This document shows positions 1-64,000 of a DNA stretch of 64,000 nucleotides, one piece after another (position 1 is the stretch's first letter; each line of letters begins with the position of its first letter). A program made the translations under genes and the position numbers. Source of the stretch: Hanstruepera flava. Its GTDB lineage: Bacteria > Bacteroidota > Bacteroidia > Flavobacteriales > Flavobacteriaceae. Under the pieces are notes generated by a model. It saw nothing but the letters and a program-made list of their open reading frames with translations. It did no database searches and was not told the origin of the DNA. Location: the NCBI RefSeq assembly GCF_023634025.1, contig NZ_JALJCW010000001.1:781501-845500 (forward strand). Direction: 5' to 3'.

Positions 1-231
1 TATTTAGACCCCATTCCAAATAGTAAACACATGGGTGAAACCCGTGAAACCCGTATTAAAGAATTTCATTGTTTTAACACCCAACCTGTTGTTGGCTTAA
101 GGGAAGGCAGTTGGATAGACGTTAATAACAACCAATTCATTTTAAAAGGTGAGCATACAGCCCGGGTTTTTGAGTATAACAAATTACCTTACGAAGTAGA
201 ACCTGGATATAATTTTGTAAATTTAAAATAA
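1..231 (+). CDS. pepE: Dipeptidase E / peptidase S51 family, C-terminal part
   Basis: The reading frame is open from the first base of the window and ends with TAA at 231, so only the last 76 residues are present. The stretch PNSKHMGETRETRIKEFH, followed by QPVVGLREGSW, is the C-terminal signature I recognise from Bacteroidota alpha-aspartyl dipeptidases (peptidase E, family S51), cytoplasmic serine peptidases that cleave Asp-Xaa dipeptides. The nucleophile region lies upstream of the window, so activity cannot be judged. An internal ATG at 31 exists but is clearly inside the domain. The next gene starts 5 bases after the stop, suggesting one transcript. Identity is by recall of the family motif. 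Confidence 0.75.
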   Translation, partial: YLDPIPNSKHMGETRETRIKEFHCFNTQPVVGLREGSWIDVNNNQFILKGEHTARVFEYNKLPYEVEPGYNFVNLK

Positions 232-236
232 CCAAC

Positions 237-1175
237 ATGAACATTATTGCTGAAAGCGATCGTATTTATTTAAGGGAGTTCATACTTGATGACGCCTTAC
301 ATTTTTACAATATGAATTGTGATAATGATGTTATAAAATACACAGGCGACAAGGCTTTTGAGACGCTAGAGGAAGCTACAGAATTTCTAAAAAATTACAA
401 CCAATATCAATTATTTGGTATGGGTCGCTGGGCTGTATGCTTAAAAGCAGATGATTCATTTTTAGGTTGGTGTGGCTTAAAGTACCATCCAGATGACAAA
501 CTAGTTGAAGTTGGTTATAGGTTTTACAAATCAAATTGGAATAAGGGTTATGCTACAGAAAGCGCTAAACTCACCATTGAATATGGGTTTCAAATCTTAA
601 AACTAAAAGAGATTTTTGCCCATGCACACGAAGCTAATTTAGCTTCTCATCGAGTAATTGAAAAATGCGGATTAACATTTATTGAAAAAGGTACCTATGA
701 TAATATGCCGGCCAAACTGTATAAGATTAACAACCCATTTTATATCATTAAACAAATCACAGCTTTAGAAACCTATCCAGTTCGTCATCCTATTTTAAGA
801 AAAGGGAGACCAATAGAGGATTGTGCTTTCGAATTAGACAATGAAGAAACCACATTTCATTTAGGCCTTTTTTTTAAAAATAATTTGGTAGGTGTTGCAT
901 CCTTTATAAAAAATAACAATAAACTGTTTCATGAAACCACACAATACCAGCTGCGCGGCATGGCTGTTTTAACAGCCTATCAAAAAAAAGGATTAGGAAA
1001 TTTGCTAATTGAAGCTGGTGAAGACATGCTTTTAAAACATTGCTCTAGATTATGGCTTAATGCACGCCAAATTGCATTAGGCTTCTATAAAAACAAGGGT
1101 TATAAAATAATTGGTGAACCATTTGAGATAAAAAATATTGGTATACATTATACCATGACAAAAGAATTATTTTAA
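237..1175 (+). CDS. Tandem GNAT-family N-acetyltransferase (two fused GNAT domains)
   Basis: The 312-residue protein looks like two acetyl-CoA-dependent N-acetyltransferase domains in one chain. The N-terminal half (about 1-165) is RimJ/RimL-like, with the acetyl-CoA loop NKGYATE at 102-108 and the usual following segment ending in SHRVIEKCGL at 138-146. The second half (about 170-312) is a shorter GNAT fold with the pyrophosphate loop QKKGLG at 249-254 and a C-terminal FYKNKGYK segment. A single GNAT is about 150-180 residues, so the length fits a fusion. Substrates cannot be deduced. It starts 5 bases downstream of the dipeptidase gene. A hairpin terminator follows. I saw no sign of a frameshift joining two genes. 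Confidence 0.8.
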   Translation: MNIIAESDRIYLREFILDDALHFYNMNCDNDVIKYTGDKAFETLEEATEFLKNYNQYQLFGMGRWAVCLKADDSFLGWCGLKYHPDDKLVEVGYRFYKSNWNKGYATESAKLTIEYGFQILKLKEIFAHAHEANLASHRVIEKCGLTFIEKGTYDNMPAKLYKINNPFYIIKQITALETYPVRHPILRKGRPIEDCAFELDNEETTFHLGLFFKNNLVGVASFIKNNNKLFHETTQYQLRGMAVLTAYQKKGLGNLLIEAGEDMLLKHCSRLWLNARQIALGFYKNKGYKIIGEPFEIKNIGIHYTMTKELF

Positions 1176-1194
1176 AAAAATTACATTTTGACAT

Positions 1195-1227
1195 AAAAAA
1201 AGACTCTGAACAAACAGAGTCTTTTTC
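1195..1227. terminator. Bidirectional intrinsic terminator
   Basis: An 8-bp perfect stem, AGACTCTG (1201-1208) with CAGAGTCT (1215-1222), a 6-base loop, an A-run on the left and a T-run on the right. It sits between the convergent acetyltransferase (+) and ankyrin (-) genes and can serve both. Confidence 0.85.
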
Positions 1228-1259
1228 CTTACTAACCAACCATAAAAAAGTAATTCACA

Positions 1260-1649
1260 TTACTTCTTTTTCAATTCTTTTTTAATGACATTTTTAGCGT
1301 CTTTTGCATTTGATAATTCAGCATACTCTAAAGCGGTATGACCTTTATCGCATTTAGTCTTTAAGTTCGCTCCGTTGTCAATTAAAACGACCAACACATC
1401 AGTTCTGTTATACTTGGCTGCATACATAGCTGGTGTCAAGCCATTCCATTTTTCGTTTACGTCGGCTCCTAATTCAATTAATTTTTGAACGGTTTCAACG
1501 TCTCCTTTCACAATAGACATGTGAAAAGGGCTTTTTTCTTTAACTGCAGTTTCTATTGCACTGTTCGTAAGTTCATTTACATTTTCTGCATTAATAGCTG
1601 TAAAAGAACAACTTAATGCAATTGCTGAAAGAATGATTGTTTTTTTCAT
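1260..1649 (-). CDS. Exported ankyrin-repeat protein
   Basis: The 129-residue protein starts with a typical Sec signal peptide (KK, hydrophobic core ILSAIALSCSF, AINAEN cleavage region near residue 21). The rest is two to three ankyrin repeats: SPFHMSIVKGDVETVQKLIELGADVN (about 40-65), then GLTPAMYAAKYNRTDVLVVLIDNGAN, then a degenerate last repeat GHTALEYAELSNAKDA. A lysine-rich tail ends the chain. Ankyrin repeats bind proteins, so a periplasmic binding role is an inference; the partner is unknown. It is monocistronic, with a terminator after it and a good ECF-type promoter about 45 bases ahead of its ATG, which suggests induction by an envelope or stress signal. Confidence 0.85.
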   Translation of the reverse strand: MKKTIILSAIALSCSFTAINAENVNELTNSAIETAVKEKSPFHMSIVKGDVETVQKLIELGADVNEKWNGLTPAMYAAKYNRTDVLVVLIDNGANLKTKCDKGHTALEYAELSNAKDAKNVIKKELKKK

Positions 1650-1694
1650 GATGAATGATTTTTGATTAATGAAATATTTTTTGATATACTAAAG

Positions 1695-1721
1695 AGACGA
1701 CATAAAAATGAAACTGTTACA
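1695..1721 (-). promoter_or_regulatory. ECF-sigma-type promoter (TGTAAC-N16-CGTCT)
   Basis: On the minus strand TGTAAC (1721-1716), 16 bases, then CGTCT (1699-1695), upstream of the ankyrin gene. An AAC core in the -35 and CGTC in the -10 at 16-17 bases spacing are hallmarks of group-IV (ECF) sigma promoters. The same arrangement, with identical spacing, is found at 26568-26594. Confidence 0.6.
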
Positions 1722-1882
1722 CTAAAAAATTATAAATAACAATTATTTAACGCTTTCAACTACAATCTGTTAATTCTTTATTAAACGGAAACTTCACGTT
1801 AATCTTCTGGAGATGTATACTTAAAACATTGGTAATGCTATTTTTTTGTAAGCCTCAATTCCAACAAAAACCAATAAACCAT

Positions 1883-1890
1883 TATCTTTG
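1883..1890 (+). promoter_or_regulatory. Housekeeping -7 box for gpmI
   Basis: TATCTTTG matches the Bacteroidota -7 consensus TAnnTTTG and lies 19 bases before the gpmI ATG. I find no TTG at the expected 19-21 base distance upstream. Confidence 0.55.
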
Positions 1891-1909
1891 ATTTCTAAAT
1901 ATATTCTTA

Positions 1910-3427
1910 ATGAACAAGAAAGTTATTTTAATGATTCTTGATGGCTGGGGAAAATCTCCAGACCCAAAAGTTTCGGCAATAGATCACGCGAAAACACCTT
2001 TTATTGATAGCCTTTACAACAACTATCCCAATGCTAGTTTAAGAACAGATGGTTTACATGTTGGTTTACCCGAAGGGCAGATGGGAAACAGCGAAGTTGG
2101 ACACATGAATTTAGGTGCCGGACGTATTGTATATCAAGATTTAGCAAAAATTAATCTTGCTGTAAAAAATAAAACTCTTGAAAATGAAGCAGTTCTAGTA
2201 AATGCATTTAACTATGCGAAAACTAACAATAAACCTATTCACTTTTTAGGCTTGGTTAGCGATGGTGGTGTACACTCACATATTAATCACCTATTTGGAT
2301 TAATTGATGCTTCCAATCAAGCAGGCGTAAAAGAATCCTTTGTTCATGCTTTTACTGATGGCCGTGATGTTGATCCAAAATCTGGTTTTGGTTTTATTAC
2401 CTCTTTAGAAGAACATATTAAAAATACCAATACCAAACTAGCCTCTGTAACCGGTCGTTACTATGCCATGGATAGAGATAAACGTTGGGAACGTATAAAA
2501 TTGGCTTATGATGCCATAGTAAATGGTAAAGGTAAATTAACCAACAACCCAACCAATGCCATTACAGATAGCTATAACAACAATATTACTGATGAGTTTA
2601 TTGAACCTATTATTTGCACCAATAACCTTAACGAACCGCTTGCTACTATTAAAGACGATGACGTGGTTATCTTTTTCAACTTTAGAACCGATCGTGGGCG
2701 TGAATTAACTGAAGCTTTATCTCAAAAAGATTTTCATGAACAAAACATGCACAAATTAGATTTGCATTATGTAACCCTTACCAACTATGATGAAACATTT
2801 TTAAACATCAATGTAGTTTTTAATAAAGATAATCTACAGGATACTTTAGGCGAAGTGTTGGAAAAACATAATAAAAAGCAAATTCGTATTGCAGAAACGG
2901 AAAAATATCCACATGTTACGTTTTTCTTCTCCGGTGGTCGTGAAGAACCTTTTCATGGTGAAAAACGTATTTTAAGAAACTCACCCAAAGTAGCCACCTA
3001 CGATTTAAAACCTGAAATGAGCGCCTATGAACTTCGTGATGCCCTAATTCCAGAACTTGAACAAGGTGACACCAATTTTGTCTGCCTTAATTTTGCCAAT
3101 GGTGATATGGTAGGACATACAGGCGTTATGGATGCTGCCATAAAAGCTTGCGAAGCTGTTGACACCTGTGTAAAAGATGTCGTGACCACTGCTTTAGAAA
3201 ACAACTATACCACGCTGCTAATAGCAGATCATGGTAATTGCGAAACCATGATAAACCCTGATGGCACTCCACATACAGCACATACAACCAACCCAGTACC
3301 AATAATTCTTATTGACAAAGACTTAAAACAGATTAACGATGGTGTTTTAGGCGATATGGCACCAACCATATTGAAACTAATGGGAATAGAACAACCAAAA
3401 GCTATGACGCAACATAGCTTAATTTAA
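1910..3427 (+). CDS. gpmI: 2,3-bisphosphoglycerate-independent phosphoglycerate mutase
   Basis: This 505-residue enzyme interconverts 3- and 2-phosphoglycerate in glycolysis and gluconeogenesis, using two Mn ions and a phosphoserine intermediate. It begins with the metal-binding LMILDGWG (Asp11), and the catalytic serine is in MGNSEVGHMNLGAGR (Ser61). Other family marks are FTDGRDVDP, GRYYAMDRDKRWER and the C-terminal metal cluster DHGNCETM. Length is normal for the family. The start ATG lies 19 bases after a -7 box. A second promoter box separates it from the HAD gene that follows. Confidence 0.97.
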   Translation: MNKKVILMILDGWGKSPDPKVSAIDHAKTPFIDSLYNNYPNASLRTDGLHVGLPEGQMGNSEVGHMNLGAGRIVYQDLAKINLAVKNKTLENEAVLVNAFNYAKTNNKPIHFLGLVSDGGVHSHINHLFGLIDASNQAGVKESFVHAFTDGRDVDPKSGFGFITSLEEHIKNTNTKLASVTGRYYAMDRDKRWERIKLAYDAIVNGKGKLTNNPTNAITDSYNNNITDEFIEPIICTNNLNEPLATIKDDDVVIFFNFRTDRGRELTEALSQKDFHEQNMHKLDLHYVTLTNYDETFLNINVVFNKDNLQDTLGEVLEKHNKKQIRIAETEKYPHVTFFFSGGREEPFHGEKRILRNSPKVATYDLKPEMSAYELRDALIPELEQGDTNFVCLNFANGDMVGHTGVMDAAIKACEAVDTCVKDVVTTALENNYTTLLIADHGNCETMINPDGTPHTAHTTNPVPIILIDKDLKQINDGVLGDMAPTILKLMGIEQPKAMTQHSLI

Positions 3428-3430
3428 TAA

Positions 3431-3438
3431 TACTTTTG
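3431..3438 (+). promoter_or_regulatory. -7 promoter box for the HAD gene
   Basis: TACTTTTG (TAnnTTTG) lies right after the gpmI stop and 18 bases before the ATG at 3457, so the HAD gene probably has its own promoter. No matching -33 TTG is visible. Confidence 0.45.
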
Positions 3439-3456
3439 TAATTTAGTTGGTTTAAA

Positions 3457-3870
3457 ATGAATTTCACAGACAAACTTATTATTGCAGTAGATTTTGATGG
3501 TACCATTGTTGAAGATGCTTATCCTAAAATTGGTAAACCAAAATTATTTGCCTTTGAAACATTAATGCGACTCAAAAAAGATGGTCATAGACTAATTTTA
3601 TGGACTTACAGAAGTGATGTGCGTTTAGATGAAGCGGTCGAGTTTTGCAAAGAAAACGGATTAGAATTTTATGCAGTAAACAAAAGTTTTCCTGAAGAAC
3701 GATTCGACTATTCTAAAAGCCGAAAAATCCATGCTGATATTTTTATCGACGATAGAAATATTGGTGGTTTTATGGGTTGGGGTGAAATTTACCAAATGTT
3801 AACCAACCCAAAATATCACCCTAATAAAATAAATAAGAAAAAGGGGTTATTTTCGTTTTTTTCTAAATAA
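3457..3870 (+). CDS. Small HAD-superfamily hydrolase (BT0820-like)
   Basis: A 137-residue HAD-fold protein. Motif I is VDFDGTIVED with the nucleophile Asp12 and Asp14. Motif II is the Ser/Thr of LILWTYRSD. A lysine appears near ESRKIHA-like KSRKIHADIF, and motif IV is the acidic IDDRN. There is no cap domain, and the length is like the Bacteroides BT0820 family of small HAD proteins. The reaction is probably phosphate-ester hydrolysis; the substrate is not evident. The gene converges on the CoA-transferase gene with a single base between the stops, so there is no room for a separate terminator. Confidence 0.75.
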   Translation: MNFTDKLIIAVDFDGTIVEDAYPKIGKPKLFAFETLMRLKKDGHRLILWTYRSDVRLDEAVEFCKENGLEFYAVNKSFPEERFDYSKSRKIHADIFIDDRNIGGFMGWGEIYQMLTNPKYHPNKINKKKGLFSFFSK

Positions 3871-3871
3871 A

Positions 3872-5164
3872 TTACCCTCTGGTCAGCTCAAAATATTCTT
3901 TATCTATTTGTTCTTGAAAATCAGGATGGGCTATATTAACCAATGCTTTTACTCGCTCTTTTATTGTTTTACCATACAAATTGGCTATACCATTTTCAGT
4001 TACAACATAGTGCACATGGGATCGGGTTGTTACAACTCCTGCACCAGGTTTTAAGGAAGGTACAATTCTACTAATACCCTTATTGGTTATTGATGGTAAA
4101 GCAATTATGGCTTTTCCGCCTTCACTTAACGAAGCTCCTCGAATAAAATCCATTTGTCCGCCTACTCCACTATACATTCTGGTACCTATTGAATCTGCAC
4201 ACACCTGTCCAGTCACATCAACTTCAATAGCTGAATTAATGGCGACCATCTTTGGGTTTTGTTTGATAATAGATACATCATTAGTATAATTGGATGCGCG
4301 CATTTCAATAAACGGGTTATCATCTACATAATCGTACAAACGCTTTGAACCCATTAAAAAAGTAGTTAAAGCACGACCTCTATTAATTCCTTTGTAGTTT
4401 CCGTTTATAACATCTTTCAAAATTAAATCAATAACACCATCTGAAAACATTTCTGTGTGCAACCCCAAATCCTTATGATTTGTCAATTTTGATAGTACGG
4501 CATTAGGAATGTTGCCAATACCCATTTGCAAGGTGCTTCTATCTTCAATTAAACTTGCGACATGGGCTCCTATTTTGTTTTCAATTTCTGTAGGCTCTGT
4601 CATATTATGTACAGGTAAAGCCTCGTCACATTCAACAAAGGAATCTATTTCAGAAATATGAATTATACCTGCACCATGAGTTCTAGGCATTTGCTTATTA
4701 ACTTGGGCAATAACATGATCGGCATTATCAATAGCAGCTAAAGTAGCTTCAACAGAAACACCCAATGAACAATACCCATGTTGGTCTGGAACAGACACAT
4801 GAATAAATGCAACTTGTAAATCCACAATATTTCGCTTAAAGAGTAAAGGCAATTCACTTAAAAAAACAGGAGTATAGGATCCGTTTCCAGCCTTTAAAGT
4901 ATGACGCACGTTCTTTCCAATAAAGAAAGAATTAACATGAAAACTATCCTTCAATTCTGGATTGGCATAAGGCGCCTCACCTTCGGTATGCAGTTGGCAA
5001 ATTTCAACATTTCGCAACTCCTCGTGTCTAGCGGTAAGTGCTCGTATTAGAACTTGAGGTGCAGCAGCTGCAGCCTGCAAATACACTTTATCGTTTGACT
5101 TAATAATTTTTACAGCATCTTCTGCACTTACAGGTTTATACATAACTTTTAATTTAGAGTACAA
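3872..5164 (-). CDS. Acetyl-CoA hydrolase/transferase family protein
   Basis: A 430-residue member of the family that includes acetyl-CoA hydrolase, propionyl-CoA:succinate and 4-hydroxybutyrate CoA-transferases. Visible marks are the glycine-rich MGIGNIPNAV loop, LGLHTEMFSDG (its glutamate is the probable CoA-accepting residue), GVGGQMDFIRGA, and the C-terminal TENGIANLYGKTIKERVKALVNIAHPDF signature read in pieces. The likely role is transfer of CoA between short-chain acids, or hydrolysis of acetyl-CoA. Family membership is secure, but the acid substrate is not. It is a single minus-strand gene, divergent from map. The start at 5164 gives a full-length N terminus. Confidence 0.88.
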   Translation of the reverse strand: MYSKLKVMYKPVSAEDAVKIIKSNDKVYLQAAAAAPQVLIRALTARHEELRNVEICQLHTEGEAPYANPELKDSFHVNSFFIGKNVRHTLKAGNGSYTPVFLSELPLLFKRNIVDLQVAFIHVSVPDQHGYCSLGVSVEATLAAIDNADHVIAQVNKQMPRTHGAGIIHISEIDSFVECDEALPVHNMTEPTEIENKIGAHVASLIEDRSTLQMGIGNIPNAVLSKLTNHKDLGLHTEMFSDGVIDLILKDVINGNYKGINRGRALTTFLMGSKRLYDYVDDNPFIEMRASNYTNDVSIIKQNPKMVAINSAIEVDVTGQVCADSIGTRMYSGVGGQMDFIRGASLSEGGKAIIALPSITNKGISRIVPSLKPGAGVVTTRSHVHYVVTENGIANLYGKTIKERVKALVNIAHPDFQEQIDKEYFELTRG

Positions 5165-5239
5165 AGGTCTAAAAAAAGAAAGTATGAAAAACTGTCAAAA
5201 GTCATTTTTTCCCAACATTAAATACCTTGTTAATTTTAG

Positions 5240-5247
5240 TATCTTTG
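5240..5247 (+). promoter_or_regulatory. -7 promoter box for map
   Basis: TATCTTTG followed by CAC is the strong Bacteroidota -7 form. It lies 16 bases before the map ATG. A TTG exists at 5227-5229, but it is too close (10 bases) to be the -33. Confidence 0.6.
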
Positions 5248-5263
5248 CACATATTTTTTAATT

Positions 5264-6082
5264 ATGATAATAGTAAAAACCAAGGAAGAAATAGAATTGA
5301 TGCGCGAAAGTGCACTTGTAGTTTCAAAAACTCTAGGAATGCTAGCTAAAGAAGTTAAACCTGGTGTTACCACACTTCAACTCGATAAACTAGCTGAAGA
5401 ATTTATAAGAGAACAAGGGGCTATTCCTGGTTTTTTAGGTTTATATGACTTTCCAAACACCTTATGTATGAGCCCTAACTCGCAAGTTGTTCATGGGTTT
5501 CCCACAAATGAACCTTTACTTGAAGGTGATATTATTTCAATTGATTGTGGTGCTATTAAAAATGATTTCTATGGTGATCACGCATACACCTTTTCAGTAG
5601 GCGAAATAGATACTGAAACACAAAAATTATTGGATGTAACCAAAGAATCGCTTTATGTAGGTATTCGTGAGTTTAAATTAGGCAACCGTGTTGGTGATGT
5701 AGGTTTTGCCATTCAAAAATACTGTGAAGCCCATGGTTATGGTGTTGTTCGTGAATTAGTAGGACATGGTATAGGTAGAAAAATGCATGAAGACCCTGAA
5801 ATGCCAAATTATGGTAAACGTGGTCGTGGTAAGAAATTTATTGAAGGTATGGTGGTAGCCATAGAACCTATGATAAATATGGGAACACACCGTATTAAAC
5901 AACATAGAGATGGTTGGACCATTACTACTTTAGACAACAAACCTTCGGCACATTTTGAGCATGACGTGGCTATTGTAGACGGCAAACCCGAATTGCTCTC
6001 AACATTTGCTTACATCTATGACGCTTTAGGTATTGAAAGCCAAGAAGAAGATGAGTTTAGACAACAAGCTTTAGTGCTTTAA
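5264..6082 (+). CDS. map: Type I methionine aminopeptidase
   Basis: Removes the initiator methionine from new proteins in the cytoplasm. The 272-residue chain has the pita-bread metallopeptidase residues in order: Asp94 in IDCGAIKNDF, Asp105 in FYGDHAYTF, His168 in GHGIGRKMHEDP, Glu201 in AIEPMINMG and Glu232 in FEHDVAI. His77 of VVHGFP is the conserved substrate-side histidine. It is slightly longer than the E. coli enzyme, with an acidic tail. It has its own -7 box. The next gene begins 3 bases after the stop. Confidence 0.96.
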   Translation: MIIVKTKEEIELMRESALVVSKTLGMLAKEVKPGVTTLQLDKLAEEFIREQGAIPGFLGLYDFPNTLCMSPNSQVVHGFPTNEPLLEGDIISIDCGAIKNDFYGDHAYTFSVGEIDTETQKLLDVTKESLYVGIREFKLGNRVGDVGFAIQKYCEAHGYGVVRELVGHGIGRKMHEDPEMPNYGKRGRGKKFIEGMVVAIEPMINMGTHRIKQHRDGWTITTLDNKPSAHFEHDVAIVDGKPELLSTFAYIYDALGIESQEEDEFRQQALVL

Positions 6083-6085
6083 TTC

Positions 6086-6853
6086 GTGGTGCATAAACTT
6101 TTTAAAATAATCTTAAATACCATTCCGAGACCAATCCTAATTCGGTTGAGTTATGTTATACGTCCTATTCTTGAACTTTTTCTAAAAGGAAACAACTACA
6201 CAGATCCTATAGACGGTAAAAGCTTCAAAACCTTTTTACCTTATGGTTACGGTAATCAGCGAACTAATGTATTGTCGCCTTCAACGCTTTCTTTAGAACG
6301 CCATAGGTTACTTTGGTTATATCTTAAAAACGAAACAAACTTCTTTACCGATCATTTAAAGGTTTTACATTTTGCACCAGAACAAGCTTTTTATAAACGA
6401 TTTAGAAAACTTAACAATTTAGATTATACTACAACAGATTTAAACTCACCATTAGCAGATATAAAAGCCGACATTTGCAATCTCCCTTTTGAAGATAACA
6501 GCTATGATGTTATTCTGTGTAACCATGTATTGGAACATATACCTGATGACACCAAAGCCATGCAGGAATTATATCGTGTTATGAAACCTAATGGTTGGGG
6601 CATTTTTCAAATTCCACAAGATTTAAATCGAGAAACAACTTTTGAAGACAATAGCATAACCGATAAAAACGAACGCGCTAAAATTTTTGGGCAGTATGAC
6701 CATGTTCGGGTTTATGGCCGTGACTACTTTGACAAATTACGAGCTATCGGATTTAGAGTAGAGGCTGTAGATTATACTGATACACTTTCAACTACTGATG
6801 TTGAAAAATACTGTTTGGCATTTGGCGAACTTATTCCTGTTGTCAGGAAATAG
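6086..6853 (+). CDS. Class I SAM-dependent methyltransferase
   Basis: A 255-residue methyltransferase. The SAM-binding region is around LKVLHFAPEQAF and TTDLNSPLADIKADICNLPF (residues roughly 95-135), followed by the post-motif NSYDVILCNHVLEHIPDD typical of Methyltransf_11 proteins and RVMKPNGWGIFQIP. An N-terminal basic segment (IRLSYVIRPILELF) is unusual for a purely soluble enzyme and may dock it to a membrane. No substrate can be inferred. The gene starts with GTG 3 bases after the map stop (a second in-frame GTG follows directly), so it is probably cotranscribed with map. A palindromic repeat lies after it. Confidence 0.85.
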   Translation: MVHKLFKIILNTIPRPILIRLSYVIRPILELFLKGNNYTDPIDGKSFKTFLPYGYGNQRTNVLSPSTLSLERHRLLWLYLKNETNFFTDHLKVLHFAPEQAFYKRFRKLNNLDYTTTDLNSPLADIKADICNLPFEDNSYDVILCNHVLEHIPDDTKAMQELYRVMKPNGWGIFQIPQDLNRETTFEDNSITDKNERAKIFGQYDHVRVYGRDYFDKLRAIGFRVEAVDYTDTLSTTDVEKYCLAFGELIPVVRK

Positions 6854-6942
6854 TTATCATTACGAGTGAGGTAGTTACACGGCAATCTCTTATAATATGA
6901 ATAGATTACCACATCCCGATGAATCGTAATTCGCAATGACAG
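6854..6942. repeat. Palindromic dispersed repeat, copy 1
   Basis: An AT-poor, imperfectly palindromic element between convergent genes. The outer arms are TCATTACGAG (6857-6866) and TCGCAATGAC (6931-6940). The inner arms are GGCAATCT (6881-6888) and AGATTACC (6903-6910). The arms and the word ccacatc are shared with the element at 37878-37976. It resembles the short palindromic repeats scattered in Flavobacteriaceae intergenic regions and may double as a terminator. Confidence 0.65.
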
Positions 6943-6943
6943 T

Positions 6944-7927
6944 TTATTCTTCAGGAAAACCATTTAAAGATAACGTTTCCAATTCCCCTTTTTTATTTTC
7001 AAAAATTAAAAACACCTTTAATTCTGGGTGAGACTTTAAAAACTTCTGAACATTTTCAACACCCATAGCTTTAAATGCTGTAGCATAAGCGTCTGCAGTC
7101 ATACAGTTTTCTGCCAGTACCGAAATGCTTAACAAATTCGTTTTACTTGGGTAACCTGTTTTGGTATCGATTATATGGGAATATCGATTGCCATTTTCGT
7201 CTATCTTAAATTTTCTATAGGTCCCAGATGTTGCCATGGCTTGGTTTGTAATGGTTATAGCTTTTAAAATAGATTGCTCACCATCAAAACGTGGCATCTC
7301 TACACCTACCATCCAAGGTTTTTGTTTTTCTGCATTTTTGCCTCGTGCATGTATTTCGCCTCCTATTTCAACCAAATAATTGCTAATACCTTTTTTACTT
7401 AAAAAATAAGCTATAACATCTACACCGTAACCTTTTGCAATGGCATTAAAGTCTAAAAAGGTGTTTTTAGGCAGTCTAAACTTTTCTTTGGGTAATTCTA
7501 CTTTATCAAAACCTACACCTAACATTAAACTATCAACTTTTAAACTGTCTAGACCAACTATTTTCCCTTCAGGTCCAAAATCCCATGCATTAACAACAGC
7601 ACCTATTGTAGGATCAAAGGCTCCATTGGTCGCTTCATAAATTTGTTTTGAAGCCTCAAAAACGGTCAAAAAATGATTATCAAAATGAGTCCATTCATTT
7701 CTATTAATTTTTGAAATAATTGAATTGGTTTGATATGTAGACAAGGATTGATTTATAACATAAAACAAGCTATCAAATTGCTTTTGATAATTTACTTGAG
7801 ACTCATAGATTATAGAATATGAAGTTCCAAATACCTGGCCAGACGATTTGATATTAACCTGCTCATCAATTTTTTGGTTGCATGACAGTATTAAACTTAT
7901 GGCTAATAAAAGAATACTGTTCTTCAT
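6944..7927 (-). CDS. apbE: FAD:protein FMN transferase (lipoprotein)
   Basis: ApbE/Ftp attaches FMN from FAD to a threonine of target proteins outside the cytoplasm. The 327-residue protein has a lipobox LILSC (Cys16), so it is membrane-anchored in the periplasm. Family motifs are FDPTIGAVVNAWDFGP, FLDFNAIAKGYGVD, YLVEIGGEIHARG and the metal-binding TADAYATAFKAMG near the C terminus. Its natural targets, NqrB and NqrC, are encoded just downstream in this window. Its ATG follows the stop of the 125-residue gene with no gap (TAG then ATG), so the two are one operon. A Cys-containing gene diverges upstream. Confidence 0.95.
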   Translation of the reverse strand: MKNSILLLAISLILSCNQKIDEQVNIKSSGQVFGTSYSIIYESQVNYQKQFDSLFYVINQSLSTYQTNSIISKINRNEWTHFDNHFLTVFEASKQIYEATNGAFDPTIGAVVNAWDFGPEGKIVGLDSLKVDSLMLGVGFDKVELPKEKFRLPKNTFLDFNAIAKGYGVDVIAYFLSKKGISNYLVEIGGEIHARGKNAEKQKPWMVGVEMPRFDGEQSILKAITITNQAMATSGTYRKFKIDENGNRYSHIIDTKTGYPSKTNLLSISVLAENCMTADAYATAFKAMGVENVQKFLKSHPELKVFLIFENKKGELETLSLNGFPEE

Positions 7928-8305
7928 CTAGTTTAAATGGGTTTCAATAACTTGAATACCGTTATATTCAATTAAATAATTCTCATTAAAGTATATTGGC
8001 AAATCTTCGCCTTCTGGATTACCTAAACCAACTCCAGCATATAATACTTTGGCATCCTTTTCACGAGCATGCTTTTTAAAGGTTTCCATCCAAACCACAT
8101 CATAGTTATTAGGATTATCTGGTAAAATCACAGCTCTTACGATTACAAAAAAATACTGGCTGTTTTTATCAATACACACAAATTGCGGATGTTTTTTCAA
8201 CTTACTATTTATGGCTACAAATTCAAAACCACGCTTCTCCAAATCCTTTCCAACGTGATTCATTGCTAAATTATGGAGTTCTTGTTCTGTAAGTGCTTTC
8301 TTCAT
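7928..8305 (-). CDS. Conserved Bacteroidota protein in operon with apbE
   Basis: A 125-residue soluble protein of unknown function. It starts at the ATG at 8305 (KKALTEQELHNLAMN). A longer frame from 8323 would begin inside the promoter, so I reject it. I recognise the family from the neighbourhood of nqr genes in Flavobacteriia, where similar sequences carry Na+-NQR subunit F names by transfer, but there is no iron-sulphur or flavin motif here and that name is not supported. Recognisable segments are KLKKHPQFVCIDKNSQYFFVIV and VLYAGVGLGNPEG. Position suggests a job linked to ApbE or NQR; this is inference. Confidence 0.7.
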   Translation of the reverse strand: MKKALTEQELHNLAMNHVGKDLEKRGFEFVAINSKLKKHPQFVCIDKNSQYFFVIVRAVILPDNPNNYDVVWMETFKKHAREKDAKVLYAGVGLGNPEGEDLPIYFNENYLIEYNGIQVIETHLN

Positions 8306-8309
8306 GGTG

Positions 8310-8317
8310 CAAAAATA
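8310..8317 (-). promoter_or_regulatory. -7 box giving a near-leaderless transcript
   Basis: On the minus strand TATTTTTG (8317-8310) matches TAnnTTTG. Only four bases separate it from the ATG at 8305, so transcription would begin at or within a few bases of the start codon. Confidence 0.45.
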
Positions 8318-8378
8318 CGACAATGAATTGAAAATAAAATTTTGTATCTTTTTAATTGAAAAAGAAAGCTATAGTGTC

Positions 8379-8828
8379 ATGAAAACCTCAACTCGATTTC
8401 ATAACGCCATTCAAAAATTGTACAATGCGTTTCATAACAATACATTGCATCCTGAAGATTGTAAACAATGTGCCGTTGGAAACATTTTAAACAATCAGGA
8501 TTTTTGGAAACACATTTCTGATGACCATGGATCATTGAAACTTAACTATGTTGGTATGGTCAATCAAAAATTAGGCAAACGTTTTAACGGTTATTCACCC
8601 TTGGAATTATTACAAATAGAACAAGCCTTTTTAAAAGGTTGTGGTTATGTTTTACCGCTTCACCATAAGAACCCAAAACCTAACAACCCAACAGATCCTG
8701 ACAATTTATTTAAAGGACTCTCTAGTGTTATAGAAATACTTTGTGAATTGGATGATATTCCAAATGTGATGGATTGCTCAAAACTATTTGCCTATCCAAT
8801 AACCCATAAAAGCCCTGTTTTTAATTAA
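8379..8828 (+). CDS. Conserved Bacteroidota protein with CxxC, beside nqr/apbE
   Basis: A 149-residue soluble protein of unknown biochemical function, starting at the ATG at 8379. The frame stays open upstream to 8304, but that would run into the opposite gene's promoter. It carries a CxxC (Cys28, Cys31 in HPEDCKQCAVGN) and further cysteines at 88, 122 and 133. I recall homologues next to nqr in Flavobacteriia that are labelled Na+-NQR subunit F, yet there is no ferredoxin or FAD domain to justify it. The placement between apbE and nqrF hints at NQR assembly. It converges on nqrF. Confidence 0.7.
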   Translation: MKTSTRFHNAIQKLYNAFHNNTLHPEDCKQCAVGNILNNQDFWKHISDDHGSLKLNYVGMVNQKLGKRFNGYSPLELLQIEQAFLKGCGYVLPLHHKNPKPNNPTDPDNLFKGLSSVIEILCELDDIPNVMDCSKLFAYPITHKSPVFN

Positions 8829-8860
8829 AAAAAGCCCAATACTTTCGTATTGGACTTCAT
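8827..8860 (-). terminator. Terminator of the nqr operon
   Basis: Stem AGCCCAATAC (8833-8842) with GTATTGGACT (8847-8856), loop TTTC, one mismatch, and an A-run at 8827-8833 that is a U-run on the minus strand. It is placed after nqrF. It is weaker in the plus direction. Confidence 0.8.
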
Positions 8861-8891
8861 ATTATTTGGTTATGATAATGACGATTATCGT

Positions 8892-10199
8892 CTATCCTCC
8901 AAAGTCATCAAATCTGATATTTTCATCTGGAATTCCAAAATCCTCTCCCATCTTTTGAACAGCCTTGTTCATTAATGGTGGCCCACAGAAATATAACTCA
9001 ATATCTTCTGGAGTTTCATGATGGTTTAAGTAATTATCTATTACACAGTTGTGAATAAATCCAACAAATCCATCTCCAGGGGCATCAATATTTTCTTTCA
9101 CTTTCCAGTTATCTTCTGGTAATGGTTCAGATAATGCTAAATAGAATTTAAAGTTCGGGAAATCTCTTTCTAACTCACGGAAATGCTCCAAATAGAACAA
9201 CTCACGCTTAGAACGACCTCCATACCAGTACGTTACTTTACGACCCGTTTTTAAGGTTTTAAATAAGTGGTATAAGTGTGAACGCATTGGTGCCATACCT
9301 GCTCCACCACCCACGTATAGCATTTCTGCATCAGACTCATTAATAAAGAACTCGCCGTAAGGTCCAGAAATCGTAACTTTATCACCTGGTTTTTGAGCAA
9401 AGATATATGACGATGCCACACCAGGATTCACATCCATCCAACCGTTTTTGTTACGATCCCATGGTGGCGTAGCAATACGAACGTTCAACATAATATCACG
9501 TCCTTCAGCTGGGTATGAAGCCATAGAATAAGCTCTTTCAACTGTTTCGTCATTTTTCATGACTAATGGCCATAATCCAAATTTATCCCATTCGGCTTGA
9601 AACTTGTCTGGTGTATCATGCTCTTCAGGATGAGCTGTAATATCAATATCTTCGTATTTTATTGTACAAGCAGGAATTTCAATTTGGATATATCCACCAG
9701 CCTTGTAATTCATATCTTCAGGAATTCTAACCACAAACTCCTTAATAAATGAGGCTACGTTATAATTACGAACCACTTCTGCTTCCCATTTCTTGATACC
9801 AAAAACCTCTTCAGGAATAGTAATCTCCATATCCTGCTTAACTTTAACCTGACAAGCCAAACGCGCACCATGTTGTAATTCTTTACGTGTAAAGTGTGGT
9901 GTTTCTGTTGGAAGGGCTTCACCTCCTCCATCTAATACATGGCACTCACATTGAATACAGGTACCACCACCTCCACAAGCTGATGGCAAGAATATTTTTT
10001 GGTTTCCTAATGTTGATAATAACGTACCACCTGAAGCTACTTCTATTTCTTTTTCACCGTTAATTTTAATCTTAACCGGTCCAGAAGGTGATAATTTTTG
10101 TTTTACAAATAATAATAATGCAACCAATAACAAGGTAACCACTAAAAAGGCTACTACTGTGGTCATGATTGTTCCTAATGTACTTGAAGCTAATATCAT
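8892..10199 (-). CDS. nqrF: Na+-translocating NADH:quinone reductase subunit F
   Basis: The NADH-oxidising subunit of the six-subunit sodium pump, anchored to the cytoplasmic membrane. Order in the 435 residues: one N-terminal membrane helix (about 10-32); a ferredoxin-type [2Fe-2S] domain with Cys75, Cys81, Cys84 and Cys116; an FAD-binding domain with RAYSMASYP (from 222); and the NADH-binding GGGAGMAPMRS, ending in the typical RFDDFGG. All cofactor ligands are present. It is the last gene of nqrABCDEF, one base after nqrE. Confidence 0.98.
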   Translation of the reverse strand: MILASSTLGTIMTTVVAFLVVTLLLVALLLFVKQKLSPSGPVKIKINGEKEIEVASGGTLLSTLGNQKIFLPSACGGGGTCIQCECHVLDGGGEALPTETPHFTRKELQHGARLACQVKVKQDMEITIPEEVFGIKKWEAEVVRNYNVASFIKEFVVRIPEDMNYKAGGYIQIEIPACTIKYEDIDITAHPEEHDTPDKFQAEWDKFGLWPLVMKNDETVERAYSMASYPAEGRDIMLNVRIATPPWDRNKNGWMDVNPGVASSYIFAQKPGDKVTISGPYGEFFINESDAEMLYVGGGAGMAPMRSHLYHLFKTLKTGRKVTYWYGGRSKRELFYLEHFRELERDFPNFKFYLALSEPLPEDNWKVKENIDAPGDGFVGFIHNCVIDNYLNHHETPEDIELYFCGPPLMNKAVQKMGEDFGIPDENIRFDDFGG

Positions 10200-10200
10200 G

Positions 10201-10914
10201 TTACTCGATTACTTTTGTATTGTTAGCTAATTCTTTTTCAGTATCATTCAGCTCATCTACTTGAGCTGATTTCGTTTCTTTTGCGGCTTCATCATCGCCA
10301 CCTGTTAACATACCACCGAAACTCATAAACCCGATAGCCATTAACCCTGTAATGATAAACGTAATCCCTAAACCTCTCAAGGCTGGCGGTACATTTGAAT
10401 AACGTATTTTTTCACGAATAGCGGCAATAGCTAAAATGGCTAAAAACCATCCAATACCTGAACCAATTCCGTAAGTTGTTGCTAATCCTAAAGTAGCTAT
10501 TTCACGAGATTGCATAAATAAAGAGCCTCCTAAAATGGCACAGTTTACTGCAATTAATGGCAAGAAAATACCAAGTGAATTATATAATGATGGTGAAAAC
10601 TTTTCTACAACAATTTCTACCAATTGTACCATAGTTGCTATGGTAGCAATAAACATGATAAACGATAAGAAACTTAAATCGTAAGCTGCATATTCTTCAC
10701 CTAACCATGACAAAGCTCCTGGCTGCAACAAGTATTGGTCTAATAACCAGTTTAAAGGAACTGTTATAGCTAATACAAAAATAACCGCTGCTCCTAAACC
10801 AACAGCTGTTGAAACTTTTTTAGATACTGCCAAGTAAGAACACATTCCCAAGAACGTGGCAAATACCATGTTATCTATAAATATTGATTTTAAAAATAAT
10901 TCTAAATGTTCCAT
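10201..10914 (-). CDS. nqrE: Na+-translocating NADH:quinone reductase subunit E
   Basis: A polytopic inner-membrane subunit with six predicted helices; NqrD and NqrE together bind an iron centre between the half-helices. The N terminus ([27 protein letters not shown]) and [15 protein letters not shown] are family signatures. At 237 residues it is about 35-40 longer than the well-studied Vibrio protein because of a charged C-terminal tail ([17 protein letters not shown]...), which looks soluble and disordered. It lies 42 bases after nqrD. Confidence 0.97.
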
Positions 10915-10956
10915 AGTTTATATTTTCAAACTATCCAATCAAGGACAATCTATCTT

Positions 10957-11619
10957 TTAATGATCTTCTACTAATGCTTTGTTTCTTGTACGTTGTACCC
11001 AAATAATAATACCCACAACAATCAATGCCATTGGCGACAATAACATAAACCCGTTATTTTCATAGCCTAAAGCATATAATCCTGTAGGGCCTGTTTCTGG
11101 TGTTCCAATTGGATCTCCCAATACTGGAATTCCCAACAAGGTACCTGAACCTAATAGCTCTCTGAAAAATCCTACTATAATAAGAATAACACCGTACCCA
11201 GCAGCATTACCAATACCATCAAGGAATGAACGCCATGGACCGTTTCCTAATGCAAAAGCCTCAAAACGTCCCATAATGATACAGTTCGTAATAATCAAAC
11301 CAACGAATACTGAAAGCGTTTTACTTAATTCATATGCAAATGCTTTTAGCACCAAGTCAACAATAATTACCAAAGTTGCTACAACAATAAGTTGTACAAT
11401 AATTCTAATCTTACTTGGGATAATATTTCGCATTAACGAAATCACCACGTTTCCAACACCTAAAACAAACAATACTGAAATAGACATAACGATTGAAGCT
11501 TCCAATTCAGCAGTAATCGCTAATGCCGAACAAATACCTAATACCTGAATAGTAATTGGATTATTATCCGCTAATGGATCAGTAATTAATTTGGCGTCTT
11601 TTTTTGATAAAAGTCCCAT
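10957..11619 (-). CDS. nqrD: Na+-translocating NADH:quinone reductase subunit D
   Basis: A 220-residue six-helix membrane subunit, the partner of NqrE. Characteristic stretches are NPITIQVLGICSALAIT, TNCIIMGRFEAFALGNGPWRSFLDG and FFRELLGSGTLLG. The cysteines in GICSAL and TNCIIMG are those of the shared Fe site with NqrE. It has the usual length for the family. It starts 3 bases after the nqrC stop. Confidence 0.97.
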   Translation of the reverse strand: MGLLSKKDAKLITDPLADNNPITIQVLGICSALAITAELEASIVMSISVLFVLGVGNVVISLMRNIIPSKIRIIVQLIVVATLVIIVDLVLKAFAYELSKTLSVFVGLIITNCIIMGRFEAFALGNGPWRSFLDGIGNAAGYGVILIIVGFFRELLGSGTLLGIPVLGDPIGTPETGPTGLYALGYENNGFMLLSPMALIVVGIIIWVQRTRNKALVEDH

Positions 11620-11622
11620 AAA

Positions 11623-12375
11623 TTAGTTGTTTTTTAAATTTTTAAAATAAGGTACGTAAAGCCTTAAATCGCTTTTAATCATAGCAGACACACCATCGCC
11701 AGTAATAGTTGCTCCAGCAATAGCATCTACTTCGTTATCTGTTTTATCTTTATTTGTTGGATCGGCATTACTTTTAGAAACCGTAATTCCAGCAAAGTTT
11801 CCATTGGTATCCAATAAGTGTTCACCAATAAAATCGTCCATAAAATAACGTTGCTTGATATTGGCTCCTAAACCTGGTGTTTCACCTTTATGGTCAAAAT
11901 AAGCACCTTGAATAACCATATTTTCGTCCATAGAAACATAGCCCCAAATAGCATCCCAAAGACCTTTACCATAAATAGGCGCTATATAATAAGTCTGCCC
12001 ATCTTTCTCACCAATAAATAACGGAAGACGTCTTGAGTAATCTGCTTTTTTAGCTGCAGACTTCTCTTTCTTAACATCAATTAAGTAAGCTTGGTCATCT
12101 TCACTAACTTCTCCATCTTGAATAACCAATTGTTTTGTAATAAACTCTGAAAACGCTTGAGGTGCTTTGTCAGTAGAGATAAACGTTGCACTGCTTTCAT
12201 CATTTTCATTCACACCCATTGCGTATAGGATGTTCTGTTGTTTTTCCAAACGTTTGTTTTCAGAGATGGTAGGCTCTAGTGATGATGCTGCAAAAGCAAG
12301 CAACGAACCAACCACAACAACCATTGCAACAGCAAAGATTATAGTATATATATTAGAATCTGTTTTATTACTCAT
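11623..12375 (-). CDS. nqrC: Na+-translocating NADH:quinone reductase subunit C
   Basis: A periplasm-facing subunit with one N-terminal helix (about 10-31) and an FMN-binding domain. The flavinylation site DAIAGATITGDGV is canonical, with Thr223 the expected covalent FMN attachment residue. This is the substrate motif of ApbE, encoded 4 kb away at 6944. GETPGLG near residue 164 is also conserved. The 250-residue length is normal. It starts 2 bases after the nqrB stop. Confidence 0.97.
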   Translation of the reverse strand: MSNKTDSNIYTIIFAVAMVVVVGSLLAFAASSLEPTISENKRLEKQQNILYAMGVNENDESSATFISTDKAPQAFSEFITKQLVIQDGEVSEDDQAYLIDVKKEKSAAKKADYSRRLPLFIGEKDGQTYYIAPIYGKGLWDAIWGYVSMDENMVIQGAYFDHKGETPGLGANIKQRYFMDDFIGEHLLDTNGNFAGITVSKSNADPTNKDKTDNEVDAIAGATITGDGVSAMIKSDLRLYVPYFKNLKNN

Positions 12376-12377
12376 AA

Positions 12378-13577
12378 TTACGCCGTTTTAACTTTTAAAC
12401 GCTTCATACGTCGTTTTACATTTCCTTGAACTACATAGTGGTCGATAGTTGGCGCAAACACGTTCATAAGTAGAATTGCCAACATGACACCTTCTGGATA
12501 CGCTGGGTTGAATACTCTAATAAGGATAGAAATAAATCCAATTAAAAATCCATATATCCATTTACCTTTATTGGTTTGCGAGGCTGTAACAGGGTCTGTC
12601 GCCATAAACACCGTACCAAAGGCAAAACCTCCAATTAATAAGTGGTGCCACCAGGTTGTGCTCATCAAACCGTAAAACTTACTAGATTCTGTTATCCAAC
12701 CGGCATCAACAACACCATTGAAAATTAATCCCATAAGCAATGCCCCAATAACCGAAGACAACATAATTCTCCAACTTCCAATCTTGGTAAAGATTAAGAA
12801 CAAGCCTCCTAATAATATTAACAAGGTAGATGTTTCACCAACCGAACCTGGAATAAACCCATAGAACATATCGGCTACAGAATATCCCAAATCTTTGCCT
12901 TGGGCTAAACCACCTAGAATGGTTTCCCCTGAAATGGCGTCTAATTCAGCACCAGCTGCTATTTCATTGGCACGTTCAACTGCTCCATGAACCCAAACCT
13001 TGTCTCCAGACATCCATGTTGGATATGCGAAGAATAAGAATGCACGTATGGTTAAAGCTGGATTAAGAATGTTCATTCCTGTACCTCCAAAAACTTCCTT
13101 TCCAATTACTACACCAAAAGCTACAGCTACAGCAAGCATCCATAACGGTGTATCAACAGGTACAATTAATGGCACTAACATTCCAGTTACCAAATACCCT
13201 TCTTCTACTTCGTGTTTTTTAATAACCGCAAATAAGAACTCAATAGCTAAACCAACCCCATAAGACACAATTACAAGTGGCAAAATTTTAATTAAACCAA
13301 TGTAGAACGCATCCCATGACAAAAACTCAACTGGAGTTCCAAATGCTGCGTAGTGTTGATAACCCGCATTAAACATACCAAATATTAAACAAGGAACCAT
13401 AGCCATGATTACCGTGTTCATTGTACGCTTTAAATCGTCTGCCACTTTTATATGAGTTCCATTGTGCGTGGTCTCATTTGGCAAGTATAAAAAAGTATGA
13501 ATCGCGTTAAACGCAGGAGCCATTTTGGTCCCTTTATACTTTTCTTTTAAATTATGTAATGTACTTTTTAAACCCAT
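12378..13577 (-). CDS. nqrB: Na+-translocating NADH:quinone reductase subunit B
   Basis: A 399-residue multi-helix membrane subunit that binds covalent FMN and riboflavin and lies on the sodium pathway. Family stretches include VFGGTGMNILNPALTIRAFLFF and FMATDPVTASQTNKGK. The flavinylation region reads DAISGETILGG (213-223), so Thr219 is at the expected place (same spacing from the Asp as in NqrC), but the residue before it is Glu where the motif normally has Ala. It starts 9 bases after the nqrA stop. Confidence 0.97.
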   Translation of the reverse strand: MGLKSTLHNLKEKYKGTKMAPAFNAIHTFLYLPNETTHNGTHIKVADDLKRTMNTVIMAMVPCLIFGMFNAGYQHYAAFGTPVEFLSWDAFYIGLIKILPLVIVSYGVGLAIEFLFAVIKKHEVEEGYLVTGMLVPLIVPVDTPLWMLAVAVAFGVVIGKEVFGGTGMNILNPALTIRAFLFFAYPTWMSGDKVWVHGAVERANEIAAGAELDAISGETILGGLAQGKDLGYSVADMFYGFIPGSVGETSTLLILLGGLFLIFTKIGSWRIMLSSVIGALLMGLIFNGVVDAGWITESSKFYGLMSTTWWHHLLIGGFAFGTVFMATDPVTASQTNKGKWIYGFLIGFISILIRVFNPAYPEGVMLAILLMNVFAPTIDHYVVQGNVKRRMKRLKVKTA

Positions 13578-13586
13578 AGCTATTTA

Positions 13587-14942
13587 TTATCCTATTTCTT
13601 TAATCATTACGTCCAATCCTTTTCTAATAATCTTCTGATGTGGTTGTTTAGACACACAGATAAATTCAGTTAACGCAAAATCTTCTGGTGCTACCTCATA
13701 CATTCCAAGAGCTTCCATCTCGTCTAAATCACTGTACATACAAGCTTTTAGAATCTGTAATGGATAAATATCTAAAGGAAAAACCTCTTCATAATTACCT
13801 GTAAGTACAAATGCACGATGTTCTCCATTAGTATTGGTATCCAACTCATATTTTTTATTAGGTGTTAACCATGAAAATGTCATAGCTCTAGATGTAGAAA
13901 CCTTATTAAATACAGGCTTGTTCCAACCAAAGAATTCATAATCATCACCTTCAGGAATTACCGTAATCGTATTACTGTAATAATCTAAAGCACCATCTGG
14001 TTTTACTTGCTTTCCAGATAAAACATTACCCGATATAATACGATCGTTTCCATCTTTATCTACGCCATTATCATAAACCATTGTGGCAACTTCGCTACCT
14101 ATTTTGGTTTTAAAATATCTTGGCTTCTTTACTGAAGACCCAACCAACGCTACAATACGCTCGGCATTGAACTTACCAGTTAACAAAAGCTCACCAATAA
14201 TAACCAAATCTTGCCCACTGACTGTCCAAACGACCTCACCTTTGTTAACAGGGTCTATTTTGTTAATTTGAGTCCCAACATTTCCAGATGGATGTGGACC
14301 AGAAACCGTATGAAGTGTTACACCATTTAGTCCTGCTAGTGGTGAATTTGAATTCTTCCCTACGCAAACATGAACTTGACCTTCTGTCATTTTACCTAAA
14401 GCTGTTACTGCAGCTTGCAATTCAGCTTCTTTCCCTTGCAAAACATAATCTAAATCGGCAACAAGCGGAGCTGATGCATAACCTGAAATGAAAATAGCTT
14501 TAGGTGCTTTGTCTGGATTGGCAATAACATCGTACGGACGTTGTTTAATAAACGGCCAACATCCAGAAGCCAATAAATGAGCTTTAACAGCATTACCATC
14601 AGCAGACTCTAAATTAAACGCGCCAAAATCCTTAAAGCTTTGTTCTTTATCTGCTTGGATTTTAATAGCATCTACGCGTCTTTTAGGACCTCTTACAATT
14701 TCTAAAACTTCCCCAGAAACTGGCGAAGCAAATAACATAGTATCGTTAGATTTATTATAAAAAATAGCCTCTCCAGCTTTTACTTTCGCGCCTTCTTTTA
14801 CAATAAGTTTTGGAATAATACTATGAAAATCTTCAGGTCTAACAGTGCAGAAGTTGCTTACTATTGCATTTTCAGTTGCTTTTTCAGCGGCACCCTTAAG
14901 TTTAATGTCTAGACCTTTTTTAATCTTAATGTCGTTTGACAT
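13587..14942 (-). CDS. nqrA: Na+-translocating NADH:quinone reductase subunit A
   Basis: The peripheral cytoplasmic subunit, linked to quinone reduction, and first gene of the operon. The 451 residues begin IKIKKGLDIKLKGAAE, with VRPEDFHSIIPKLIVKEGAKVKAGEAIFY (lipoyl-like hammerhead fold) and HPSGNVGTQINKIDPV in the middle, all typical. The C-terminal segment (YPLQILKACMYSDLDEMEALGMYEVAPEDFAL, read in pieces) is also conserved. A divergent promoter region of about 196 bases lies upstream. Confidence 0.97.
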   Translation of the reverse strand: MSNDIKIKKGLDIKLKGAAEKATENAIVSNFCTVRPEDFHSIIPKLIVKEGAKVKAGEAIFYNKSNDTMLFASPVSGEVLEIVRGPKRRVDAIKIQADKEQSFKDFGAFNLESADGNAVKAHLLASGCWPFIKQRPYDVIANPDKAPKAIFISGYASAPLVADLDYVLQGKEAELQAAVTALGKMTEGQVHVCVGKNSNSPLAGLNGVTLHTVSGPHPSGNVGTQINKIDPVNKGEVVWTVSGQDLVIIGELLLTGKFNAERIVALVGSSVKKPRYFKTKIGSEVATMVYDNGVDKDGNDRIISGNVLSGKQVKPDGALDYYSNTITVIPEGDDYEFFGWNKPVFNKVSTSRAMTFSWLTPNKKYELDTNTNGEHRAFVLTGNYEEVFPLDIYPLQILKACMYSDLDEMEALGMYEVAPEDFALTEFICVSKQPHQKIIRKGLDVMIKEIG

Positions 14943-15008
14943 GCTTATAAATCTATTTGTTAATAGTAAAATATAATGGCGATTTTTCTGTAAACTCGAA
15001 AAATCCGT

Positions 15009-15016
15009 GCAAATTT
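15009..15016 (-). promoter_or_regulatory. Possible -7 box of the nqr operon
   Basis: On the minus strand TAAATTTG (TAnnTTTG), about 66 bases before the nqrA ATG, in the gap shared with the divergent T9SS plug gene. No -33 TTG is visible at the right spacing, so this is tentative. Confidence 0.35.
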
Positions 15017-15138
15017 ACGAATTAAATACGCATACTTCATAATAATTATTGGAGAAATTTATTGAGTCAAAATCTGTAATATCTTAATTAAATTTCAGGC
15101 ACAAATTTTGATTATATTTATGCCTCAAAACAAAATGT

Positions 15139-16398
15139 ATGCTATTTAGATTTTTTCTTGCACTAGTTGTCTTTACAGTCTCAATTAGTATTTCTGCTCA
15201 AGTTGAGCACGAAAAAAGCCCTCCAGACATGATTAAAACCGTTATGTTTAGAGGCTCAAACACACAAGAAAGTCAATTGCCGTTAGTAGAATTAGGCGAC
15301 CAGTTATTGCTCGAATTCGATGCCTTAAATGGAAATGAAGATGACTTCTACTACAAAATAGAACATTATAACTTTGATTGGACTCCATCGCAGCTCATGA
15401 AAACAGAATATATGGACGGATTTGATAATCAACGTATTCGTAATTATGAAAACTCATTTAATACCTATCAAATTTATTCACATTATATGCTGCGCATACC
15501 TAACCAATGGACAAGAGGTTTAAGAGTATCGGGCAATTATATGATCAAGATATTTAACGATATGGACGAATTGGTATTTTCAAGAAAATTTCTAGTTCAT
15601 GAAAACCTATCCAACGTTGGTGTTGTTGTAAGACGTTCGCGCGACGTCAAGTACATTAATGAAAAACAAACCGTAGATATAGTTATCAATTCTGGTTCAA
15701 TACAATTTAACAACCCTCTGCAAACCGTAAAAACCCTTATTGTTCAAAACAATAATCTTAACACAGCCATTTCTAATGTTGGCCCTCAATATACCATAGG
15801 AAAAGACTTGATCTTTAAATACAATAAGGAAACCAGTTTTTATGGTGGAAATGAATATTTTTATTTTGAAAACAAAGATTTAAGAGGCGCAAATTCTACG
15901 GTTCAATTCATAAGCCTAGCTGATTTATACAATACCTATTTATTCGCTAATGTCCCACGGTTTAATCAAGTTTATACTTACAACCCTGATATAAATGGTA
16001 ATTTTGTGGTTACGGCCTTATATGTTGAAAGACCCTGGATTGAGGCCGACTATGCTTGGGTACATTTTGCATTGGCTATGAACGAACCTATTCCTGGGAA
16101 ATCTGTTCATATTTATGGCAATTTTAATAATTATGCAATAGAAGAAAGCACCAAACTCGAATTTAATGCCGACCAAAAATATTACGAAACCAGCTTATTG
16201 TTAAAACAAGGGTTTTACAATTATAAATATGTAGTAGTTGATGATGCTACTGGCAAATTAGACGAAGGCGCCATAAGTGGTAATTTTTGGCAAACCGAAA
16301 ACGATTACAAGGTCATAGTTTATTATCGTAACCTTGGCGCACGATACGACAGAATTATCGGTTACGGAAGTGCGCTTTCGATTGATATAACCAATTAG
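15139..16398 (+). CDS. T9SS plug protein (DUF5103 family)
   Basis: A 419-residue exported protein with a Sec signal peptide (residues 1-20, cleavage after SISAQ-like VSISISAQ). The sequence GSNTQESQLPLVELGDQLLLEFD, NFDWTPSQLMKTEYMDGFD and the beta-rich body match the DUF5103 family. In Flavobacterium johnsoniae a member of this family (Fjoh_1759) closes the lateral side of the SprA translocon when the type IX secretion pore is idle. The role here is inferred from family knowledge. The C-terminal third (VHIYGNFNNYAIEESTKLEF) looks like an E-set beta-sandwich. The gene is followed by apaG on the same strand. Confidence 0.85.
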   Translation: MLFRFFLALVVFTVSISISAQVEHEKSPPDMIKTVMFRGSNTQESQLPLVELGDQLLLEFDALNGNEDDFYYKIEHYNFDWTPSQLMKTEYMDGFDNQRIRNYENSFNTYQIYSHYMLRIPNQWTRGLRVSGNYMIKIFNDMDELVFSRKFLVHENLSNVGVVVRRSRDVKYINEKQTVDIVINSGSIQFNNPLQTVKTLIVQNNNLNTAISNVGPQYTIGKDLIFKYNKETSFYGGNEYFYFENKDLRGANSTVQFISLADLYNTYLFANVPRFNQVYTYNPDINGNFVVTALYVERPWIEADYAWVHFALAMNEPIPGKSVHIYGNFNNYAIEESTKLEFNADQKYYETSLLLKQGFYNYKYVVVDDATGKLDEGAISGNFWQTENDYKVIVYYRNLGARYDRIIGYGSALSIDITN

Positions 16399-16415
16399 TC
16401 ACCCTGTTTATCGAG

Positions 16416-16491
16416 TATATTTGTTAATTTTCCTACTTTACAATTTAAATTTATTATTTTAGCTGAATAGCAATCCCACTGTTTATACAGT
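16416..16491 (+). promoter_or_regulatory. apaG upstream region: -7 box and palindrome
   Basis: TATATTTG at 16416-16423 fits the -7 consensus. A perfect short palindrome, ACTGT-TTAT-ACAGT (16478-16491), lies 8 bases before the apaG ATG and could be an operator or an RNA hairpin over the start. Both calls are tentative. Confidence 0.35.
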
Positions 16492-16498
16492 AATAATT

Positions 16499-16885
16499 AT
16501 GGTCCAACAAGTAACAAAAGGTATAAAAATATCTGTTGAGACAAATTTTGAAGGTACTTTCTATAAGAATTACCAAATGCAATTTGCTTATGGATATAAG
16601 GTCACCATTGAAAACCAAAGTAAAGATTCGGTTCAATTGGTTGCTAGGCATTGGGTTATACAAGATGCTTTAAACAATATTGAAACCGTAACTGGAGAAG
16701 GTGTTATTGGAAAAAAGCCAGTATTAAAACCAGGCGAGTCCCATACATATACTTCAGGTTGCTTACTTACCTCTCCATTTGGAGCCATGAGTGGTCATTA
16801 CAACATGATTAACTTTACCACAACTAATAAGTTTCAAGTTGCCATACCTAGCTTTAAATTAAGCGCTCCTTTTGCCTTAAACTAA
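16499..16885 (+). CDS. apaG: ApaG family protein
   Basis: A 128-residue single beta-sandwich protein of the ApaG/DUF525 family. Signatures are YKVTIENQSKDSVQLVARHW, ITDANNNIETV-like IQDALNNIETVTGEGVIG, and the C-terminal GAMSGHYNMINFTTTNKF. ApaG is old in name for cobalt/magnesium efflux phenotypes, but its molecular role is unsettled. The length is standard. Its 3' end overlaps the convergent downstream gene by 9 bases. Confidence 0.93.
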   Translation: MVQQVTKGIKISVETNFEGTFYKNYQMQFAYGYKVTIENQSKDSVQLVARHWVIQDALNNIETVTGEGVIGKKPVLKPGESHTYTSGCLLTSPFGAMSGHYNMINFTTTNKFQVAIPSFKLSAPFALN

Positions 16886-17878
16886 CTTTTCCCTTAAAAT
16901 AAATCTGTACGTGTTATTGTTTTGGTTTATGTGAAAGAATTTACAATTCGAGTAATGAATAAATTCGAATGGCTCACTATGTTTAAATTCTGAATTACTA
17001 GAAACGTAAAGCCCTTCTACATCAATACGACCATTGGGTGCTATTCTACGATATCTAAATTCGTTTATTACATCTGTTGTATATATTTCAAACCAGGCAC
17101 CAGCCGCAATACCACTTAACCATTGTGCAGATAAGTGCTTTTCTGTATTTTCTTTAGGCAGAACAGTGCCCACATAGTTAGGCTCAAATTGTTTTAACCT
17201 ATCTAAAAAACACGTTCTATTTATTTGCCCTACGGAACCATGAAACTCTGATATATAACCAGTTTCCGAAACCCTATAAACGGTTTTATGGCTATCAGCC
17301 AAAACCACATTCCCTACCGTACTGGGTGTGAACCATTTTGAACGCACCAGTCGTCTTTTAATTTTAGAATTTGTAACCGAAGCAATTAATGTATCTGTAA
17401 CAAAACGTGCACAATTACAAGCATCTGTCACAAAAGCTGCATATCGAATAAAATGCTTATTCTGCATATTTGAAATATGAGCCCTAGCGACTTTATAATT
17501 TATTTCAGAACATACAGATGCATATAACGTTCCATCACCATGTGTTAATTTAGGATGTGTTGCCAAAAACCGTAAGATATCATCCAAGTTACCAATTTTA
17601 TCATCCGAAATTTCAGCATTTAAAGGAAAATCCAATTCATGGTCGGTATCCTTTCCACGAACCCGACCATTAGGTTCAGGCGTGATATAACGACCAAAGT
17701 CGTGATACTCCAATTCTCCAGTTCTCTTATTGATTAAAACCAATGCAGCATGCCCTGCCCGAACATGGGTTTTATTACCTATACCTAAATATTTTAAATA
17801 CGGCGAATACCATTCTTCAGCATGTAGCACGATGGTTTCTGGGAAAGCTAGCGTTAAAATAAAAGCGTCGTTTTTCAT
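16877..17878 (-). CDS. DUF6695-like protein, possible permuted papain-like fold
   Basis: A 333-residue protein without signal peptide, resembling flavobacterial proteins I know as DUF6695. A conserved-looking histidine in RAGHAALVL (His43) precedes a cysteine motif TDACNCARFV (Cys154, Cys156). A His-before-Cys order, with NC followed by a helix, is what circularly permuted NlpC/P60-like enzymes (LRAT, YiiX, DUF4105 types) show. That fold assignment is my inference. HDFGRYITPEPNGRVRGKDTD after the histidine would be the active-site strand region. Its ATG overlaps the NRDE gene stop by one base (TAATG), so the two are translationally coupled. It converges on apaG with a 9-base overlap. Confidence 0.65.
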   Translation of the reverse strand: MKNDAFILTLAFPETIVLHAEEWYSPYLKYLGIGNKTHVRAGHAALVLINKRTGELEYHDFGRYITPEPNGRVRGKDTDHELDFPLNAEISDDKIGNLDDILRFLATHPKLTHGDGTLYASVCSEINYKVARAHISNMQNKHFIRYAAFVTDACNCARFVTDTLIASVTNSKIKRRLVRSKWFTPSTVGNVVLADSHKTVYRVSETGYISEFHGSVGQINRTCFLDRLKQFEPNYVGTVLPKENTEKHLSAQWLSGIAAGAWFEIYTTDVINEFRYRRIAPNGRIDVEGLYVSSNSEFKHSEPFEFIHYSNCKFFHINQNNNTYRFILREKLV

Positions 17879-18597
17879 TAAATGGACGATACTTCGTTTA
17901 AAAATTTTACGGATTGCTCATGGGTAGCCAAATCTTCATAATCCATTGAAACTTTAGCATCTTGTTTTTCAACTTTAGTGATACTGGTAGTTTTCACAAA
18001 GCCTCGATCCATAATAACACCGTAATCAACATTTCCACTTCCTGCAGTTCTGTGAAAAACACCGAGAGTTTCAATATTAAGTTCGTGTTCAGATTTAAAC
18101 TTTTTAAACCATTCTTTGCGCTCAGTTCTCATCTCTCTATTGTAAAGTGTTGATGAAGACCAAATATGAGGTTTTTGCTCCAAAGCTTTAAAATGTTTTC
18201 GCTGACCATCCCAAACCAACTCATAAAATTTAAGGTTTTTACTCCAATCAACTATAATCATGGTAAATGGTTCAATATCCAACAAATCATATTGACCTAC
18301 AGCATCTTCAATAGTATTAGCAGACAAGAGGTCCTTAACAACTATTCCCCTACTATGCCTGTAACTTGCCTGTCTTTGGTGAATATCAAACCCACCATTC
18401 AATAAGCAAATAAGGCGTTGTTTTTCGCTTAAGCCAATCCAAGTCCCGCCAGATTCCACATCTTCAGGATAAAGAAGCTGTGCATTTTTATAGTTATAAA
18501 ATTCAGGTGATTTAGAAATTCGTGAAGGCGCTTCGTCTCTATTTGAATATAGTACAAAGTCCTCTTTACCTATTGGTGTTAATGTTACTGTACACAT
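17878..18597 (-). CDS. NRDE family protein (TANGO2-like)
   Basis: A 239-residue Ntn-hydrolase-like protein. It begins MCTVTL, with the Cys2 nucleophile position of this family, followed by YSNRDEAPSR, the NRDE motif that names it. GGTWIGLSEKQRLICLLN and SRGIVVKDLL are also typical. The eukaryotic homologue TANGO2 is linked to haem and lipid homeostasis; the bacterial role is not established. It is upstream of and coupled to the DUF6695-like gene. Confidence 0.88.
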   Translation of the reverse strand: MCTVTLTPIGKEDFVLYSNRDEAPSRISKSPEFYNYKNAQLLYPEDVESGGTWIGLSEKQRLICLLNGGFDIHQRQASYRHSRGIVVKDLLSANTIEDAVGQYDLLDIEPFTMIIVDWSKNLKFYELVWDGQRKHFKALEQKPHIWSSSTLYNREMRTERKEWFKKFKSEHELNIETLGVFHRTAGSGNVDYGVIMDRGFVKTTSITKVEKQDAKVSMDYEDLATHEQSVKFLNEVSSI

Positions 18598-18698
18598 AAA
18601 TGCAGTAGTCTTCTTTTACGATAGCAACTTACAAAAATTCAAAAACTTTTAACGTGCTTTTAAGAGGCTTTCTTTCAAAAAAATAGCCAAAAAAATCG

Positions 18699-18706
18699 TA
18701 ACTTTG
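18699..18706 (+). promoter_or_regulatory. -7 promoter box for pruA
   Basis: TAACTTTG followed by CAGC is a good -7 box. It overlaps a TTG at 18704 that could be mistaken for a start codon, and lies 39 bases before the real ATG at 18746. Confidence 0.6.
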
Positions 18707-18745
18707 CAGCTCGAAATTTATACTAATTGTAAAAATAAAACACCC

Positions 18746-20371
18746 ATGGGAAAAGGATTTTTTAATGTACCAATAGCTGTTAACGAACCTGTTATGTCTT
18801 ATGCTCCAGGTTCACCAGAACGTGAAGCAGTATTGAAAGCATATAAAGACATGTTTAACAGTAAAATTGATGTGCCAATGTACATTAATGGAAACGATGT
18901 TAAAACAGGAAACACACAAACCATGTCACCTCCTCATGATCATCAACATATTGTGGGAACTTATCATACAGCTGAAAAATCGCACGTTGAAGAAGCTATT
19001 GCTACAGCTTTAGAGGCTCGTAAAACCTGGTCTCAATTACCATGGGAACAACGTGCCGGTATTTTCCTTAAAGCTGCCGAACTAATTGCAGGACCTTATC
19101 GCGCAAAGATTAATGCAGCTACCATGATAGCACAGTCAAAAACCATTCACCAAGCTGAAATTGATTCGGCTTGTGAGCTAATAGATTTCCTACGCTTCAA
19201 TGTTCAGTTCATGACCGATATTTATATGGAGCAACCAGAAAGCACTAGTGATGCTTGGAACCGCATTGAATATAGACCGCTTGAAGGCTTTACTTATGCC
19301 GTAACACCATTTAACTTTACCGCAATTGCAGGAAATCTCCCAGCTTGTATGGCTTTAATGGGTAATGTTGTCGTTTGGAAGCCAAGTGATAGTCAAATTT
19401 ATTCTGCTAAAGTAATTATGGATGTCTTTAAAGAAGCTGGTGTTCCAGACGGCGTTATAAATGTTGTTTTTGGTGATCCAGTTATGATTACAAACACGGT
19501 TATGGCTAGTCCAGACTTTTCCGGATTACATTTTACAGGCTCTACATTTATCTTTAAAGAGCTCTGGAAACAAATAGGAAATAATATTCATAATTATAAA
19601 ACGTATCCAAGAATTGTTGGTGAAACTGGTGGTAAAGACTTTATCATTGCACATAAATCAGCGAATGCCAAACAAGTAGCAACAGCAATTTCTCGTGGTG
19701 CTTTTGAATTTCAAGGTCAAAAATGTAGTGCAGCTTCTCGTGCCTATATTCCAAATAATTTATGGGATGATGTTAAGAACTATGTAATTGAAGATGTAAA
19801 ATCATTCAAAATGGGCTCTCCTGAAGATATGAGTAATTTCATTACAGCTGTAATTCATGAAGGTTCTTTCGATAAATTAGCTAAATATATTGATGCTGCA
19901 AAAGCTGATACCGATGCAGAAATTATTGTTGGTGGAAATTACGATAAATCTAAAGGGTATTTTATTGAACCAACAGTTATTCTTACAAGCAATCCAAAAT
20001 ACGAAACAATGTGCACGGAGTTGTTTGGGCCCGTAATCACTATTTATGTCTACGATGCCGATAAATATTCTGAAACATTAAAGTTAGTTGACGAAACTAG
20101 TGAATATGCTCTAACTGGCGCTATTCTCGCAACCGATCGTTATGCTATTAATGAAGCAACAACAGCCTTACAAAATTGTGCTGGAAACTTCTATATTAAT
20201 GACAAACCAACTGGAGCTGTAGTAGGCCAACAACCATTTGGTGGAGCCCGAGCTTCTGGAACAAATGACAAAGCTGGTTCTGCACAAAACTTGTTACGTT
20301 GGGTATCTCCTAGAATGATAAAGGAAACCTTTGTTACACCAACAGATTATCGCTACCCATTTTTAGGTTAA
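18746..20371 (+). CDS. pruA: L-glutamate gamma-semialdehyde dehydrogenase (P5C dehydrogenase)
   Basis: Oxidises glutamate semialdehyde (from pyrroline-5-carboxylate) to glutamate with NAD+, the second step of proline catabolism. The 541-residue ALDH has the general-base Glu293 in GETGGKDF and catalytic Cys327 in FQGQKCSAASRAYIP. PFNFTAIAGNLP and the C-terminal GQQPFGGARASGTNDKAG are diagnostic for the stand-alone P5CDH group. I start at the ATG at 18746 (GKGFFNVP); the frame extends 14 codons upstream to a TTG, but that TTG is inside the -7 box. A strong terminator follows. Confidence 0.95.
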   Translation: MGKGFFNVPIAVNEPVMSYAPGSPEREAVLKAYKDMFNSKIDVPMYINGNDVKTGNTQTMSPPHDHQHIVGTYHTAEKSHVEEAIATALEARKTWSQLPWEQRAGIFLKAAELIAGPYRAKINAATMIAQSKTIHQAEIDSACELIDFLRFNVQFMTDIYMEQPESTSDAWNRIEYRPLEGFTYAVTPFNFTAIAGNLPACMALMGNVVVWKPSDSQIYSAKVIMDVFKEAGVPDGVINVVFGDPVMITNTVMASPDFSGLHFTGSTFIFKELWKQIGNNIHNYKTYPRIVGETGGKDFIIAHKSANAKQVATAISRGAFEFQGQKCSAASRAYIPNNLWDDVKNYVIEDVKSFKMGSPEDMSNFITAVIHEGSFDKLAKYIDAAKADTDAEIIVGGNYDKSKGYFIEPTVILTSNPKYETMCTELFGPVITIYVYDADKYSETLKLVDETSEYALTGAILATDRYAINEATTALQNCAGNFYINDKPTGAVVGQQPFGGARASGTNDKAGSAQNLLRWVSPRMIKETFVTPTDYRYPFLG

Positions 20372-20395
20372 CAATTTGTTATTAAATACATTACG

Positions 20396-20428
20396 CAAAA
20401 GCTACTCAAGATTTGAGTAGCTTTTTTT
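20396..20428 (+). terminator. Intrinsic terminator after pruA
   Basis: Perfect 9-bp stem GCTACTCAA (20401-20409) with TTGAGTAGC (20413-20421), loop GAT, then seven T. Confidence 0.9.
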
Positions 20429-20471
20429 ATAAAAAAACATTACTTTTATAGAGCAATCAATTAATCAACCC

Positions 20472-22148
20472 ATGAAAAAAATTACTTTATTATTTGTTTT
20501 AATTATATCAAGCGTACTTTATGCACAAACACCTGGTGGAGAAAGTGCCATTACTACAATAGATGCAACTATTCCGTACCAAGGTTTTGGAGAGCCTTCG
20601 GCATTATTAGGTTCGGGTGAATACAAAATATTTTATGATAACGTAGATGGTGTGTTAGACAAGCCCATTATTTTTGTTGATGGCTTTGACCCTAACGACT
20701 CACGCGACATAGACTCCATGTACAGTTTATTGGATTATGGCAACTCCAATGAAAATTTAGGAGACATCGTACGAGATGAAGGATACGATTTAATTGTATT
20801 GAATTTTCCAGAAGAATATTTAAGCCCTACAGACGGCACAACATTAATTAGAGGTGGTGCTGATTTTATTCAAAGAAACGCTTATATTTTAGTTGAACTA
20901 ATTAATACCATTAACCAAGATAAAGTTATGGACGCCGAACAGAATGTTGTAATTGGGCCAAGTATGGGTGGGCTAATTTCAAGATATGCATTAACCTATA
21001 TGGAAAGCCAAACTTTAGATCATGATACAAGATTATATATTTCGTTTGATTCTCCACACCAAGGCGCACATGTCCCAATTGGCATTCAGTATTTATTCAA
21101 TTACATGGTTAATGGTGATCCAGGTATTTCAGAAGCCGAACCTCTTGTTTCCGGGTTATTAAATAGTGCTGCTGCTAAGCAAATGCTAATCGACCACTAT
21201 TTAGCACATGTTGATGGTTCAGGATACAATCAAGCAGCCATTACACACACCCCTATTGGAGCACCAAATTTTAGAGATGCTTTTCAAACTGAATTAGACG
21301 GTATGGGGTTTCCTCAAGATTCAAGGAATGTCTCAATAACAAACGGCAGTGGGTCTGGACAAATGACTGGTACTCCTGGTACCGAATTAATAAACCACAC
21401 TTTTGATACAGGAGCTGCTGATGTTCCTCCATTTGGAACCGTAAATACAAGAGCCATTATTACAGTTAATTTTGCGCCATTAGCTAGCCAAAGCATTGTA
21501 GTTACAGATTTTATAGGGCAAGCCGAAATTATTATTCCTGGCAACTGGGTTACTGGTTTTTCGTATAATGCTTCCGCTGAATCAACTGCATCATCTGATG
21601 GACTAGATAACGCTCCTGGAGGTCAATTTGATTTGTTTTCTTTTGATGATGGCACAAACCCAATTATTACTGAATTCGTTCAAAATTTAAATGAACAATA
21701 TTTTGATTTCATTCCAACCTTAAGTGGCTTGGCTATTAGTTCAGAACCCAATTGGTATGCTACTCCAGATATTAATGATTCGCCTTTTGACAACACTTAC
21801 ATTCCGGTGATCAATGAACCTCATGTTACATTAACAGATGGAAACGTTGCTTTTGCTTTAGCTGAAATACGCGGTGAAACATTAGGAATAACTGACAATT
21901 CACTAATCAACTTTGAAATTAAGTTACAACAAAATCCAGTTGAAGATCAAATTACAATATTAAGCGAAGGTGTTTATCATGAGTCTTTGATATCAATTTT
22001 TGACATGACCGGAAAACAAGTTTTTAAAGAAACAATTACGTTAAATAATAGAACCAGTATTCCAATAAATCTTTCATTAGGAGTTTATGTTTTAGATATA
22101 CAAACTAAAGAAGGTGGCAAGTATAAATCGAAGATAATAGTTAATTGA
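20472..22148 (+). CDS. Secreted alpha/beta-hydrolase (lipase-like) with T9SS sorting domain
   Basis: A 558-residue exported protein. It has a signal peptide (1-18, ending in VLYAQ), then an alpha/beta-hydrolase domain resembling PGAP1/lipase proteins: KPIIFVDGFDPNDS (64-77) as the first strand and oxyanion region, and the nucleophile elbow GPSMGGLISRYA with Ser164. FDSPHQGAHVP is the next conserved turn. A long middle section (about 280-470) rich in Gly, Thr and Asn has no motif I know. The last 80 residues are a type A T9SS C-terminal sorting domain (NPVEDQITI, ISIFDMTGKQV, LGVYVLDI, KSKIIVN). It is therefore a cell-surface or released esterase; the lipid or ester substrate is unknown. Confidence 0.85.
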   Translation: MKKITLLFVLIISSVLYAQTPGGESAITTIDATIPYQGFGEPSALLGSGEYKIFYDNVDGVLDKPIIFVDGFDPNDSRDIDSMYSLLDYGNSNENLGDIVRDEGYDLIVLNFPEEYLSPTDGTTLIRGGADFIQRNAYILVELINTINQDKVMDAEQNVVIGPSMGGLISRYALTYMESQTLDHDTRLYISFDSPHQGAHVPIGIQYLFNYMVNGDPGISEAEPLVSGLLNSAAAKQMLIDHYLAHVDGSGYNQAAITHTPIGAPNFRDAFQTELDGMGFPQDSRNVSITNGSGSGQMTGTPGTELINHTFDTGAADVPPFGTVNTRAIITVNFAPLASQSIVVTDFIGQAEIIIPGNWVTGFSYNASAESTASSDGLDNAPGGQFDLFSFDDGTNPIITEFVQNLNEQYFDFIPTLSGLAISSEPNWYATPDINDSPFDNTYIPVINEPHVTLTDGNVAFALAEIRGETLGITDNSLINFEIKLQQNPVEDQITILSEGVYHESLISIFDMTGKQVFKETITLNNRTSIPINLSLGVYVLDIQTKEGGKYKSKIIVN

Positions 22149-22177
22149 GGTCGCGTTAGTTTTATGATATAACATTA

Positions 22178-22681
22178 ATGAAAAAATTCCTGTTATTTTT
22201 AAAAAAGGAACTTATTGACATGCTACCGCCTACCATATACTTTTTGGTGGTTTTTCATATCCTGTATTTTATAAAGTCGCTTATTGCCGATGAGTATGGT
22301 GTAAGTATAAGTTCGTCAATTGTTGCTACAATAGGTGCTTTGATTGTCGGTAAAGCCATCTTAATTGCAGACAGCTTAAAAGCTTTGAAACTATTTGAAG
22401 AAAACAATTTAATCCATCGAATTCTTTGGAAGGTATTTATTTATGGAATATTTGTTTTTATATTTCGGTATTTAGAAGAAATAATTCCTCTTATCTCAAA
22501 ATATCAATCATTTTTCCAGGCCAATAAGAATTTAATACATGAAATTAAATGGTCTCAATTTTGGATCATTCAAATTGTCTTATTTATCTTCTTGACGATA
22601 TACGTTTCATACGTGGAGTTGATCAAAATAATTGGAAAAGAGGAATTTTTAGAACTTGTTTTTAAAAGAAAAAAAACTTAA
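22178..22681 (+). CDS. Conserved hypothetical membrane protein
   Basis: A 167-residue protein with four predicted membrane segments: about 17-38, 45-68, 86-104 and 126-145. The first loop carries a short charged ADEYGVS. A basic N terminus (KKFLLFLKKE) and a very basic C-terminal tail (VFKRKKT) suggest both ends are cytoplasmic. I do not recognise the family. It sits 29 bases after the lipase gene and overlaps rsmG by four bases at the 3' end. Confidence 0.6.
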   Translation: MKKFLLFLKKELIDMLPPTIYFLVVFHILYFIKSLIADEYGVSISSSIVATIGALIVGKAILIADSLKALKLFEENNLIHRILWKVFIYGIFVFIFRYLEEIIPLISKYQSFFQANKNLIHEIKWSQFWIIQIVLFIFLTIYVSYVELIKIIGKEEFLELVFKRKKT

Positions 22682-23307
22682 CCTTTAAATTTAATTGGTA
22701 AGTGAACCACTTTTTTTGTATCAAAAAAATCCTCCGTGTAAAAGTCAGAGATATTATAAATAGTCGCTTTAGAATAATTTTGAAGCTCCTCACTTAAATC
22801 TCCACCTTTAAGATATAAGATACCATTTTTCAATTCGTGATTTTGTTTTTTGGCAACTCTGCCCTTTATCCAATGTACGAATGTTGGCATGGCTGCCACT
22901 GCACGACTTACAATAAAATCATATGTATCGTCTATATCCTCAACTCGAGAATGGGTGGTTTTTACATTTTCAAGCCCCAAACCTTCTACAACTTCATCAA
23001 CAACTTTTAACTTTTTTGCAATACTATCTACCAAATGAAAAGAACATTCAGGAAACAAAATAGCCAATGGAATACCAGGAAAACCACCTCCTGTACCTAC
23101 ATCCATTATTTTTGCTCCATCTTTAAACCGAATAACTTTCGCAATGGCTAATGAATGTAAAACATGGCGCAAATACAACTCATCAATATCCTTTCTGGAA
23201 ACTACATTAATTTTTAAGTTCCAGTCTTGATACAAGGCTTCCAACTTTTTGAATTTATCAACTTGATCTTCAGTTAAATCAGGAAAATATTTTAAAATAA
23301 GCTGCAT
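22678..23307 (-). CDS. rsmG: 16S rRNA (guanine-527-N7) methyltransferase
   Basis: Methylates G527 of 16S rRNA with SAM. I take the ATG at 23307 (MQLILKYFPDLTEDQ), the usual flavobacterial start. The frame runs 10 codons further, but across the promoter box. In the 209 residues are WNLKINVVSRKD, LRHVLHSLAI, the SAM loop MDVGTGGGFPGIPLAI and the VSRAVAAMP motif, all diagnostic. The length is typical. Confidence 0.95.
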   Translation of the reverse strand: MQLILKYFPDLTEDQVDKFKKLEALYQDWNLKINVVSRKDIDELYLRHVLHSLAIAKVIRFKDGAKIMDVGTGGGFPGIPLAILFPECSFHLVDSIAKKLKVVDEVVEGLGLENVKTTHSRVEDIDDTYDFIVSRAVAAMPTFVHWIKGRVAKKQNHELKNGILYLKGGDLSEELQNYSKATIYNISDFYTEDFFDTKKVVHLPIKFKG

Positions 23308-23323
23308 GTTTTTTACTTTTCCA

Positions 23324-23331
23324 CAAAAGTA
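23324..23331 (-). promoter_or_regulatory. -7 promoter box for rsmG
   Basis: On the minus strand TACTTTTG (TAnnTTTG) lies 16 bases before the rsmG ATG at 23307, which also argues against the longer 23337 start. Confidence 0.45.
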
Positions 23332-23388
23332 GCACAAATATTGTGGACATTTTATGAAATCTTTACAAAGATAACTCTGTTAATTATT

Positions 23389-23396
23389 TATATTTG
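23389..23396 (+). promoter_or_regulatory. -7 promoter box for the desaturase
   Basis: TATATTTG followed by GCACC fits TAnnTTTG, 48 bases before the ATG at 23445. I see no -33 TTG. Confidence 0.5.
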
Positions 23397-23444
23397 GCAC
23401 CATATAATGATTTAAATTTTTAATCGTTATAAACATTTAATAGC

Positions 23445-24545
23445 ATGAAAATGACACAGCAAACTTTAACCTTTTCGAAATCGGATCCGGCTAAATTTTT
23501 TAGAACGCTAAACAAACGCGTTAACAACTATTTTAAAGAAAATAACATTAAAAAAACAGGTAATTGGAAGCTTTACACCAAAGCCATAATTATGTTTACT
23601 TTATTACTTGGCCCTTTAGTTTTATTACTAACCCTTGACTTACCTACTTGGCTTCAAGTTATCTGCATGATGACAATTGGAGTTGGAATGGCTGGCGTAG
23701 GTATGAATGTTATGCATGATGCCAATCATGGCTCATTTTCGAGTAAAAAATGGGTTAATAAATTAATGGGTAGCAGTATTCATATTTTAGCAGGAAATGA
23801 TTACAATTGGAAAGTTCAGCATAATGTTTTACACCATACCTATACCAATATTCAAGGTCATGATGAGGATATTGATGCAGGTAGAATTATTCGCTTCTCA
23901 AAACATGCCAAATGGTTTAAAATTCATAAGTACCAAAGGTTTTACGCCTTCTTTTTATATGGGCTACTTACAGTAAATTGGGCTATAACTACAGATTTCA
24001 AACAAACTTACCAATACTTAAAAAGGCGGTTGTCTTATGGCGAATTCCCAAATCCAGCAACGCAATGGACAAAATTAATTATTGGTAAAATTTTATATTA
24101 TGCCATTTGGGTGGTTTTACCGCTATCGCTAGGTTACTCATGGTGGCAAGTTTTAATTGGATTTTTTATCATGCATTATACAGCAGGAATTATCTTAAGT
24201 GTGATTTTCCAATTAGCGCATGTTATGCCCAATACCGAGATGCCATTACCAGACGAAAATGGCAACATGAAAAACACTTGGGCTATTCACCAATTATTTA
24301 CAACTTCGAATTTCTCACCTGAAAGTTGGATTGTAGAGTTTTACACTGGAGGTTTAAACAGACAAGTGGAGCATCATTTATTTTCAAATATTAGTCATAT
24401 TCACTATAGAGATATTGCTAAAATTGTAAAAGAAACTGCTAAAGAATTTAGCTTGCCATATAACGAATACCAATCTATTTGGACAGCAATTGCCGAACAT
24501 TACAGACAGCTAAAAGTTTTAGGTAGAAATCCGCAATTAGCATAA
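23445..24545 (+). CDS. Membrane fatty-acid (acyl-CoA/lipid) desaturase
   Basis: A 366-residue di-iron integral-membrane desaturase. The three histidine boxes are HDANH (91-95), HNVLHH (126-131) and QVEHH (307-311). A Gln instead of His at the start of the third box is the front-end / linoleoyl-CoA (delta-6-like) type. There is no fused cytochrome b5 domain. Hydrophobic segments at about 47-66, 70-88, 216-232 and 235-258 flank the boxes. It introduces a double bond in membrane acyl chains; position and carrier are not determinable from sequence. It may share a transcript with the aminotransferase 30 bases downstream. Confidence 0.92.
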   Translation: MKMTQQTLTFSKSDPAKFFRTLNKRVNNYFKENNIKKTGNWKLYTKAIIMFTLLLGPLVLLLTLDLPTWLQVICMMTIGVGMAGVGMNVMHDANHGSFSSKKWVNKLMGSSIHILAGNDYNWKVQHNVLHHTYTNIQGHDEDIDAGRIIRFSKHAKWFKIHKYQRFYAFFLYGLLTVNWAITTDFKQTYQYLKRRLSYGEFPNPATQWTKLIIGKILYYAIWVVLPLSLGYSWWQVLIGFFIMHYTAGIILSVIFQLAHVMPNTEMPLPDENGNMKNTWAIHQLFTTSNFSPESWIVEFYTGGLNRQVEHHLFSNISHIHYRDIAKIVKETAKEFSLPYNEYQSIWTAIAEHYRQLKVLGRNPQLA

Positions 24546-24575
24546 TAACCGTAGTAATTCGAAATAACTAACCAC

Positions 24576-25763
24576 ATGAGCCTACTATCAGATAGAGTTT
24601 TAAATATGTCTACATCTGCCACTTTAGCTATGGCAGCAAAAGCAAGAGAATTACGTGCTGAAGGTAAAGATATTATAGGATTAAGTTTAGGCGAACCTGA
24701 TTTTAACACACCAGACTATATAAAGGAAGCCGCCATTAATGCCATTAATGATGATTACAATTCTTACACACCAGTTGATGGTTATGTTGACCTAAAAGAA
24801 GCTATAATAAAAAAGTTTAAAAGGGATAACAATTTAGATTATACTTTACCCCAAATTGTTGTGTCAACAGGAGCAAAACAGGCATTATATAATGTTGCTC
24901 AAGTACTCATAAACCCAGGTGATGAAGTTATTTTACCATGCCCTTATTGGGTAAGCTATTCCGATATTGTTTCTGTTTCTCAAGGAATTCCGGTAGAAGT
25001 CAAAACCACAATCGATACCGATTTTAAAATGACTCCTGAACAATTGGAAGCCGCTATTACACCAAAAACAAAAATGATTTGGTATAGTTCGCCTTGCAAT
25101 CCAAGCGGATCGCTTTATAGTAAAAAAGAATTACGGGCATTAGCCGACGTTTTACAAAAGCACCCAAATATCTATGTCGTTTCAGATGAGATTTATGAGC
25201 ATATAAATTTTACTGAAAATGGACATGCAAGCATGGCTGAATTTAGCGATATGTTTGATAGAACCATTACTGTAAATGGTGTATCTAAAGCCTTTGCCAT
25301 GACAGGCTGGCGTATTGGTTATATTGGCGCGCCAACTGAAATAGCTAGAGCTTGCAATAAAATGCAAGGCCAGATTACCAGTGGAGCCAATTGTATTGCC
25401 CAACGTGCCACCATAACTGCCTTAAATGAATCGCCAACTCGTGTAAAATATATGATAGATGAATTTAAGGTTCGTCGTGATTTGGTTTTAAAACTTCTTG
25501 AGGATGTTCCAGGCTTTGTAAACAACACTCCAGAAGGTGCTTTTTACGTATTCCCAAATGTATCGGCTTTCTTTGGAAAAACATTACATGGAAAAACCAT
25601 TAATAATGCAACTGATTTCTCTCTTTTCTTATTGGAAGAAGCTTTAGTAGCTACGGTAACTGGCGATGCCTTTGGAAATCCTGATTGTATACGTATTTCT
25701 TATGCAGCTAGTCAAGAACAAATTATTGAAGCAATAAAGCGTATTAAGGAAGTTGTTAGTTAA
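24576..25763 (+). CDS. PLP-dependent aminotransferase (aspartate aminotransferase type)
   Basis: A 395-residue class I aminotransferase. PLP ligands are visible: Asp204 in VVSDEIYEH, Lys238 (Schiff base) in VNGVSKAFAMTGWR and the substrate-binding Arg of GWRIGY. YSSPCNPSGSLYS is the conserved asparagine turn. The sequence resembles bacterial Ib-type AspC enzymes, which use aspartate and sometimes prephenate or aromatic amino acids. The substrate is not proven. The length is standard. A terminator follows. Confidence 0.92.
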   Translation: MSLLSDRVLNMSTSATLAMAAKARELRAEGKDIIGLSLGEPDFNTPDYIKEAAINAINDDYNSYTPVDGYVDLKEAIIKKFKRDNNLDYTLPQIVVSTGAKQALYNVAQVLINPGDEVILPCPYWVSYSDIVSVSQGIPVEVKTTIDTDFKMTPEQLEAAITPKTKMIWYSSPCNPSGSLYSKKELRALADVLQKHPNIYVVSDEIYEHINFTENGHASMAEFSDMFDRTITVNGVSKAFAMTGWRIGYIGAPTEIARACNKMQGQITSGANCIAQRATITALNESPTRVKYMIDEFKVRRDLVLKLLEDVPGFVNNTPEGAFYVFPNVSAFFGKTLHGKTINNATDFSLFLLEEALVATVTGDAFGNPDCIRISYAASQEQIIEAIKRIKEVVS

Positions 25764-25777
25764 AACCAATAAAAATT

Positions 25778-25801
25778 AAAGCCACTATCAAGTGGCTTTT
25801 T
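25778..25801. terminator. Bidirectional intrinsic terminator
   Basis: Stem AAAGCCACT (25778-25786) with AGTGGCTTT (25791-25799), loop ATCA, between the aminotransferase and the convergent small gene. Confidence 0.85.
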
Positions 25802-25804
25802 ACT

Positions 25805-26065
25805 TTAAAAAAAGTAGATAAACACACTTATAACCAATATCATTAACATTCCAAAAACAATCAAAATCCTTGTTCGCTTTTGTTTGTTTTCATGTTTTAA
25901 ACGTAATCGTATTTTTTCTAAATCCGCTTCTGTAGCTGAATTTTTAAATTCGAGTTTACTTCTACTTCTTCCAGATAATGTGTTTTGCAATTTGTCTCTA
26001 TGAGACATTAAACTCTTATTATTCTTTATTGCTGTTATAGCAGATTGTACTACTCCAAAACTCAT
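25805..26065 (-). CDS. Small tail-anchored membrane protein
   Basis: An 86-residue protein beginning MSFGVVQSAITAIKNNK. It has a very basic middle (RDKLQNTLSGRSRSK; then KIRLRLKHENKQKRTR) and one C-terminal hydrophobic helix (about 66-86) running to the last residue. I recall similar small MSFG-type proteins across Flavobacteriia, all without assigned function. The layout suggests a cytoplasmic, possibly nucleic-acid- or lipid-touching domain anchored by its tail. A weak ECF-like site lies about 150 bases upstream. Beyond that I cannot assign a role. Confidence 0.7.
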   Translation of the reverse strand: MSFGVVQSAITAIKNNKSLMSHRDKLQNTLSGRSRSKLEFKNSATEADLEKIRLRLKHENKQKRTRILIVFGMLMILVISVFIYFF

Positions 26066-26213
26066 TGACCTTGTTTTTTAATTCAAACCTGTAACTAGAA
26101 TACATAACCAAAATTTAAATATCATTTCGGTCACCTAACATATAAAAGATAGTTCTTGAGAATACGCTCAAAAGACAATCAGTTAACAATCCGAAAAAAG
26201 CGCTTTATATATT

Positions 26214-26240
26214 AGTAGTAAAATCTTACAAAATGTTACA
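26214..26240 (-). promoter_or_regulatory. Possible ECF-type -35 with a degenerate -10
   Basis: Minus-strand TGTAAC (26240-26235) is embedded in ctgtaacatttt, a 12-base exact match to the site at 26584-26595. After 16 bases comes CTACT rather than CGTCT (two mismatches). It lies about 150 bases ahead of the 86-residue gene. Confidence 0.3.
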
Positions 26241-26278
26241 GGTGTAATATTTCAATGAGAAGTTAAATGAAATTCTTT

Positions 26279-26533
26279 TTAAAAAAGAAAGAAGAATAAC
26301 CCCAAAAAAGCTGAAACCCTAATAGCGAATTCAACACCAGAATTCGTGTTAAACAAATAGCTTTTTGCTAATTGCTTCTTACCAAAAATAGAATTAGAAT
26401 CCAGGTTATCGTAATTGTGTACTGCAGCCATTTTATAATTAGAAATCAAAATCCCTGAAGGTTTATCTAAAATTGTTTTAGTTTCATCTAAAAGAAGGGA
26501 TTCAGGTTCCTGTTGTGTGGTTATAGTATTCAT
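26279..26533 (-). CDS. Hypothetical small protein with C-terminal membrane segment
   Basis: An 84-residue protein I do not recognise. The N-terminal 65 residues are polar (TTQQEPESLLLDETKTIL, then NYDNLDSNSIFGKKQLAKSY), and the last 18 are hydrophobic and end in FFFLF, consistent with a tail anchor. Coding is supported by its own start, the absence of a better frame, and a well-formed ECF-type promoter about 35 bases ahead of the ATG. It could be an envelope-stress protein; this is inference from the promoter alone. Confidence 0.5.
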   Translation of the reverse strand: MNTITTQQEPESLLLDETKTILDKPSGILISNYKMAAVHNYDNLDSNSIFGKKQLAKSYLFNTNSGVEFAIRVSAFLGLFFFLF

Positions 26534-26567
26534 AATAAGTATTATTTTTTGATTGATTGTACTATAT

Positions 26568-26594
26568 AGACGAGCAATTCGAAAAAATGTTACA
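26568..26594 (-). promoter_or_regulatory. ECF-sigma-type promoter (TGTAAC-N16-CGTCT)
   Basis: Minus-strand TGTAAC (26594-26589), 16 bases, then CGTCT (26572-26568) followed by ATATAG, 35 bases before the ATG of the 84-residue gene. It has the same two boxes and the same spacing as the site at 1695-1721. Confidence 0.6.
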
Positions 26595-26620
26595 GTAAAT
26601 ATTATTCCAGTACAAAGCGG

Positions 26621-28114
26621 CTACCTATTACGCCAAAAGAAAGGTGTTAACAATATGAGAACGGTAAAAAGCTCAAGCCTACCTAGCAACATTAAAAACG
26701 CACTCCACCATTTGCCTAAATCTGGTAAGGCTGCATAATTATTTACAGGACCAAAATCGCCCAAAGCTGGTCCTACATTACCCAAGCTTGAAGCTGCAAG
26801 ACCTACAGAAGATTCAAAATTGATACCAAACATTGAAAAAACCAATGCTCCAATGATAAAGGATAACATGTACAAAATAAAGAAAGCAAGAATATTAAAA
26901 ACAATATCACCAGAAACCGATTTGGTATTATAACGTACAGGCAGAATAGCATTAGGGTGTAATGAACGTCTAAATTCTACAAATCCATTTTTTATCATTA
27001 ATAAATGCCTTACCACTTTTACACCTCCAGATGTACTTCCTGCTGAACCGCCAAGAAACATTAATCCAAAAAAGAATACTACCAAAAAGGGCGTCCAAAG
27101 TGTGTAATCAGCAGTAACAAATCCTGTTGTAGTAATTATAGCCAATACTTGAAAAAGCGCATGCCTAACAGCACTTTCTCCCTCTCCCCAAACCATAGGG
27201 TGTTCAATAGATGATATGGAATGGTCGGCCTTAAAGTAAATTATAAGTGAAGCAATAATAGTAAAGACAATTATGAATTTAAAATAAAGTTTAAACTCTT
27301 CATCTTTAATAATTTTTTGAACTTTTCCCTTAAACGCAAAATAACTTAAAACAAAATTGGTTCCTGCCAAAAACATGAACACTATAATAATATACTGAAT
27401 AACAGGTTGGCTATTCCAATGGGCTATACTTGCATTTTTAGTTGAAAACCCTCCTGTTGAAAGCGTACACATAGCATGGTTTATGGCATCAAAAAAGGAC
27501 ATTCCGGCTACTTTAAGCAATATGGTTTCTAAAGCTGTGTAGCCAAAATAGATCAACCATAATCTTTTAGCCGTATCGGTTATTCTTGGATGAAGTTTAT
27601 CGGCATTGGGTCCAGGTGCTTCGGCAGCAAACATTTGCATACCCCCTATTCCTAAAAGCGGCAAGATAGCTACTGCCAAAACTATAATTCCCATACCGCC
27701 TATCCAATGGGTCAAACTACGCCAGAAAAGCACTCCATAAGGCACCGATTCTATATCGTTTAAAATAGACGCTCCAGTGGTAGTATAACCAGACATAGTT
27801 TCAAAAAAAGCATTTGTAAACTCTGGAATTACTCCTGTTAACACATAAGGCAATGTACCTGATAGTGCCATTATTATCCAACCAAAAGTTACAACAATAT
27901 AACCTTCGCGTTTATTCATTTCTTTTTTATGGTCTTTAGTTCTAAACATAACTAAAGTACCAATTGCCGATGTAATTATGCCGCCAAGTAAAAGGTTAGC
28001 AGTAACGCCATCTTTATAAATGAAACTCACTAACGAAGACAGCAATATAAAACCTCCATTAAATAGAAGTAAAAGTCCTAAAAAGTGAAATATGATTTTA
28101 TAATTAAGTCTCAT
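26621..28114 (-). CDS. trkH: Trk/Ktr potassium uptake channel subunit
   Basis: The membrane subunit of the TrkAH K+ uptake system. The protein is a pseudo-four-fold channel; the four selectivity-filter loops are visible as SGYTTTGAS, STGGFSTKN, TTTGFVTAD and SSLGNVGPAL. I choose the ATG at 28114 (RLNYKIIFHFLG), which gives 497 residues and leaves one base after the trkA stop. An upstream ATG at 28138 would overlap trkA by 23 bases and is possible. It works with TrkA encoded immediately upstream. Confidence 0.94.
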   Translation of the reverse strand: MRLNYKIIFHFLGLLLLFNGGFILLSSLVSFIYKDGVTANLLLGGIITSAIGTLVMFRTKDHKKEMNKREGYIVVTFGWIIMALSGTLPYVLTGVIPEFTNAFFETMSGYTTTGASILNDIESVPYGVLFWRSLTHWIGGMGIIVLAVAILPLLGIGGMQMFAAEAPGPNADKLHPRITDTAKRLWLIYFGYTALETILLKVAGMSFFDAINHAMCTLSTGGFSTKNASIAHWNSQPVIQYIIIVFMFLAGTNFVLSYFAFKGKVQKIIKDEEFKLYFKFIIVFTIIASLIIYFKADHSISSIEHPMVWGEGESAVRHALFQVLAIITTTGFVTADYTLWTPFLVVFFFGLMFLGGSAGSTSGGVKVVRHLLMIKNGFVEFRRSLHPNAILPVRYNTKSVSGDIVFNILAFFILYMLSFIIGALVFSMFGINFESSVGLAASSLGNVGPALGDFGPVNNYAALPDLGKWWSAFLMLLGRLELFTVLILLTPFFWRNR

Positions 28115-28115
28115 T

Positions 28116-29465
28116 TTAGAGGAAAAGCTTTTCAACATGTTCTATAGAACGAGGCAAACCACAAATAACCACACGATCACCTTCTTGTATTTTAAAATCA
28201 CCAAGGGCTATATATCCAATATCATCACGAATAACACCACCAATAATTGCAGAACGCGGAAAACCAACATCTTTAATAAGTTTGTTACAAATTGTAGAAC
28301 TGGATTTAACCTTAAACTCTAAAAGTTCGGCATCCATGTTGTTCAACTTCGTCATAGCAACAACATCGCCTCTACGCACATATCTAAATATATTATTGGC
28401 AGCAAGCAGTTTTTTATTAATCAAGGTATCAATACCAATTGATTGCGATAATTCAAAATAGTCCATGTTTTCAACTAACGCTATTGTCTTTCTTACATTT
28501 TTAGACTTCGCAACAAGACTAGACATAATATTAATTTCGCTATTACCAGTAACCGCTATAAAAGCATCCATTTCACCAATACTTTCTTCATCTAACAAAT
28601 CAACATTACGACCATCACCGTTAATCACTAAAACATTTGGCAATTCATCTGCTAAATCAAATGCACGAGCCTTGTCTTTTTCAATAAGTTTAATATTTAA
28701 ATGACTATTTGCTAAATCTCGGGCAGTTTTATAACCAATTTTACTTCCTCCAAGAATCATAACATTCTTAATTTCGGTATTAATTTTACCGGTTATTTTA
28801 CATAACTCTTCGGCACCACCTTCAGATGTGATAAAAACGACATGATCACCTTCTTTTAATTGTGTGTCACCTCTCGGAATAATGGTATATTGTGTTCCAA
28901 AACGTTGAATGGCTATAGGTACAAAGTGAATTTCAGGAAATATTCCTGCAGCTTCTTTAACAGTTTTACCAACAAAAGCCATGGTTCTAGACAAGTCTAA
29001 ACCAACCATAGTTAAGGCGCCATCTTCAAAAGCATACGTATCACTAAAAGCCGATTGGTCCAACAGCAATCTAATTTCAGCAGCAGCTAATGCTTCAGGA
29101 GAAATAAGCTCATCTATACCAAACTTGGTGAACCCAACCTCGTCTTTGTAATGAATAAATTCCGTGTTAGAAATTCTAGCAATAGTACGTTTGGCTCCCA
29201 ACTGTTTTGCCAATACACAAACCGTAATATTTGTAGTTTCAGAAGACGTCACAGCTATAACCAAATCACTCGATTCAACACGTCCTTCCTTAAGTATGGC
29301 AATTGATGTAGCATCGCCTTTTATGACCTTGATATCTAAATGATTATCTGCGTAAAGCAAACTATCTTTATTGGTATCTATTAAGGTTATTTCTTGAGAT
29401 TCAAAAGACAATAATTTTGCTAAATGAAATCCAACTTCACCAGCACCAGCAATAATTATTTTCAT
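28116..29465 (-). CDS. trkA: Trk system potassium transport protein TrkA (RCK)
   Basis: The cytoplasmic regulatory subunit that gates TrkH through nucleotide binding. The start is the ATG at 29465 (KIIIAGAGEVGFHLAK), directly the first Rossmann strand. A longer frame to 29519 adds a hydrophobic extension that does not belong to the family. The 449 residues hold two tandem RCK modules: TrkA_N GAGEVG (6-11) with TrkA_C, then a second TrkA_N starting NVMILGGSKIGYKTA, with TrkA_C to the end. It is in operon with trkH. Confidence 0.94.
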   Translation of the reverse strand: MKIIIAGAGEVGFHLAKLLSFESQEITLIDTNKDSLLYADNHLDIKVIKGDATSIAILKEGRVESSDLVIAVTSSETTNITVCVLAKQLGAKRTIARISNTEFIHYKDEVGFTKFGIDELISPEALAAAEIRLLLDQSAFSDTYAFEDGALTMVGLDLSRTMAFVGKTVKEAAGIFPEIHFVPIAIQRFGTQYTIIPRGDTQLKEGDHVVFITSEGGAEELCKITGKINTEIKNVMILGGSKIGYKTARDLANSHLNIKLIEKDKARAFDLADELPNVLVINGDGRNVDLLDEESIGEMDAFIAVTGNSEINIMSSLVAKSKNVRKTIALVENMDYFELSQSIGIDTLINKKLLAANNIFRYVRRGDVVAMTKLNNMDAELLEFKVKSSSTICNKLIKDVGFPRSAIIGGVIRDDIGYIALGDFKIQEGDRVVICGLPRSIEHVEKLFL

Positions 29466-29554
29466 GTGTAGTAAACTAAAAAGCAGTACAAATATAAGCC
29501 AAAAAATACGATTCACCATTAATTATGGAGCGATTATAATTATTTGCCAACTAG

Positions 29555-29586
29555 TTGCTTAATGCCTTATGAAAAGTTTATATTTG
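29555..29586 (+). promoter_or_regulatory. Housekeeping promoter (TTG-N21-TATATTTG) of ubiE
   Basis: TTG at 29555-29557, 21 bases, then TATATTTG at 29579-29586. This matches the Bacteroidota -33/-7 promoter (TTG, 19-21 bases, TAnnTTTG). It lies inside the longer possible reading frame from 29569 and so forces a later ubiE start. Confidence 0.65.
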
Positions 29587-29601
29587 CCAAAATTTAAGAC
29601 T

Positions 29602-30327
29602 TTGTCGAAAGTAAAACCATATAAAGACAGTAAGCTAGGTAAGAAAGAACAGGTTACCAAAATGTTTGATACCATTTCTGAAGATTACGATGGCTTAAAC
29701 CGTGTTATCTCATTCGGTATTGATGTTTCATGGCGAAAAAAAGTAGTAGCGCTTGTTGGCGAAAAAAAACCAGAATCTATTTTAGATATTGCTACGGGAA
29801 CGGGCGATCTTGCCATTCAGCTAGCCGAAACCAAAGCCACCAAAATTGTAGGCTTAGACATTAGTAGTGGTATGCTAAACGTTGGCAAACAAAAAATAAC
29901 CAAAAAAGGATTAGACCAAACTATAGAAATGGTTTTGGGCGACTCTGAAAATATGCCTTTTGAGGATAATACTTTTGATGCCATAACTGTAGCTTTTGGC
30001 ATAAGAAATTTTGAAACCTTAAATAAAGGCTTGGCCGAAATCTATCGTGTGCTAAAACCAAATGGCATTTTTGTGATTTTAGAAACTTCGGTGCCTACAA
30101 AAACACCTTTTAAACAGGGCTACAATTTTTACACAAAATACGTTTTACCCAAAATTGGAAGGTTATTCTCTAAAGACAAAAATGCTTATAAATATTTAAG
30201 CGAATCGGCATCTGTTTTTCCATATGGTGAAAAACTAAACAATATTTTACGTAAAATTGGGTTTATTAATGTTACTGATTTACCACAAACTTTGGGAGTG
30301 GCAACAATTTATACAGCATCAAAATAA
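29602..30327 (+). CDS. ubiE: Demethylmenaquinone methyltransferase
   Basis: Methylates demethylmenaquinone, the last step of menaquinone synthesis, the quinone that Na+-NQR reduces. I take TTG at 29602 (SKVKPYKDSKLGKKEQ), 16 bases after the -7 box. The ATG at 29569 is upstream of and overlaps that promoter. The 241-residue protein shows KMFDTISEDYDGLNRVISFG, the SAM loop LDIATGTGDLAIQL, and AFGIRNFETLNKGLAEIYRVLKPNG, all diagnostic of UbiE/MenG. The porT gene follows at 4 bases. Confidence 0.93.
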   Translation: MSKVKPYKDSKLGKKEQVTKMFDTISEDYDGLNRVISFGIDVSWRKKVVALVGEKKPESILDIATGTGDLAIQLAETKATKIVGLDISSGMLNVGKQKITKKGLDQTIEMVLGDSENMPFEDNTFDAITVAFGIRNFETLNKGLAEIYRVLKPNGIFVILETSVPTKTPFKQGYNFYTKYVLPKIGRLFSKDKNAYKYLSESASVFPYGEKLNNILRKIGFINVTDLPQTLGVATIYTASK

Positions 30328-30331
30328 ATAT

Positions 30332-31045
30332 ATGAGACAAGTCGTATTACTTTTTGCTTTTCTATGCTTTGCGCAAACATCTAATGCACAGCTTTTTAGT
30401 AAAGAAAAAATTAGAAACCTAGAAAATGAAGACAAGAAAAGATTGTCTTGGGGTTACTATTTAGGTTTCAATAATATGGACTTTAATTTTGATTATAATG
30501 AAGACAAACCTGATATTCTTGTAGATAAAAGCGTTGGTTTTAATGTTGGTTTAATTGGTAATTTAAGAATTATGGAATATATAGATTTGCGCCTAGAGCC
30601 TGGTCTTACCATAACAACCAGAAACCTTACTTACGACGAAAGCTATTTTGATGGTATTGAATATACAGAGTCGGATTTAATGCGAGAAGTGAAATCGACT
30701 TACATATATATTCCGTTATTAGTTAAATTTTCATCAAAACGGTTAAACAATTTTAAACCGTTTGTGGTTGGCGGAATATCTACTGCAATAAACCTATCCA
30801 GTAACGAAAAAAACCCAGACGACAATAGTTCTGGGCAATTTAGAACCAAAACCAATATGTTATTTTACGAAGTTGGTTTTGGAGTTGATTTTTATTTAGC
30901 ATTCTTTAAATTCACACCATCTATTCGAGGGGTTTTTGCTATTAACGATGAAGTCGTTCCTGATGTAGATCCAAATAGTCCATGGACTGGTAATATTAAT
31001 TCAATGAAAACCCGAGGTGTTTTTATAAACCTTACTTTTCAATAG
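30332..31045 (+). CDS. porT: PorT family outer-membrane beta-barrel protein (T9SS)
   Basis: A 237-residue exported protein starting at the ATG at 30332 (RQVVLLFAFLCFAQTSNAQ signal peptide). It has the alternating hydrophobic pattern of an eight-strand barrel, with YYLGFNNMDFNFDYNED, VGFNVGLIGNLRIMEYIDLRLEPG, and a C-terminal strand ending in F-L-T-F-Q. It matches PorT, required for type IX secretion. Position directly after ubiE is the arrangement I recall in other flavobacteria. The 3' end overlaps the convergent RNA methyltransferase by 14 bases. Confidence 0.85.
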   Translation: MRQVVLLFAFLCFAQTSNAQLFSKEKIRNLENEDKKRLSWGYYLGFNNMDFNFDYNEDKPDILVDKSVGFNVGLIGNLRIMEYIDLRLEPGLTITTRNLTYDESYFDGIEYTESDLMREVKSTYIYIPLLVKFSSKRLNNFKPFVVGGISTAINLSSNEKNPDDNSSGQFRTKTNMLFYEVGFGVDFYLAFFKFTPSIRGVFAINDEVVPDVDPNSPWTGNINSMKTRGVFINLTFQ

Positions 31046-31763
31046 AATTTCTCTTAAATTCGCTTAACAATATAGCCGTTGCTGTAGCCACATTTAAACT
31101 TTCTGTAGCTTGCAATGAGCCAAAACGAGGAATTGAAATTCTTTCGGTTACCAATCTTTCTATAGAACGTGATATACCGTTGGCTTCATTACCTAAAACA
31201 AGCACGCCCTTTTGGGGTAAATTATATTGGTAAACATTTTTACCATCCATAAAAGCACCAAAAACCTGTGAATCATTTTCACTAAAAACTTGTTCTAAAT
31301 TGGTATATGTAATATTCACTCTTGTGATTGAACCCATGGTTGCTTGAACAACTTTTGGATTATAACAATCAACCGTTTCGCTGCTGCATACCAAATCGCG
31401 AATACCAAACCAATCGCACAAACGAATAATAGTGCCTAAATTACCAGGATCCCGAACATCATCTAAGGCAACTATTAAACCATAGTGGTCTATAGGTAAT
31501 ATTTCTGGCATCTTAAAAACGGCCAATGCTTTATTAGGTGTTTTTAAGAAACTTATCTTTTTTAATTCCGTTTCAGATATGATTGCTTTATTATTGGCAT
31601 CAATATTGCAAGATTCTGTTACATATAATTGATGTAAATCAAAATGTGACGCTAAAAGTTCAGTAATGGTTTTAATGCCTTCAGCAACAAATAATTGATA
31701 TTCGTTTCTAAACTTTTTTTGCTTTAAACTCTGAATTAGTTTAATTTGATTTTTCGATATCAT
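31032..31763 (-). CDS. TrmH-family (SPOUT) RNA 2'-O-methyltransferase
   Basis: A 243-residue RNA methyltransferase. The N-terminal substrate-binding domain (ISKNQIKLIQSLKQKKFRNEY, EGIKTITELL) is like the L30e-like domain of RlmB. The SPOUT motifs are ALDDVRDPGNLGTIIRLCDWFG, LVLGNEANGIS and IPRFGSLQATESLNVATATAI in order, forming the knotted SAM site. The RNA target (23S rRNA or tRNA) is not evident. Confidence 0.92.
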   Translation of the reverse strand: MISKNQIKLIQSLKQKKFRNEYQLFVAEGIKTITELLASHFDLHQLYVTESCNIDANNKAIISETELKKISFLKTPNKALAVFKMPEILPIDHYGLIVALDDVRDPGNLGTIIRLCDWFGIRDLVCSSETVDCYNPKVVQATMGSITRVNITYTNLEQVFSENDSQVFGAFMDGKNVYQYNLPQKGVLVLGNEANGISRSIERLVTERISIPRFGSLQATESLNVATATAILLSEFKRNSIEK

Positions 31764-31870
31764 ACAAACATTTTGCGTTAGTTGTTAAATTGGATTTGGT
31801 AAATAGAGATGGTTTACATTGAGTTAAAAAACACAAATCAATTTAAATATATATTTCAATTGAAATAATG

Positions 31871-31878
31871 TATTTTTG
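31871..31878 (+). promoter_or_regulatory. -7 promoter box for tamL
   Basis: TATTTTTG fits TAnnTTTG. The possible TTG start at 31876 lies in the box and so cannot be used; a lipoprotein start at 31951 fits. Confidence 0.45.
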
Positions 31879-31950
31879 AGAAGGCTAATACAAACCGTAT
31901 TTTATTCTCTAAAATTTAAAAAATATAATATACTTATAATTCAGTTCTTC

Positions 31951-34476
31951 TTGAAAATAGACTCTTCAAAAATAGTATTAAATATTTTTATAGCCTTGCT
32001 TCTAGCATCTTGTAATTCTATTAAAAGAGTTAACGATGGAGAACACCTACTTGACAAGAATACCATTTATGTAAATGACAAAGTCAATAAAACCGAAACC
32101 ATAAATAATTTATTGTACCAAAAAGAGAACATCAATTTTTTGGGAATTCCTTTTAGACTCTATCTGTACAATCTGGCGAGACCCAATATAGACTCTATTG
32201 TTAATTCCAACATAGATTCAAAACCCAATAAGCGGGAACGTTTAGAAAAGTTTTTGTCAAAAAAACAACTGAACAAATATGTAGAGGCTAGAATAGGCTT
32301 TAATAAATGGCTCAAAAAAACTGGAGAAGCTCCCGTTATTGTCAATGACGAAAAAACAAACAGATCTTTAAACAGACTGGAGGCCTACTATTTTAATAAT
32401 GGCTGGTTTAATGCCAAAGTTACATCTAAAACAAATAGATTGGATAACAAAAGAGCAACGGTAGATTATTTTGTAGAAACAGGTGAGCCTTACATCGTGA
32501 ACTCCCTCAAAACCAAAATTGAATCTCCGGTTATTGACTCTTTGTATCAATTGTCAAAAAAAGAATCTACAATAAAACTAAACGAGCGCTATAAAACCAA
32601 AACCTTTGGATTAGAGAAAGATCGCTTGACAAGTAATTTCAGAAACAATGGTGTATATCATTTTAGTGAAGATTATGTGTTCTTTGAAATGGACACAGTA
32701 AGAACAAACAAAAAAGTAGATGTCGAACTTCAAATTAGTGATCGTGTTATTAAAAATGAAGATTCAACACGAACAGAGCCTTTTAAAATATATAAGATTA
32801 AAGAAGTTAATATTTATACAGATTACTCCTACTTAAACAAGGATAAAACTATAAAAGACTCCTTAAGCGTAGATGGCTACAACCTTTATAGCAACGACAA
32901 ACTACGGTTTAAACCAAAGGCACTAACCGATGCTGTTTTTATAACGCCAGGAGAAGTATTTAAGGATAGAGACCGAACTTTGTCTTACCGTTATATTTCA
33001 GAATTACGAACCTTCAAATATCCAAATATAGAGTATATTGAAAATCCAGACACAACGCTAACGGCCAACGTTTTTTTAACACCGTTAAAAAAGTTTGGTT
33101 TAGAATTTAGTGCAGAGGTTTCCCAAAGCAATATCCAACAAATAGGCTTGGCGTTTAATCCATCCATTTTAATGCGTAACGTATTTGGAAAAGCTGAAAC
33201 CTTGCAATTAACGGCATTTGGTTCTATTGGCGCATCAAAAGATGCTGCAAATGATGAAGACAGGTTTTTTGACATACAAGAATGGGGTGCCGATTTAATG
33301 TTAACTTTTCCAAGAATTTTCTCGCCTTTTAATACAGACAAGCTTATTCCCAAATCCATGTCACCGAGGTCTAGCGTTAGTTTATCTACATCAAGCCAAA
33401 CCAATATTGGTTTAGATAAACGTACACTATCTGGGACTCTTAATTACCAATGGAAACCCAACACCAAGGTTACAAATCGTTTAGATTTATTTAATGTTCA
33501 GTATGTAAGAAACTTAAATCCAAATAATTATTTTAACGTTTATTCTACATCTTACGATCAATTAAATGAAATTGCACAAGACATTGGATATGTTGGACCA
33601 GGTGAAGATTTAATTATACCCGAACAAGCAGATCAATTTATTAGCGAAGTCTTGAGTGATACGCCTCCACCAGGCTTAACAGATGATGATATTCAAGACA
33701 TTAGCTATATTGACGAACGGAAAACACGTTTAACAGAAAACAACCTTATATTTTCTTCTGCTTTCAGTTATGTTCTGGATAACAGAACAAGTTTGTTTGA
33801 CGAGAATTTTTTCATTTTCAGAGGTAAAGTTGAAACAGCTGGTAATTTCGCCTCACTAATGTCAAACGCTTTCGGAAAAGAGAAAAATGCCGATGGTAAT
33901 TATGAAATTCTAGATGTGGTATTTTCCCAATATGTAAAAACAGAATTCGACTACATAAAACATTGGGACTTGGGCAAAAAACGCGTTTTTGCAGTTCGCG
34001 GATTTTTTGGCATCGCCATTCCTTACGGCAACTCAAACAGTATCCCCTTTGCAAAGAGTTTCTTCGCAGGTGGCACAAATGATAATAGAGCATGGACAGC
34101 ATATAGTCTCGGGCCAGGTAGCTCTGAAAGTAATAACGAATTTAACGAAGCTAATTTAAAGCTGGCATTTAATGCAGAATATCGTTTCAATATTTTTGAT
34201 GACATATATGGTGCGCTTTTTGCCGATGCAGGAAACATTTGGAATGTTCTGGATAATGTCCAAGACCCAAATGCCACTTTTGATAGTTTAAGCTCACTCA
34301 AGGATATTGCATTAGGCTCCGGTTTTGGCTTACGTTATGATTTTGGATTCTTGGTTTTTAGATTCGATATTGGCTTCAAAACCTATGACCCTTCTTACCC
34401 AGATGGCGAACGTTGGTTTAAAGATTACAACTTCAGAAATGCTGTTTATAACATTGGTATCAATTACCCTTTCTAG
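31951..34476 (+). CDS. tamL: TamA/BamA-type outer-membrane protein, lipoprotein form (TamL)
   Basis: A large Omp85-family protein that helps insert other outer-membrane proteins. I start at the TTG at 31951 (KIDSSKIVLNIFIALLLAS), which places a lipobox Cys21 (LLAS-C) after a short hydrophobic stretch; 841 residues. A lipidated TamA, TamL, is the Bacteroidota form. POTRA-like repeats are in the N-terminal half (LEAYYFNNGWFNAKVTSKT; VDYFVETGEPYIVNSL), and the barrel covers about 380-841 with the conserved FFAGGTNDNRAW motif (VRGF-type lid loop region) and a final strand ending in INYPF. It is a single gene. Confidence 0.88.
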   Translation: MKIDSSKIVLNIFIALLLASCNSIKRVNDGEHLLDKNTIYVNDKVNKTETINNLLYQKENINFLGIPFRLYLYNLARPNIDSIVNSNIDSKPNKRERLEKFLSKKQLNKYVEARIGFNKWLKKTGEAPVIVNDEKTNRSLNRLEAYYFNNGWFNAKVTSKTNRLDNKRATVDYFVETGEPYIVNSLKTKIESPVIDSLYQLSKKESTIKLNERYKTKTFGLEKDRLTSNFRNNGVYHFSEDYVFFEMDTVRTNKKVDVELQISDRVIKNEDSTRTEPFKIYKIKEVNIYTDYSYLNKDKTIKDSLSVDGYNLYSNDKLRFKPKALTDAVFITPGEVFKDRDRTLSYRYISELRTFKYPNIEYIENPDTTLTANVFLTPLKKFGLEFSAEVSQSNIQQIGLAFNPSILMRNVFGKAETLQLTAFGSIGASKDAANDEDRFFDIQEWGADLMLTFPRIFSPFNTDKLIPKSMSPRSSVSLSTSSQTNIGLDKRTLSGTLNYQWKPNTKVTNRLDLFNVQYVRNLNPNNYFNVYSTSYDQLNEIAQDIGYVGPGEDLIIPEQADQFISEVLSDTPPPGLTDDDIQDISYIDERKTRLTENNLIFSSAFSYVLDNRTSLFDENFFIFRGKVETAGNFASLMSNAFGKEKNADGNYEILDVVFSQYVKTEFDYIKHWDLGKKRVFAVRGFFGIAIPYGNSNSIPFAKSFFAGGTNDNRAWTAYSLGPGSSESNNEFNEANLKLAFNAEYRFNIFDDIYGALFADAGNIWNVLDNVQDPNATFDSLSSLKDIALGSGFGLRYDFGFLVFRFDIGFKTYDPSYPDGERWFKDYNFRNAVYNIGINYPF

Positions 34477-34491
34477 CCTATCTTTTTTTCT

Positions 34492-34499
34492 TATTTTTG
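34492..34499 (+). promoter_or_regulatory. -7 promoter box for fbaA
   Basis: TATTTTTG (TAnnTTTG) 23 bases before the fbaA ATG. No -33 TTG at the right distance. Confidence 0.45.
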
Positions 34500-34522
34500 T
34501 TAATCATTAAAATTAAAAGTAC

Positions 34523-35590
34523 ATGTCACATAATATAAAGCCAGGAGTTGCAACTGGACAAGAAGTTCAGGCTATATTTAAACTAGCTAAAGAAAAAGGA
34601 TTTGCCTTACCAGCAGTAAATGTTATTGGCTCAAGCAGCATTAATGGTGTTTTGGAAACTGCAAGAGATTTAAACGCACCCGTTATTATTCAATTTTCAA
34701 ATGGAGGTGCGGCATTTAACGCTGGAAAGGGTTTATCAAACGAAAATCAAAAAGCAGCTATTGCTGGAAGTATTGCTGGCGCAAAACATGTTCATCTTAT
34801 GGCTGAAGCCTATGGTGTTCCCGTAATTTTACATACAGACCATTGTGCCAAAAAATTATTGCCTTGGATAGACGGATTATTGGAGGCCAGCGAAAAACAC
34901 TTTGCTGAAACTGGAAAATCACTATACAGTTCGCATATGATAGATTTAAGTGAAGAGCCTATTGAAGAAAACATTGAAATATGCAAACAATATCTTGCGC
35001 GTATGAGCAAGATAGGTATGACCCTAGAAATAGAATTAGGTATTACTGGTGGTGAAGAAGATGGCGTAGACAATACAGATGTCGACGATTCAAAACTATA
35101 CACCCAACCAGAAGAGGTAGCCTACGCTTACGAAGAGTTAAGTAAAGTGAGTAACCAATTTACAATAGCTGCGGCTTTTGGTAATGTTCATGGTGTTTAC
35201 AAACCTGGAAATGTAAAACTAACGCCTAAAATTCTTAAAAATTCTCAAGAATATGTATCTAACAAGTTTGGTTTAGGACATAATCATATCGATTTTGTTT
35301 TTCATGGTGGATCAGGTTCAACTGTAGAAGAAATTCGTGAGGCCATAGGATATGGTGTAATAAAAATGAATATTGATACAGATATGCAATATGCCTTTAT
35401 GAGTGGGGTTCGCGATTATATGAAAGAAAAAGAAGCTTATCTGGCCAGTCAAATTGGAAACCCAGAGGGTGATGATGTACCAAATAAAAAACACTACGAT
35501 CCTAGAGTATGGTTACGAAAAGGCGAAAATGCTTTTGTCGATCGTTTAAAAAAGGCGTTTGAAGACCTTAATAATGTAAATACTTTATAA
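34523..35590 (+). CDS. fbaA: Class II fructose-bisphosphate aldolase
   Basis: Cleaves fructose-1,6-bisphosphate in glycolysis with a Zn ion. The 355 residues include the zinc/catalytic HTDHCAKK (Asp106 catalytic, His107 Zn), EIELGITGGEEDGVDN, FGNVHGVYKPGN, and the phosphate-binding FHGGSGSTVEEI. It is of the E. coli FbaA (class IIA) length. It has its own -7 box; accD follows 35 bases on. Confidence 0.97.
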   Translation: MSHNIKPGVATGQEVQAIFKLAKEKGFALPAVNVIGSSSINGVLETARDLNAPVIIQFSNGGAAFNAGKGLSNENQKAAIAGSIAGAKHVHLMAEAYGVPVILHTDHCAKKLLPWIDGLLEASEKHFAETGKSLYSSHMIDLSEEPIEENIEICKQYLARMSKIGMTLEIELGITGGEEDGVDNTDVDDSKLYTQPEEVAYAYEELSKVSNQFTIAAAFGNVHGVYKPGNVKLTPKILKNSQEYVSNKFGLGHNHIDFVFHGGSGSTVEEIREAIGYGVIKMNIDTDMQYAFMSGVRDYMKEKEAYLASQIGNPEGDDVPNKKHYDPRVWLRKGENAFVDRLKKAFEDLNNVNTL

Positions 35591-35625
35591 ATTTGCACCC
35601 TAACTAACATCTAAAGGAAATAGTA

Positions 35626-36483
35626 ATGGCTTGGTTTAAAAGGAAAGAAAAGGGGATTCAAACCTCTACGGAACAGAAGAAAGATACGCCTAGAGGTTTA
35701 TGGTATAAATCTCCAACAGGTAAAATAGTTGATGCAAAAGAATTGGAACAAAACTATTTTGTTAGCCCAGAAGATGGTTATCATGTGCGCATTGGTAGTA
35801 ATGAATATTTCAGCATCTTATTTGATGATAATAAGTATAAAGAATTAGACACCAAATTAGAGTCTAAAGATCCGTTAAAATTTGAAGACACTAAAAAGTA
35901 TCCTGATCGTTTAAAAGCTGCACAGGAAAAAACTAAACTAAAAGATGCTGTTCGTACGGCTGTTGGAAAATCCAAAGGAAAGGATTTGGTGGTAGCTTGT
36001 ATGGATTTTGCATTCATTGGAGGATCAATGGGTAGTGTTGTAGGTGAAAAAATAGCACGTGCAGCTGATTATTCCTTAAAAAAGAAAATTCCATTTATGA
36101 TTATCTCAAAATCAGGTGGAGCTCGTATGATGGAAGCCGCATTGTCACTTATGCAATTGGCAAAAACATCGGTTAAATTAGCTCAATTGGCTGATGCTGG
36201 TATTCCTTATATTTCTTTATGTACAGACCCTACAACGGGTGGAACCACGGCATCATTTGCTATGTTGGGCGATATTAATATTGCGGAACCTGGAGCCTTA
36301 ATTGGTTTTGCTGGACCTCGTGTTGTGCGTGATACTACAGGACAGGAATTACCTGAAGGATTTCAAACTTCCGAATTTTTATTGGAACATGGGTTTTTAG
36401 ATTTTATCACCCATAGAAAAGATTTAAAAAAGAAGGTTAATTTGTATATAGACTTAATTACCAATCAACCATTAAGAGAATAA
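35626..36483 (+). CDS. accD: Acetyl-CoA carboxylase carboxyltransferase beta subunit
   Basis: AccD with AccA transfers CO2 from carboxybiotin to acetyl-CoA to make malonyl-CoA. The 285-residue crotonase-fold domain is intact ([66 protein letters not shown]). The N-terminal region that in E. coli is a zinc ribbon with four cysteines aligns without gaps, but all four cysteines are replaced (Ser29, Gly32, Ser47, Asp50; KSPTGK and VSPEDG). I believe this is usual in the relatives of this organism. A terminator follows. Confidence 0.96.
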
Positions 36484-36514
36484 AAAAAGCGACCAAAAAA
36501 GGTCGCTTTTTTTT
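36483..36514. terminator. Bidirectional intrinsic terminator
   Basis: Stem AAAAGCGACC (36485-36494) with GGTCGCTTTT (36501-36510), an A loop, and long A- and T-runs on either side, between accD and the convergent lipoprotein gene. Confidence 0.9.
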
Positions 36515-36528
36515 ATGCTTATTTAAAT

Positions 36529-37374
36529 TTATCTTAAAACAATATCTATTGTATTACCATTATTAAAAGTAAAGGTTCCTAAATTATCACATTCTCCAGC
36601 ACCATAATCTAAAACACCGCCAAAAAAAGTACGTTGAACATCAATAGATCCGGCTACAAAATGATAACAAGTTGCTTCTCTTCGTAAAGGTAACACAGAT
36701 TCATAAGTGTGTGAATTACCGCTGGCAAAGTTGGCATTCCAATAACCAGTAACTTCCCAAACATTATCTGTAAAAACTCCCGATCCGTGACCTTCAATCC
36801 ACTCTCTTACAACTTGTCCGTCACGTGAAGCTTGAACGCCATTGGGCCAAACAACTGTTAAGTCAACCGTATGTGTAAATTGTGGGTTTCCATTGGTATT
36901 TGATAATTCCTTTAAAATAGAGTTACTTCCAATAACTTGTTTCCTATCAAAATAAAAATCGTTTAATACATAACCTAGTGTAATTTGTTGTGCTTGAGGA
37001 TCACGCGTATATGTTAATACAATTTGACCACGATACACATGACCACGCACCATACAATCATCATCACCAAAATCAATGGTTAATTCTCTAAAATTTTGTT
37101 GAGCCACTAATGTAACCGTTACACAGTCTGGCATGTTTCTTCTAGAAACTGACATTCCACGCGCTTCGGCATCTTCCTGATCTTCATAAATGTCAATAAT
37201 AAAATCTTCTAATGCAGCAGAAACTTGATCCATTTCGGCAGATTGCACAACTTCAGATACATTCTGTTCTTCAGAAACTGGATCTGATGTTTCATTTTCG
37301 GTACATGCAGTAAAAGTCAGCCCTAAAACCACAAGAGCTAAAACCACCTTTGTTAATTTAAATGTTTTCATCAT
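36529..37374 (-). CDS. Lipoprotein of unknown function
   Basis: A 281-residue exported lipoprotein: a basic start, hydrophobic core VVLALVVLGLTFTAC and lipobox Cys about residue 24, then TENETSDPVSEE, an acidic stretch resembling the lipoprotein export signal that sends Bacteroidota lipoproteins to the surface. A linker to about residue 75 leads to a beta-rich domain with two nearby cysteines (NMPDCVTVTL; DDDCMVRG) and two more near the C terminus (ATCYHFVAG; AGECDNLG). I do not recognise a family. ATG codons at 37374 and 37371 are adjacent, so the start is uncertain by one residue. Confidence 0.75.
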   Translation of the reverse strand: MMKTFKLTKVVLALVVLGLTFTACTENETSDPVSEEQNVSEVVQSAEMDQVSAALEDFIIDIYEDQEDAEARGMSVSRRNMPDCVTVTLVAQQNFRELTIDFGDDDCMVRGHVYRGQIVLTYTRDPQAQQITLGYVLNDFYFDRKQVIGSNSILKELSNTNGNPQFTHTVDLTVVWPNGVQASRDGQVVREWIEGHGSGVFTDNVWEVTGYWNANFASGNSHTYESVLPLRREATCYHFVAGSIDVQRTFFGGVLDYGAGECDNLGTFTFNNGNTIDIVLR

Positions 37375-37471
37375 TACTTTTTTATAGTTAATATAATGTT
37401 AAGACTGTATTATAACGCAAAGGTTTAATTAAAATTACTTTTTCAGAAGAAATAATTATTTTGAAGAAAAC

Positions 37472-37500
37472 TTGTAAATGGTTAAAAATTACTATATTTG
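37472..37500 (+). promoter_or_regulatory. rpsO promoter (TTG-N18-TATATTTG)
   Basis: TTG at 37472-37474, 18 bases, then TATATTTG at 37493-37500, 54 bases before the rpsO ATG. One base shorter than the usual 19-21 spacer. Confidence 0.55.
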
Positions 37501-37554
37501 CCGCTTGAAAGAAAGGCTTTCATATACATAACAATCATTTACAATAATATTAGC

Positions 37555-37824
37555 ATGTATTTAACTAAAGAAGTAAAAGAAGAGATTTTCTCTAAATACG
37601 GTAAAGGTAAAAACGATACCGGTACAGCAGAAGCTCAGATTGCGTTGTTTACGCACAGAATTAATCATTTAACAGAACACTTAAAACAAAATCGTAAAGA
37701 TTTTAATACGGAGCGTTCATTAGTAAAGCTAGTAGGTAAGCGTCGTGCATTACTTGACTACTTAACTAAAAAGGATATCATGAGATATCGTGCCATAGTT
37801 AAAGAATTAGGATTAAGAAAATAA
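37555..37824 (+). CDS. rpsO: 30S ribosomal protein S15
   Basis: Binds 16S rRNA and helps assemble the small-subunit platform. The standard 89-residue protein starts at the ATG at 37555 (YLTKEVKEEIFSKYG); the frame is open further upstream to 37498, but this lies at the promoter box. The conserved GTAEAQIALFTHRINHLTEHLK and RSLVKLVGKRRALLDYL are present. rpsO followed by pnp is a classical pair; a terminator and a repeat lie between them here. Confidence 0.97.
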   Translation: MYLTKEVKEEIFSKYGKGKNDTGTAEAQIALFTHRINHLTEHLKQNRKDFNTERSLVKLVGKRRALLDYLTKKDIMRYRAIVKELGLRK

Positions 37825-37833
37825 TCACAGAAT

Positions 37834-37857
37834 AAGAGGCTTTACGCCTCTTTTTTG
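37834..37857 (+). terminator. Terminator after rpsO
   Basis: Stem AGAGGC (37835-37840) with GCCTCT (37846-37851), loop TTTAC, followed by a T-run. Short but well-formed. Confidence 0.7.
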
Positions 37858-37877
37858 TTTTATAATAACGTTACAAT

Positions 37878-37976
37878 GTCATTACGAGAAATGTAACTAG
37901 TCTGCGTTGAGCGCAGTCGAAACGTGGAAATCTCAATAGATTGCCACATCACGCCAAAAGCGTGATTCGTAATGAC
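37878..37976. repeat. Palindromic dispersed repeat, copy 2
   Basis: Between rpsO and pnp. Outer inverted arms GTCATTACGA (37878-37887) and TCGTAATGAC (37967-37976) are perfect. Inside are several smaller hairpins: CTGCG/CGCAG around 37902-37916, AATCT/AGATT around 37929-37942, and CACGC/GCGTG around 37951-37965. The outer arms and the AGATTGCCACATC word are shared with copy 1 at 6854-6942. Confidence 0.75.
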
Positions 37977-38094
37977 AATAGAAGAAGCTAATTATAGTTT
38001 TTCATTGGTCTCACAACAACTACACAACAACACAACGACCATTGTTTAACTGAATTCTAATGCACTAAAACATTAGAATTAGAATTAAAAATTT

Positions 38095-40344
38095 ATGATT
38101 CCAAAAGTATTTAAAGAGGTCATAGACCTTGGTGATGGTAGAGAAATTTCTATCGAAACCGGAAAACTAGCAAAGCAGGCACATGGTTCTGTTGTTGTTC
38201 AATCTGGAAACTGTATGTTATTATGCACCGTTGTTTCCAACTACAAACAAGCTGATGTTGACTTTTTACCCTTAACAGTAGATTATCGTGAAAAATTTGC
38301 TGCGGCTGGTCGTTATCCAGGTGGATTCTTTAAAAGAGAAGCCAGACCTAGTGATGGCGAAGTATTAACTATGCGTTTAGTAGACCGTGTATTACGTCCG
38401 CTATTCCCAAAAGATTATCACAGTGAAACGCAAGTTATGATTCAATTGATGTCTCATGACGAGAATGTGATGCCAGATGCTATGGCTGGTTTAGCTGCTT
38501 CTGCGGCTATTCAATTAAGTGATTTACCTTTTGAATGTCCTATTTCTGAAGTCCGCGTAGGTAGAGTAAATGGCGAATTTGTCATTAACCCAACATTATC
38601 GCAATTAGAAGAATCTGATATCGATATGATGATTGGTGCTTCGGCAGATTCTGTTATGATGGTTGAAGGTGAAATGGATGAGATTTCTGAAGAAGAAATG
38701 ACTGAAGCAATCAAAGCTGCGCATGAAGCCATTAAAGTACAATGTGATGCTCAAGTGCGATTAGCTGAAGCATTCGGAAAGAAAGAAGTACGTGAATATG
38801 AGCCAGAACGCGAAGATGAAGAATTAGCAAAGAAAATTCACGATATGGCATACGATAAAGTATATGCTGTTGCAAAAGCAGGCTCTTCTAAACATGAAAG
38901 AGGCGCTGCATTTGCCGAAATAAAAGAAGACATATTAGCTACTTTTTCTGAAGAAGAATTGGAAGATATTGGCGGATTGGTATCTAAATACTACAGTAAA
39001 GCTGAAAAAGCTGCTGTACGTGATTTAACACTTAACGAAGGGTTAAGATTAGATGGTCGTAAGACTGATGAAATTAGACCAATTTGGTGTGAGGTTGATT
39101 ATTTACCATCCACTCATGGTTCAGCCATCTTTACACGTGGTGAAACTCAAGCATTGGCAACGGTAACGTTAGGAACTTCTAGAGAAGCCAACCAAATTGA
39201 TATGCCATCTTTTGAAGGTGAAGAACGTTTCTATCTACACTATAACTTCCCGCCTTTTTCAACTGGTGAAGCAAGACCAATTCGTGGCACATCGCGTCGT
39301 GAAGTAGGACATGGTAACTTGGCCCAACGTGCATTAAAAGGCATGGTTCCTGAAGATTGCCCATACACCGTACGTGTGGTTTCAGAAGTATTGGAATCTA
39401 ACGGTTCATCTTCTATGGCAACGGTTTGTTCGGGAACTATGGCGCTTATGGATGCTGGTGTTCAAATGAAAAAACCGGTTTCAGGTATCGCCATGGGATT
39501 AATTACAGATGTTGAGTCTGGAAAATACGCTGTATTATCTGATATTTTAGGTGATGAGGACCATTTAGGTGACATGGACTTTAAAGTTACTGGAACAGCC
39601 GATGGTATTACGGCTTGCCAAATGGACATTAAGGTAAAAGGCCTATCGTATGAGATTTTAGTGAATGCCTTAAAACAAGCTCGTGATGGTCGTTTACATA
39701 TCCTTGAAAAATTAACCGATACTATTGCTACACCTAATGCAGATGTAAAACCACATGCTCCAAAAATGGTTACAGCTATTTTACCTAATGAACTTATTGG
39801 CGCATTCATTGGTCCTGGTGGAAAAGTGATTCAAGAATTACAAAAGGAAACCAAAACAACTATCGTTATCAATGAAGACCCAGTAACTGAAGAAGGTATT
39901 GTAGAAATTCTTGGTACAGATCAAGAAGGTATCGATATGGTATTAGCCAAAATTGATTCCTTGAAATTTAAACCAGAAGTAGGTAGCATTTACGAAGTAA
40001 AGGTCATAAAAATGCTTGATTTTGGTGCAGTTGTTGAATATACTGAAGCTCCTGGAAATGAAGTATTATTACATGTGAGCGAATTAGCTTGGGAGCGCAC
40101 AGAAAATGTATCAGATGTTGTAAACATGGGAGACGTTTTTGATGTAAAATACTTTGGTATTGACTCAAGAACCAAAAAGGAAAAAGTATCCCGTAAGGCT
40201 ATTTTACCAAAACCGGAAGGTTGGCAAGATAGACCAAAACGCGAAAATAACCGTGGAGGCAATAACAATCGCGGACGCGATAATCGTGGCCGTGACAACC
40301 GTCGTGATGACAGAAAACCACGTGAGGGTAATAAAGGAGAATAA
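38095..40344 (+). CDS. pnp: Polyribonucleotide nucleotidyltransferase (PNPase)
   Basis: Phosphorolytic 3'-5' exoribonuclease, part of the RNA decay machinery. The 749 residues hold two RNase PH domains ([21 protein letters not shown]; then [27 protein letters not shown]), an alpha-helical linker, a KH domain with [14 protein letters not shown], and an S1 domain ([20 protein letters not shown]). The C-terminal 40 residues are a basic, Arg/Asn/Gly-rich low-complexity tail, typical of RNA-binding regions. The ATG is preceded by a 270-base gap. Confidence 0.97.
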
Positions 40345-40361
40345 TATTATTTCTTAACAAT

Positions 40362-40396
40362 AAAAAAACCTCAAACTTGTCTTTGAGGTTTTTTTA
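40362..40396. terminator. Bidirectional terminator between pnp and lysR gene
   Basis: Stem AACCTCAAA (40367-40375) with TTTGAGGTT (40382-40390), with A-run and T-run, between convergent genes. Confidence 0.88.
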
Positions 40397-40397
40397 T

Positions 40398-41321
40398 TCA
40401 ATAATTTTTCAAGTAGCCAAAATGCTCTTCAATAATAGCTGACTTATTGGTGTTTATATATTCTAATAATTTTTCTGCTACCGGAGATAGTTTTTTGGTA
40501 TTCAACCAGATCAAACTCCAATTTGTAATTATTGGTAAACCTTTTACTGGAATAATTTGAAGTTCATTACTCGCAAGTGCGTTTTTTATACCTATTACTG
40601 GCATTATTGAAAATCCTAATCCGGAAATGACTGCTTGCTTTAAAGCCTCATTAGATGTTAACTCCATGGTTTTATAAGTTGAAACCTTCCTTGACTCTAT
40701 AAAGGTTTCCATTGCTAAACGAGTAGCTGAACCTTGCTCTCTGTATATTAATGGTAGTTTCTGGATTTCAGAAATAGATAAATATTTAGTTTTTAATTTA
40801 TAATCCTTTGGACCAACCATGTATAGCTTATTCTTCATTAATTCTATTCGGTTTACCTTTAAGTTTTTAGGAATTGTAGACACCATGGCAAAATCCACTT
40901 CATTGTTTTCTAAAGCTTGCAAAACATTTGATTTATTTGTTACATCCATATTAAGATCTACACCTCTGTTAGCATTTATGAATTCTGAAATAAAATATGG
41001 CATGACATATTTTGCAGTAGAAACTATGGCAATTTTTATTTTACCTGCTAGCTCTCCTTGATAAGACAATGCCTTATAGTTGATGGCCTCAACTTCACCC
41101 AATATTTTTTTGGCTGCCAAGGCTATTTCTTCACCAAAATCTGTTATATAAATCTTTCGTCCTACTACTTCAAATAACGGTATATTAAATTGATCTTGGA
41201 ATTTTTTTAATTGAATTGATACCGCAGGTTGTGTTAAAAAAAGAGCTTCTGATGCCTTTGTAACACTCTTCAAATCTGATACTTTCAAGAATATCTCTAA
41301 TTGATGTAAAGTATAGTTCAT
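40398..41321 (-). CDS. LysR-type transcriptional regulator
   Basis: A 307-residue LTTR. The N terminus (NYTLHQLEIFLKVSDLKSVTKASEALFLTQPAVSIQLKKFQ, residues 2-42 read in pieces) is a canonical winged-helix DNA-binding domain, followed by an effector-binding domain with PLIYREQGSATRLAMETFIE. It is divergent from the small-membrane-protein/sbtA operon, so it most likely controls it. By context it resembles the CbbR/CcmR/CmpR-type regulators of carbon genes; that is inference. Confidence 0.9.
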   Translation of the reverse strand: MNYTLHQLEIFLKVSDLKSVTKASEALFLTQPAVSIQLKKFQDQFNIPLFEVVGRKIYITDFGEEIALAAKKILGEVEAINYKALSYQGELAGKIKIAIVSTAKYVMPYFISEFINANRGVDLNMDVTNKSNVLQALENNEVDFAMVSTIPKNLKVNRIELMKNKLYMVGPKDYKLKTKYLSISEIQKLPLIYREQGSATRLAMETFIESRKVSTYKTMELTSNEALKQAVISGLGFSIMPVIGIKNALASNELQIIPVKGLPIITNWSLIWLNTKKLSPVAEKLLEYINTNKSAIIEEHFGYLKNY

Positions 41322-41405
41322 AAATTTTTAATATGTATTTCATAATAAATATAAATAAAAATATATAAATATAATACACCATCTTTGCATCAAAATATAA
41401 AAAAC

Positions 41406-41603
41406 ATGAAAGAAAAACTCGTTAAAAGCTTTAAGAAATTACAAAGTAAATCAATTGAAACTAGTGTCATATTAATGATGTTGATATTTTCACTTTTTAT
41501 ATATCTATCGTTAAAAAATGACGGACTCTTTGTTAAAGAAATTTTGATATGCGGTTTTATATCCTTGCTTGTACTATTTATTTCAAACATCGGAAAACAA
41601 TAA
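41406..41603 (+). CDS. Small two-helix membrane protein upstream of sbtA
   Basis: A 65-residue protein from the ATG at 41406 (KEKLVKSFKKLQSK), with a charged head and two predicted hydrophobic segments (about 20-38 and 45-60). No family recognised. The frame is open to 41385, but that TTG lies in a -7-like box (CATCTTTG), so I reject it. It begins the operon with sbtA 21 bases on and may be an accessory to the transporter. Confidence 0.6.
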   Translation: MKEKLVKSFKKLQSKSIETSVILMMLIFSLFIYLSLKNDGLFVKEILICGFISLLVLFISNIGKQ

Positions 41604-41624
41604 ATACAGAAATTAATATCAAAT

Positions 41625-42590
41625 ATGGATCTCCATTTACTAATTGACAATCTTACTAATCCAGCTTTATTATTCTTTTTTCTAGGAATTTTAGCAGTCC
41701 AATTAAAAAGCGATTTGCAGATTCCTGAAAATTCATCGAAATTTATTTCGCTTTACCTGCTTTTAGCAATTGGATTCAAAGGTGGACAAGAATTATCACA
41801 CAGCAATCTGAATATGGAAATAATTTGGTCATTATTATTCGGTGTTTTTTTAGCCATAGTTGTACCTATCTACACATTTTTGATTTTAAAGAAGAAATTT
41901 AGCCTTGAAAATTCCGGAGCAATTGCCGCTGCTTATGGTTCCGTTAGTGCAGTGACCTTTGTAACTGCCATTTCTTTTTTAGAATTAGAGCAGATTTCTT
42001 TTGGTGGACATATGGTGGCAGTCATGGCCCTTATGGAAGCACCATCAATAATGGTAGGCCTTGTTTTAATTACCATCTTTAAAGGTTCAAAAAACAAATC
42101 AGATGTACCTATAAAAACAGTATTATCACATGCCTTATTTAACGGAAGTGTTTTATTAATAATTGGAAGTTTAGTAATTGGTTATTTAGCTAGCGATGCT
42201 CAAGCCGAAGGCATCAAACCATTCACAACTGATATTTTTAAAGGCTTTTTGGCAGTATTTCTACTGGACATGGGAATTACTAGTGGAAAAAAACTAAAAG
42301 ATTTTATCAAGAAAGGTTGGTTTGCTCTATGGTTTGCAATTATAATTCCAATTATAAACGGCTCAATTGTAGCTTATACCAGTGGTATATTTTTAGAAAG
42401 TGTAGGCAACAGATTATTGTTTGCTATACTTGCTGCAAGTGCATCTTATATAGCTGTTCCTGCTGCCATGAAAATTGCCGTACCAAAAGCTAGTCCAAGT
42501 CTTTATATTCCAATGGCTCTTGCTATAACATTCCCGTTCAACATAACGTTAGGTATGCCACTTTACTTATGCATTATTAAATACTTTTAA
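41625..42590 (+). CDS. sbtA: SbtA-type sodium-dependent bicarbonate transporter
   Basis: A 321-residue membrane protein with about ten helices, matching the SbtA/DUF897 family of Na+/HCO3- symporters. Recognisable stretches are NPALLFFFLGILAVQLKSDLQIP, LAIGFKGGQEL, GAIAAAYGSVSAVTFVTAISFLE, MALMEAPSIMVGLVL and ASASYIAVPAAMKIAVPKASPSLYIPMALAITFPFN (read in pieces). It imports bicarbonate, useful for carboxylation by biotin enzymes in heterotrophs. Neither SbtB nor a carbonic anhydrase is seen in this window. It is in an operon with the small membrane protein and the 104-residue gene and opposite to a LysR regulator. Confidence 0.88.
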   Translation: MDLHLLIDNLTNPALLFFFLGILAVQLKSDLQIPENSSKFISLYLLLAIGFKGGQELSHSNLNMEIIWSLLFGVFLAIVVPIYTFLILKKKFSLENSGAIAAAYGSVSAVTFVTAISFLELEQISFGGHMVAVMALMEAPSIMVGLVLITIFKGSKNKSDVPIKTVLSHALFNGSVLLIIGSLVIGYLASDAQAEGIKPFTTDIFKGFLAVFLLDMGITSGKKLKDFIKKGWFALWFAIIIPIINGSIVAYTSGIFLESVGNRLLFAILAASASYIAVPAAMKIAVPKASPSLYIPMALAITFPFNITLGMPLYLCIIKYF

Positions 42591-42613
42591 AATAACTCTT
42601 AAAATTTATTATT

Positions 42614-42928
42614 ATGGAAAATACACTAGACGCAAAAAAAGAAAATTTATTAACTGAACAAAAAATTAAGCTTATTGATGGCTTATTTAGCGCTAAAGAA
42701 GCAGCAGACATAATTGATGCTGTTCTAAACATAAAAATAAACCATCATAAATTAAAAAGACTGTCTATAACTGAAGGAAACTCTAACGACTCATGTGAAT
42801 ACGATACAGGAAGAATCGATGAACTATTGAAAGCAAAACAAGATGCAAAAGAATATTTCAATTCTGTAAAAGAATTTGATGGTAGATTACGCATTAATAG
42901 TATGATAGACATCTCATTAGAACAATAA
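42614..42928 (+). CDS. Conserved hypothetical protein downstream of sbtA
   Basis: A 104-residue soluble, charged, mostly helical protein (KLIDGLFSAKEAADIIDAVLNIKINHHKLKRL). I recall similar Bacteroidota proteins with a KLIDG-xF-xxxEA start that carry no function. It is not a PII-like SbtB: it lacks the ferredoxin-like pattern. It is third in the sbtA operon, followed by a terminator. Confidence 0.65.
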   Translation: MENTLDAKKENLLTEQKIKLIDGLFSAKEAADIIDAVLNIKINHHKLKRLSITEGNSNDSCEYDTGRIDELLKAKQDAKEYFNSVKEFDGRLRINSMIDISLEQ

Positions 42929-42940
42929 GCAAATTATATA

Positions 42941-42972
42941 AAAAGCCCATCAAATTATTGATGGGCTTTTTA
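42941..42972. terminator. Bidirectional intrinsic terminator
   Basis: Stem AAAAGCCCATCAA (42941-42953) with TTGATGGGCTTTT (42958-42970), loop ATTA. Confidence 0.92.
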
Positions 42973-42993
42973 ATATTTGTTGATTATGACTGT

Positions 42994-43389
42994 CTATTTT
43001 GGTGTAAAACCATTCATGGCTTTCATTTGTTTATCATCTAAAACAGAACTCATACCTTTTTGAAAATCTTTATCCAATAATAAGGCATTTTGGACTTGTT
43101 CGTCAACTTTGCTAGTTTCACCAGAGCCAATTAACTTATCGGCACCAATGCCACTTAACATCTTTTGGAATTTTTCGCTCTTTAACTGACTTACAACTAA
43201 ACCAGAAACTTGTTTTTGTTGAGTCTCATTTAAATTTAATTTTTTAGCCAAACTTTCAACTTGATTAGCAGCTAAACCCTCAATCATAGAACTACTTGAA
43301 GCGGTTGTGCTTTTTGACATAGATGACAAGGTCTGTCCAGATACCTGCATTACACTAAATGCAAGGAATAAAAATAAAAGTTTTTTCAT
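42994..43389 (-). CDS. Secreted protein of unknown function
   Basis: A 131-residue exported protein with a signal peptide (KKLLFLFLAFSVMQVSGQ, cleavage after about residue 18). The rest is Ser/Thr-rich at first (SMSKSTTASSSS) and then helical and charged (KLNLNETQQKQVSGLVVSQLKSEKFQKML). I do not recognise the domain. LNLNETQQKQV resembles the helix start of Spy-like or RHS-style proteins, but the similarity is weak. Single gene, convergent with the sbtA operon and divergent from rpoD. Confidence 0.7.
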   Translation of the reverse strand: MKKLLFLFLAFSVMQVSGQTLSSMSKSTTASSSSMIEGLAANQVESLAKKLNLNETQQKQVSGLVVSQLKSEKFQKMLSGIGADKLIGSGETSKVDEQVQNALLLDKDFQKGMSSVLDDKQMKAMNGFTPK

Positions 43390-43494
43390 GATTATTTTTT
43401 TTTGTTAAAAATTGAATGTCAATATACTACATTACGTCCAAACATTTAAAAAAAACCTTCAATAAGGACTTATTTAAAGATTTCTTAAACTTTT

Positions 43495-43523
43495 TGTAAC
43501 AAAATACCCTTTTCTTACGTATA
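43495..43523 (+). promoter_or_regulatory. ECF-like promoter site upstream of rpoD
   Basis: TGTAAC (43495-43500), 17 bases, CGTATA (43518-43523), about 50 bases before the rpoD ATG. It shares the -35 word and the first three -10 bases with the two sites at 1695-1721 and 26568-26594. One base longer spacer and a different end to the -10. Confidence 0.35.
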
Positions 43524-43572
43524 ACTTATTAGAACATTAACGTTCGAACAATTAAATACAGAAATCCTTTAC

Positions 43573-44436
43573 ATGAGACAACTTAAAATTACCAAGCAGG
43601 TTACCAATAGAGAAACTGCTTCGTTAGATAAATATCTACAAGAAATAGGAAAAGTTGACTTAATTACCGCAGACGAAGAAGTAGAATTAGCACAGCGCAT
43701 CAAAGCTGGAGACCAGATAGCTTTAGAAAAGCTTACGAAGGCTAATTTACGTTTCGTAGTTTCGGTAGCAAAGCAATATCAAAACCAAGGTTTAACATTA
43801 CCAGACTTAATTAACGAAGGTAATTTAGGCTTAATCAAAGCTGCGCAACGTTTTGATGAAACACGTGGTTTTAAATTCATATCGTATGCTGTTTGGTGGA
43901 TTCGTCAATCTATCTTACAGGCTTTGGCAGAACAATCGCGTATTGTGCGTTTGCCATTAAACAAAATTGGTTCTATTAATAAAATCAATAAAACCTTTGC
44001 TTTTTTAGAGCAAGCACATGAGCGTCCGCCAAGTGCTGAAGAGATTGCCAAAGAATTGGATATGACCATTAACGATGTTAAGGAGTCTATGAAAAATTCT
44101 GGACGTCACGTTAGTATGGATGCACCTTTAGTAGAAGGTGAAGATTCTAACTTATATGATGTATTAAACTCTGGTGAATCGCCAAATCCGGATAAAGATT
44201 TATTACACGAGTCTTTACGTACTGAAATTGAGCGTGCACTAGAAACCTTAACACCTCGTGAAGCAGATGTTATTCGCTTGTATTTTGGGTTAGGAAACCA
44301 ACACCCAATGACATTGGAAGAAATAGGCGAAACATTCGATTTAACCCGTGAGCGTGTTAGACAGATTAAAGAAAAAGCGATTCGTAGATTAAAACATACG
44401 TCTCGAAGTAAAATATTGAAAACATATTTAGGTTAG
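43573..44436 (+). CDS. rpoD: Primary sigma factor RpoD/SigA
   Basis: A 287-residue sigma-70 primary factor in the short Bacteroidota form without region 1.1. Region 1.2 is [25 protein letters not shown]; region 2 holds [56 protein letters not shown] (read in pieces), with the -10-reading helix; region 3 covers about 150-190; region 4 ends in [36 protein letters not shown], the -35-reading helix-turn-helix. It directs transcription from TAnnTTTG promoters such as those seen through this window. Confidence 0.97.
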
Positions 44437-44508
44437 TAAGCTAATTACGACTAAATAACCGTAACAAACAGTTACAAAACATAACTGTTCGTTTTTTGAT
44501 TGATGAAA

Positions 44509-44541
44509 GAACCCTCGGCTGATTACCGAGGGTTCACTTTT
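44509..44541 (+). terminator. Terminator after rpoD
   Basis: Perfect 10-bp stem GAACCCTCGG (44509-44518) with CCGAGGGTTC (44526-44535), 7-base loop, then ACTTTTTT. Confidence 0.85.
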
Positions 44542-44547
44542 TTACAT

Positions 44548-44555
44548 TATTTTTG
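44548..44555 (+). promoter_or_regulatory. -7 promoter box for rpe
   Basis: TATTTTTG followed by CC, 23 bases before the rpe ATG. No -33 TTG visible because the rpoD terminator occupies that stretch. Confidence 0.5.
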
Positions 44556-44578
44556 CCGAAACAAACAATACAACTCCC

Positions 44579-45241
44579 ATGAATTCTAAAATAATTGCAC
44601 CTTCCATGCTTGCTGCCGATTTTGGCAACCTACAACGCGATACCGAAATGGTAAACAATAGTGAAGCCGATTGGTTTCATATTGATGTTATGGATGGGCA
44701 TTTTGTCCCCAATATATCGTATGGCATGCCAGTGATTCAAGCCATTAAAAAACATGCCACCAAACCTTTGGATGTGCATTTAATGATTGAAAAACCAGAA
44801 CGCTATATTGAAGAATTTGTAAAAGTTGGTGCCGATATTATTACCGTCCATTACGAATCTACTGTTCATTTGCATAGAACCCTTACTCAAATTGAGGATG
44901 CTGGTTGTAAAGCAGGTGTGGTTTTAAATTTAACAACACCAATAAATGTATTAGAAGATATTTTACCGAAATGCTACATGGTTCTTTTAATGTCGATCAA
45001 CCCTGGTTTTGGCGGACAGAAATTTGAAGATATTACTTATAATCGTATTAAAAGATTACGTGATATGGCTAATGCACAAGGTTTAAACACACGAATAGAG
45101 GTTGATGGCGGTGTTACAGATAAAAATATTGAACAATTGGTTGAAGCAGGAGCTGATGCCTTTGTAGCAGGGAGTCACGTTTTTAAAAGTGACAACCCAA
45201 CTGAAACAATAAAAAGATTAAAACAACTTGCCAACTCATAA
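44579..45241 (+). CDS. rpe: Ribulose-phosphate 3-epimerase
   Basis: Interconverts ribulose-5- and xylulose-5-phosphate in the pentose-phosphate pathway. The 220-residue TIM barrel has IIAPSMLAADFGNL, FHIDVMDGHFVPN, DVHLMIEKPERYI, MSINPGFGGQKF and EVDGGVTDKNI with GADAFVAGSHVF, including the metal ligands (His and Asp of HIDVMDGH and DVH, Asp of EVDGG). The length is standard. It is single, between its promoter box and a terminator. Confidence 0.97.
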   Translation: MNSKIIAPSMLAADFGNLQRDTEMVNNSEADWFHIDVMDGHFVPNISYGMPVIQAIKKHATKPLDVHLMIEKPERYIEEFVKVGADIITVHYESTVHLHRTLTQIEDAGCKAGVVLNLTTPINVLEDILPKCYMVLLMSINPGFGGQKFEDITYNRIKRLRDMANAQGLNTRIEVDGGVTDKNIEQLVEAGADAFVAGSHVFKSDNPTETIKRLKQLANS

Positions 45242-45270
45242 AAAAAAGCTCCATTTCTGGAGCTTTTTCA
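45241..45270. terminator. Bidirectional terminator between rpe and CBS gene
   Basis: Stem AAAAGCTCCA (45244-45253) with TGGAGCTTTT (45258-45267), loop TTTC. It separates two convergent genes. Confidence 0.9.
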
Positions 45271-45283
45271 CTTTAAGTGTTAT

Positions 45284-45703
45284 TTAAAACTGATCAATCA
45301 AATAATTTATTAAATCTGTAGTTGTAACTATACCTACTAATCTATCATTGTCCACTACTGGCAATGCGTGAAACTCTCGTTTTGAAAGTATTTCGGCCAC
45401 TTCCTTTATAGTCGTATCTGATGTTACACTTACCATATTTTTTGCCATAACCTGATCAATGGTAAACATATTATAAACAACAGTATCTATGGTATCTTCG
45501 TCTTCATCTACAGCATCAGCAAAACTAATGCGTAACAAATCAGTATAACTTAAAATACCTTTAATGGTATCACCACTTACAACAGGAATATGTCTAATAT
45601 GATGTTTTTTAAATAAGCGCTCGGCTGTTTCTAATTCATCTGTATAATTTAGCGTAATGACATTTTTGGTCATTATCTCGGATATTGGCGTTCTTTTTTT
45701 CAT
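45284..45703 (-). CDS. Tandem CBS-domain protein
   Basis: A 139-residue protein made of two CBS domains (about 6-60: ISEIMTKNVITLNYTDELETAERLFKKHHIRHIPVV; about 82-137: VMAKNMVSVTSDTTIKEVAEILSKREFHALPVVDNDRLVGIVTTTDLI, read in pieces). A Bateman module binds adenine nucleotides, usually to sense energy status. The segment between them contains a short acidic DAVDEDEDTID. There is no attached enzyme, so the partner is unknown. A single gene. Confidence 0.9.
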   Translation of the reverse strand: MKKRTPISEIMTKNVITLNYTDELETAERLFKKHHIRHIPVVSGDTIKGILSYTDLLRISFADAVDEDEDTIDTVVYNMFTIDQVMAKNMVSVTSDTTIKEVAEILSKREFHALPVVDNDRLVGIVTTTDLINYLIDQF

Positions 45704-45780
45704 GACTATCTATTTTAATAAGGAATTTAAAGTTACGCATGTGATAGAAGAAAAAATATGATAAAAATCATAATACGCCT

Positions 45781-46623
45781 TTAATAATTGGCAAAATTAA
45801 AATTGAGCATCTGCTTTGTTTTAGCGTAAAGTTGTGGAAATTGTGCTCTAAACTCCTCTGGTGTTTCAATAAACGATTCAATAATGACTGCCAAAAACTC
45901 AAATTGGTTGGTAAAAGCATAGTCTCTAAAATACTTTGATGCTATAATACGCTCTCTTAATCCTGCCTCGTCAGCCAATAAATTAGTAATCTCCATAAAT
46001 GTGTCTCCAAAAATTGTAGCTCCAATATGCCGTTCTGTTAAACTATTTACATGTAAGGCATGGGTAAATTCATGAATACCAAGATTAAGATTATCATTAG
46101 TGATATCATAACCCGTTAAAAAATCTTGCCAAGATAAAACTAAAGCCTTAATCTTAGGATTATATTCCCCTTTGTGATAAGCATCATTTGTTTTAGAATA
46201 AAAGGCTTCAGGATAAATAATGATCATTTCTAAAGAATTCAAAAAATAATTTCGATACCCAAAGGTTAACATTACAGCAGTTGCCGAAATAAGTATTTCC
46301 ATCTCATTGGAGACTACAATTCCCTTTCTTCCAACAAACTTTTTGTCGTAAATAAAACGTGCCACACGATGCTCGAAAAAACGTTTTTCGCGATTTGACA
46401 ATTTATTGTAAAAGCGGAATTGAGAAGCCAATATTTGTCTGTAGGGTTCTGGCAACTTATTTTTAAAACCAATACCATGTCTGTAAAGTGGTTTTTTATG
46501 GATCATAACATAAGCCAACTCTACCATATTGACTATGGCATAAATAATTAGCCCTATTAACACAGCAACTAAAACACCAAACATAATAAGGTATTCTGTT
46601 GATAAATTTGGGATATCAATCAT
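45781..46623 (-). CDS. MtfA-like zinc peptidase (M90 family), membrane-anchored
   Basis: A 280-residue protein with an N-terminal membrane helix (about 13-38) and a peptidase domain. The zinc site HEFTH is at 184-188 (GIHEFTHALHVNSL), and a Glu further on, in TNLLADEAGLRERI, is a possible third ligand. NREKRFFEHRVARFIYDKKFVG and MLTFGY are family-typical. MtfA in E. coli is a zinc-dependent aminopeptidase tied to sugar regulation (through Mlc), but no such system is seen here, so the role is uncertain. An MtfA without a membrane helix is the more usual form. Confidence 0.8.
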   Translation of the reverse strand: MIDIPNLSTEYLIMFGVLVAVLIGLIIYAIVNMVELAYVMIHKKPLYRHGIGFKNKLPEPYRQILASQFRFYNKLSNREKRFFEHRVARFIYDKKFVGRKGIVVSNEMEILISATAVMLTFGYRNYFLNSLEMIIIYPEAFYSKTNDAYHKGEYNPKIKALVLSWQDFLTGYDITNDNLNLGIHEFTHALHVNSLTERHIGATIFGDTFMEITNLLADEAGLRERIIASKYFRDYAFTNQFEFLAVIIESFIETPEEFRAQFPQLYAKTKQMLNFNFANY

Positions 46624-46725
46624 GATTGCTTAAATCTTACCTTTTAATCTCTTTTGTAAAAATATTATAAATGAAATAAAATTTCCGTTTTTTTTCTTAA
46701 CTTTATTAATCAAACATGTTTAAAC

Positions 46726-46914
46726 ATGGACAGAAGAAAATTTTTAAAAAAATCTGGTCAAGCTATTTTAGCTGTTTCTGCAATTTCTATTACAGCTTCT
46801 ACAATAACCTCTTGTAGCAATGATGATGACAGCTCTTTTAATGATGGTTACTATGGTGATGGATACTACGATGACGGGTATTATGATGATGGTTATTATG
46901 ACGATGGCTATTAA
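46726..46914 (+). CDS. Tiny Tat-type lipoprotein with DGYYD repeat tail
   Basis: A 62-residue peptide. It begins DRRKFLKKSGQAILAVSAIS, a twin-arginine-like signal (RRKFLKK), followed by a lipobox-like ITSC (Cys30), so the mature part is about 33 residues. After the cysteine come SNDDDSS, an acidic run like the surface lipoprotein signal, and then a tail of five Asp-Gly-Tyr-Tyr units with one stray NDGYYG start. The mature peptide is almost only Asp, Gly, Tyr and Ser. The function is unknown; metal binding or a matrix/adhesion role are guesses. It lies 68 bases before the double glycosyltransferase on the same strand. Confidence 0.65.
   Translation: MDRRKFLKKSGQAILAVSAISITASTITSCSNDDDSSFNDGYYGDGYYDDGYYDDGYYDDGY
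46843..46914 (+). repeat. 15-bp coding tandem repeat (DGYYD)
   Basis: Five tandem 15-base units from 46843 to the stop, all reading Asp-Gly-Tyr-Tyr-Asp/Gly (the last truncated by the stop). The Gly codon differs across units (GGT, GGA, GGG, GGT, GGC), Tyr is TAC or TAT, and Asp GAT or GAC, so the repetition is conserved at the protein level while the DNA has diverged. This is not a recent slippage product. Confidence 0.75.
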
Positions 46915-46982
46915 CATCTAAAAACCTATTTGCGTCCATATTATTGGTTTTCTAGTTCTTTCGAGATTTAATAATAATATCC

Positions 46983-49046
46983 TTGAAAAACATCTTATTC
47001 CTTCACGATACTCCTCTACATACTCCAAGAGGAGCCGAACTTACTATTAATCAATTATATGACATAGGCAAGGAAAAATATATTGTAAATATTGACAACC
47101 TCAAGAATTTTGAACTAACAAAATCCAAAATAGCCAACTCTGATTTAATTATAGTGTGTAGCACATCACGCTGTAGTTATGAGCTCAATTTGATTACTTT
47201 TATTTTAACCCTTAAAACACCTTATATTAAAATCGAATTTGATTACAATTTTTGTATCAGACGTAATATTCTTTGTACCGTAGACAAAAAAATATCTAAC
47301 TGTTGTAAACCTGATAAGTTTCATGCTTTTAGAAAATTGTTTGCTCAAGCTAAACTTAACATCTTTCAATCTCCAAAACATTATCAAGCACATTATGAAT
47401 TTTACGGAGAAGCTGTTTCTAATCATCATATAATGCCACCTACGGTTTGTGTTGATGACTTAAAACCTTCAAAAAATAAGTTAGATAATAAAATTCCGTT
47501 TTTTGGTGATTTGAATTATTTAAAAGGAGGAAAAGCATATCTAGCTTATGCTGAAGAGCATCCTGAAATTGAATTTCCTGTTTATGGCAGGAATCGATTA
47601 AGCCAAGAAATACCTAAAAATGTAACTTTTTACAAACCAATTTCTAACAAAAAGGTACTTGAAATATTAGGAAAAACAAAAACATTTATTTGTCAACCTG
47701 TCTGGCCAGAACCCTCAGGTAGACTGGCCGCAGAGGCTTTTTTATCAGGTTGTAATATTATTGCAAATGATCTCATAGGCACGTTTTCATTTGATTTTTA
47801 CCCAGGAAATAAAGAGAAAGCAATCAAAGATATGAAACAGGCTTTAGTGGATTTTTGGGTTTTTATTGAAAGGATTATTAATAATGAATTTCAAAATGAA
47901 AGCAATAATTTAGGCAAAGTACTGGTATATAAAAGCTATGGTGGTTTAGGTGATATATTTTTTGCATTACCAGCAATTAAAAGATTAGTAGATGTATCAG
48001 AAAACGTTCACTTTGCCGTATCATCAAGATTAGTTGACTTTTTTAAAACACACTTAAAAACCATTACCATTATTAGTGAGAAAGTCGCTAAAAACCAAGA
48101 ACACCTATACGACGGTATTTATGAATTAGGAAATTACCCTGCATTCAGAGGTTATAACTTACCTCATGCCTTAAAATACCCAACACATAAAAAAGTTAAG
48201 CAACATGCCATACAGCACTATATTGATACGGTTTCCAAACTGCACATAAATATCGACAATTCTCATTATGGCTATCCCTATTTTCAAACTAAAAAAAATT
48301 TACAAGAACCATACTTTGTCTTACATCATGGCGCTGGATTTTTATTAAAGATATGGCCTACTGATCAATATGCTAAATTAATTGAAAGCATTTATGAGCT
48401 TTATCCAAAGCTAAAATGTAAAATAATTAAAGGACCTAACGATCCAGAAATAGATAAGTATTTCAAAAAACCAATGCCTAATGTAGAATATATTACAGGT
48501 GGAATGACAGATGTTGGTAAGGCAATGTCTAAAGCACTTTTTCATATTGGTAACGATGCTGGCATTACACACGTTGCTGGGGCCTTCAACGTACCCAGCG
48601 TAGGGATTTATGGCCCTACTGGCCCAGGAAGTTGGGGAATTTTCTCTGAATTTAACGAATTAATTTGGGGCAAAAAAGGCGTCTGTGATTTAAAATGTAA
48701 TTATGATGTAATACTAAATTGTAATCATAGAGTTTGCTTGACCTCTATTACTGTGAATAGAGTTTTAGAGGCATTATACAAAGTGTTGCAAAAAGCTTAC
48801 CCTAATTTCAGTAAGACCCTATTAAAGGTTAATCCAGAACTAGTTATAGAAAAAGGTATAAACGATTGTCTTTTAACATTAAAAGACGAAGAACTATTAT
48901 TAGAGTTTCATGATAATAAAATGAAACAGAATGTCAATAGTCTACTAAACGAAACCATGCCTAAAAATAATCAGGAAGATAGCTTTATTTCAGTCTTTAA
49001 TATTTTAAAGGAGCGTAATATCTTTTTTGAAATTCCAAGATTTTGA
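46983..49046 (+). CDS. Two-domain glycosyltransferase (GT-B N-terminal half plus GT9 heptosyltransferase-type)
   Basis: A 687-residue protein starting with TTG at 46983 (KNILFLHDTPLHTPRGAEL). The first part (about 1-300) looks like a GT4-type glycosyltransferase: an N-terminal Rossmann strand, IPFFGDLNYLKGGKAYL, and the nucleotide-sugar motif PSGRLAAEAFLSGCNIIAND (245-264). The second part (about 310-600) is a family 9 transferase (heptosyltransferase-like): SYGGLGDIFFALPAIKRL (318-335), HHGAGF, and GNDAGITHVAGAFNVPSVGIYGPTGPGSWG (523-552, read in pieces). Cysteine clusters sit at 91-108 and 568-585. It probably adds sugars to LPS core or a surface glycan. A stop-free fusion of these two families is unusual to me. 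The start is uncertain because of the TTG. Confidence 0.75.
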   Translation: MKNILFLHDTPLHTPRGAELTINQLYDIGKEKYIVNIDNLKNFELTKSKIANSDLIIVCSTSRCSYELNLITFILTLKTPYIKIEFDYNFCIRRNILCTVDKKISNCCKPDKFHAFRKLFAQAKLNIFQSPKHYQAHYEFYGEAVSNHHIMPPTVCVDDLKPSKNKLDNKIPFFGDLNYLKGGKAYLAYAEEHPEIEFPVYGRNRLSQEIPKNVTFYKPISNKKVLEILGKTKTFICQPVWPEPSGRLAAEAFLSGCNIIANDLIGTFSFDFYPGNKEKAIKDMKQALVDFWVFIERIINNEFQNESNNLGKVLVYKSYGGLGDIFFALPAIKRLVDVSENVHFAVSSRLVDFFKTHLKTITIISEKVAKNQEHLYDGIYELGNYPAFRGYNLPHALKYPTHKKVKQHAIQHYIDTVSKLHINIDNSHYGYPYFQTKKNLQEPYFVLHHGAGFLLKIWPTDQYAKLIESIYELYPKLKCKIIKGPNDPEIDKYFKKPMPNVEYITGGMTDVGKAMSKALFHIGNDAGITHVAGAFNVPSVGIYGPTGPGSWGIFSEFNELIWGKKGVCDLKCNYDVILNCNHRVCLTSITVNRVLEALYKVLQKAYPNFSKTLLKVNPELVIEKGINDCLLTLKDEELLLEFHDNKMKQNVNSLLNETMPKNNQEDSFISVFNILKERNIFFEIPRF

Positions 49047-49076
49047 ACACAACCATAATTTTTAAAATTGTTAAAA

Positions 49077-49112
49077 AACAAAAAAATGCTCAAGTAAACT
49101 TGGCATTTTTTC
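49077..49112 (+). terminator. Terminator after the double glycosyltransferase
   Basis: An A-run then imperfect stem ATGCTCAAGT / ACTTGGCAT (one bulge) with a T-run at 49106-49112. It separates the glycosyltransferase from tRNA-Arg on the other strand. Confidence 0.6.
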
Positions 49113-49131
49113 TTTTTGAAGTGTTTATTTG

Positions 49132-49205
49132 TGACCCTGGAGGGATTCAAACCCCCAACCGCTGGAGCCGAAATCCAGTGCTCTATTCAGTTGAGCTACA
49201 AGGCC
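49132..49205 (-). tRNA. tRNA-Arg (anticodon TCG)
   Basis: On the minus strand a 74-base cloverleaf folds by eye: 7-bp acceptor GGCCTTG with CAGGGTC (two G-U pairs), D arm, a 5-bp anticodon stem CTGGA/TCCAG around TTTCGGC (anticodon TCG), and a T arm GGGGG/CCCTC with loop TTTGAAT. The discriminator is A and CCA is not encoded. It reads CGN arginine codons. It lies in the gap between the double glycosyltransferase and yqeY. Confidence 0.92.
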
Positions 49206-49218
49206 AATTCTTATAAAT

Positions 49219-49671
49219 TTATTGTGACAATTTTTGTTTCACAATATTTGAAATAGTCTTTCCGTCAGCTTGTCCAGCCAACTCTTTACTGACCATTCCC
49301 ATGACTTTACCCATATCTTTCATACCGTCTGCTCCAATTCTATCTATAGTTGTCACTACAACTTTTTCAATTTCTTCCTCACTCAAAGCTTCTGGTAAAA
49401 ACTGACTGATAATTTCAGCCTCAGCCAATTCAGGTGCCGCTAAATCCTCACGCCCTTGTTCAATATACACAGCTGCACTGTCCTTACGTTGCTTAACTTG
49501 CTTTTGCAATATTTTTAGTTCCTGTTCTTCACTTAAATCAGCTTGTGCACCACTTTCTGTCTGGGCTAACAAAATAGCCGATTTAACGGCTCTTAATGCT
49601 GTTAAAGCGGTTTGGTCTTTTGCTTTCATGGCATCTTTTAAAGCCGTCATTACCTCTTGCTGTAAACTCAT
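49219..49671 (-). CDS. yqeY: GatB/YqeY domain protein
   Basis: A 150-residue protein of the YqeY family, related to the tail domain of amidotransferase subunit GatB. I take the ATG at 49671 (SLQQEVMTALKDAMKAKD). Signature segments are LTALRAVKSAI, KQVKQRKDSAAVYIEQGREDLA, EAEIISQFLPEALSEEEI and DMGKVMGMVSKELAGQADGK. The molecular role is unclear, although tRNA binding is proposed for the family. It follows ftsZ in the same direction, with a terminator between them. Confidence 0.92.
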   Translation of the reverse strand: MSLQQEVMTALKDAMKAKDQTALTALRAVKSAILLAQTESGAQADLSEEQELKILQKQVKQRKDSAAVYIEQGREDLAAPELAEAEIISQFLPEALSEEEIEKVVVTTIDRIGADGMKDMGKVMGMVSKELAGQADGKTISNIVKQKLSQ

Positions 49672-49752
49672 AATTCTAACCATTTTAGTTTTGCGAAGAT
49701 AAAAAGAAATACGCTTTTAGCATTTGCTAATCCTTACAAAGTTTTCTTAAAT

Positions 49753-49792
49753 AGAAAACCCGAAAAATCGAAGGATGTTTTTCGGGCTTTCC
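49753..49792 (-). terminator. Terminator of the ftsZ operon
   Basis: Stem CCCGAAAAA (49759-49767) with TTTTTCGGG (49778-49786), 10-base loop, followed on the minus strand by GTTTTC. It sits right after the ftsZ stop. Confidence 0.8.
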
Positions 49793-49826
49793 TGAAGTTT
49801 AAACACTAAACTTAGTTGCTATTAAT

Positions 49827-51770
49827 CTAATCTACGTTGTCGTGTAAAAACGAATTATTATTGCGTAATTGAATATCATCATTATCATCAACACTTAAAC
49901 TGGTACTCGAACGGTTAGATTCTGATGATGGTTTTGAATCGTCTAGATCCACACCTTGACGCTTATATGCTGGTATTTTCTCTATATCATCAATTTTTGC
50001 ATTATTGAATTTATAGTTGAAATCTTTCATTTTACGCCTACGTTCTTCAGCACGCTCTTTTAAAAGCTCTGAAATAGGGCTGTTCATAGGGTCTATTTCT
50101 TCAGCTACTTCTTTCGCTATAGGCTCAACAACTTTCTTTTCAAAAACTACTTCCTCTTCTTCAACAACCTTCTCTTTCACTTTAGATTCAATAGCTGTTT
50201 TGTTCATTGTAGATTCTAGTTCTATATAATCGTCCAAAGCATAGCGAATTTCACCTTCTTCATTAGTTTCTGTAACTGTAATGAGTTCGATATAATCCTT
50301 TACGGGCATTTTTTTGATATTTTCATCCAATTCATGAACCACCATATCTTCCCCTTTATTCTCAATCGGCTGCTCTTCTATCTTGGTTTCACTTAAAGGT
50401 AGGTCGAAGCTTAAAGTAATTTGCTGTTCTTCTTCATCCTCAATCTCTATAGTTGGAGCCGCTGTTGTAATCTCAAATTCATCCTCATTTACTAGTGATA
50501 ATATTTCTTCATAAACAACTTCCATGTTTTTAATCTCATGGGTTGTTGCTATTAAATTATCCATTTCTTGTTTAGGTTGTGAAGGCTTTTCAATGTCTTC
50601 TAACTCATCTAAATCTAGAGTATGCTTAACCACTGGAGCTTCTGTTTTTTCTTCCAGTTCAATATTAGGTGTAATAATTGCTGGCTCTCGGGTTTGACGC
50701 GTTAAATCTTGTTCCATAGATTGGTCGTCCTCAAGGGCATGGATAACTTTTTTAACTTCAGTATTAGAAATTTCAGCTTGTTGATCCACATCAAAGCCTG
50801 TAGCTATAATGGTTACTGCTATAGATTCTTCTAATGCGTCGTCTTCACCAACACCCATAATAATGTTGGCACCATGACCGGCTTCATCTTGAATATGGTC
50901 ATTGATTTCTCCTATTTCATCAATAGTGATTTCCTGCGATCCAGATACTATAAGCAGCAATACATTTTTAGCACCTGTAATTTTATTATCATTTAACAAC
51001 GGAGAATCCAATGCTTTTCGAATAGCTTCTTTGGCACGGTCTTGGCCTGAAGCAGTTGCCGATCCCATAATAGCTGTTCCACTATTACTTAATACGGTTT
51101 TGGCATCGCGTAAATCGATGTTTTGCGTATAGTGATGTGTAATAACTTCTGCTATTCCACGTGCTGCAGTAGATAATACTTCATCGGCTTTAGAAAAACC
51201 AGCTTTAAATCCTAAATTACCATAAACCTCACGCAGTTTGTTGTTATTGATAACCACCAACGAATCAACTACGTTTCGTAATTTTTCAATCCCTATTTGA
51301 GCTTGTTGATTACGCATTTTACCTTCGAATTGGAAAGGCATGGTAACGATTCCAACCGTTAAAATATCTAAATCTTTAGCCATTTTGGCGATAATTGGTG
51401 CTGCACCTGTACCTGTTCCACCACCCATTCCTGCGGTAATGAAAACCATTTTAGTATTGGTGTCTAGCATGTTTTGAATATCTTCAACACTTTCTACTGC
51501 CGATTTCTCACCAATATCTGGGTTAGCGCCAGCACCTAACCCTTCGGTTAAGTTAACACCCAATTGAATTTTGTTTGGAACACCACTATTTTGTAGGGCT
51601 TGAGCGTCTGTATTACAGATGACAAAATCGACACCTTTAATACCTTGTTGGAACATGTGATTTATGGCATTGCTACCACCACCACCTACACCAATGACCT
51701 TAATTACATTTGATTGATTTTTCGGTAAATCAAATGAAATACTAGTTTCGAATTCTTTGTTGCTGCTCAT
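49827..51770 (-). CDS. ftsZ: Cell division protein FtsZ
   Basis: The tubulin-like GTPase that forms the division ring. The core has [17 protein letters not shown], the GTP-binding GGGTGTG (116-122), [11 protein letters not shown] and the T7-loop [11 protein letters not shown]. The protein is 647 residues, much longer than the about 383 of E. coli, because of a roughly 230-residue acidic linker (about 365-600). The FtsA/ZipA-binding peptide [11 protein letters not shown] (from 599) is then followed by a 36-residue serine/asparagine-rich tail. It is in the operon with ftsA 33 bases upstream. Confidence 0.98.
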
Positions 51771-51803
51771 GAATTACGTTTTATTTGTGCTTTATTAATT
51801 AAT

Positions 51804-53120
51804 TTATTCTGCGTTATCTAAAAAATCTTTAACCTTGTCGGTTAACTTGTCTAAAAAGGAGCGTCTTACAGGCTTCGGAACTTCAATATCTTCATGCACA
51901 TCGTCGTTAGATTCCTGTTCTTGAATTGAAGCTTGATACTCCATCTCTACCTTTTTACGTTCTTGGCGTTTTAAACCATCCATTACAAGCCCAACTGCTG
52001 TTGCATATAACGGACTGGTAATTTCATCATCACTGTCTCCAGCTAAATGCTCGTTAGGAAAACCTATTCTAGTATCCATTCCTGTAATATACTCCACTAA
52101 TTGCTTTAAGTGCTTTAATTGGCTTCCACCACCAGTTAGAACTATACCTGCTATTAATTTCTTTTTTTGTTCTTCGTGGCCATAATTTTTAATCTCTACA
52201 TATACCTGTTCAATAATCTCAACTACCCGTGCGTGGATTATTTTAGACAAGTTTTTAAGTGTAATTTCTTTAGGCTCACGACCTCTTAATCCAGGTATGG
52301 AAACAATTTCGTTATCCTTATTTTCTCCTGGCCAAGCTGACCCGAATTTGATTTTTAATAATTCAGCTTGCTTTTCTATAATGGAGCAACCTTCCTTAAT
52401 GTCTTCTGTTATGACATTTCCACCAAAAGGAATTACTGCTGTATGACGAATTATCCCATCCCTAAAAATGGCCAAATCTGTTGTACCACCTCCAATATCG
52501 ATTAATGCTACTCCAGCTTCTTTTTCTTCCTGGCTTAAAACGGCATTAGAAGAAGCCAAAGGTTCCAATGTTATACCTTCAAGGTTTAATCCTGCACTTT
52601 TTACACATCTACCAATATTCCTGATAGATGACACCTGACCAACCACCACATGGAAGTTAGCTTCCAATCGTCCACCATACATACCAATGGGTTCTTTTAT
52701 TTCAGCCTGCCCATCAACTTTAAATTCTTGTGGTAACACATGAATTATTTCTTCCCCAGGTAGCATTACCAATTTGTGCACCTGATTGATTAAACGCTCT
52801 ATATCATCTTCGTCTATTACCAGTTCAGAGTTGGATCGGGTAATATAATCGCTATGTTGTAAACTACGAATGTGCTGTCCGGCTATACCAACGGTTACAT
52901 TTTCAATTTTTATATCAGAAGCTGCTTCGGCTTCCTGAACTGCCAACTGTATAGATTGAATAGTTTGGGTAATATTATTTACCACACCTCTATGAACACC
53001 AAGACTTTTAGAGCGTCCTATACCTAAAATATCTACTTTTCCATACTCGTTTTTACGACCAACCATGGCCACAATTTTTGTGGTTCCAATATCTAACCCT
53101 ATTGCTATATTTTCTCCCAT
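51804..53120 (-). CDS. ftsA: Cell division protein FtsA
   Basis: Actin-fold protein that anchors FtsZ to the membrane. The 438 residues contain IGLDIGTTKIVAMVGR, DIGGGTTDLAIFRDG, and GIVLTGGGSQLKHL for nucleotide binding, and end in SFLDKLTDKVKDFLD, the amphipathic membrane-targeting helix. It starts 3 bases after the ftsQ stop. Confidence 0.97.
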   Translation of the reverse strand: MGENIAIGLDIGTTKIVAMVGRKNEYGKVDILGIGRSKSLGVHRGVVNNITQTIQSIQLAVQEAEAASDIKIENVTVGIAGQHIRSLQHSDYITRSNSELVIDEDDIERLINQVHKLVMLPGEEIIHVLPQEFKVDGQAEIKEPIGMYGGRLEANFHVVVGQVSSIRNIGRCVKSAGLNLEGITLEPLASSNAVLSQEEKEAGVALIDIGGGTTDLAIFRDGIIRHTAVIPFGGNVITEDIKEGCSIIEKQAELLKIKFGSAWPGENKDNEIVSIPGLRGREPKEITLKNLSKIIHARVVEIIEQVYVEIKNYGHEEQKKKLIAGIVLTGGGSQLKHLKQLVEYITGMDTRIGFPNEHLAGDSDDEITSPLYATAVGLVMDGLKRQERKKVEMEYQASIQEQESNDDVHEDIEVPKPVRRSFLDKLTDKVKDFLDNAE

Positions 53121-53123
53121 AGT

Positions 53124-53843
53124 TTAAGATTTAGTGCAAACTACCTGGCTATCAAATTGCAGATTCACTTTACTGTAATTGTTTAAAATTTTGTCTTTTG
53201 TAGCTTTTTTATAAAAAGCTTTTAAATTGTTTATTTTTCTATCCAAATTATTCAAATCTCCAACAAAGACTTCAAAACCTACTTGTCTCAATCTTAAAGA
53301 AATTCGATTATCATCATTTTGATGAATTTGTGTTACATGCTTTAAAAGAAAATCATCATTTGTGATTTTCTGAGCCATTTTAAAAACTGTTTTCAAGTTG
53401 TCTTTAGTGACTTTACCAGTAACTATTGGCACTCTAGCCGTATAATTTGTTGATAAAGGCATGTAACCTCCTTCTTCATCTATGTAAAAAGACTCTGAGC
53501 TTCGTACTCGAGCTATTGGTTTTTTTTGTTTTATCTCTGCGGTCAAATCGCCGTCAACACTGACAAATACTTGAGCAGATTTAATCATTGGATTAGAATT
53601 CAGGGCAGATTCCAATAAATTCAAATCTAAAGTTTCTTTAGGCTTATTTTTAACAGTGCCTTGATTTTGTATTAACAATTTACTAACAGTCTCATGTGTT
53701 ATAAAAAGGTTGTCTTCACCTTCAAAAAATATTTCAATGTTTGTTATTTTTCTTTCATTATTTTTTTCATTTGAAAAGGCAAACAAACCGATAACCAATA
53801 CCAGTAAAACAAACATTTTTATGAAGTTCCAATTAACTCGCAT
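53124..53843 (-). CDS. ftsQ: Cell division protein FtsQ/DivIB
   Basis: A 239-residue bitopic divisome protein: one membrane helix (about 7-23), then a POTRA-like domain (ITNIEIFFEGEDNLFITHETVSKLLIQN) and a beta domain (FYIDEEGGYMPLSTNYTARVPIVTGKV). Sequence is divergent, as usual for FtsQ; identification rests on position between murC and ftsA as well. It overlaps murC by 11 bases. Confidence 0.9.
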   Translation of the reverse strand: MRVNWNFIKMFVLLVLVIGLFAFSNEKNNERKITNIEIFFEGEDNLFITHETVSKLLIQNQGTVKNKPKETLDLNLLESALNSNPMIKSAQVFVSVDGDLTAEIKQKKPIARVRSSESFYIDEEGGYMPLSTNYTARVPIVTGKVTKDNLKTVFKMAQKITNDDFLLKHVTQIHQNDDNRISLRLRQVGFEVFVGDLNNLDRKINNLKAFYKKATKDKILNNYSKVNLQFDSQVVCTKS

Positions 53844-55185
53844 ATTGTAAACTTTGCTTTATATGTTTAACTTCTTCTCCTATATCGCCTGCTCCAATAG
53901 TTAATATAACTGTAGCATGGCTTTCATTTATTTTAGAAATGATTTCAGCCTTTGAAATAAGCTGTTTGTTTTCATTTTCAATTTTACTTAACAGCCAACC
54001 TGAATTAACTCCTTCTATAGGCAGCTCTCTTGCTGGGTAAATATCCAACAACACAACCTCATCAAATTGCGATAAACTTTTGGCAAAGTCGTCAGCAAAA
54101 TCTTGTGTTCTACTGAACAAATGTGGCTGAAAAATTGCCAAAACCCTTTGATTTGGATACATTTCGCGAACGGCTTGATGCACGGCATTTATTTCTTCTG
54201 GATGATGTGCATAATCGTCTATATAAACTAAACTATCTGTTTTAATATGATATGAAAATCTACGCTTTACGCCTTTATAGGATGCTAAAGCTTTGGCGAG
54301 CTGCTGGTGAGGGCAACCATACTCTACAGCCATCGCCAAGGCTATTAATGCATTCGACAGATTATGTCTACCAGGTAGGTTAAATTGTATATTTTCAATA
54401 GTTGTTTTTGGTGTTTTTACATCAAAAACATAAGTTCCGTTTTCTATTCTAATATTGTAAGCGGTATAATCGGATTTAGTATCTATTCCATAAGTTATAC
54501 CTTGTAAAGACAGTCCTTCTTTGACAAAAAGCTTTCCCGATTGTTTTATTTTTTTAGCAAAGTCTTCAAAAGAATTCTTAAGTGCTTCAGCATCTCCATA
54601 AATATCCAAATGGTCAGCATCCATTGATGTTACACAAGCTAAATCTGGCGATAAGGTTAAAAACGACCTATCGAATTCATCGGCTTCAACTACTGTAACA
54701 TCGGTTCCGTTTAGAATTAAATTCGAGTTATAGTTTTCACTAATTCCACCTAAAAATGCTGTTACTGGAACATTGCAAGTATTTAACAAGTGCCCCAGAA
54801 TGCTTGTTGTTGTTGTTTTTCCATGAGTACCTGCTACTGCTAAACAAAACGTGTTTTCGGTAATGAGTCCCAAAACTGCGGCACGTTTCATGACTTTATA
54901 ATTGTTATTATTAAAATAAGCTAATTGCTTATGATCATTAGGTATTGCAGGCGTATAAACTATCAATGTATTGTTAGCATTCAACAAGCTTGAGTCGAGG
55001 TTTGCAACAGTATCTTCAAAATGAATGGAAATACCCAAATCGCTCAAAGCATCTGTTATTTCCGTTTGAGTTTTATCATAACCAGAAACTTGCTTTCTAT
55101 TGGCATGGAAATACCTGGCAAGAGCACTCATACCAATACCTCCTATTCCAATAAAATAAACGTTATCTATAGTTTCTAGATTCAC
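53833..55185 (-). CDS. murC: UDP-N-acetylmuramate--L-alanine ligase
   Basis: Adds L-alanine to UDP-MurNAc with ATP, first amino-acid step of peptidoglycan synthesis. The 450 residues have GIGGIGMSALARYF, the P-loop GTHGKTTTTSILGHLL, EADEFDRSFL and the C-terminal DDYAHHPEEINAV and FQPHLFSRTQDF. It is in the division cluster after murG. Confidence 0.98.
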   Translation of the reverse strand: MNLETIDNVYFIGIGGIGMSALARYFHANRKQVSGYDKTQTEITDALSDLGISIHFEDTVANLDSSLLNANNTLIVYTPAIPNDHKQLAYFNNNNYKVMKRAAVLGLITENTFCLAVAGTHGKTTTTSILGHLLNTCNVPVTAFLGGISENYNSNLILNGTDVTVVEADEFDRSFLTLSPDLACVTSMDADHLDIYGDAEALKNSFEDFAKKIKQSGKLFVKEGLSLQGITYGIDTKSDYTAYNIRIENGTYVFDVKTPKTTIENIQFNLPGRHNLSNALIALAMAVEYGCPHQQLAKALASYKGVKRRFSYHIKTDSLVYIDDYAHHPEEINAVHQAVREMYPNQRVLAIFQPHLFSRTQDFADDFAKSLSQFDEVVLLDIYPARELPIEGVNSGWLLSKIENENKQLISKAEIISKINESHATVILTIGAGDIGEEVKHIKQSLQYAS

Positions 55186-55186
55186 T

Positions 55187-56284
55187 TTAATCTTGTTTTA
55201 ATAATTGTATCACTTGATCTACAATATCACTTGTAGCATTAACCAACGCTAATTTTTTTATATTTTCACTTAATTGTTTTTGCCGTTCTGGCGATACCAT
55301 TAATTGCGTGAACTTATTTTGAAAATCTACCTCTAAATCGCTTTCCCGAATTAATATTCCAGCATCTTCATCAACTATAGCTTGTGCATTTTTGGCCTGG
55401 TGGTCTTCGGCAACATTTGGAGATGGAATAAAAATTACGGGCTTACCTACTATACATAGTTCTGATACCGAACTTGCTCCTGCTCGGGAAATTATTATAT
55501 CTGCTGATGCATATGCACAGGCCATATTATTTATAAATGCATGCACCTGTATGTTTTTAGTGTTTCCATAAATCTTGTACTTATCGTAATACAGTTTACC
55601 ACATTGCCAAACAACTTGTACATTATGAGTATGTAAGTAGTCTAATTCTTTTTCTATCAGTTCGTTTATACGCCTAGAACCTAAACTCCCTCCGAGAACC
55701 AAAAGGGTTTTCTTTTCTTTTTCAAGCTGAAATAGTTCTTGGGCTTCATTACGTTTTTCATTGATGTTCAATAAATCTTGCCTAACAGGATTTCCAGTTT
55801 TCACAATTTTATCGGCTGGAAAAAATCGCTCAAGCCCATCATAAGCCACACATATTTTATTCGCTTTTTTTGACAATAATTTATTAGTGATTCCAGGATA
55901 CGAATTTTGCTCTTGTATTAACGAAGGGATACCATTGGATGTCGCTACTTGTAATAATGGTCCACTAGCAAAACCACCAGTCCCTATTACTACATCGGGC
56001 TTAAAGCGTTTTATTATTCCCCTTGATTTTATTAAACTACTCAATAGCTTTAAAGGAAACATCAGATTTTTTAACGTTAGCTGTCTTTGTATACCAGAAA
56101 TCCATAGACCAATTATTTCATATCCAGCCTGTGGCACCTTTTCCATTTCCATACGGTCTTTTGCTCCTACAAATAAAAATTCAGATTCTGGAAAACGCGA
56201 CTTTAATTCGTTGGCAATAGCAATTGCAGGATATATGTGACCTCCTGTTCCACCGCCTGACAATATGATTTTATAATGACTCAT
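55187..56284 (-). CDS. murG: Lipid II synthase: UDP-GlcNAc transferase MurG
   Basis: GT-B enzyme on the inner membrane face that adds GlcNAc to lipid I. In 365 residues: [55 protein letters not shown] and [12 protein letters not shown] with [11 protein letters not shown]. Its ATG overlaps the ftsW stop by one base. Confidence 0.98.
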
Positions 56285-57480
56285 TAAATAGTTTCTGATA
56301 AAATTTCTAAAGGATTATCTTCCGCTTCTTCTTTCTGCTTAATCTCTTCACGTTTTGCACTTACGCTTAAAATAATTCCTACCGCCAAGCATGTCATCCA
56401 AATTGATGTTCCTCCACTACTAATTAGTGGTAAGGTTTGGCCTGTAACTGGAAATAACTCTACAGCAACCGCCATATTAATTAATGCCTGGAACACTATT
56501 GGCAAACCAACACCCAAAACCAATAATTTTCCAAAAATGGTGTCTGATTTTTGTGAAACAATAACAATTCTGAACAGCAACCACAAATAGAAAACCATTA
56601 ATGTAAATCCACCCAAAAGACCATATTCCTCTACTATAATTGCAAATATGAAATCTGATGATGATTGCGGTAAAAAATTCTTTTGAATACTCTTGCCAGG
56701 ACCAACACCTTGTATACCGCCCGATGCAATAGCTATTTTAGCTTTTTCAATTTGATAATCAGCTTCGGTTTCCTCGTCGTTTGCAAAACTTTCAATTCTG
56801 CTCATCCATGTATCAACACGATTTGGCATAACATCTGGAAATGATTTGGCTACCAAGACAAAGAACACTAATCCCAATATGCCCGAACCGATTATTATGG
56901 CCAAATATTTAACTGGATATCCACCAAGAAAAACCAATACCACGACCATTAAGAACATGATTGCTGCTGTTGAAAAATTAGCTGGCAGAATCAAACCCAA
57001 AACCAAGAATACAGGAATCCATAATGGTAGTATTGACTCTTTAAAACTTACGTGAACATCTTTAATCTTGGACATATAACGTGCGACGTAAACCATAAGT
57101 ACAACAAATGCAAATGTTGATGTCTGAAAGGACATATTTACTATTGGTATTTGAATCCATCTACTCGCATTGGCACCTTCGATTGTTGTTCCTTGCAGCA
57201 TGGTCAGCACCAACAATACTACAACAACAGGCATCATAACAATAGATAGGCCTTTAAAATATCGATATGGTATTTTATGCACTCCATAGATAATAGCAAA
57301 CCCCAAAAACAAGTGCATAAAATGTTTTACAAAATATGCAAAGGTATTACCATTACCGCCTACATAAGCTAAATTACTAGCCGCACTGTAAACAGGCAAA
57401 AACGAGAAAATAGCCAACAGAGCAGCTATTGCCCAGATAAGTCGATCACCTTTTATGTTTTTAAATACGGTTTGCACCAA
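56284..57480 (-). CDS. ftsW: Lipid II flippase/polymerase FtsW
   Basis: A 398-residue SEDS-family membrane protein with about ten helices that makes septal peptidoglycan with FtsI. Family marks are [28 protein letters not shown], the conserved [11 protein letters not shown] with the aspartate-type region, [46 protein letters not shown] near the C terminus. Confidence 0.97.
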
Positions 57481-57490
57481 CTATATAGTA

Positions 57491-58822
57491 TTATAAGTTT
57501 CTTACGGCTTCCTTAAATTGTCTTCCTCTGTCTTCGTAATTTTCAAACAAATCAAAACTTGCACATGCTGGAGACAACAATACATTATCACCTGTTTCTG
57601 CTATTTTATAAGCTATTTTAACAGCTTCTGCCATATATTGTGTTTCAACAATAACATCAACCATCGAACTAAAATTTTTCATTAGTTTTTCATTATCAAC
57701 ACCAAGACATATTATTGCTTTTACTTTCTCATTTACAAAAGGAAATAGCTCCGTATAATCATTGCCTTTATCTTGACCACCTACAATCCAAACGGTTGGA
57801 GCATCCATACTTTCTAAAGCATAGTAAGTAGCATTTACATTTGTGGCTTTTGAATCGTTTATATATTGAACTTTATTAATCTTTAAAACTTGTTCTAAAC
57901 GATGCTCAACACCATGAAAGTTCTCTAAACTTTCACGGATAGTTTGTTTTCTAATTTTTAATAAGTGGGCAACCGTTGAAGCTGCCATGGCGTTTTTAAT
58001 GTTGTGCTTTCCTTCTAATGCTAAATCCTTTGTAGGCATAATTATTTGATTGTTATCTATTGTTATTTTTATATTGTCTTTATCTAAGCACGCTCCATTT
58101 TCAACCTGTCTTTTCAATGAAAATGGCAATAATGTGGACTGTACGGGATGTTTTTCCAACCAATTGGTAATGACATCATCATCACTATCATAAATCAGGT
58201 AATCGTTAGAATCTTGATTCATAGCTATTCTGAATTTCGCTGCTATGTATTTTTCGAAATCATACTCATAACGATCCAAATGGTCTGGGGTTATATTGGT
58301 TATTATGGCAATTTGGGGCTTAAAGTGCTTGCAATCGTCTAATTGAAAACTACTAATTTCCAAGACATAGTTATTAAAGTCTTCATTTAGAACCTGTTTA
58401 GCAAAACTGTCTCCTATATTGCCCGACAAACCAACATGTAGCTCTTGCTTTAAAATGTGATATGTTAATGAAGCTGTTGTGGTTTTGCCATTACTCCCAG
58501 TGATTCCCACTATAGTTGCATCGGTAAATTTTGAGGCAAATTCGATTTCGGAAATCACGGGAATTTTGGCTGCTATTAATCTCTGAACAATTTCCACTTT
58601 ATGTGGAATGCCAGGGCTTTTCATTATAATATCTGCATTTAGAATTTTTGATTCTGTATGCTGTTCATCTTCCCAATCAATCTCATTATTTATAAGAACG
58701 TCTCTATATTTTGTTTTTATTCTTCCTTTATCAGACACAAAAACATCATATCCTTTGGCTTTTCCCAACAATGCGGTACCTACACCGCTTTCTCCTCCAC
58801 CTAAAATCACAAGCCGTTTCAT
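57491..58822 (-). CDS. murD: UDP-N-acetylmuramoylalanine--D-glutamate ligase
   Basis: Adds D-glutamate. The 443 residues have RLVILGGGESGVGTALLGK, the P-loop GITGSNGKTTTASL, ITNITPDHLDRYEYDFEKY, NDSKATNVNATYYAL and the C-terminal LLSPACASFDLFENYEDRGRQF. Full length and in the cluster two bases from mraY. Confidence 0.98.
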   Translation of the reverse strand: MKRLVILGGGESGVGTALLGKAKGYDVFVSDKGRIKTKYRDVLINNEIDWEDEQHTESKILNADIIMKSPGIPHKVEIVQRLIAAKIPVISEIEFASKFTDATIVGITGSNGKTTTASLTYHILKQELHVGLSGNIGDSFAKQVLNEDFNNYVLEISSFQLDDCKHFKPQIAIITNITPDHLDRYEYDFEKYIAAKFRIAMNQDSNDYLIYDSDDDVITNWLEKHPVQSTLLPFSLKRQVENGACLDKDNIKITIDNNQIIMPTKDLALEGKHNIKNAMAASTVAHLLKIRKQTIRESLENFHGVEHRLEQVLKINKVQYINDSKATNVNATYYALESMDAPTVWIVGGQDKGNDYTELFPFVNEKVKAIICLGVDNEKLMKNFSSMVDVIVETQYMAEAVKIAYKIAETGDNVLLSPACASFDLFENYEDRGRQFKEAVRNL

Positions 58823-58823
58823 A

Positions 58824-60065
58824 CTATCTAATTTTCAATGTCACAATAGAAATAATTGCCAAAAGTATTCCGACAATCCAGAATCTGGTTACAATTTTAC
58901 TTTCGTGATATCCTGACTTTTGATAGTGATGATGAAGCGGAGACATTTTAAAAATGCGCCTACCCTCTCCATATTTTTTTCTAGTATACTTAAACCAACT
59001 CACCTGCATGACTACCGACAGATTCTCTGCCAAGAAAATGCCACACAGTACTGGAATAAGCCACTCTTTTCTTACAGCAATAGCAATTACAGCAATTATT
59101 CCGCCTATGGTTAAACTGCCCGTATCTCCCATAAACACTTGAGCCGGATACGTGTTATACCATAAAAATCCTATTAGCGCACCAACAAAAGCAGCAATGT
59201 AAATGGTAATTTCTTCAACCCTAGGGATATACATTATGTTCAGGTATTCTGAAAAAATGATATTACCTGATACCCATGCAAAAATTCCTAAAGTGAGAAC
59301 TATGATAGCTGATGTACCTGCTGCTAAACCATCAATACCATCGGTTAGATTGGCGCCATTTGAAACAGCTGTTATAATAAATATGACTATTGGAATAAAA
59401 ATAATCCAAGCGTATTTGGACCAATCTGAATTCACCCATGTAATGATTTCTGCATAATCAAATTCATTTGACTTAACAAAAGGAATAGTTGTTTTAGTTG
59501 AACGCTCTTCTTCTTCAAACAGATCAGATGGTTTTGCATCTGGATTTTCAGCAAGAATTATTTGTTGTTGTTCTATAGGTAGTTTTTCTTTTACAGTTAC
59601 ATCTGGATGAAAAAACAAAGTCGTGCCAACAATTATACCTAAACCTACTTGACCTAGGACTTTAAATCGCCCTTTTAAACCTTCTTTATCGTTTTTAAAC
59701 TTTTTAATGTAATCATCTATAAAACCGATTGTTCCCATCCATAAGGTGGTTACAATGAGTAAAATGATATAAATGTTTTCTAGTTTTGCTAAAAGCAACA
59801 CTGGAATAAGCGTCGCTAAAATTATTATTATACCTCCCATAGTTGGAGTTCCCGCTTTTTCAACTTGACCTTCTAACCCTAAATCACGAATGGTCTCGCC
59901 TACTTGTTGCTTCTGTAGAAATTTAATTATGCGTTTACCAAATATTGTAGAAATTAACAACGATAGTATAATTGCCATAGCGCCTCTAAAGGTTATATAA
60001 CCAAAAAGTGAAGCTCCTGGAATTTGAAAATGTGTTTCTAAATATTCAAATAAGTAATACAACAT
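58824..60065 (-). CDS. mraY: Phospho-MurNAc-pentapeptide transferase MraY
   Basis: Makes lipid I at the inner membrane. The 413-residue protein has about ten helices, with [14 protein letters not shown], the catalytic-site [37 protein letters not shown], and [18 protein letters not shown]. An extra roughly 50-residue polar segment (about 155-210, [20 protein letters not shown]) sits between helices; E. coli MraY is 360 residues. It lies between murD and murE. Confidence 0.97.
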
Positions 60066-60066
60066 A

Positions 60067-61530
60067 TTATTTTTGCAACTGCTTTAAAAGTTCTTGTACT
60101 ATTTTAAAATCGTCAAAATCAAAGCGTTCACCATCAATCTCTTGATAGGCTTCATGACCTTTACCAGCTATTAATATGATATCGTTTGAATTTGCCATTT
60201 GGCAAGCTGTTTTGATAGCTTGTTTTCTATCTGAAATGGAAACTGTTTTCTTATAATTTTGCGGCTCTACACCAGCTTCTATTTCAGATAATATGGTTTC
60301 TGGGTTTTCGGTTCTTGGGTTATCACTAGTAAAAATGACCTTGGTGCTTAAAGTCGAGGCAATATGTCCCATTTTGGGTCTTTTAGTTTTATCGCGATCG
60401 CCACCGCAACCAACAACTGTAATAAGCTCTTCATTTTTTGTTCGGATACTATTTATCGTTTCAAGAACATTTTTTAAGGCATCAGGTGTGTGCGCATAAT
60501 CTACAATAGCTGTAATCTTATCATCAGAAATGAGATATTGAAAACGGCCAGAAACACTTTCTAAATCGCTTATCAGCCTTAATATCTCAACCCTTTCTAA
60601 ACCTAACAATTCTGCAGTAGCATAGATTGCCAAGACATTATAAGCGTTAAAGTTGCCAATTAATCGTGTCCAGACTTCACTATCATTCACTTTAAGCAAC
60701 AAGCCACTAAACTGGTTTTCTAAAATTTGTGCTTTATAATCTGCATAACCTTTTAAGGCATAAGTAAACTTTCTAGCCTCTGTGTTTTGAAGCATAAAAA
60801 GACCATTCTTATCATCAACATTGGTCAATGCAAAAGCATCTTTTGGCAATTGATCAAAGAACTGTTTCTTAACGTCTCTATACTCCGCAAAAGTGTTATG
60901 GTAATCTAAATGATCATGGGTAATGTTTGTAAAAATTCCACCTGCAAAATGAAGCCCTTCAGTACGCTTTTGATGAATACCATGCGAGCTTACTTCCATA
61001 AAACAGAATTCAACCCCTACATCATTCATCTCCTTTAAATACCTATTAATAGTTAATGAATCAGGTGTTGTATGCGTTGCTTGATATGTTGCATTATCAA
61101 CCATTACTTTAACAGTAGATAATAAGCCTACTTTATAACCCGCATTTTTGAATAACTGAAACAATAACGTTGCAATTGTAGTTTTTCCATTAGTTCCTGT
61201 TACACCAACTAATTTTAAATTTTCAGAAGGCATATCGTAATAATTGGCAGCCATTATAGCCAATGCTTTTGATGCATTATCGACTTCTATGTAAGTTATA
61301 TTATCAACCAACGACTTTGGCAACTGCTCACAAATAATGGCCACTGCTCCTTTTTTAATTGCGGTATCTATAAAATTATGCCCATCTGTAACTGTTCCTC
61401 GTATAGCAACAAACACATCATTGCTCTTAACATTTCTAGAATCAAACGCAATGGTATTCACAGAAATATTTGTGCTCCCTGCAACAGCATCTAAAGCCAC
61501 TTTATACAATATGTCTTTTAACAACTTCAT
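60067..61530 (-). CDS. murE: UDP-MurNAc-tripeptide synthetase (meso-DAP type)
   Basis: Adds the third amino acid to the stem peptide. The 487 residues have the P-loop [27 protein letters not shown] and [15 protein letters not shown]. The specificity loop reads [12 protein letters not shown]; the DNPR form indicates meso-diaminopimelate. It overlaps ftsI by 4 bases. Confidence 0.97.
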
Positions 61531-63533
61531 GACGCCTGTATAATTACGGTTTGATTCTTTTTAATTTTTTCTCCTTTTGATATGGATTGTGAAACCACCT
61601 CACCTACACCGTTAATCTGTACTTTTAAACCCATGTTCTCTAAAATTGGAATAGCATCCATTACAGGCAGACCAACAACACTTGGCATGATGGTTTTATA
61701 CTTTTCAGATATACCATAATACGTGTCGAATTCTTTTTCAACATCAGCATCTTTCACATGTAGAGACCTCACCTCATCAACGATAGGTGTATCGGTAAAT
61801 ATTTTTTGGGCTATTCTTTTAAAAACGGGGCCAGAAACATCTGCGCCATAGTATCCTTTTTTAGTACTGGGTTTATGTATTACAACTATACAAGAGTATT
61901 TAGGGTTTTCAGCAGGAAAGTAACCAGCAAATGAAGATACATATCGCGGATTATCTTCATAATCTTCCATCCAATACTCCGTTTTAGCTGTTCCTGTTTT
62001 TCCCGCCATAGAGAAGTATGGTGAATACAGACGTCTTCCTGTACCACGAACTACAGCATTTTTTAGAATTTCCTGAATTTCGTTTAATGTTTTATCCGAG
62101 CAAATCTTGTTGTTAATAATTTCACGATCAAACACCTCAATTTGCTTGTTCAATTCGCGAACCTCCTTTATAAAACGCGGTTTAACCATAACGCCATTAT
62201 TTGCAATAGCATTATAAAATGTTAAGGTTTGCAAAGGTGTTAACTCCATATTATAGCCATAGGCCATAGATGGCAAGGCATTCTTACTCCAAATTTCATC
62301 TCCTGGTTCTGGTATTTCAGGCTGTCCTTCTCCTATAATTGGTAGGCCAAGTGGCTTATTTAACGACCAGCTTTTTAAACGATTAATAAATTTTTTAGGA
62401 TTGTCTGAATAATTTTCATCTACAATTGTCGCCAAACCTATATTTGAAGACACTTCTAGAGCTCTAGCTGCAGAAATCTTGCCATAACCACCATGATGAG
62501 AATCTGTAATTGGTCGGCCATAAAACATTTTTCTTCCGCTTTTGGTATCTATAACCGTTGAAGTATCAATAACCTTATCTTCTAAAGCCGCCATTAACGC
62601 CATTACTTTAAATGTAGAACCTGGCTCATGTGCTTCGCCAACTGCATAGTTGAGCTTTTCATAATAAGTACCCTTTGATGTTCTTCCTAAATTTGAAATC
62701 GCGCGAATCTCACCAGTTTCAACTTCCATAACCACAACACAACCATGTTCAGCCTCATAATATTCTAATTGCTGCAATAAGGCATGATGTGCAATATCCT
62801 GAATGTTTACGCTAATCGTTGTATATACGTCGTATCCATCTTGAGGCTCAATTTGATTATAATCGACTATGGGCTTCCATTGGCCTTTCCCTATTTTTTG
62901 CTTTAATCGCTGACCATCTTTTCCACGTAAATATTTCGCTCCAAAGGCACCATCAATACCAGCTCGAGTTACATTTCCATCTTCATCAAAACGCTCATAA
63001 CCAATAGACCGTTGCGCAATACCACCCATAGGATGCTCTCGTTTTGTAGTTTGCTCTACAATTAAGCCTCCTTTAAAGGCACCAAGATTCAACAATGGAA
63101 AATTCCTAACGCGTATATAATCTGAATACCCAATATTGCGCGCCAAAAGGTAATAGCGGTTTTTATTGGCTCGTGCTTTTCTTATTTCTTTCTGATAATA
63201 CGACGATGGTTTCCCTGAAAATTTAGACAACGAATCACAAAGCGGTTTTAAATACTTTTCAAAAGTTGCAGACGAAGGCGTAATGGCATCAATTCGAATA
63301 TCGTATTTAGGAACTGATGTCGCCAACAAATTACCATTAGCTGAATACACATTGCCTCTATTTGCCGGAATAACAACATTTTTTATTGTTCTTGTCTCTG
63401 CCAAGCCACGATACTTATCGCCTTGGACGAATTGAATACTCAACAGTTTGAACACTACCGCTAGAGCGAAGATGAACATACATCCTGCTACAAAATACAA
63501 TCGGTTTAATATGTTCTTCTCGCTTACTGCCAA
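61527..63533 (-). CDS. ftsI: Septal transpeptidase FtsI (penicillin-binding protein, PASTA)
   Basis: Class B penicillin-binding protein that cross-links septal peptidoglycan. In 668 residues: an N-terminal helix (about 12-32), a dimerisation domain, and the transpeptidase with S306xxK (GSTFK), SSN at 362-364 and KTG at 512-514. The C terminus (about 612-668, MPSVVGLPVMDAIPILENMG) is one PASTA domain, as in FtsI of Bacteroidota and SpoVD. It is 6 bases after ftsL. Confidence 0.97.
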   Translation of the reverse strand: MAVSEKNILNRLYFVAGCMFIFALAVVFKLLSIQFVQGDKYRGLAETRTIKNVVIPANRGNVYSANGNLLATSVPKYDIRIDAITPSSATFEKYLKPLCDSLSKFSGKPSSYYQKEIRKARANKNRYYLLARNIGYSDYIRVRNFPLLNLGAFKGGLIVEQTTKREHPMGGIAQRSIGYERFDEDGNVTRAGIDGAFGAKYLRGKDGQRLKQKIGKGQWKPIVDYNQIEPQDGYDVYTTISVNIQDIAHHALLQQLEYYEAEHGCVVVMEVETGEIRAISNLGRTSKGTYYEKLNYAVGEAHEPGSTFKVMALMAALEDKVIDTSTVIDTKSGRKMFYGRPITDSHHGGYGKISAARALEVSSNIGLATIVDENYSDNPKKFINRLKSWSLNKPLGLPIIGEGQPEIPEPGDEIWSKNALPSMAYGYNMELTPLQTLTFYNAIANNGVMVKPRFIKEVRELNKQIEVFDREIINNKICSDKTLNEIQEILKNAVVRGTGRRLYSPYFSMAGKTGTAKTEYWMEDYEDNPRYVSSFAGYFPAENPKYSCIVVIHKPSTKKGYYGADVSGPVFKRIAQKIFTDTPIVDEVRSLHVKDADVEKEFDTYYGISEKYKTIMPSVVGLPVMDAIPILENMGLKVQINGVGEVVSQSISKGEKIKKNQTVIIQAS

Positions 63534-63539
63534 GTTGAA

Positions 63540-63857
63540 CTATTTTTGAGATTTAACTTTAATTTTGGTTGGCGGTATCTCTGATATAGCCAACCCCTTG
63601 TCCTTCATTTTTATTTCGACGCTCGTTTCTTTTTTCAAATCCATGAGCTTTCCTCTGGCATCAATCATTTCTGACCGTAGCTCTTTTACTTCATTATTTA
63701 ATCGTGCTATTTCGTGCACTTTTTTATCGGCACTATGCGAACTTGCAATCATGATAATGGCCAAAACTGATATAAAAAGAATCATGCGCCAATTTTTAAA
63801 AGCATCATCGCTAACTAAAAATGTTCCTTTTAATATGCTGTAGATTCTTTTTTTCAC
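63540..63857 (-). CDS. ftsL: FtsL-like divisome protein
   Basis: A 105-residue small bitopic protein: a basic N terminus (KKRIYSILKGTFLVSDD), one membrane helix (about 25-43), then a coiled-coil-like segment (EIARLNNEVKELRSEMIDARGKLMDLKKET). FtsL is poorly conserved, so position between rsmH and ftsI, size and topology carry the call. It starts with GTG directly after the rsmH stop (TAG then GTG, no gap). Confidence 0.85.
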   Translation of the reverse strand: MKKRIYSILKGTFLVSDDAFKNWRMILFISVLAIIMIASSHSADKKVHEIARLNNEVKELRSEMIDARGKLMDLKKETSVEIKMKDKGLAISEIPPTKIKVKSQK

Positions 63858-64000
63858 CTATAACTTTTCTGCTATTCGAAGCTTTGCACTTCTAGCCCTA
63901 TTATTTTGTTTAATTTCTTCTGAAGTTGGGACAATTAACCCTCCAACTTTTTTAAATGGCACCTCAAAATTTCCAAAGACATCACGTTCAGGCTCTCCTT
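63858..64000 (-). CDS. rsmH: 16S rRNA (cytosine-1402-N4) methyltransferase, C-terminal part
   Basis: Only the last 47 or so codons lie in the window. The minus-strand frame reads KGEPERDVFGNFEVPFKKV and NNRARSAKLRIAEKL then TAG, the RsmH (MraW) C-terminal signature. It is the first gene of the division cluster as seen here and is followed with no gap by ftsL. The rest is beyond the right edge. Confidence 0.9.
   Translation of the reverse strand, partial: GEPERDVFGNFEVPFKKVGGLIVPTSEEIKQNNRARSAKLRIAEKL

Follow-up and report, generated by a model that had tools for sequence, protein, structure and literature searches.

A conserved TGTAAC-N16-CGTC promoter motif and its candidate ECF sigma factor in Hanstruepera flava and related Flavobacteriaceae

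Described ECF systems and two sites in Hanstruepera flava

Sigma-W of Bacillus subtilis is an ECF sigma factor whose regulon comprises many membrane proteins encoded at scattered loci, and AAC and CGTC are the cores of ECF (group IV) promoters. The phylum of Hanstruepera flava includes Porphyromonas gingivalis as a distant member. In Flavobacterium psychrophilum, promoter mapping has defined a class, SM6, whose CGT -10 box was assigned to ECF sigma factors (PMC9723704). The genes of this class in the printed selection include an ECF/anti-sigma operon (ECF THC0290_1774), an ABC ATPase and a rhodanese-related protein, together with gldN, porU and two Band-7 proteins; the regulon is induced in low-nutrient conditions, and the share of each of the seven F. 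psychrophilum ECFs in it was left open by the authors (PMC9723704). In P. gingivalis, PG_0214-0218 and PG_0985-0987 are described as operons of an ECF, a hypothetical protein and DUF4252, and expression of both is raised in the PG_0686 mutant FLL361, still more strongly under peroxide (PMC10101095). The EcfO-Reo system of Bacteroides and Phocaeicola is reported to combine an ECF with an adjacent anti-sigma, to be induced by envelope insults and to have surface proteins of unknown function in its regulon; Reo is described as a large anti-sigma that reaches the outer membrane (PMC9308784, PMC13114119).

We have analysed a 64-kb stretch (C1:781501-845500, here called the window) of the genome of H. 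flava, which comprises 3.09 Mb in 23 contigs. An initial annotation had pointed to one motif present twice on the minus strand with the same spacing, 35-46 bases ahead of start codons, and had considered this unlikely to arise by chance. The positions are exact (Table 1), the sites reading TGTAACATTTTTTCGAATTGCTCGTCT (26594..26568) and TGTAACAGTTTCATTTTTATGTCGTCT (1721..1695) on the minus strand, and from the end of CGTC to the ATG there are 35 bases at the 84-aa gene and 46 bases at the ankyrin gene. The two sites are the only exact matches to TGTAAC-N16-CGTCT in the window, where a mean of 0.03 is expected, and none of 100 dinucleotide-preserving shuffles contained two, which bears out the statement on chance. 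Both have the make-up of ECF-type promoters: they are bipartite, with an AAC-type -35, a CGT-type -10, a spacer in the range of 16-17 and a position near a start codon. They are almost certainly real ECF promoters.

Table 1. Predicted promoters, related elements and genes in the window
Feature	Position	Strand	Remarks
Predicted ECF-type promoter of the 84-aa gene	26568..26594	minus	-35 TGTAAC 26594..26589, 16-bp spacer, -10 CGTC(T) 26572..26568; exact match
84-aa protein, predicted target gene	26279..26533	minus	one hydrophobic segment, C-terminal by eye
Variant element TGTAAC-N16-CTAC(T), upstream of the 86-aa gene	26214..26240	minus	shares a 12-base word with the site at 26568-26594
86-aa protein	25805..26065	minus	C-terminal hydrophobic stretch; follows the variant element
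Predicted ECF-type promoter of the ankyrin gene	1695..1721	minus	TGTAAC 1721..1716, CGTC(T) 1699..1695; exact match
129-aa ankyrin protein, predicted target gene	1260..1649	minus	ankyrin repeats, Ank_2 E 1.1e-15; hydrophobic signal-like N-terminus

In the whole genome, TGTAAC-N16-CGTCT occurs four times and TGTAAC-N16-CGTC nine times, and neither reversed pattern occurs at all. A scan of spacers from 8 to 24 gave 47 matches, nine of them at 16 and seven at 17, with 31 spread over the remaining 15 spacings. The initial annotation had set the frequency of the motif upstream of genes against that in coding DNA, and the motif withstands this comparison: all nine N16 sites lie outside ORFs of at least 50 aa, and of the 29 distinct sites with any spacing but 16 or 17, such ORFs contain 27, the other two being intergenic (three identical N20 sites were collapsed into one, which reduces the 31 matches to 29). 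At eight of the nine N16 sites, CGTC ends 18-55 bp ahead of the start codon (one TTG) of an ORF of at least 50 aa. The ninth (L013, C4:69363-69388) lies 38 bp before a 28-aa ORF and overlaps a small antisense ORF when ORFs as short as 35 aa are counted; downstream of it, the 28-aa ORF and a 43-aa ORF after it each have a ATCAATCAAA-like leader. The site also precedes an ExbD-like gene, with an Hsp20 gene in divergent orientation. Three of the seven N17 sites are classed as intergenic. The one in front of a second ECF gene (L032) is classed as inside an ORF because the predicted ORF there begins further upstream, and the N17 sites away from that locus are mostly inside genes.

The strength of the motif does not extend to its weaker forms, and this is what an explanation by chance similarity or local sequence bias can draw on. 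With up to two mismatches, the window holds 16 matches vs 10.5 expected, a number reached in 5 of 100 shuffles. Genome-wide, TGTAAC-N15-TCGTC with at most one mismatch occurs 41 times, exactly as often as its reversed form, and a scan with CNNC as the -10 gave 53 vs 46 reversed, with nine matches for CGTC and six for CTAC, the latter without visible excess. Because the counts are near chance in both window and genome and the excess resides in exact sites only, weak matches mean little alone, and the 41 vs 41 result led us to leave the relaxed motif out of any extension of the regulon. Of these 41 matches, 32 are not N16-CGTC, and six of the 32 are intergenic; three are plausible by context, namely those in front of a third ECF gene (L082, at 34 bp), an ABC ATPase gene (L087, at 39 bp) and a gene for a DUF456-like protein (L076, at 17 bp, with CGAC as -10). 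For the exact sites, the expectation of 0.03 in the window, the count of nine vs none in the genome and the retention of the sites before orthologues in many genera render chance an extremely improbable explanation.

A sigma gene preceded by the same motif

The idea that an ECF sigma gene might itself be preceded by the motif proved right, in that one of the nine N16 sites lies in front of a gene for a 175-aa ECF sigma factor outside the window (C2:509289-509813). The protein matches Sigma70_r2 (E 1.5e-11) and Sigma70_r4_2 (E 1.3e-15) and has no match to region 1.2 or 3; regions 2 and 4 alone and a size of about 170-200 aa characterize the ECF (group IV) sigma factors. Next in the operon come a gene for a protein of 154 aa that has one hydrophobic segment and then three DUF4252 genes, the first of which (L091:4780-5628) encodes a type IX secretion C-terminal sorting domain (PF18962, E 9.5e-16), and a divergent S41 peptidase gene lies upstream. 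The order of sigma, small protein and DUF4252 is that described for the P. gingivalis operons, to which the locus is likened by gene order alone (PMC10101095). The 154-aa, anti-sigma-like protein matched no Pfam family over the cut-off, and its weak structural model (pLDDT 61.6) gave no significant match in a search of PDB structures. A further sigma factor, of 287 aa and with regions 1.2, 2, 3 and 4, is encoded in the window itself (43573-44436, plus strand) and is probably the primary sigma.

The genome has 19 sigma-region-2 genes; an exact N16 site lies within 500 bp upstream of C2:509289 and of none of the other 18, one of which has an N17 site. The exact site recurs upstream of sigma orthologues in 29 of 29 parsed loci (30 loci, one unparsed), and the consensus of the sites before sigma orthologues is TGTAACAAAA-N11-TCGTCGTAAT. 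In the best 80 of 568 sigma loci, which come from Olleya, Bizionia, Lacinutrix, Psychroserpens, Algibacter and other genera as well as metagenome bins, exact TGTAAC-N16-CGTC is found within 300 bp upstream of the sigma gene in 78, and the other two have one-base variants. Elsewhere in the same 80 loci (1.46 Mb, both strands), there are no N16 sites and six sites at all other spacings together. The gene arrangement is kept as well: all 80 have an ORF of 145-188 aa with one hydrophobic segment overlapping the end of the sigma gene, all 80 have a DUF4252 match and 79 have an S41 peptidase. On sequence grounds, the sigma is predicted to be autoregulated from its own promoter type. In an ECF sigma with an adjacent, here putative, anti-sigma, in a presumed envelope signal and in targets without known function, the system would resemble EcfO-Reo, which was rejected as the same system on anti-sigma size, the partner in the present loci measuring 145-188 aa (PMC9308784, PMC13114119).

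The sequences could in principle be binding sites of an ordinary DNA-binding regulator and not promoters, and the fact that two half-sites alone are fixed would be compatible with this. Such a reading is very unlikely, given that the motif is not palindromic, is oriented, has its halves 16 bp apart, lies shortly before start codons and precedes an ECF operon itself, and that its AAC and CGTC cores are ECF-like. The assignment of the CGT -10 box of F. psychrophilum to ECF sigma factors also speaks against it (PMC9723704). The strongest evidence for the reading as ECF promoters is the conservation of the sites at orthologous genes.

The motif and the sigma also occur together across genomes. Relatives of the sigma (E 1e-30 or better) are present in 86 of 149 genomes; 77 of the 86 belong, own included, to the family of H. 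flava, which has 90 genomes in the set. These 77 contain 743 sites vs 250 of the reversed pattern (2.78 vs 0.93 sites/Mb), with an excess in 71 and no excess in six. In the 13 family genomes without a sigma match, there are 20 sites vs 26 reversed (0.68 vs 0.89 sites/Mb); five of the 13 show a slight excess, and the five that are at least 2.2 Mb in size have 17 vs 18 reversed. In other families of the order, 50 genomes without a sigma match contain 55 sites vs 115 reversed, and outside the family the link is seen neither with a 49-57% relative of the sigma (n=4; 10 vs 7) nor with a 35-39% relative (n=5; 13 vs 24). These counts control for genome size and relatedness only in part, many of the sigma-lacking genomes being small and relatedness uncorrected, so that the co-occurrence is supportive, not decisive. 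What the sequences show as such is the motif with its spacing and positions, its conservation, its presence in front of the sigma gene and this co-occurrence.

Genes downstream of the sites

The 84-aa protein has no Pfam match at E 0.1. Its family was found in 20 of 149 genomes, own included (E 0.001 search), with 26-39% identity to relatives in other genera, and exact TGTAAC-N16-CGTC precedes the gene in all 20 loci, own included, even in the two (L176, L182) that lack a tblastn match. All 20 genomes also carry the C2:509289 sigma. In H. flava the gene follows trkH (Pfam TrkH), as it does by eye in several relatives, and its mRNA could alternatively arise from trkH by read-through. In some relatives, e.g. 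at L182, it is found beside other genes with the site still present, so the site travels with the gene. For the ankyrin gene, a search of 99 genomes at E 1e-20 gave 30 orthologue loci, own included, of which 20 have the exact site, six a site with one mismatch and four none; L201 and L212, both counted within the 30, are one and the same gene. Five of the six one-mismatch loci (L200, L206, L208, L209, L210) have TGAAAC-N16-CGTC instead of TGTAAC, a possible lineage shift of the -35.

Conservation is also seen beyond the promoter, in the leaders that follow CGTC (26534-26567 on the minus strand of the window, and in the loci of relatives). The leader contains TATAACCAATTAAA in most 84-aa genes and CTTTAGTATATCAAAAA in most ankyrin genes.

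A third, weaker relative of the motif had been proposed at 26214-26240; it lies upstream of the neighbouring 86-aa gene. The shared 12-base word is indeed present; the element is not the same promoter, its -10 being CTAC and not CGTC, and it was rejected as a member of the regulon and kept as a separate variant element (Table 1). A CTAC element occurs downstream of the 84-aa gene in five of 20 loci (own, three of four congeners and one other genus), and 13 of the 20 have no TGTAAC-N16-CTAC, the remaining two being unparsed. It is a conserved element and possibly a promoter for a related sigma, and membership of the 86-aa gene in the regulon is doubtful.

The nine sites of H. flava are followed by genes for a CPBP/Rce1-like membrane protein, a DUF4870 protein, an ABC-transporter ATPase, the ankyrin protein, the 84-aa protein, the ECF sigma, a DoxX-like protein and a lipoprotein-like protein of at least 490 aa (truncated at the end of the stretch), and by the 28-aa ORF. 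Four of the nine have a strong hydrophobic segment, and the genome taken by itself shows no excess of membrane proteins. A second set consists of 60 N16 stretches from six relatives (G021, G038, G040, G048, G063 and G086) among the matches listed, from which the known sigma, 84-aa and ankyrin sites were left out, except for one ankyrin site of G063 that stayed. At 42 of the 60, an ATG ORF of at least 35 aa begins within 250 bp, some of these ORFs being cut by the end of the stretch, and 29 of the 42 have a strong hydrophobic segment, vs 26 of 64 window ORFs of unmatched length. Some of the relatives' sites will be chance matches, as in the sigma-bearing family genomes the reversed control gives one third as many (250 vs 743). 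Recurrent families in the six relatives are DUF4870 (6), Pmp3/YqaE (5) and DUF456 (4); six further families occur as pairs, including rhodanese and DUF4386 proteins, and single CPBP, ABC ATPase and ankyrin proteins match targets of H. flava, the ABC match being unspecific.

The initial annotation had envisaged an ECF regulon of small envelope proteins and had asked whether matches to the motif gather at exported or membrane proteins. We retain the ECF regulon; a gathering at membrane proteins is suggested by the six relatives and is not seen in H. flava alone, and the ABC ATPase, the lipoprotein-like protein and the sigma operon show that small or envelope proteins make up only part of the targets. 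The recurrence of Pmp3, DUF4870, DUF456 and CPBP among the targets suggests membrane homeostasis, and the regulon may well serve membrane or envelope homeostasis. Scattered membrane-protein targets of one ECF recall Sigma-W of B. subtilis, as an analogy only. The likeness to SM6 comprises a CGT-type -10 (CGTC here by construction of the motif) and an ECF/anti-sigma operon, an ABC ATPase and a rhodanese-related protein at sites in H. flava or its relatives (PMC9723704). Unlike in the printed SM6 selection, the T9SS genes gldN and porU and Band-7 genes are not found immediately downstream of the nine exact sites (PMC9723704).

Spacer length and the proposed circuit

A second ECF gene, C2:132391, and the divergent gene of a DUF6249 protein are each preceded by TGTAAC-N17-CGTC (C2:132220-132320, L092). 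Both N17 sites have a C after TGTAAC (TGTAACC), where the two N16 sites of the window read TGTAACA, and both recur in G038, that is, in two genomes in all. This sister ECF likewise has no match in the 13 family genomes that lack the sigma, and with the same half-sites at 17 bp and the same absences it could share targets. The promoters may then be real and read mainly by another ECF, above all C2:132391 with its 137-aa partner, or by several ECFs. TGCAAC-N16-CGTC lies 34 bp ahead of the start of a third ECF, C2:194126, and the authors of the F. psychrophilum map allow that the CGT-box motif may serve several ECFs (PMC9723704). The sister's sites are nevertheless set apart from those of the window by both spacer and flanking base, and it is the C2:509289 sigma that has the exact N16 site in front of it in 78 of the best 80 of 568 loci. 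With a 60-aa fragment of the third ECF as the query, relatives were found in G006 and G035, both without a C2:509289 match. The motif is not in excess over its reversed form in G006 (2 vs 8) and is in excess in G035 (6 vs 2), which makes this a weak argument against the third ECF. Taken together, reading mainly by another ECF is unlikely, and the sites are very likely read by the sigma of the DUF4252 operon.

The two loci suggest that spacer length separates two sister regulons, on the basis of two genomes. We tentatively extend this to the Flavobacteriaceae, which might have two sister ECF regulons with the same half-sites, split solely by TGTAACA with 16 bp for the DUF4252-operon sigma and TGTAACC with 17 bp for the DUF6249-linked sigma. 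The first of these would be a conserved, hitherto unassigned membrane-homeostasis set that includes the 84-aa family, Pmp3, DUF4870 and DUF456.

In the circuit that we propose, the putative anti-sigma would retain the sigma at the inner membrane, and an envelope signal would set it free. The released sigma would bind TGTAACA at the -35 and CGTC at the -10, 16 bp apart. It would drive its own operon, with the sigma, the one-transmembrane anti-sigma and the three DUF4252 proteins, from the same type of site, and would turn on dispersed genes, many of them for membrane or exported proteins, including the 84-aa and ankyrin proteins. The start of transcription at the sites, its dependence on the sigma, the action of the anti-sigma and envelope stress as the signal are what we infer. 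The explanation as a whole, in which both sites of the window are promoters of the C2:509289 ECF sigma with an autoregulated operon and dispersed targets, appears likely.

This kind of system is known. In the literature searched, we found no description of TGTAAC-N16-CGTC, which the supplementary tables on SM6 may contain, and neither the assignment of the sigma to the motif nor the target list nor the difference in spacer; the occurrences of TGTAAC with Bacteroidetes in the passages retrieved were only CRISPR repeats or primers and were set aside. In conclusion, a precise motif, a likely sigma and a conserved target list can now be named for a type of regulon whose reader ECF was left open by the F. 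psychrophilum map. They would provide a shared regulatory context for families without known function, namely the 84-aa family, DUF4252, DUF4870 and DUF456.
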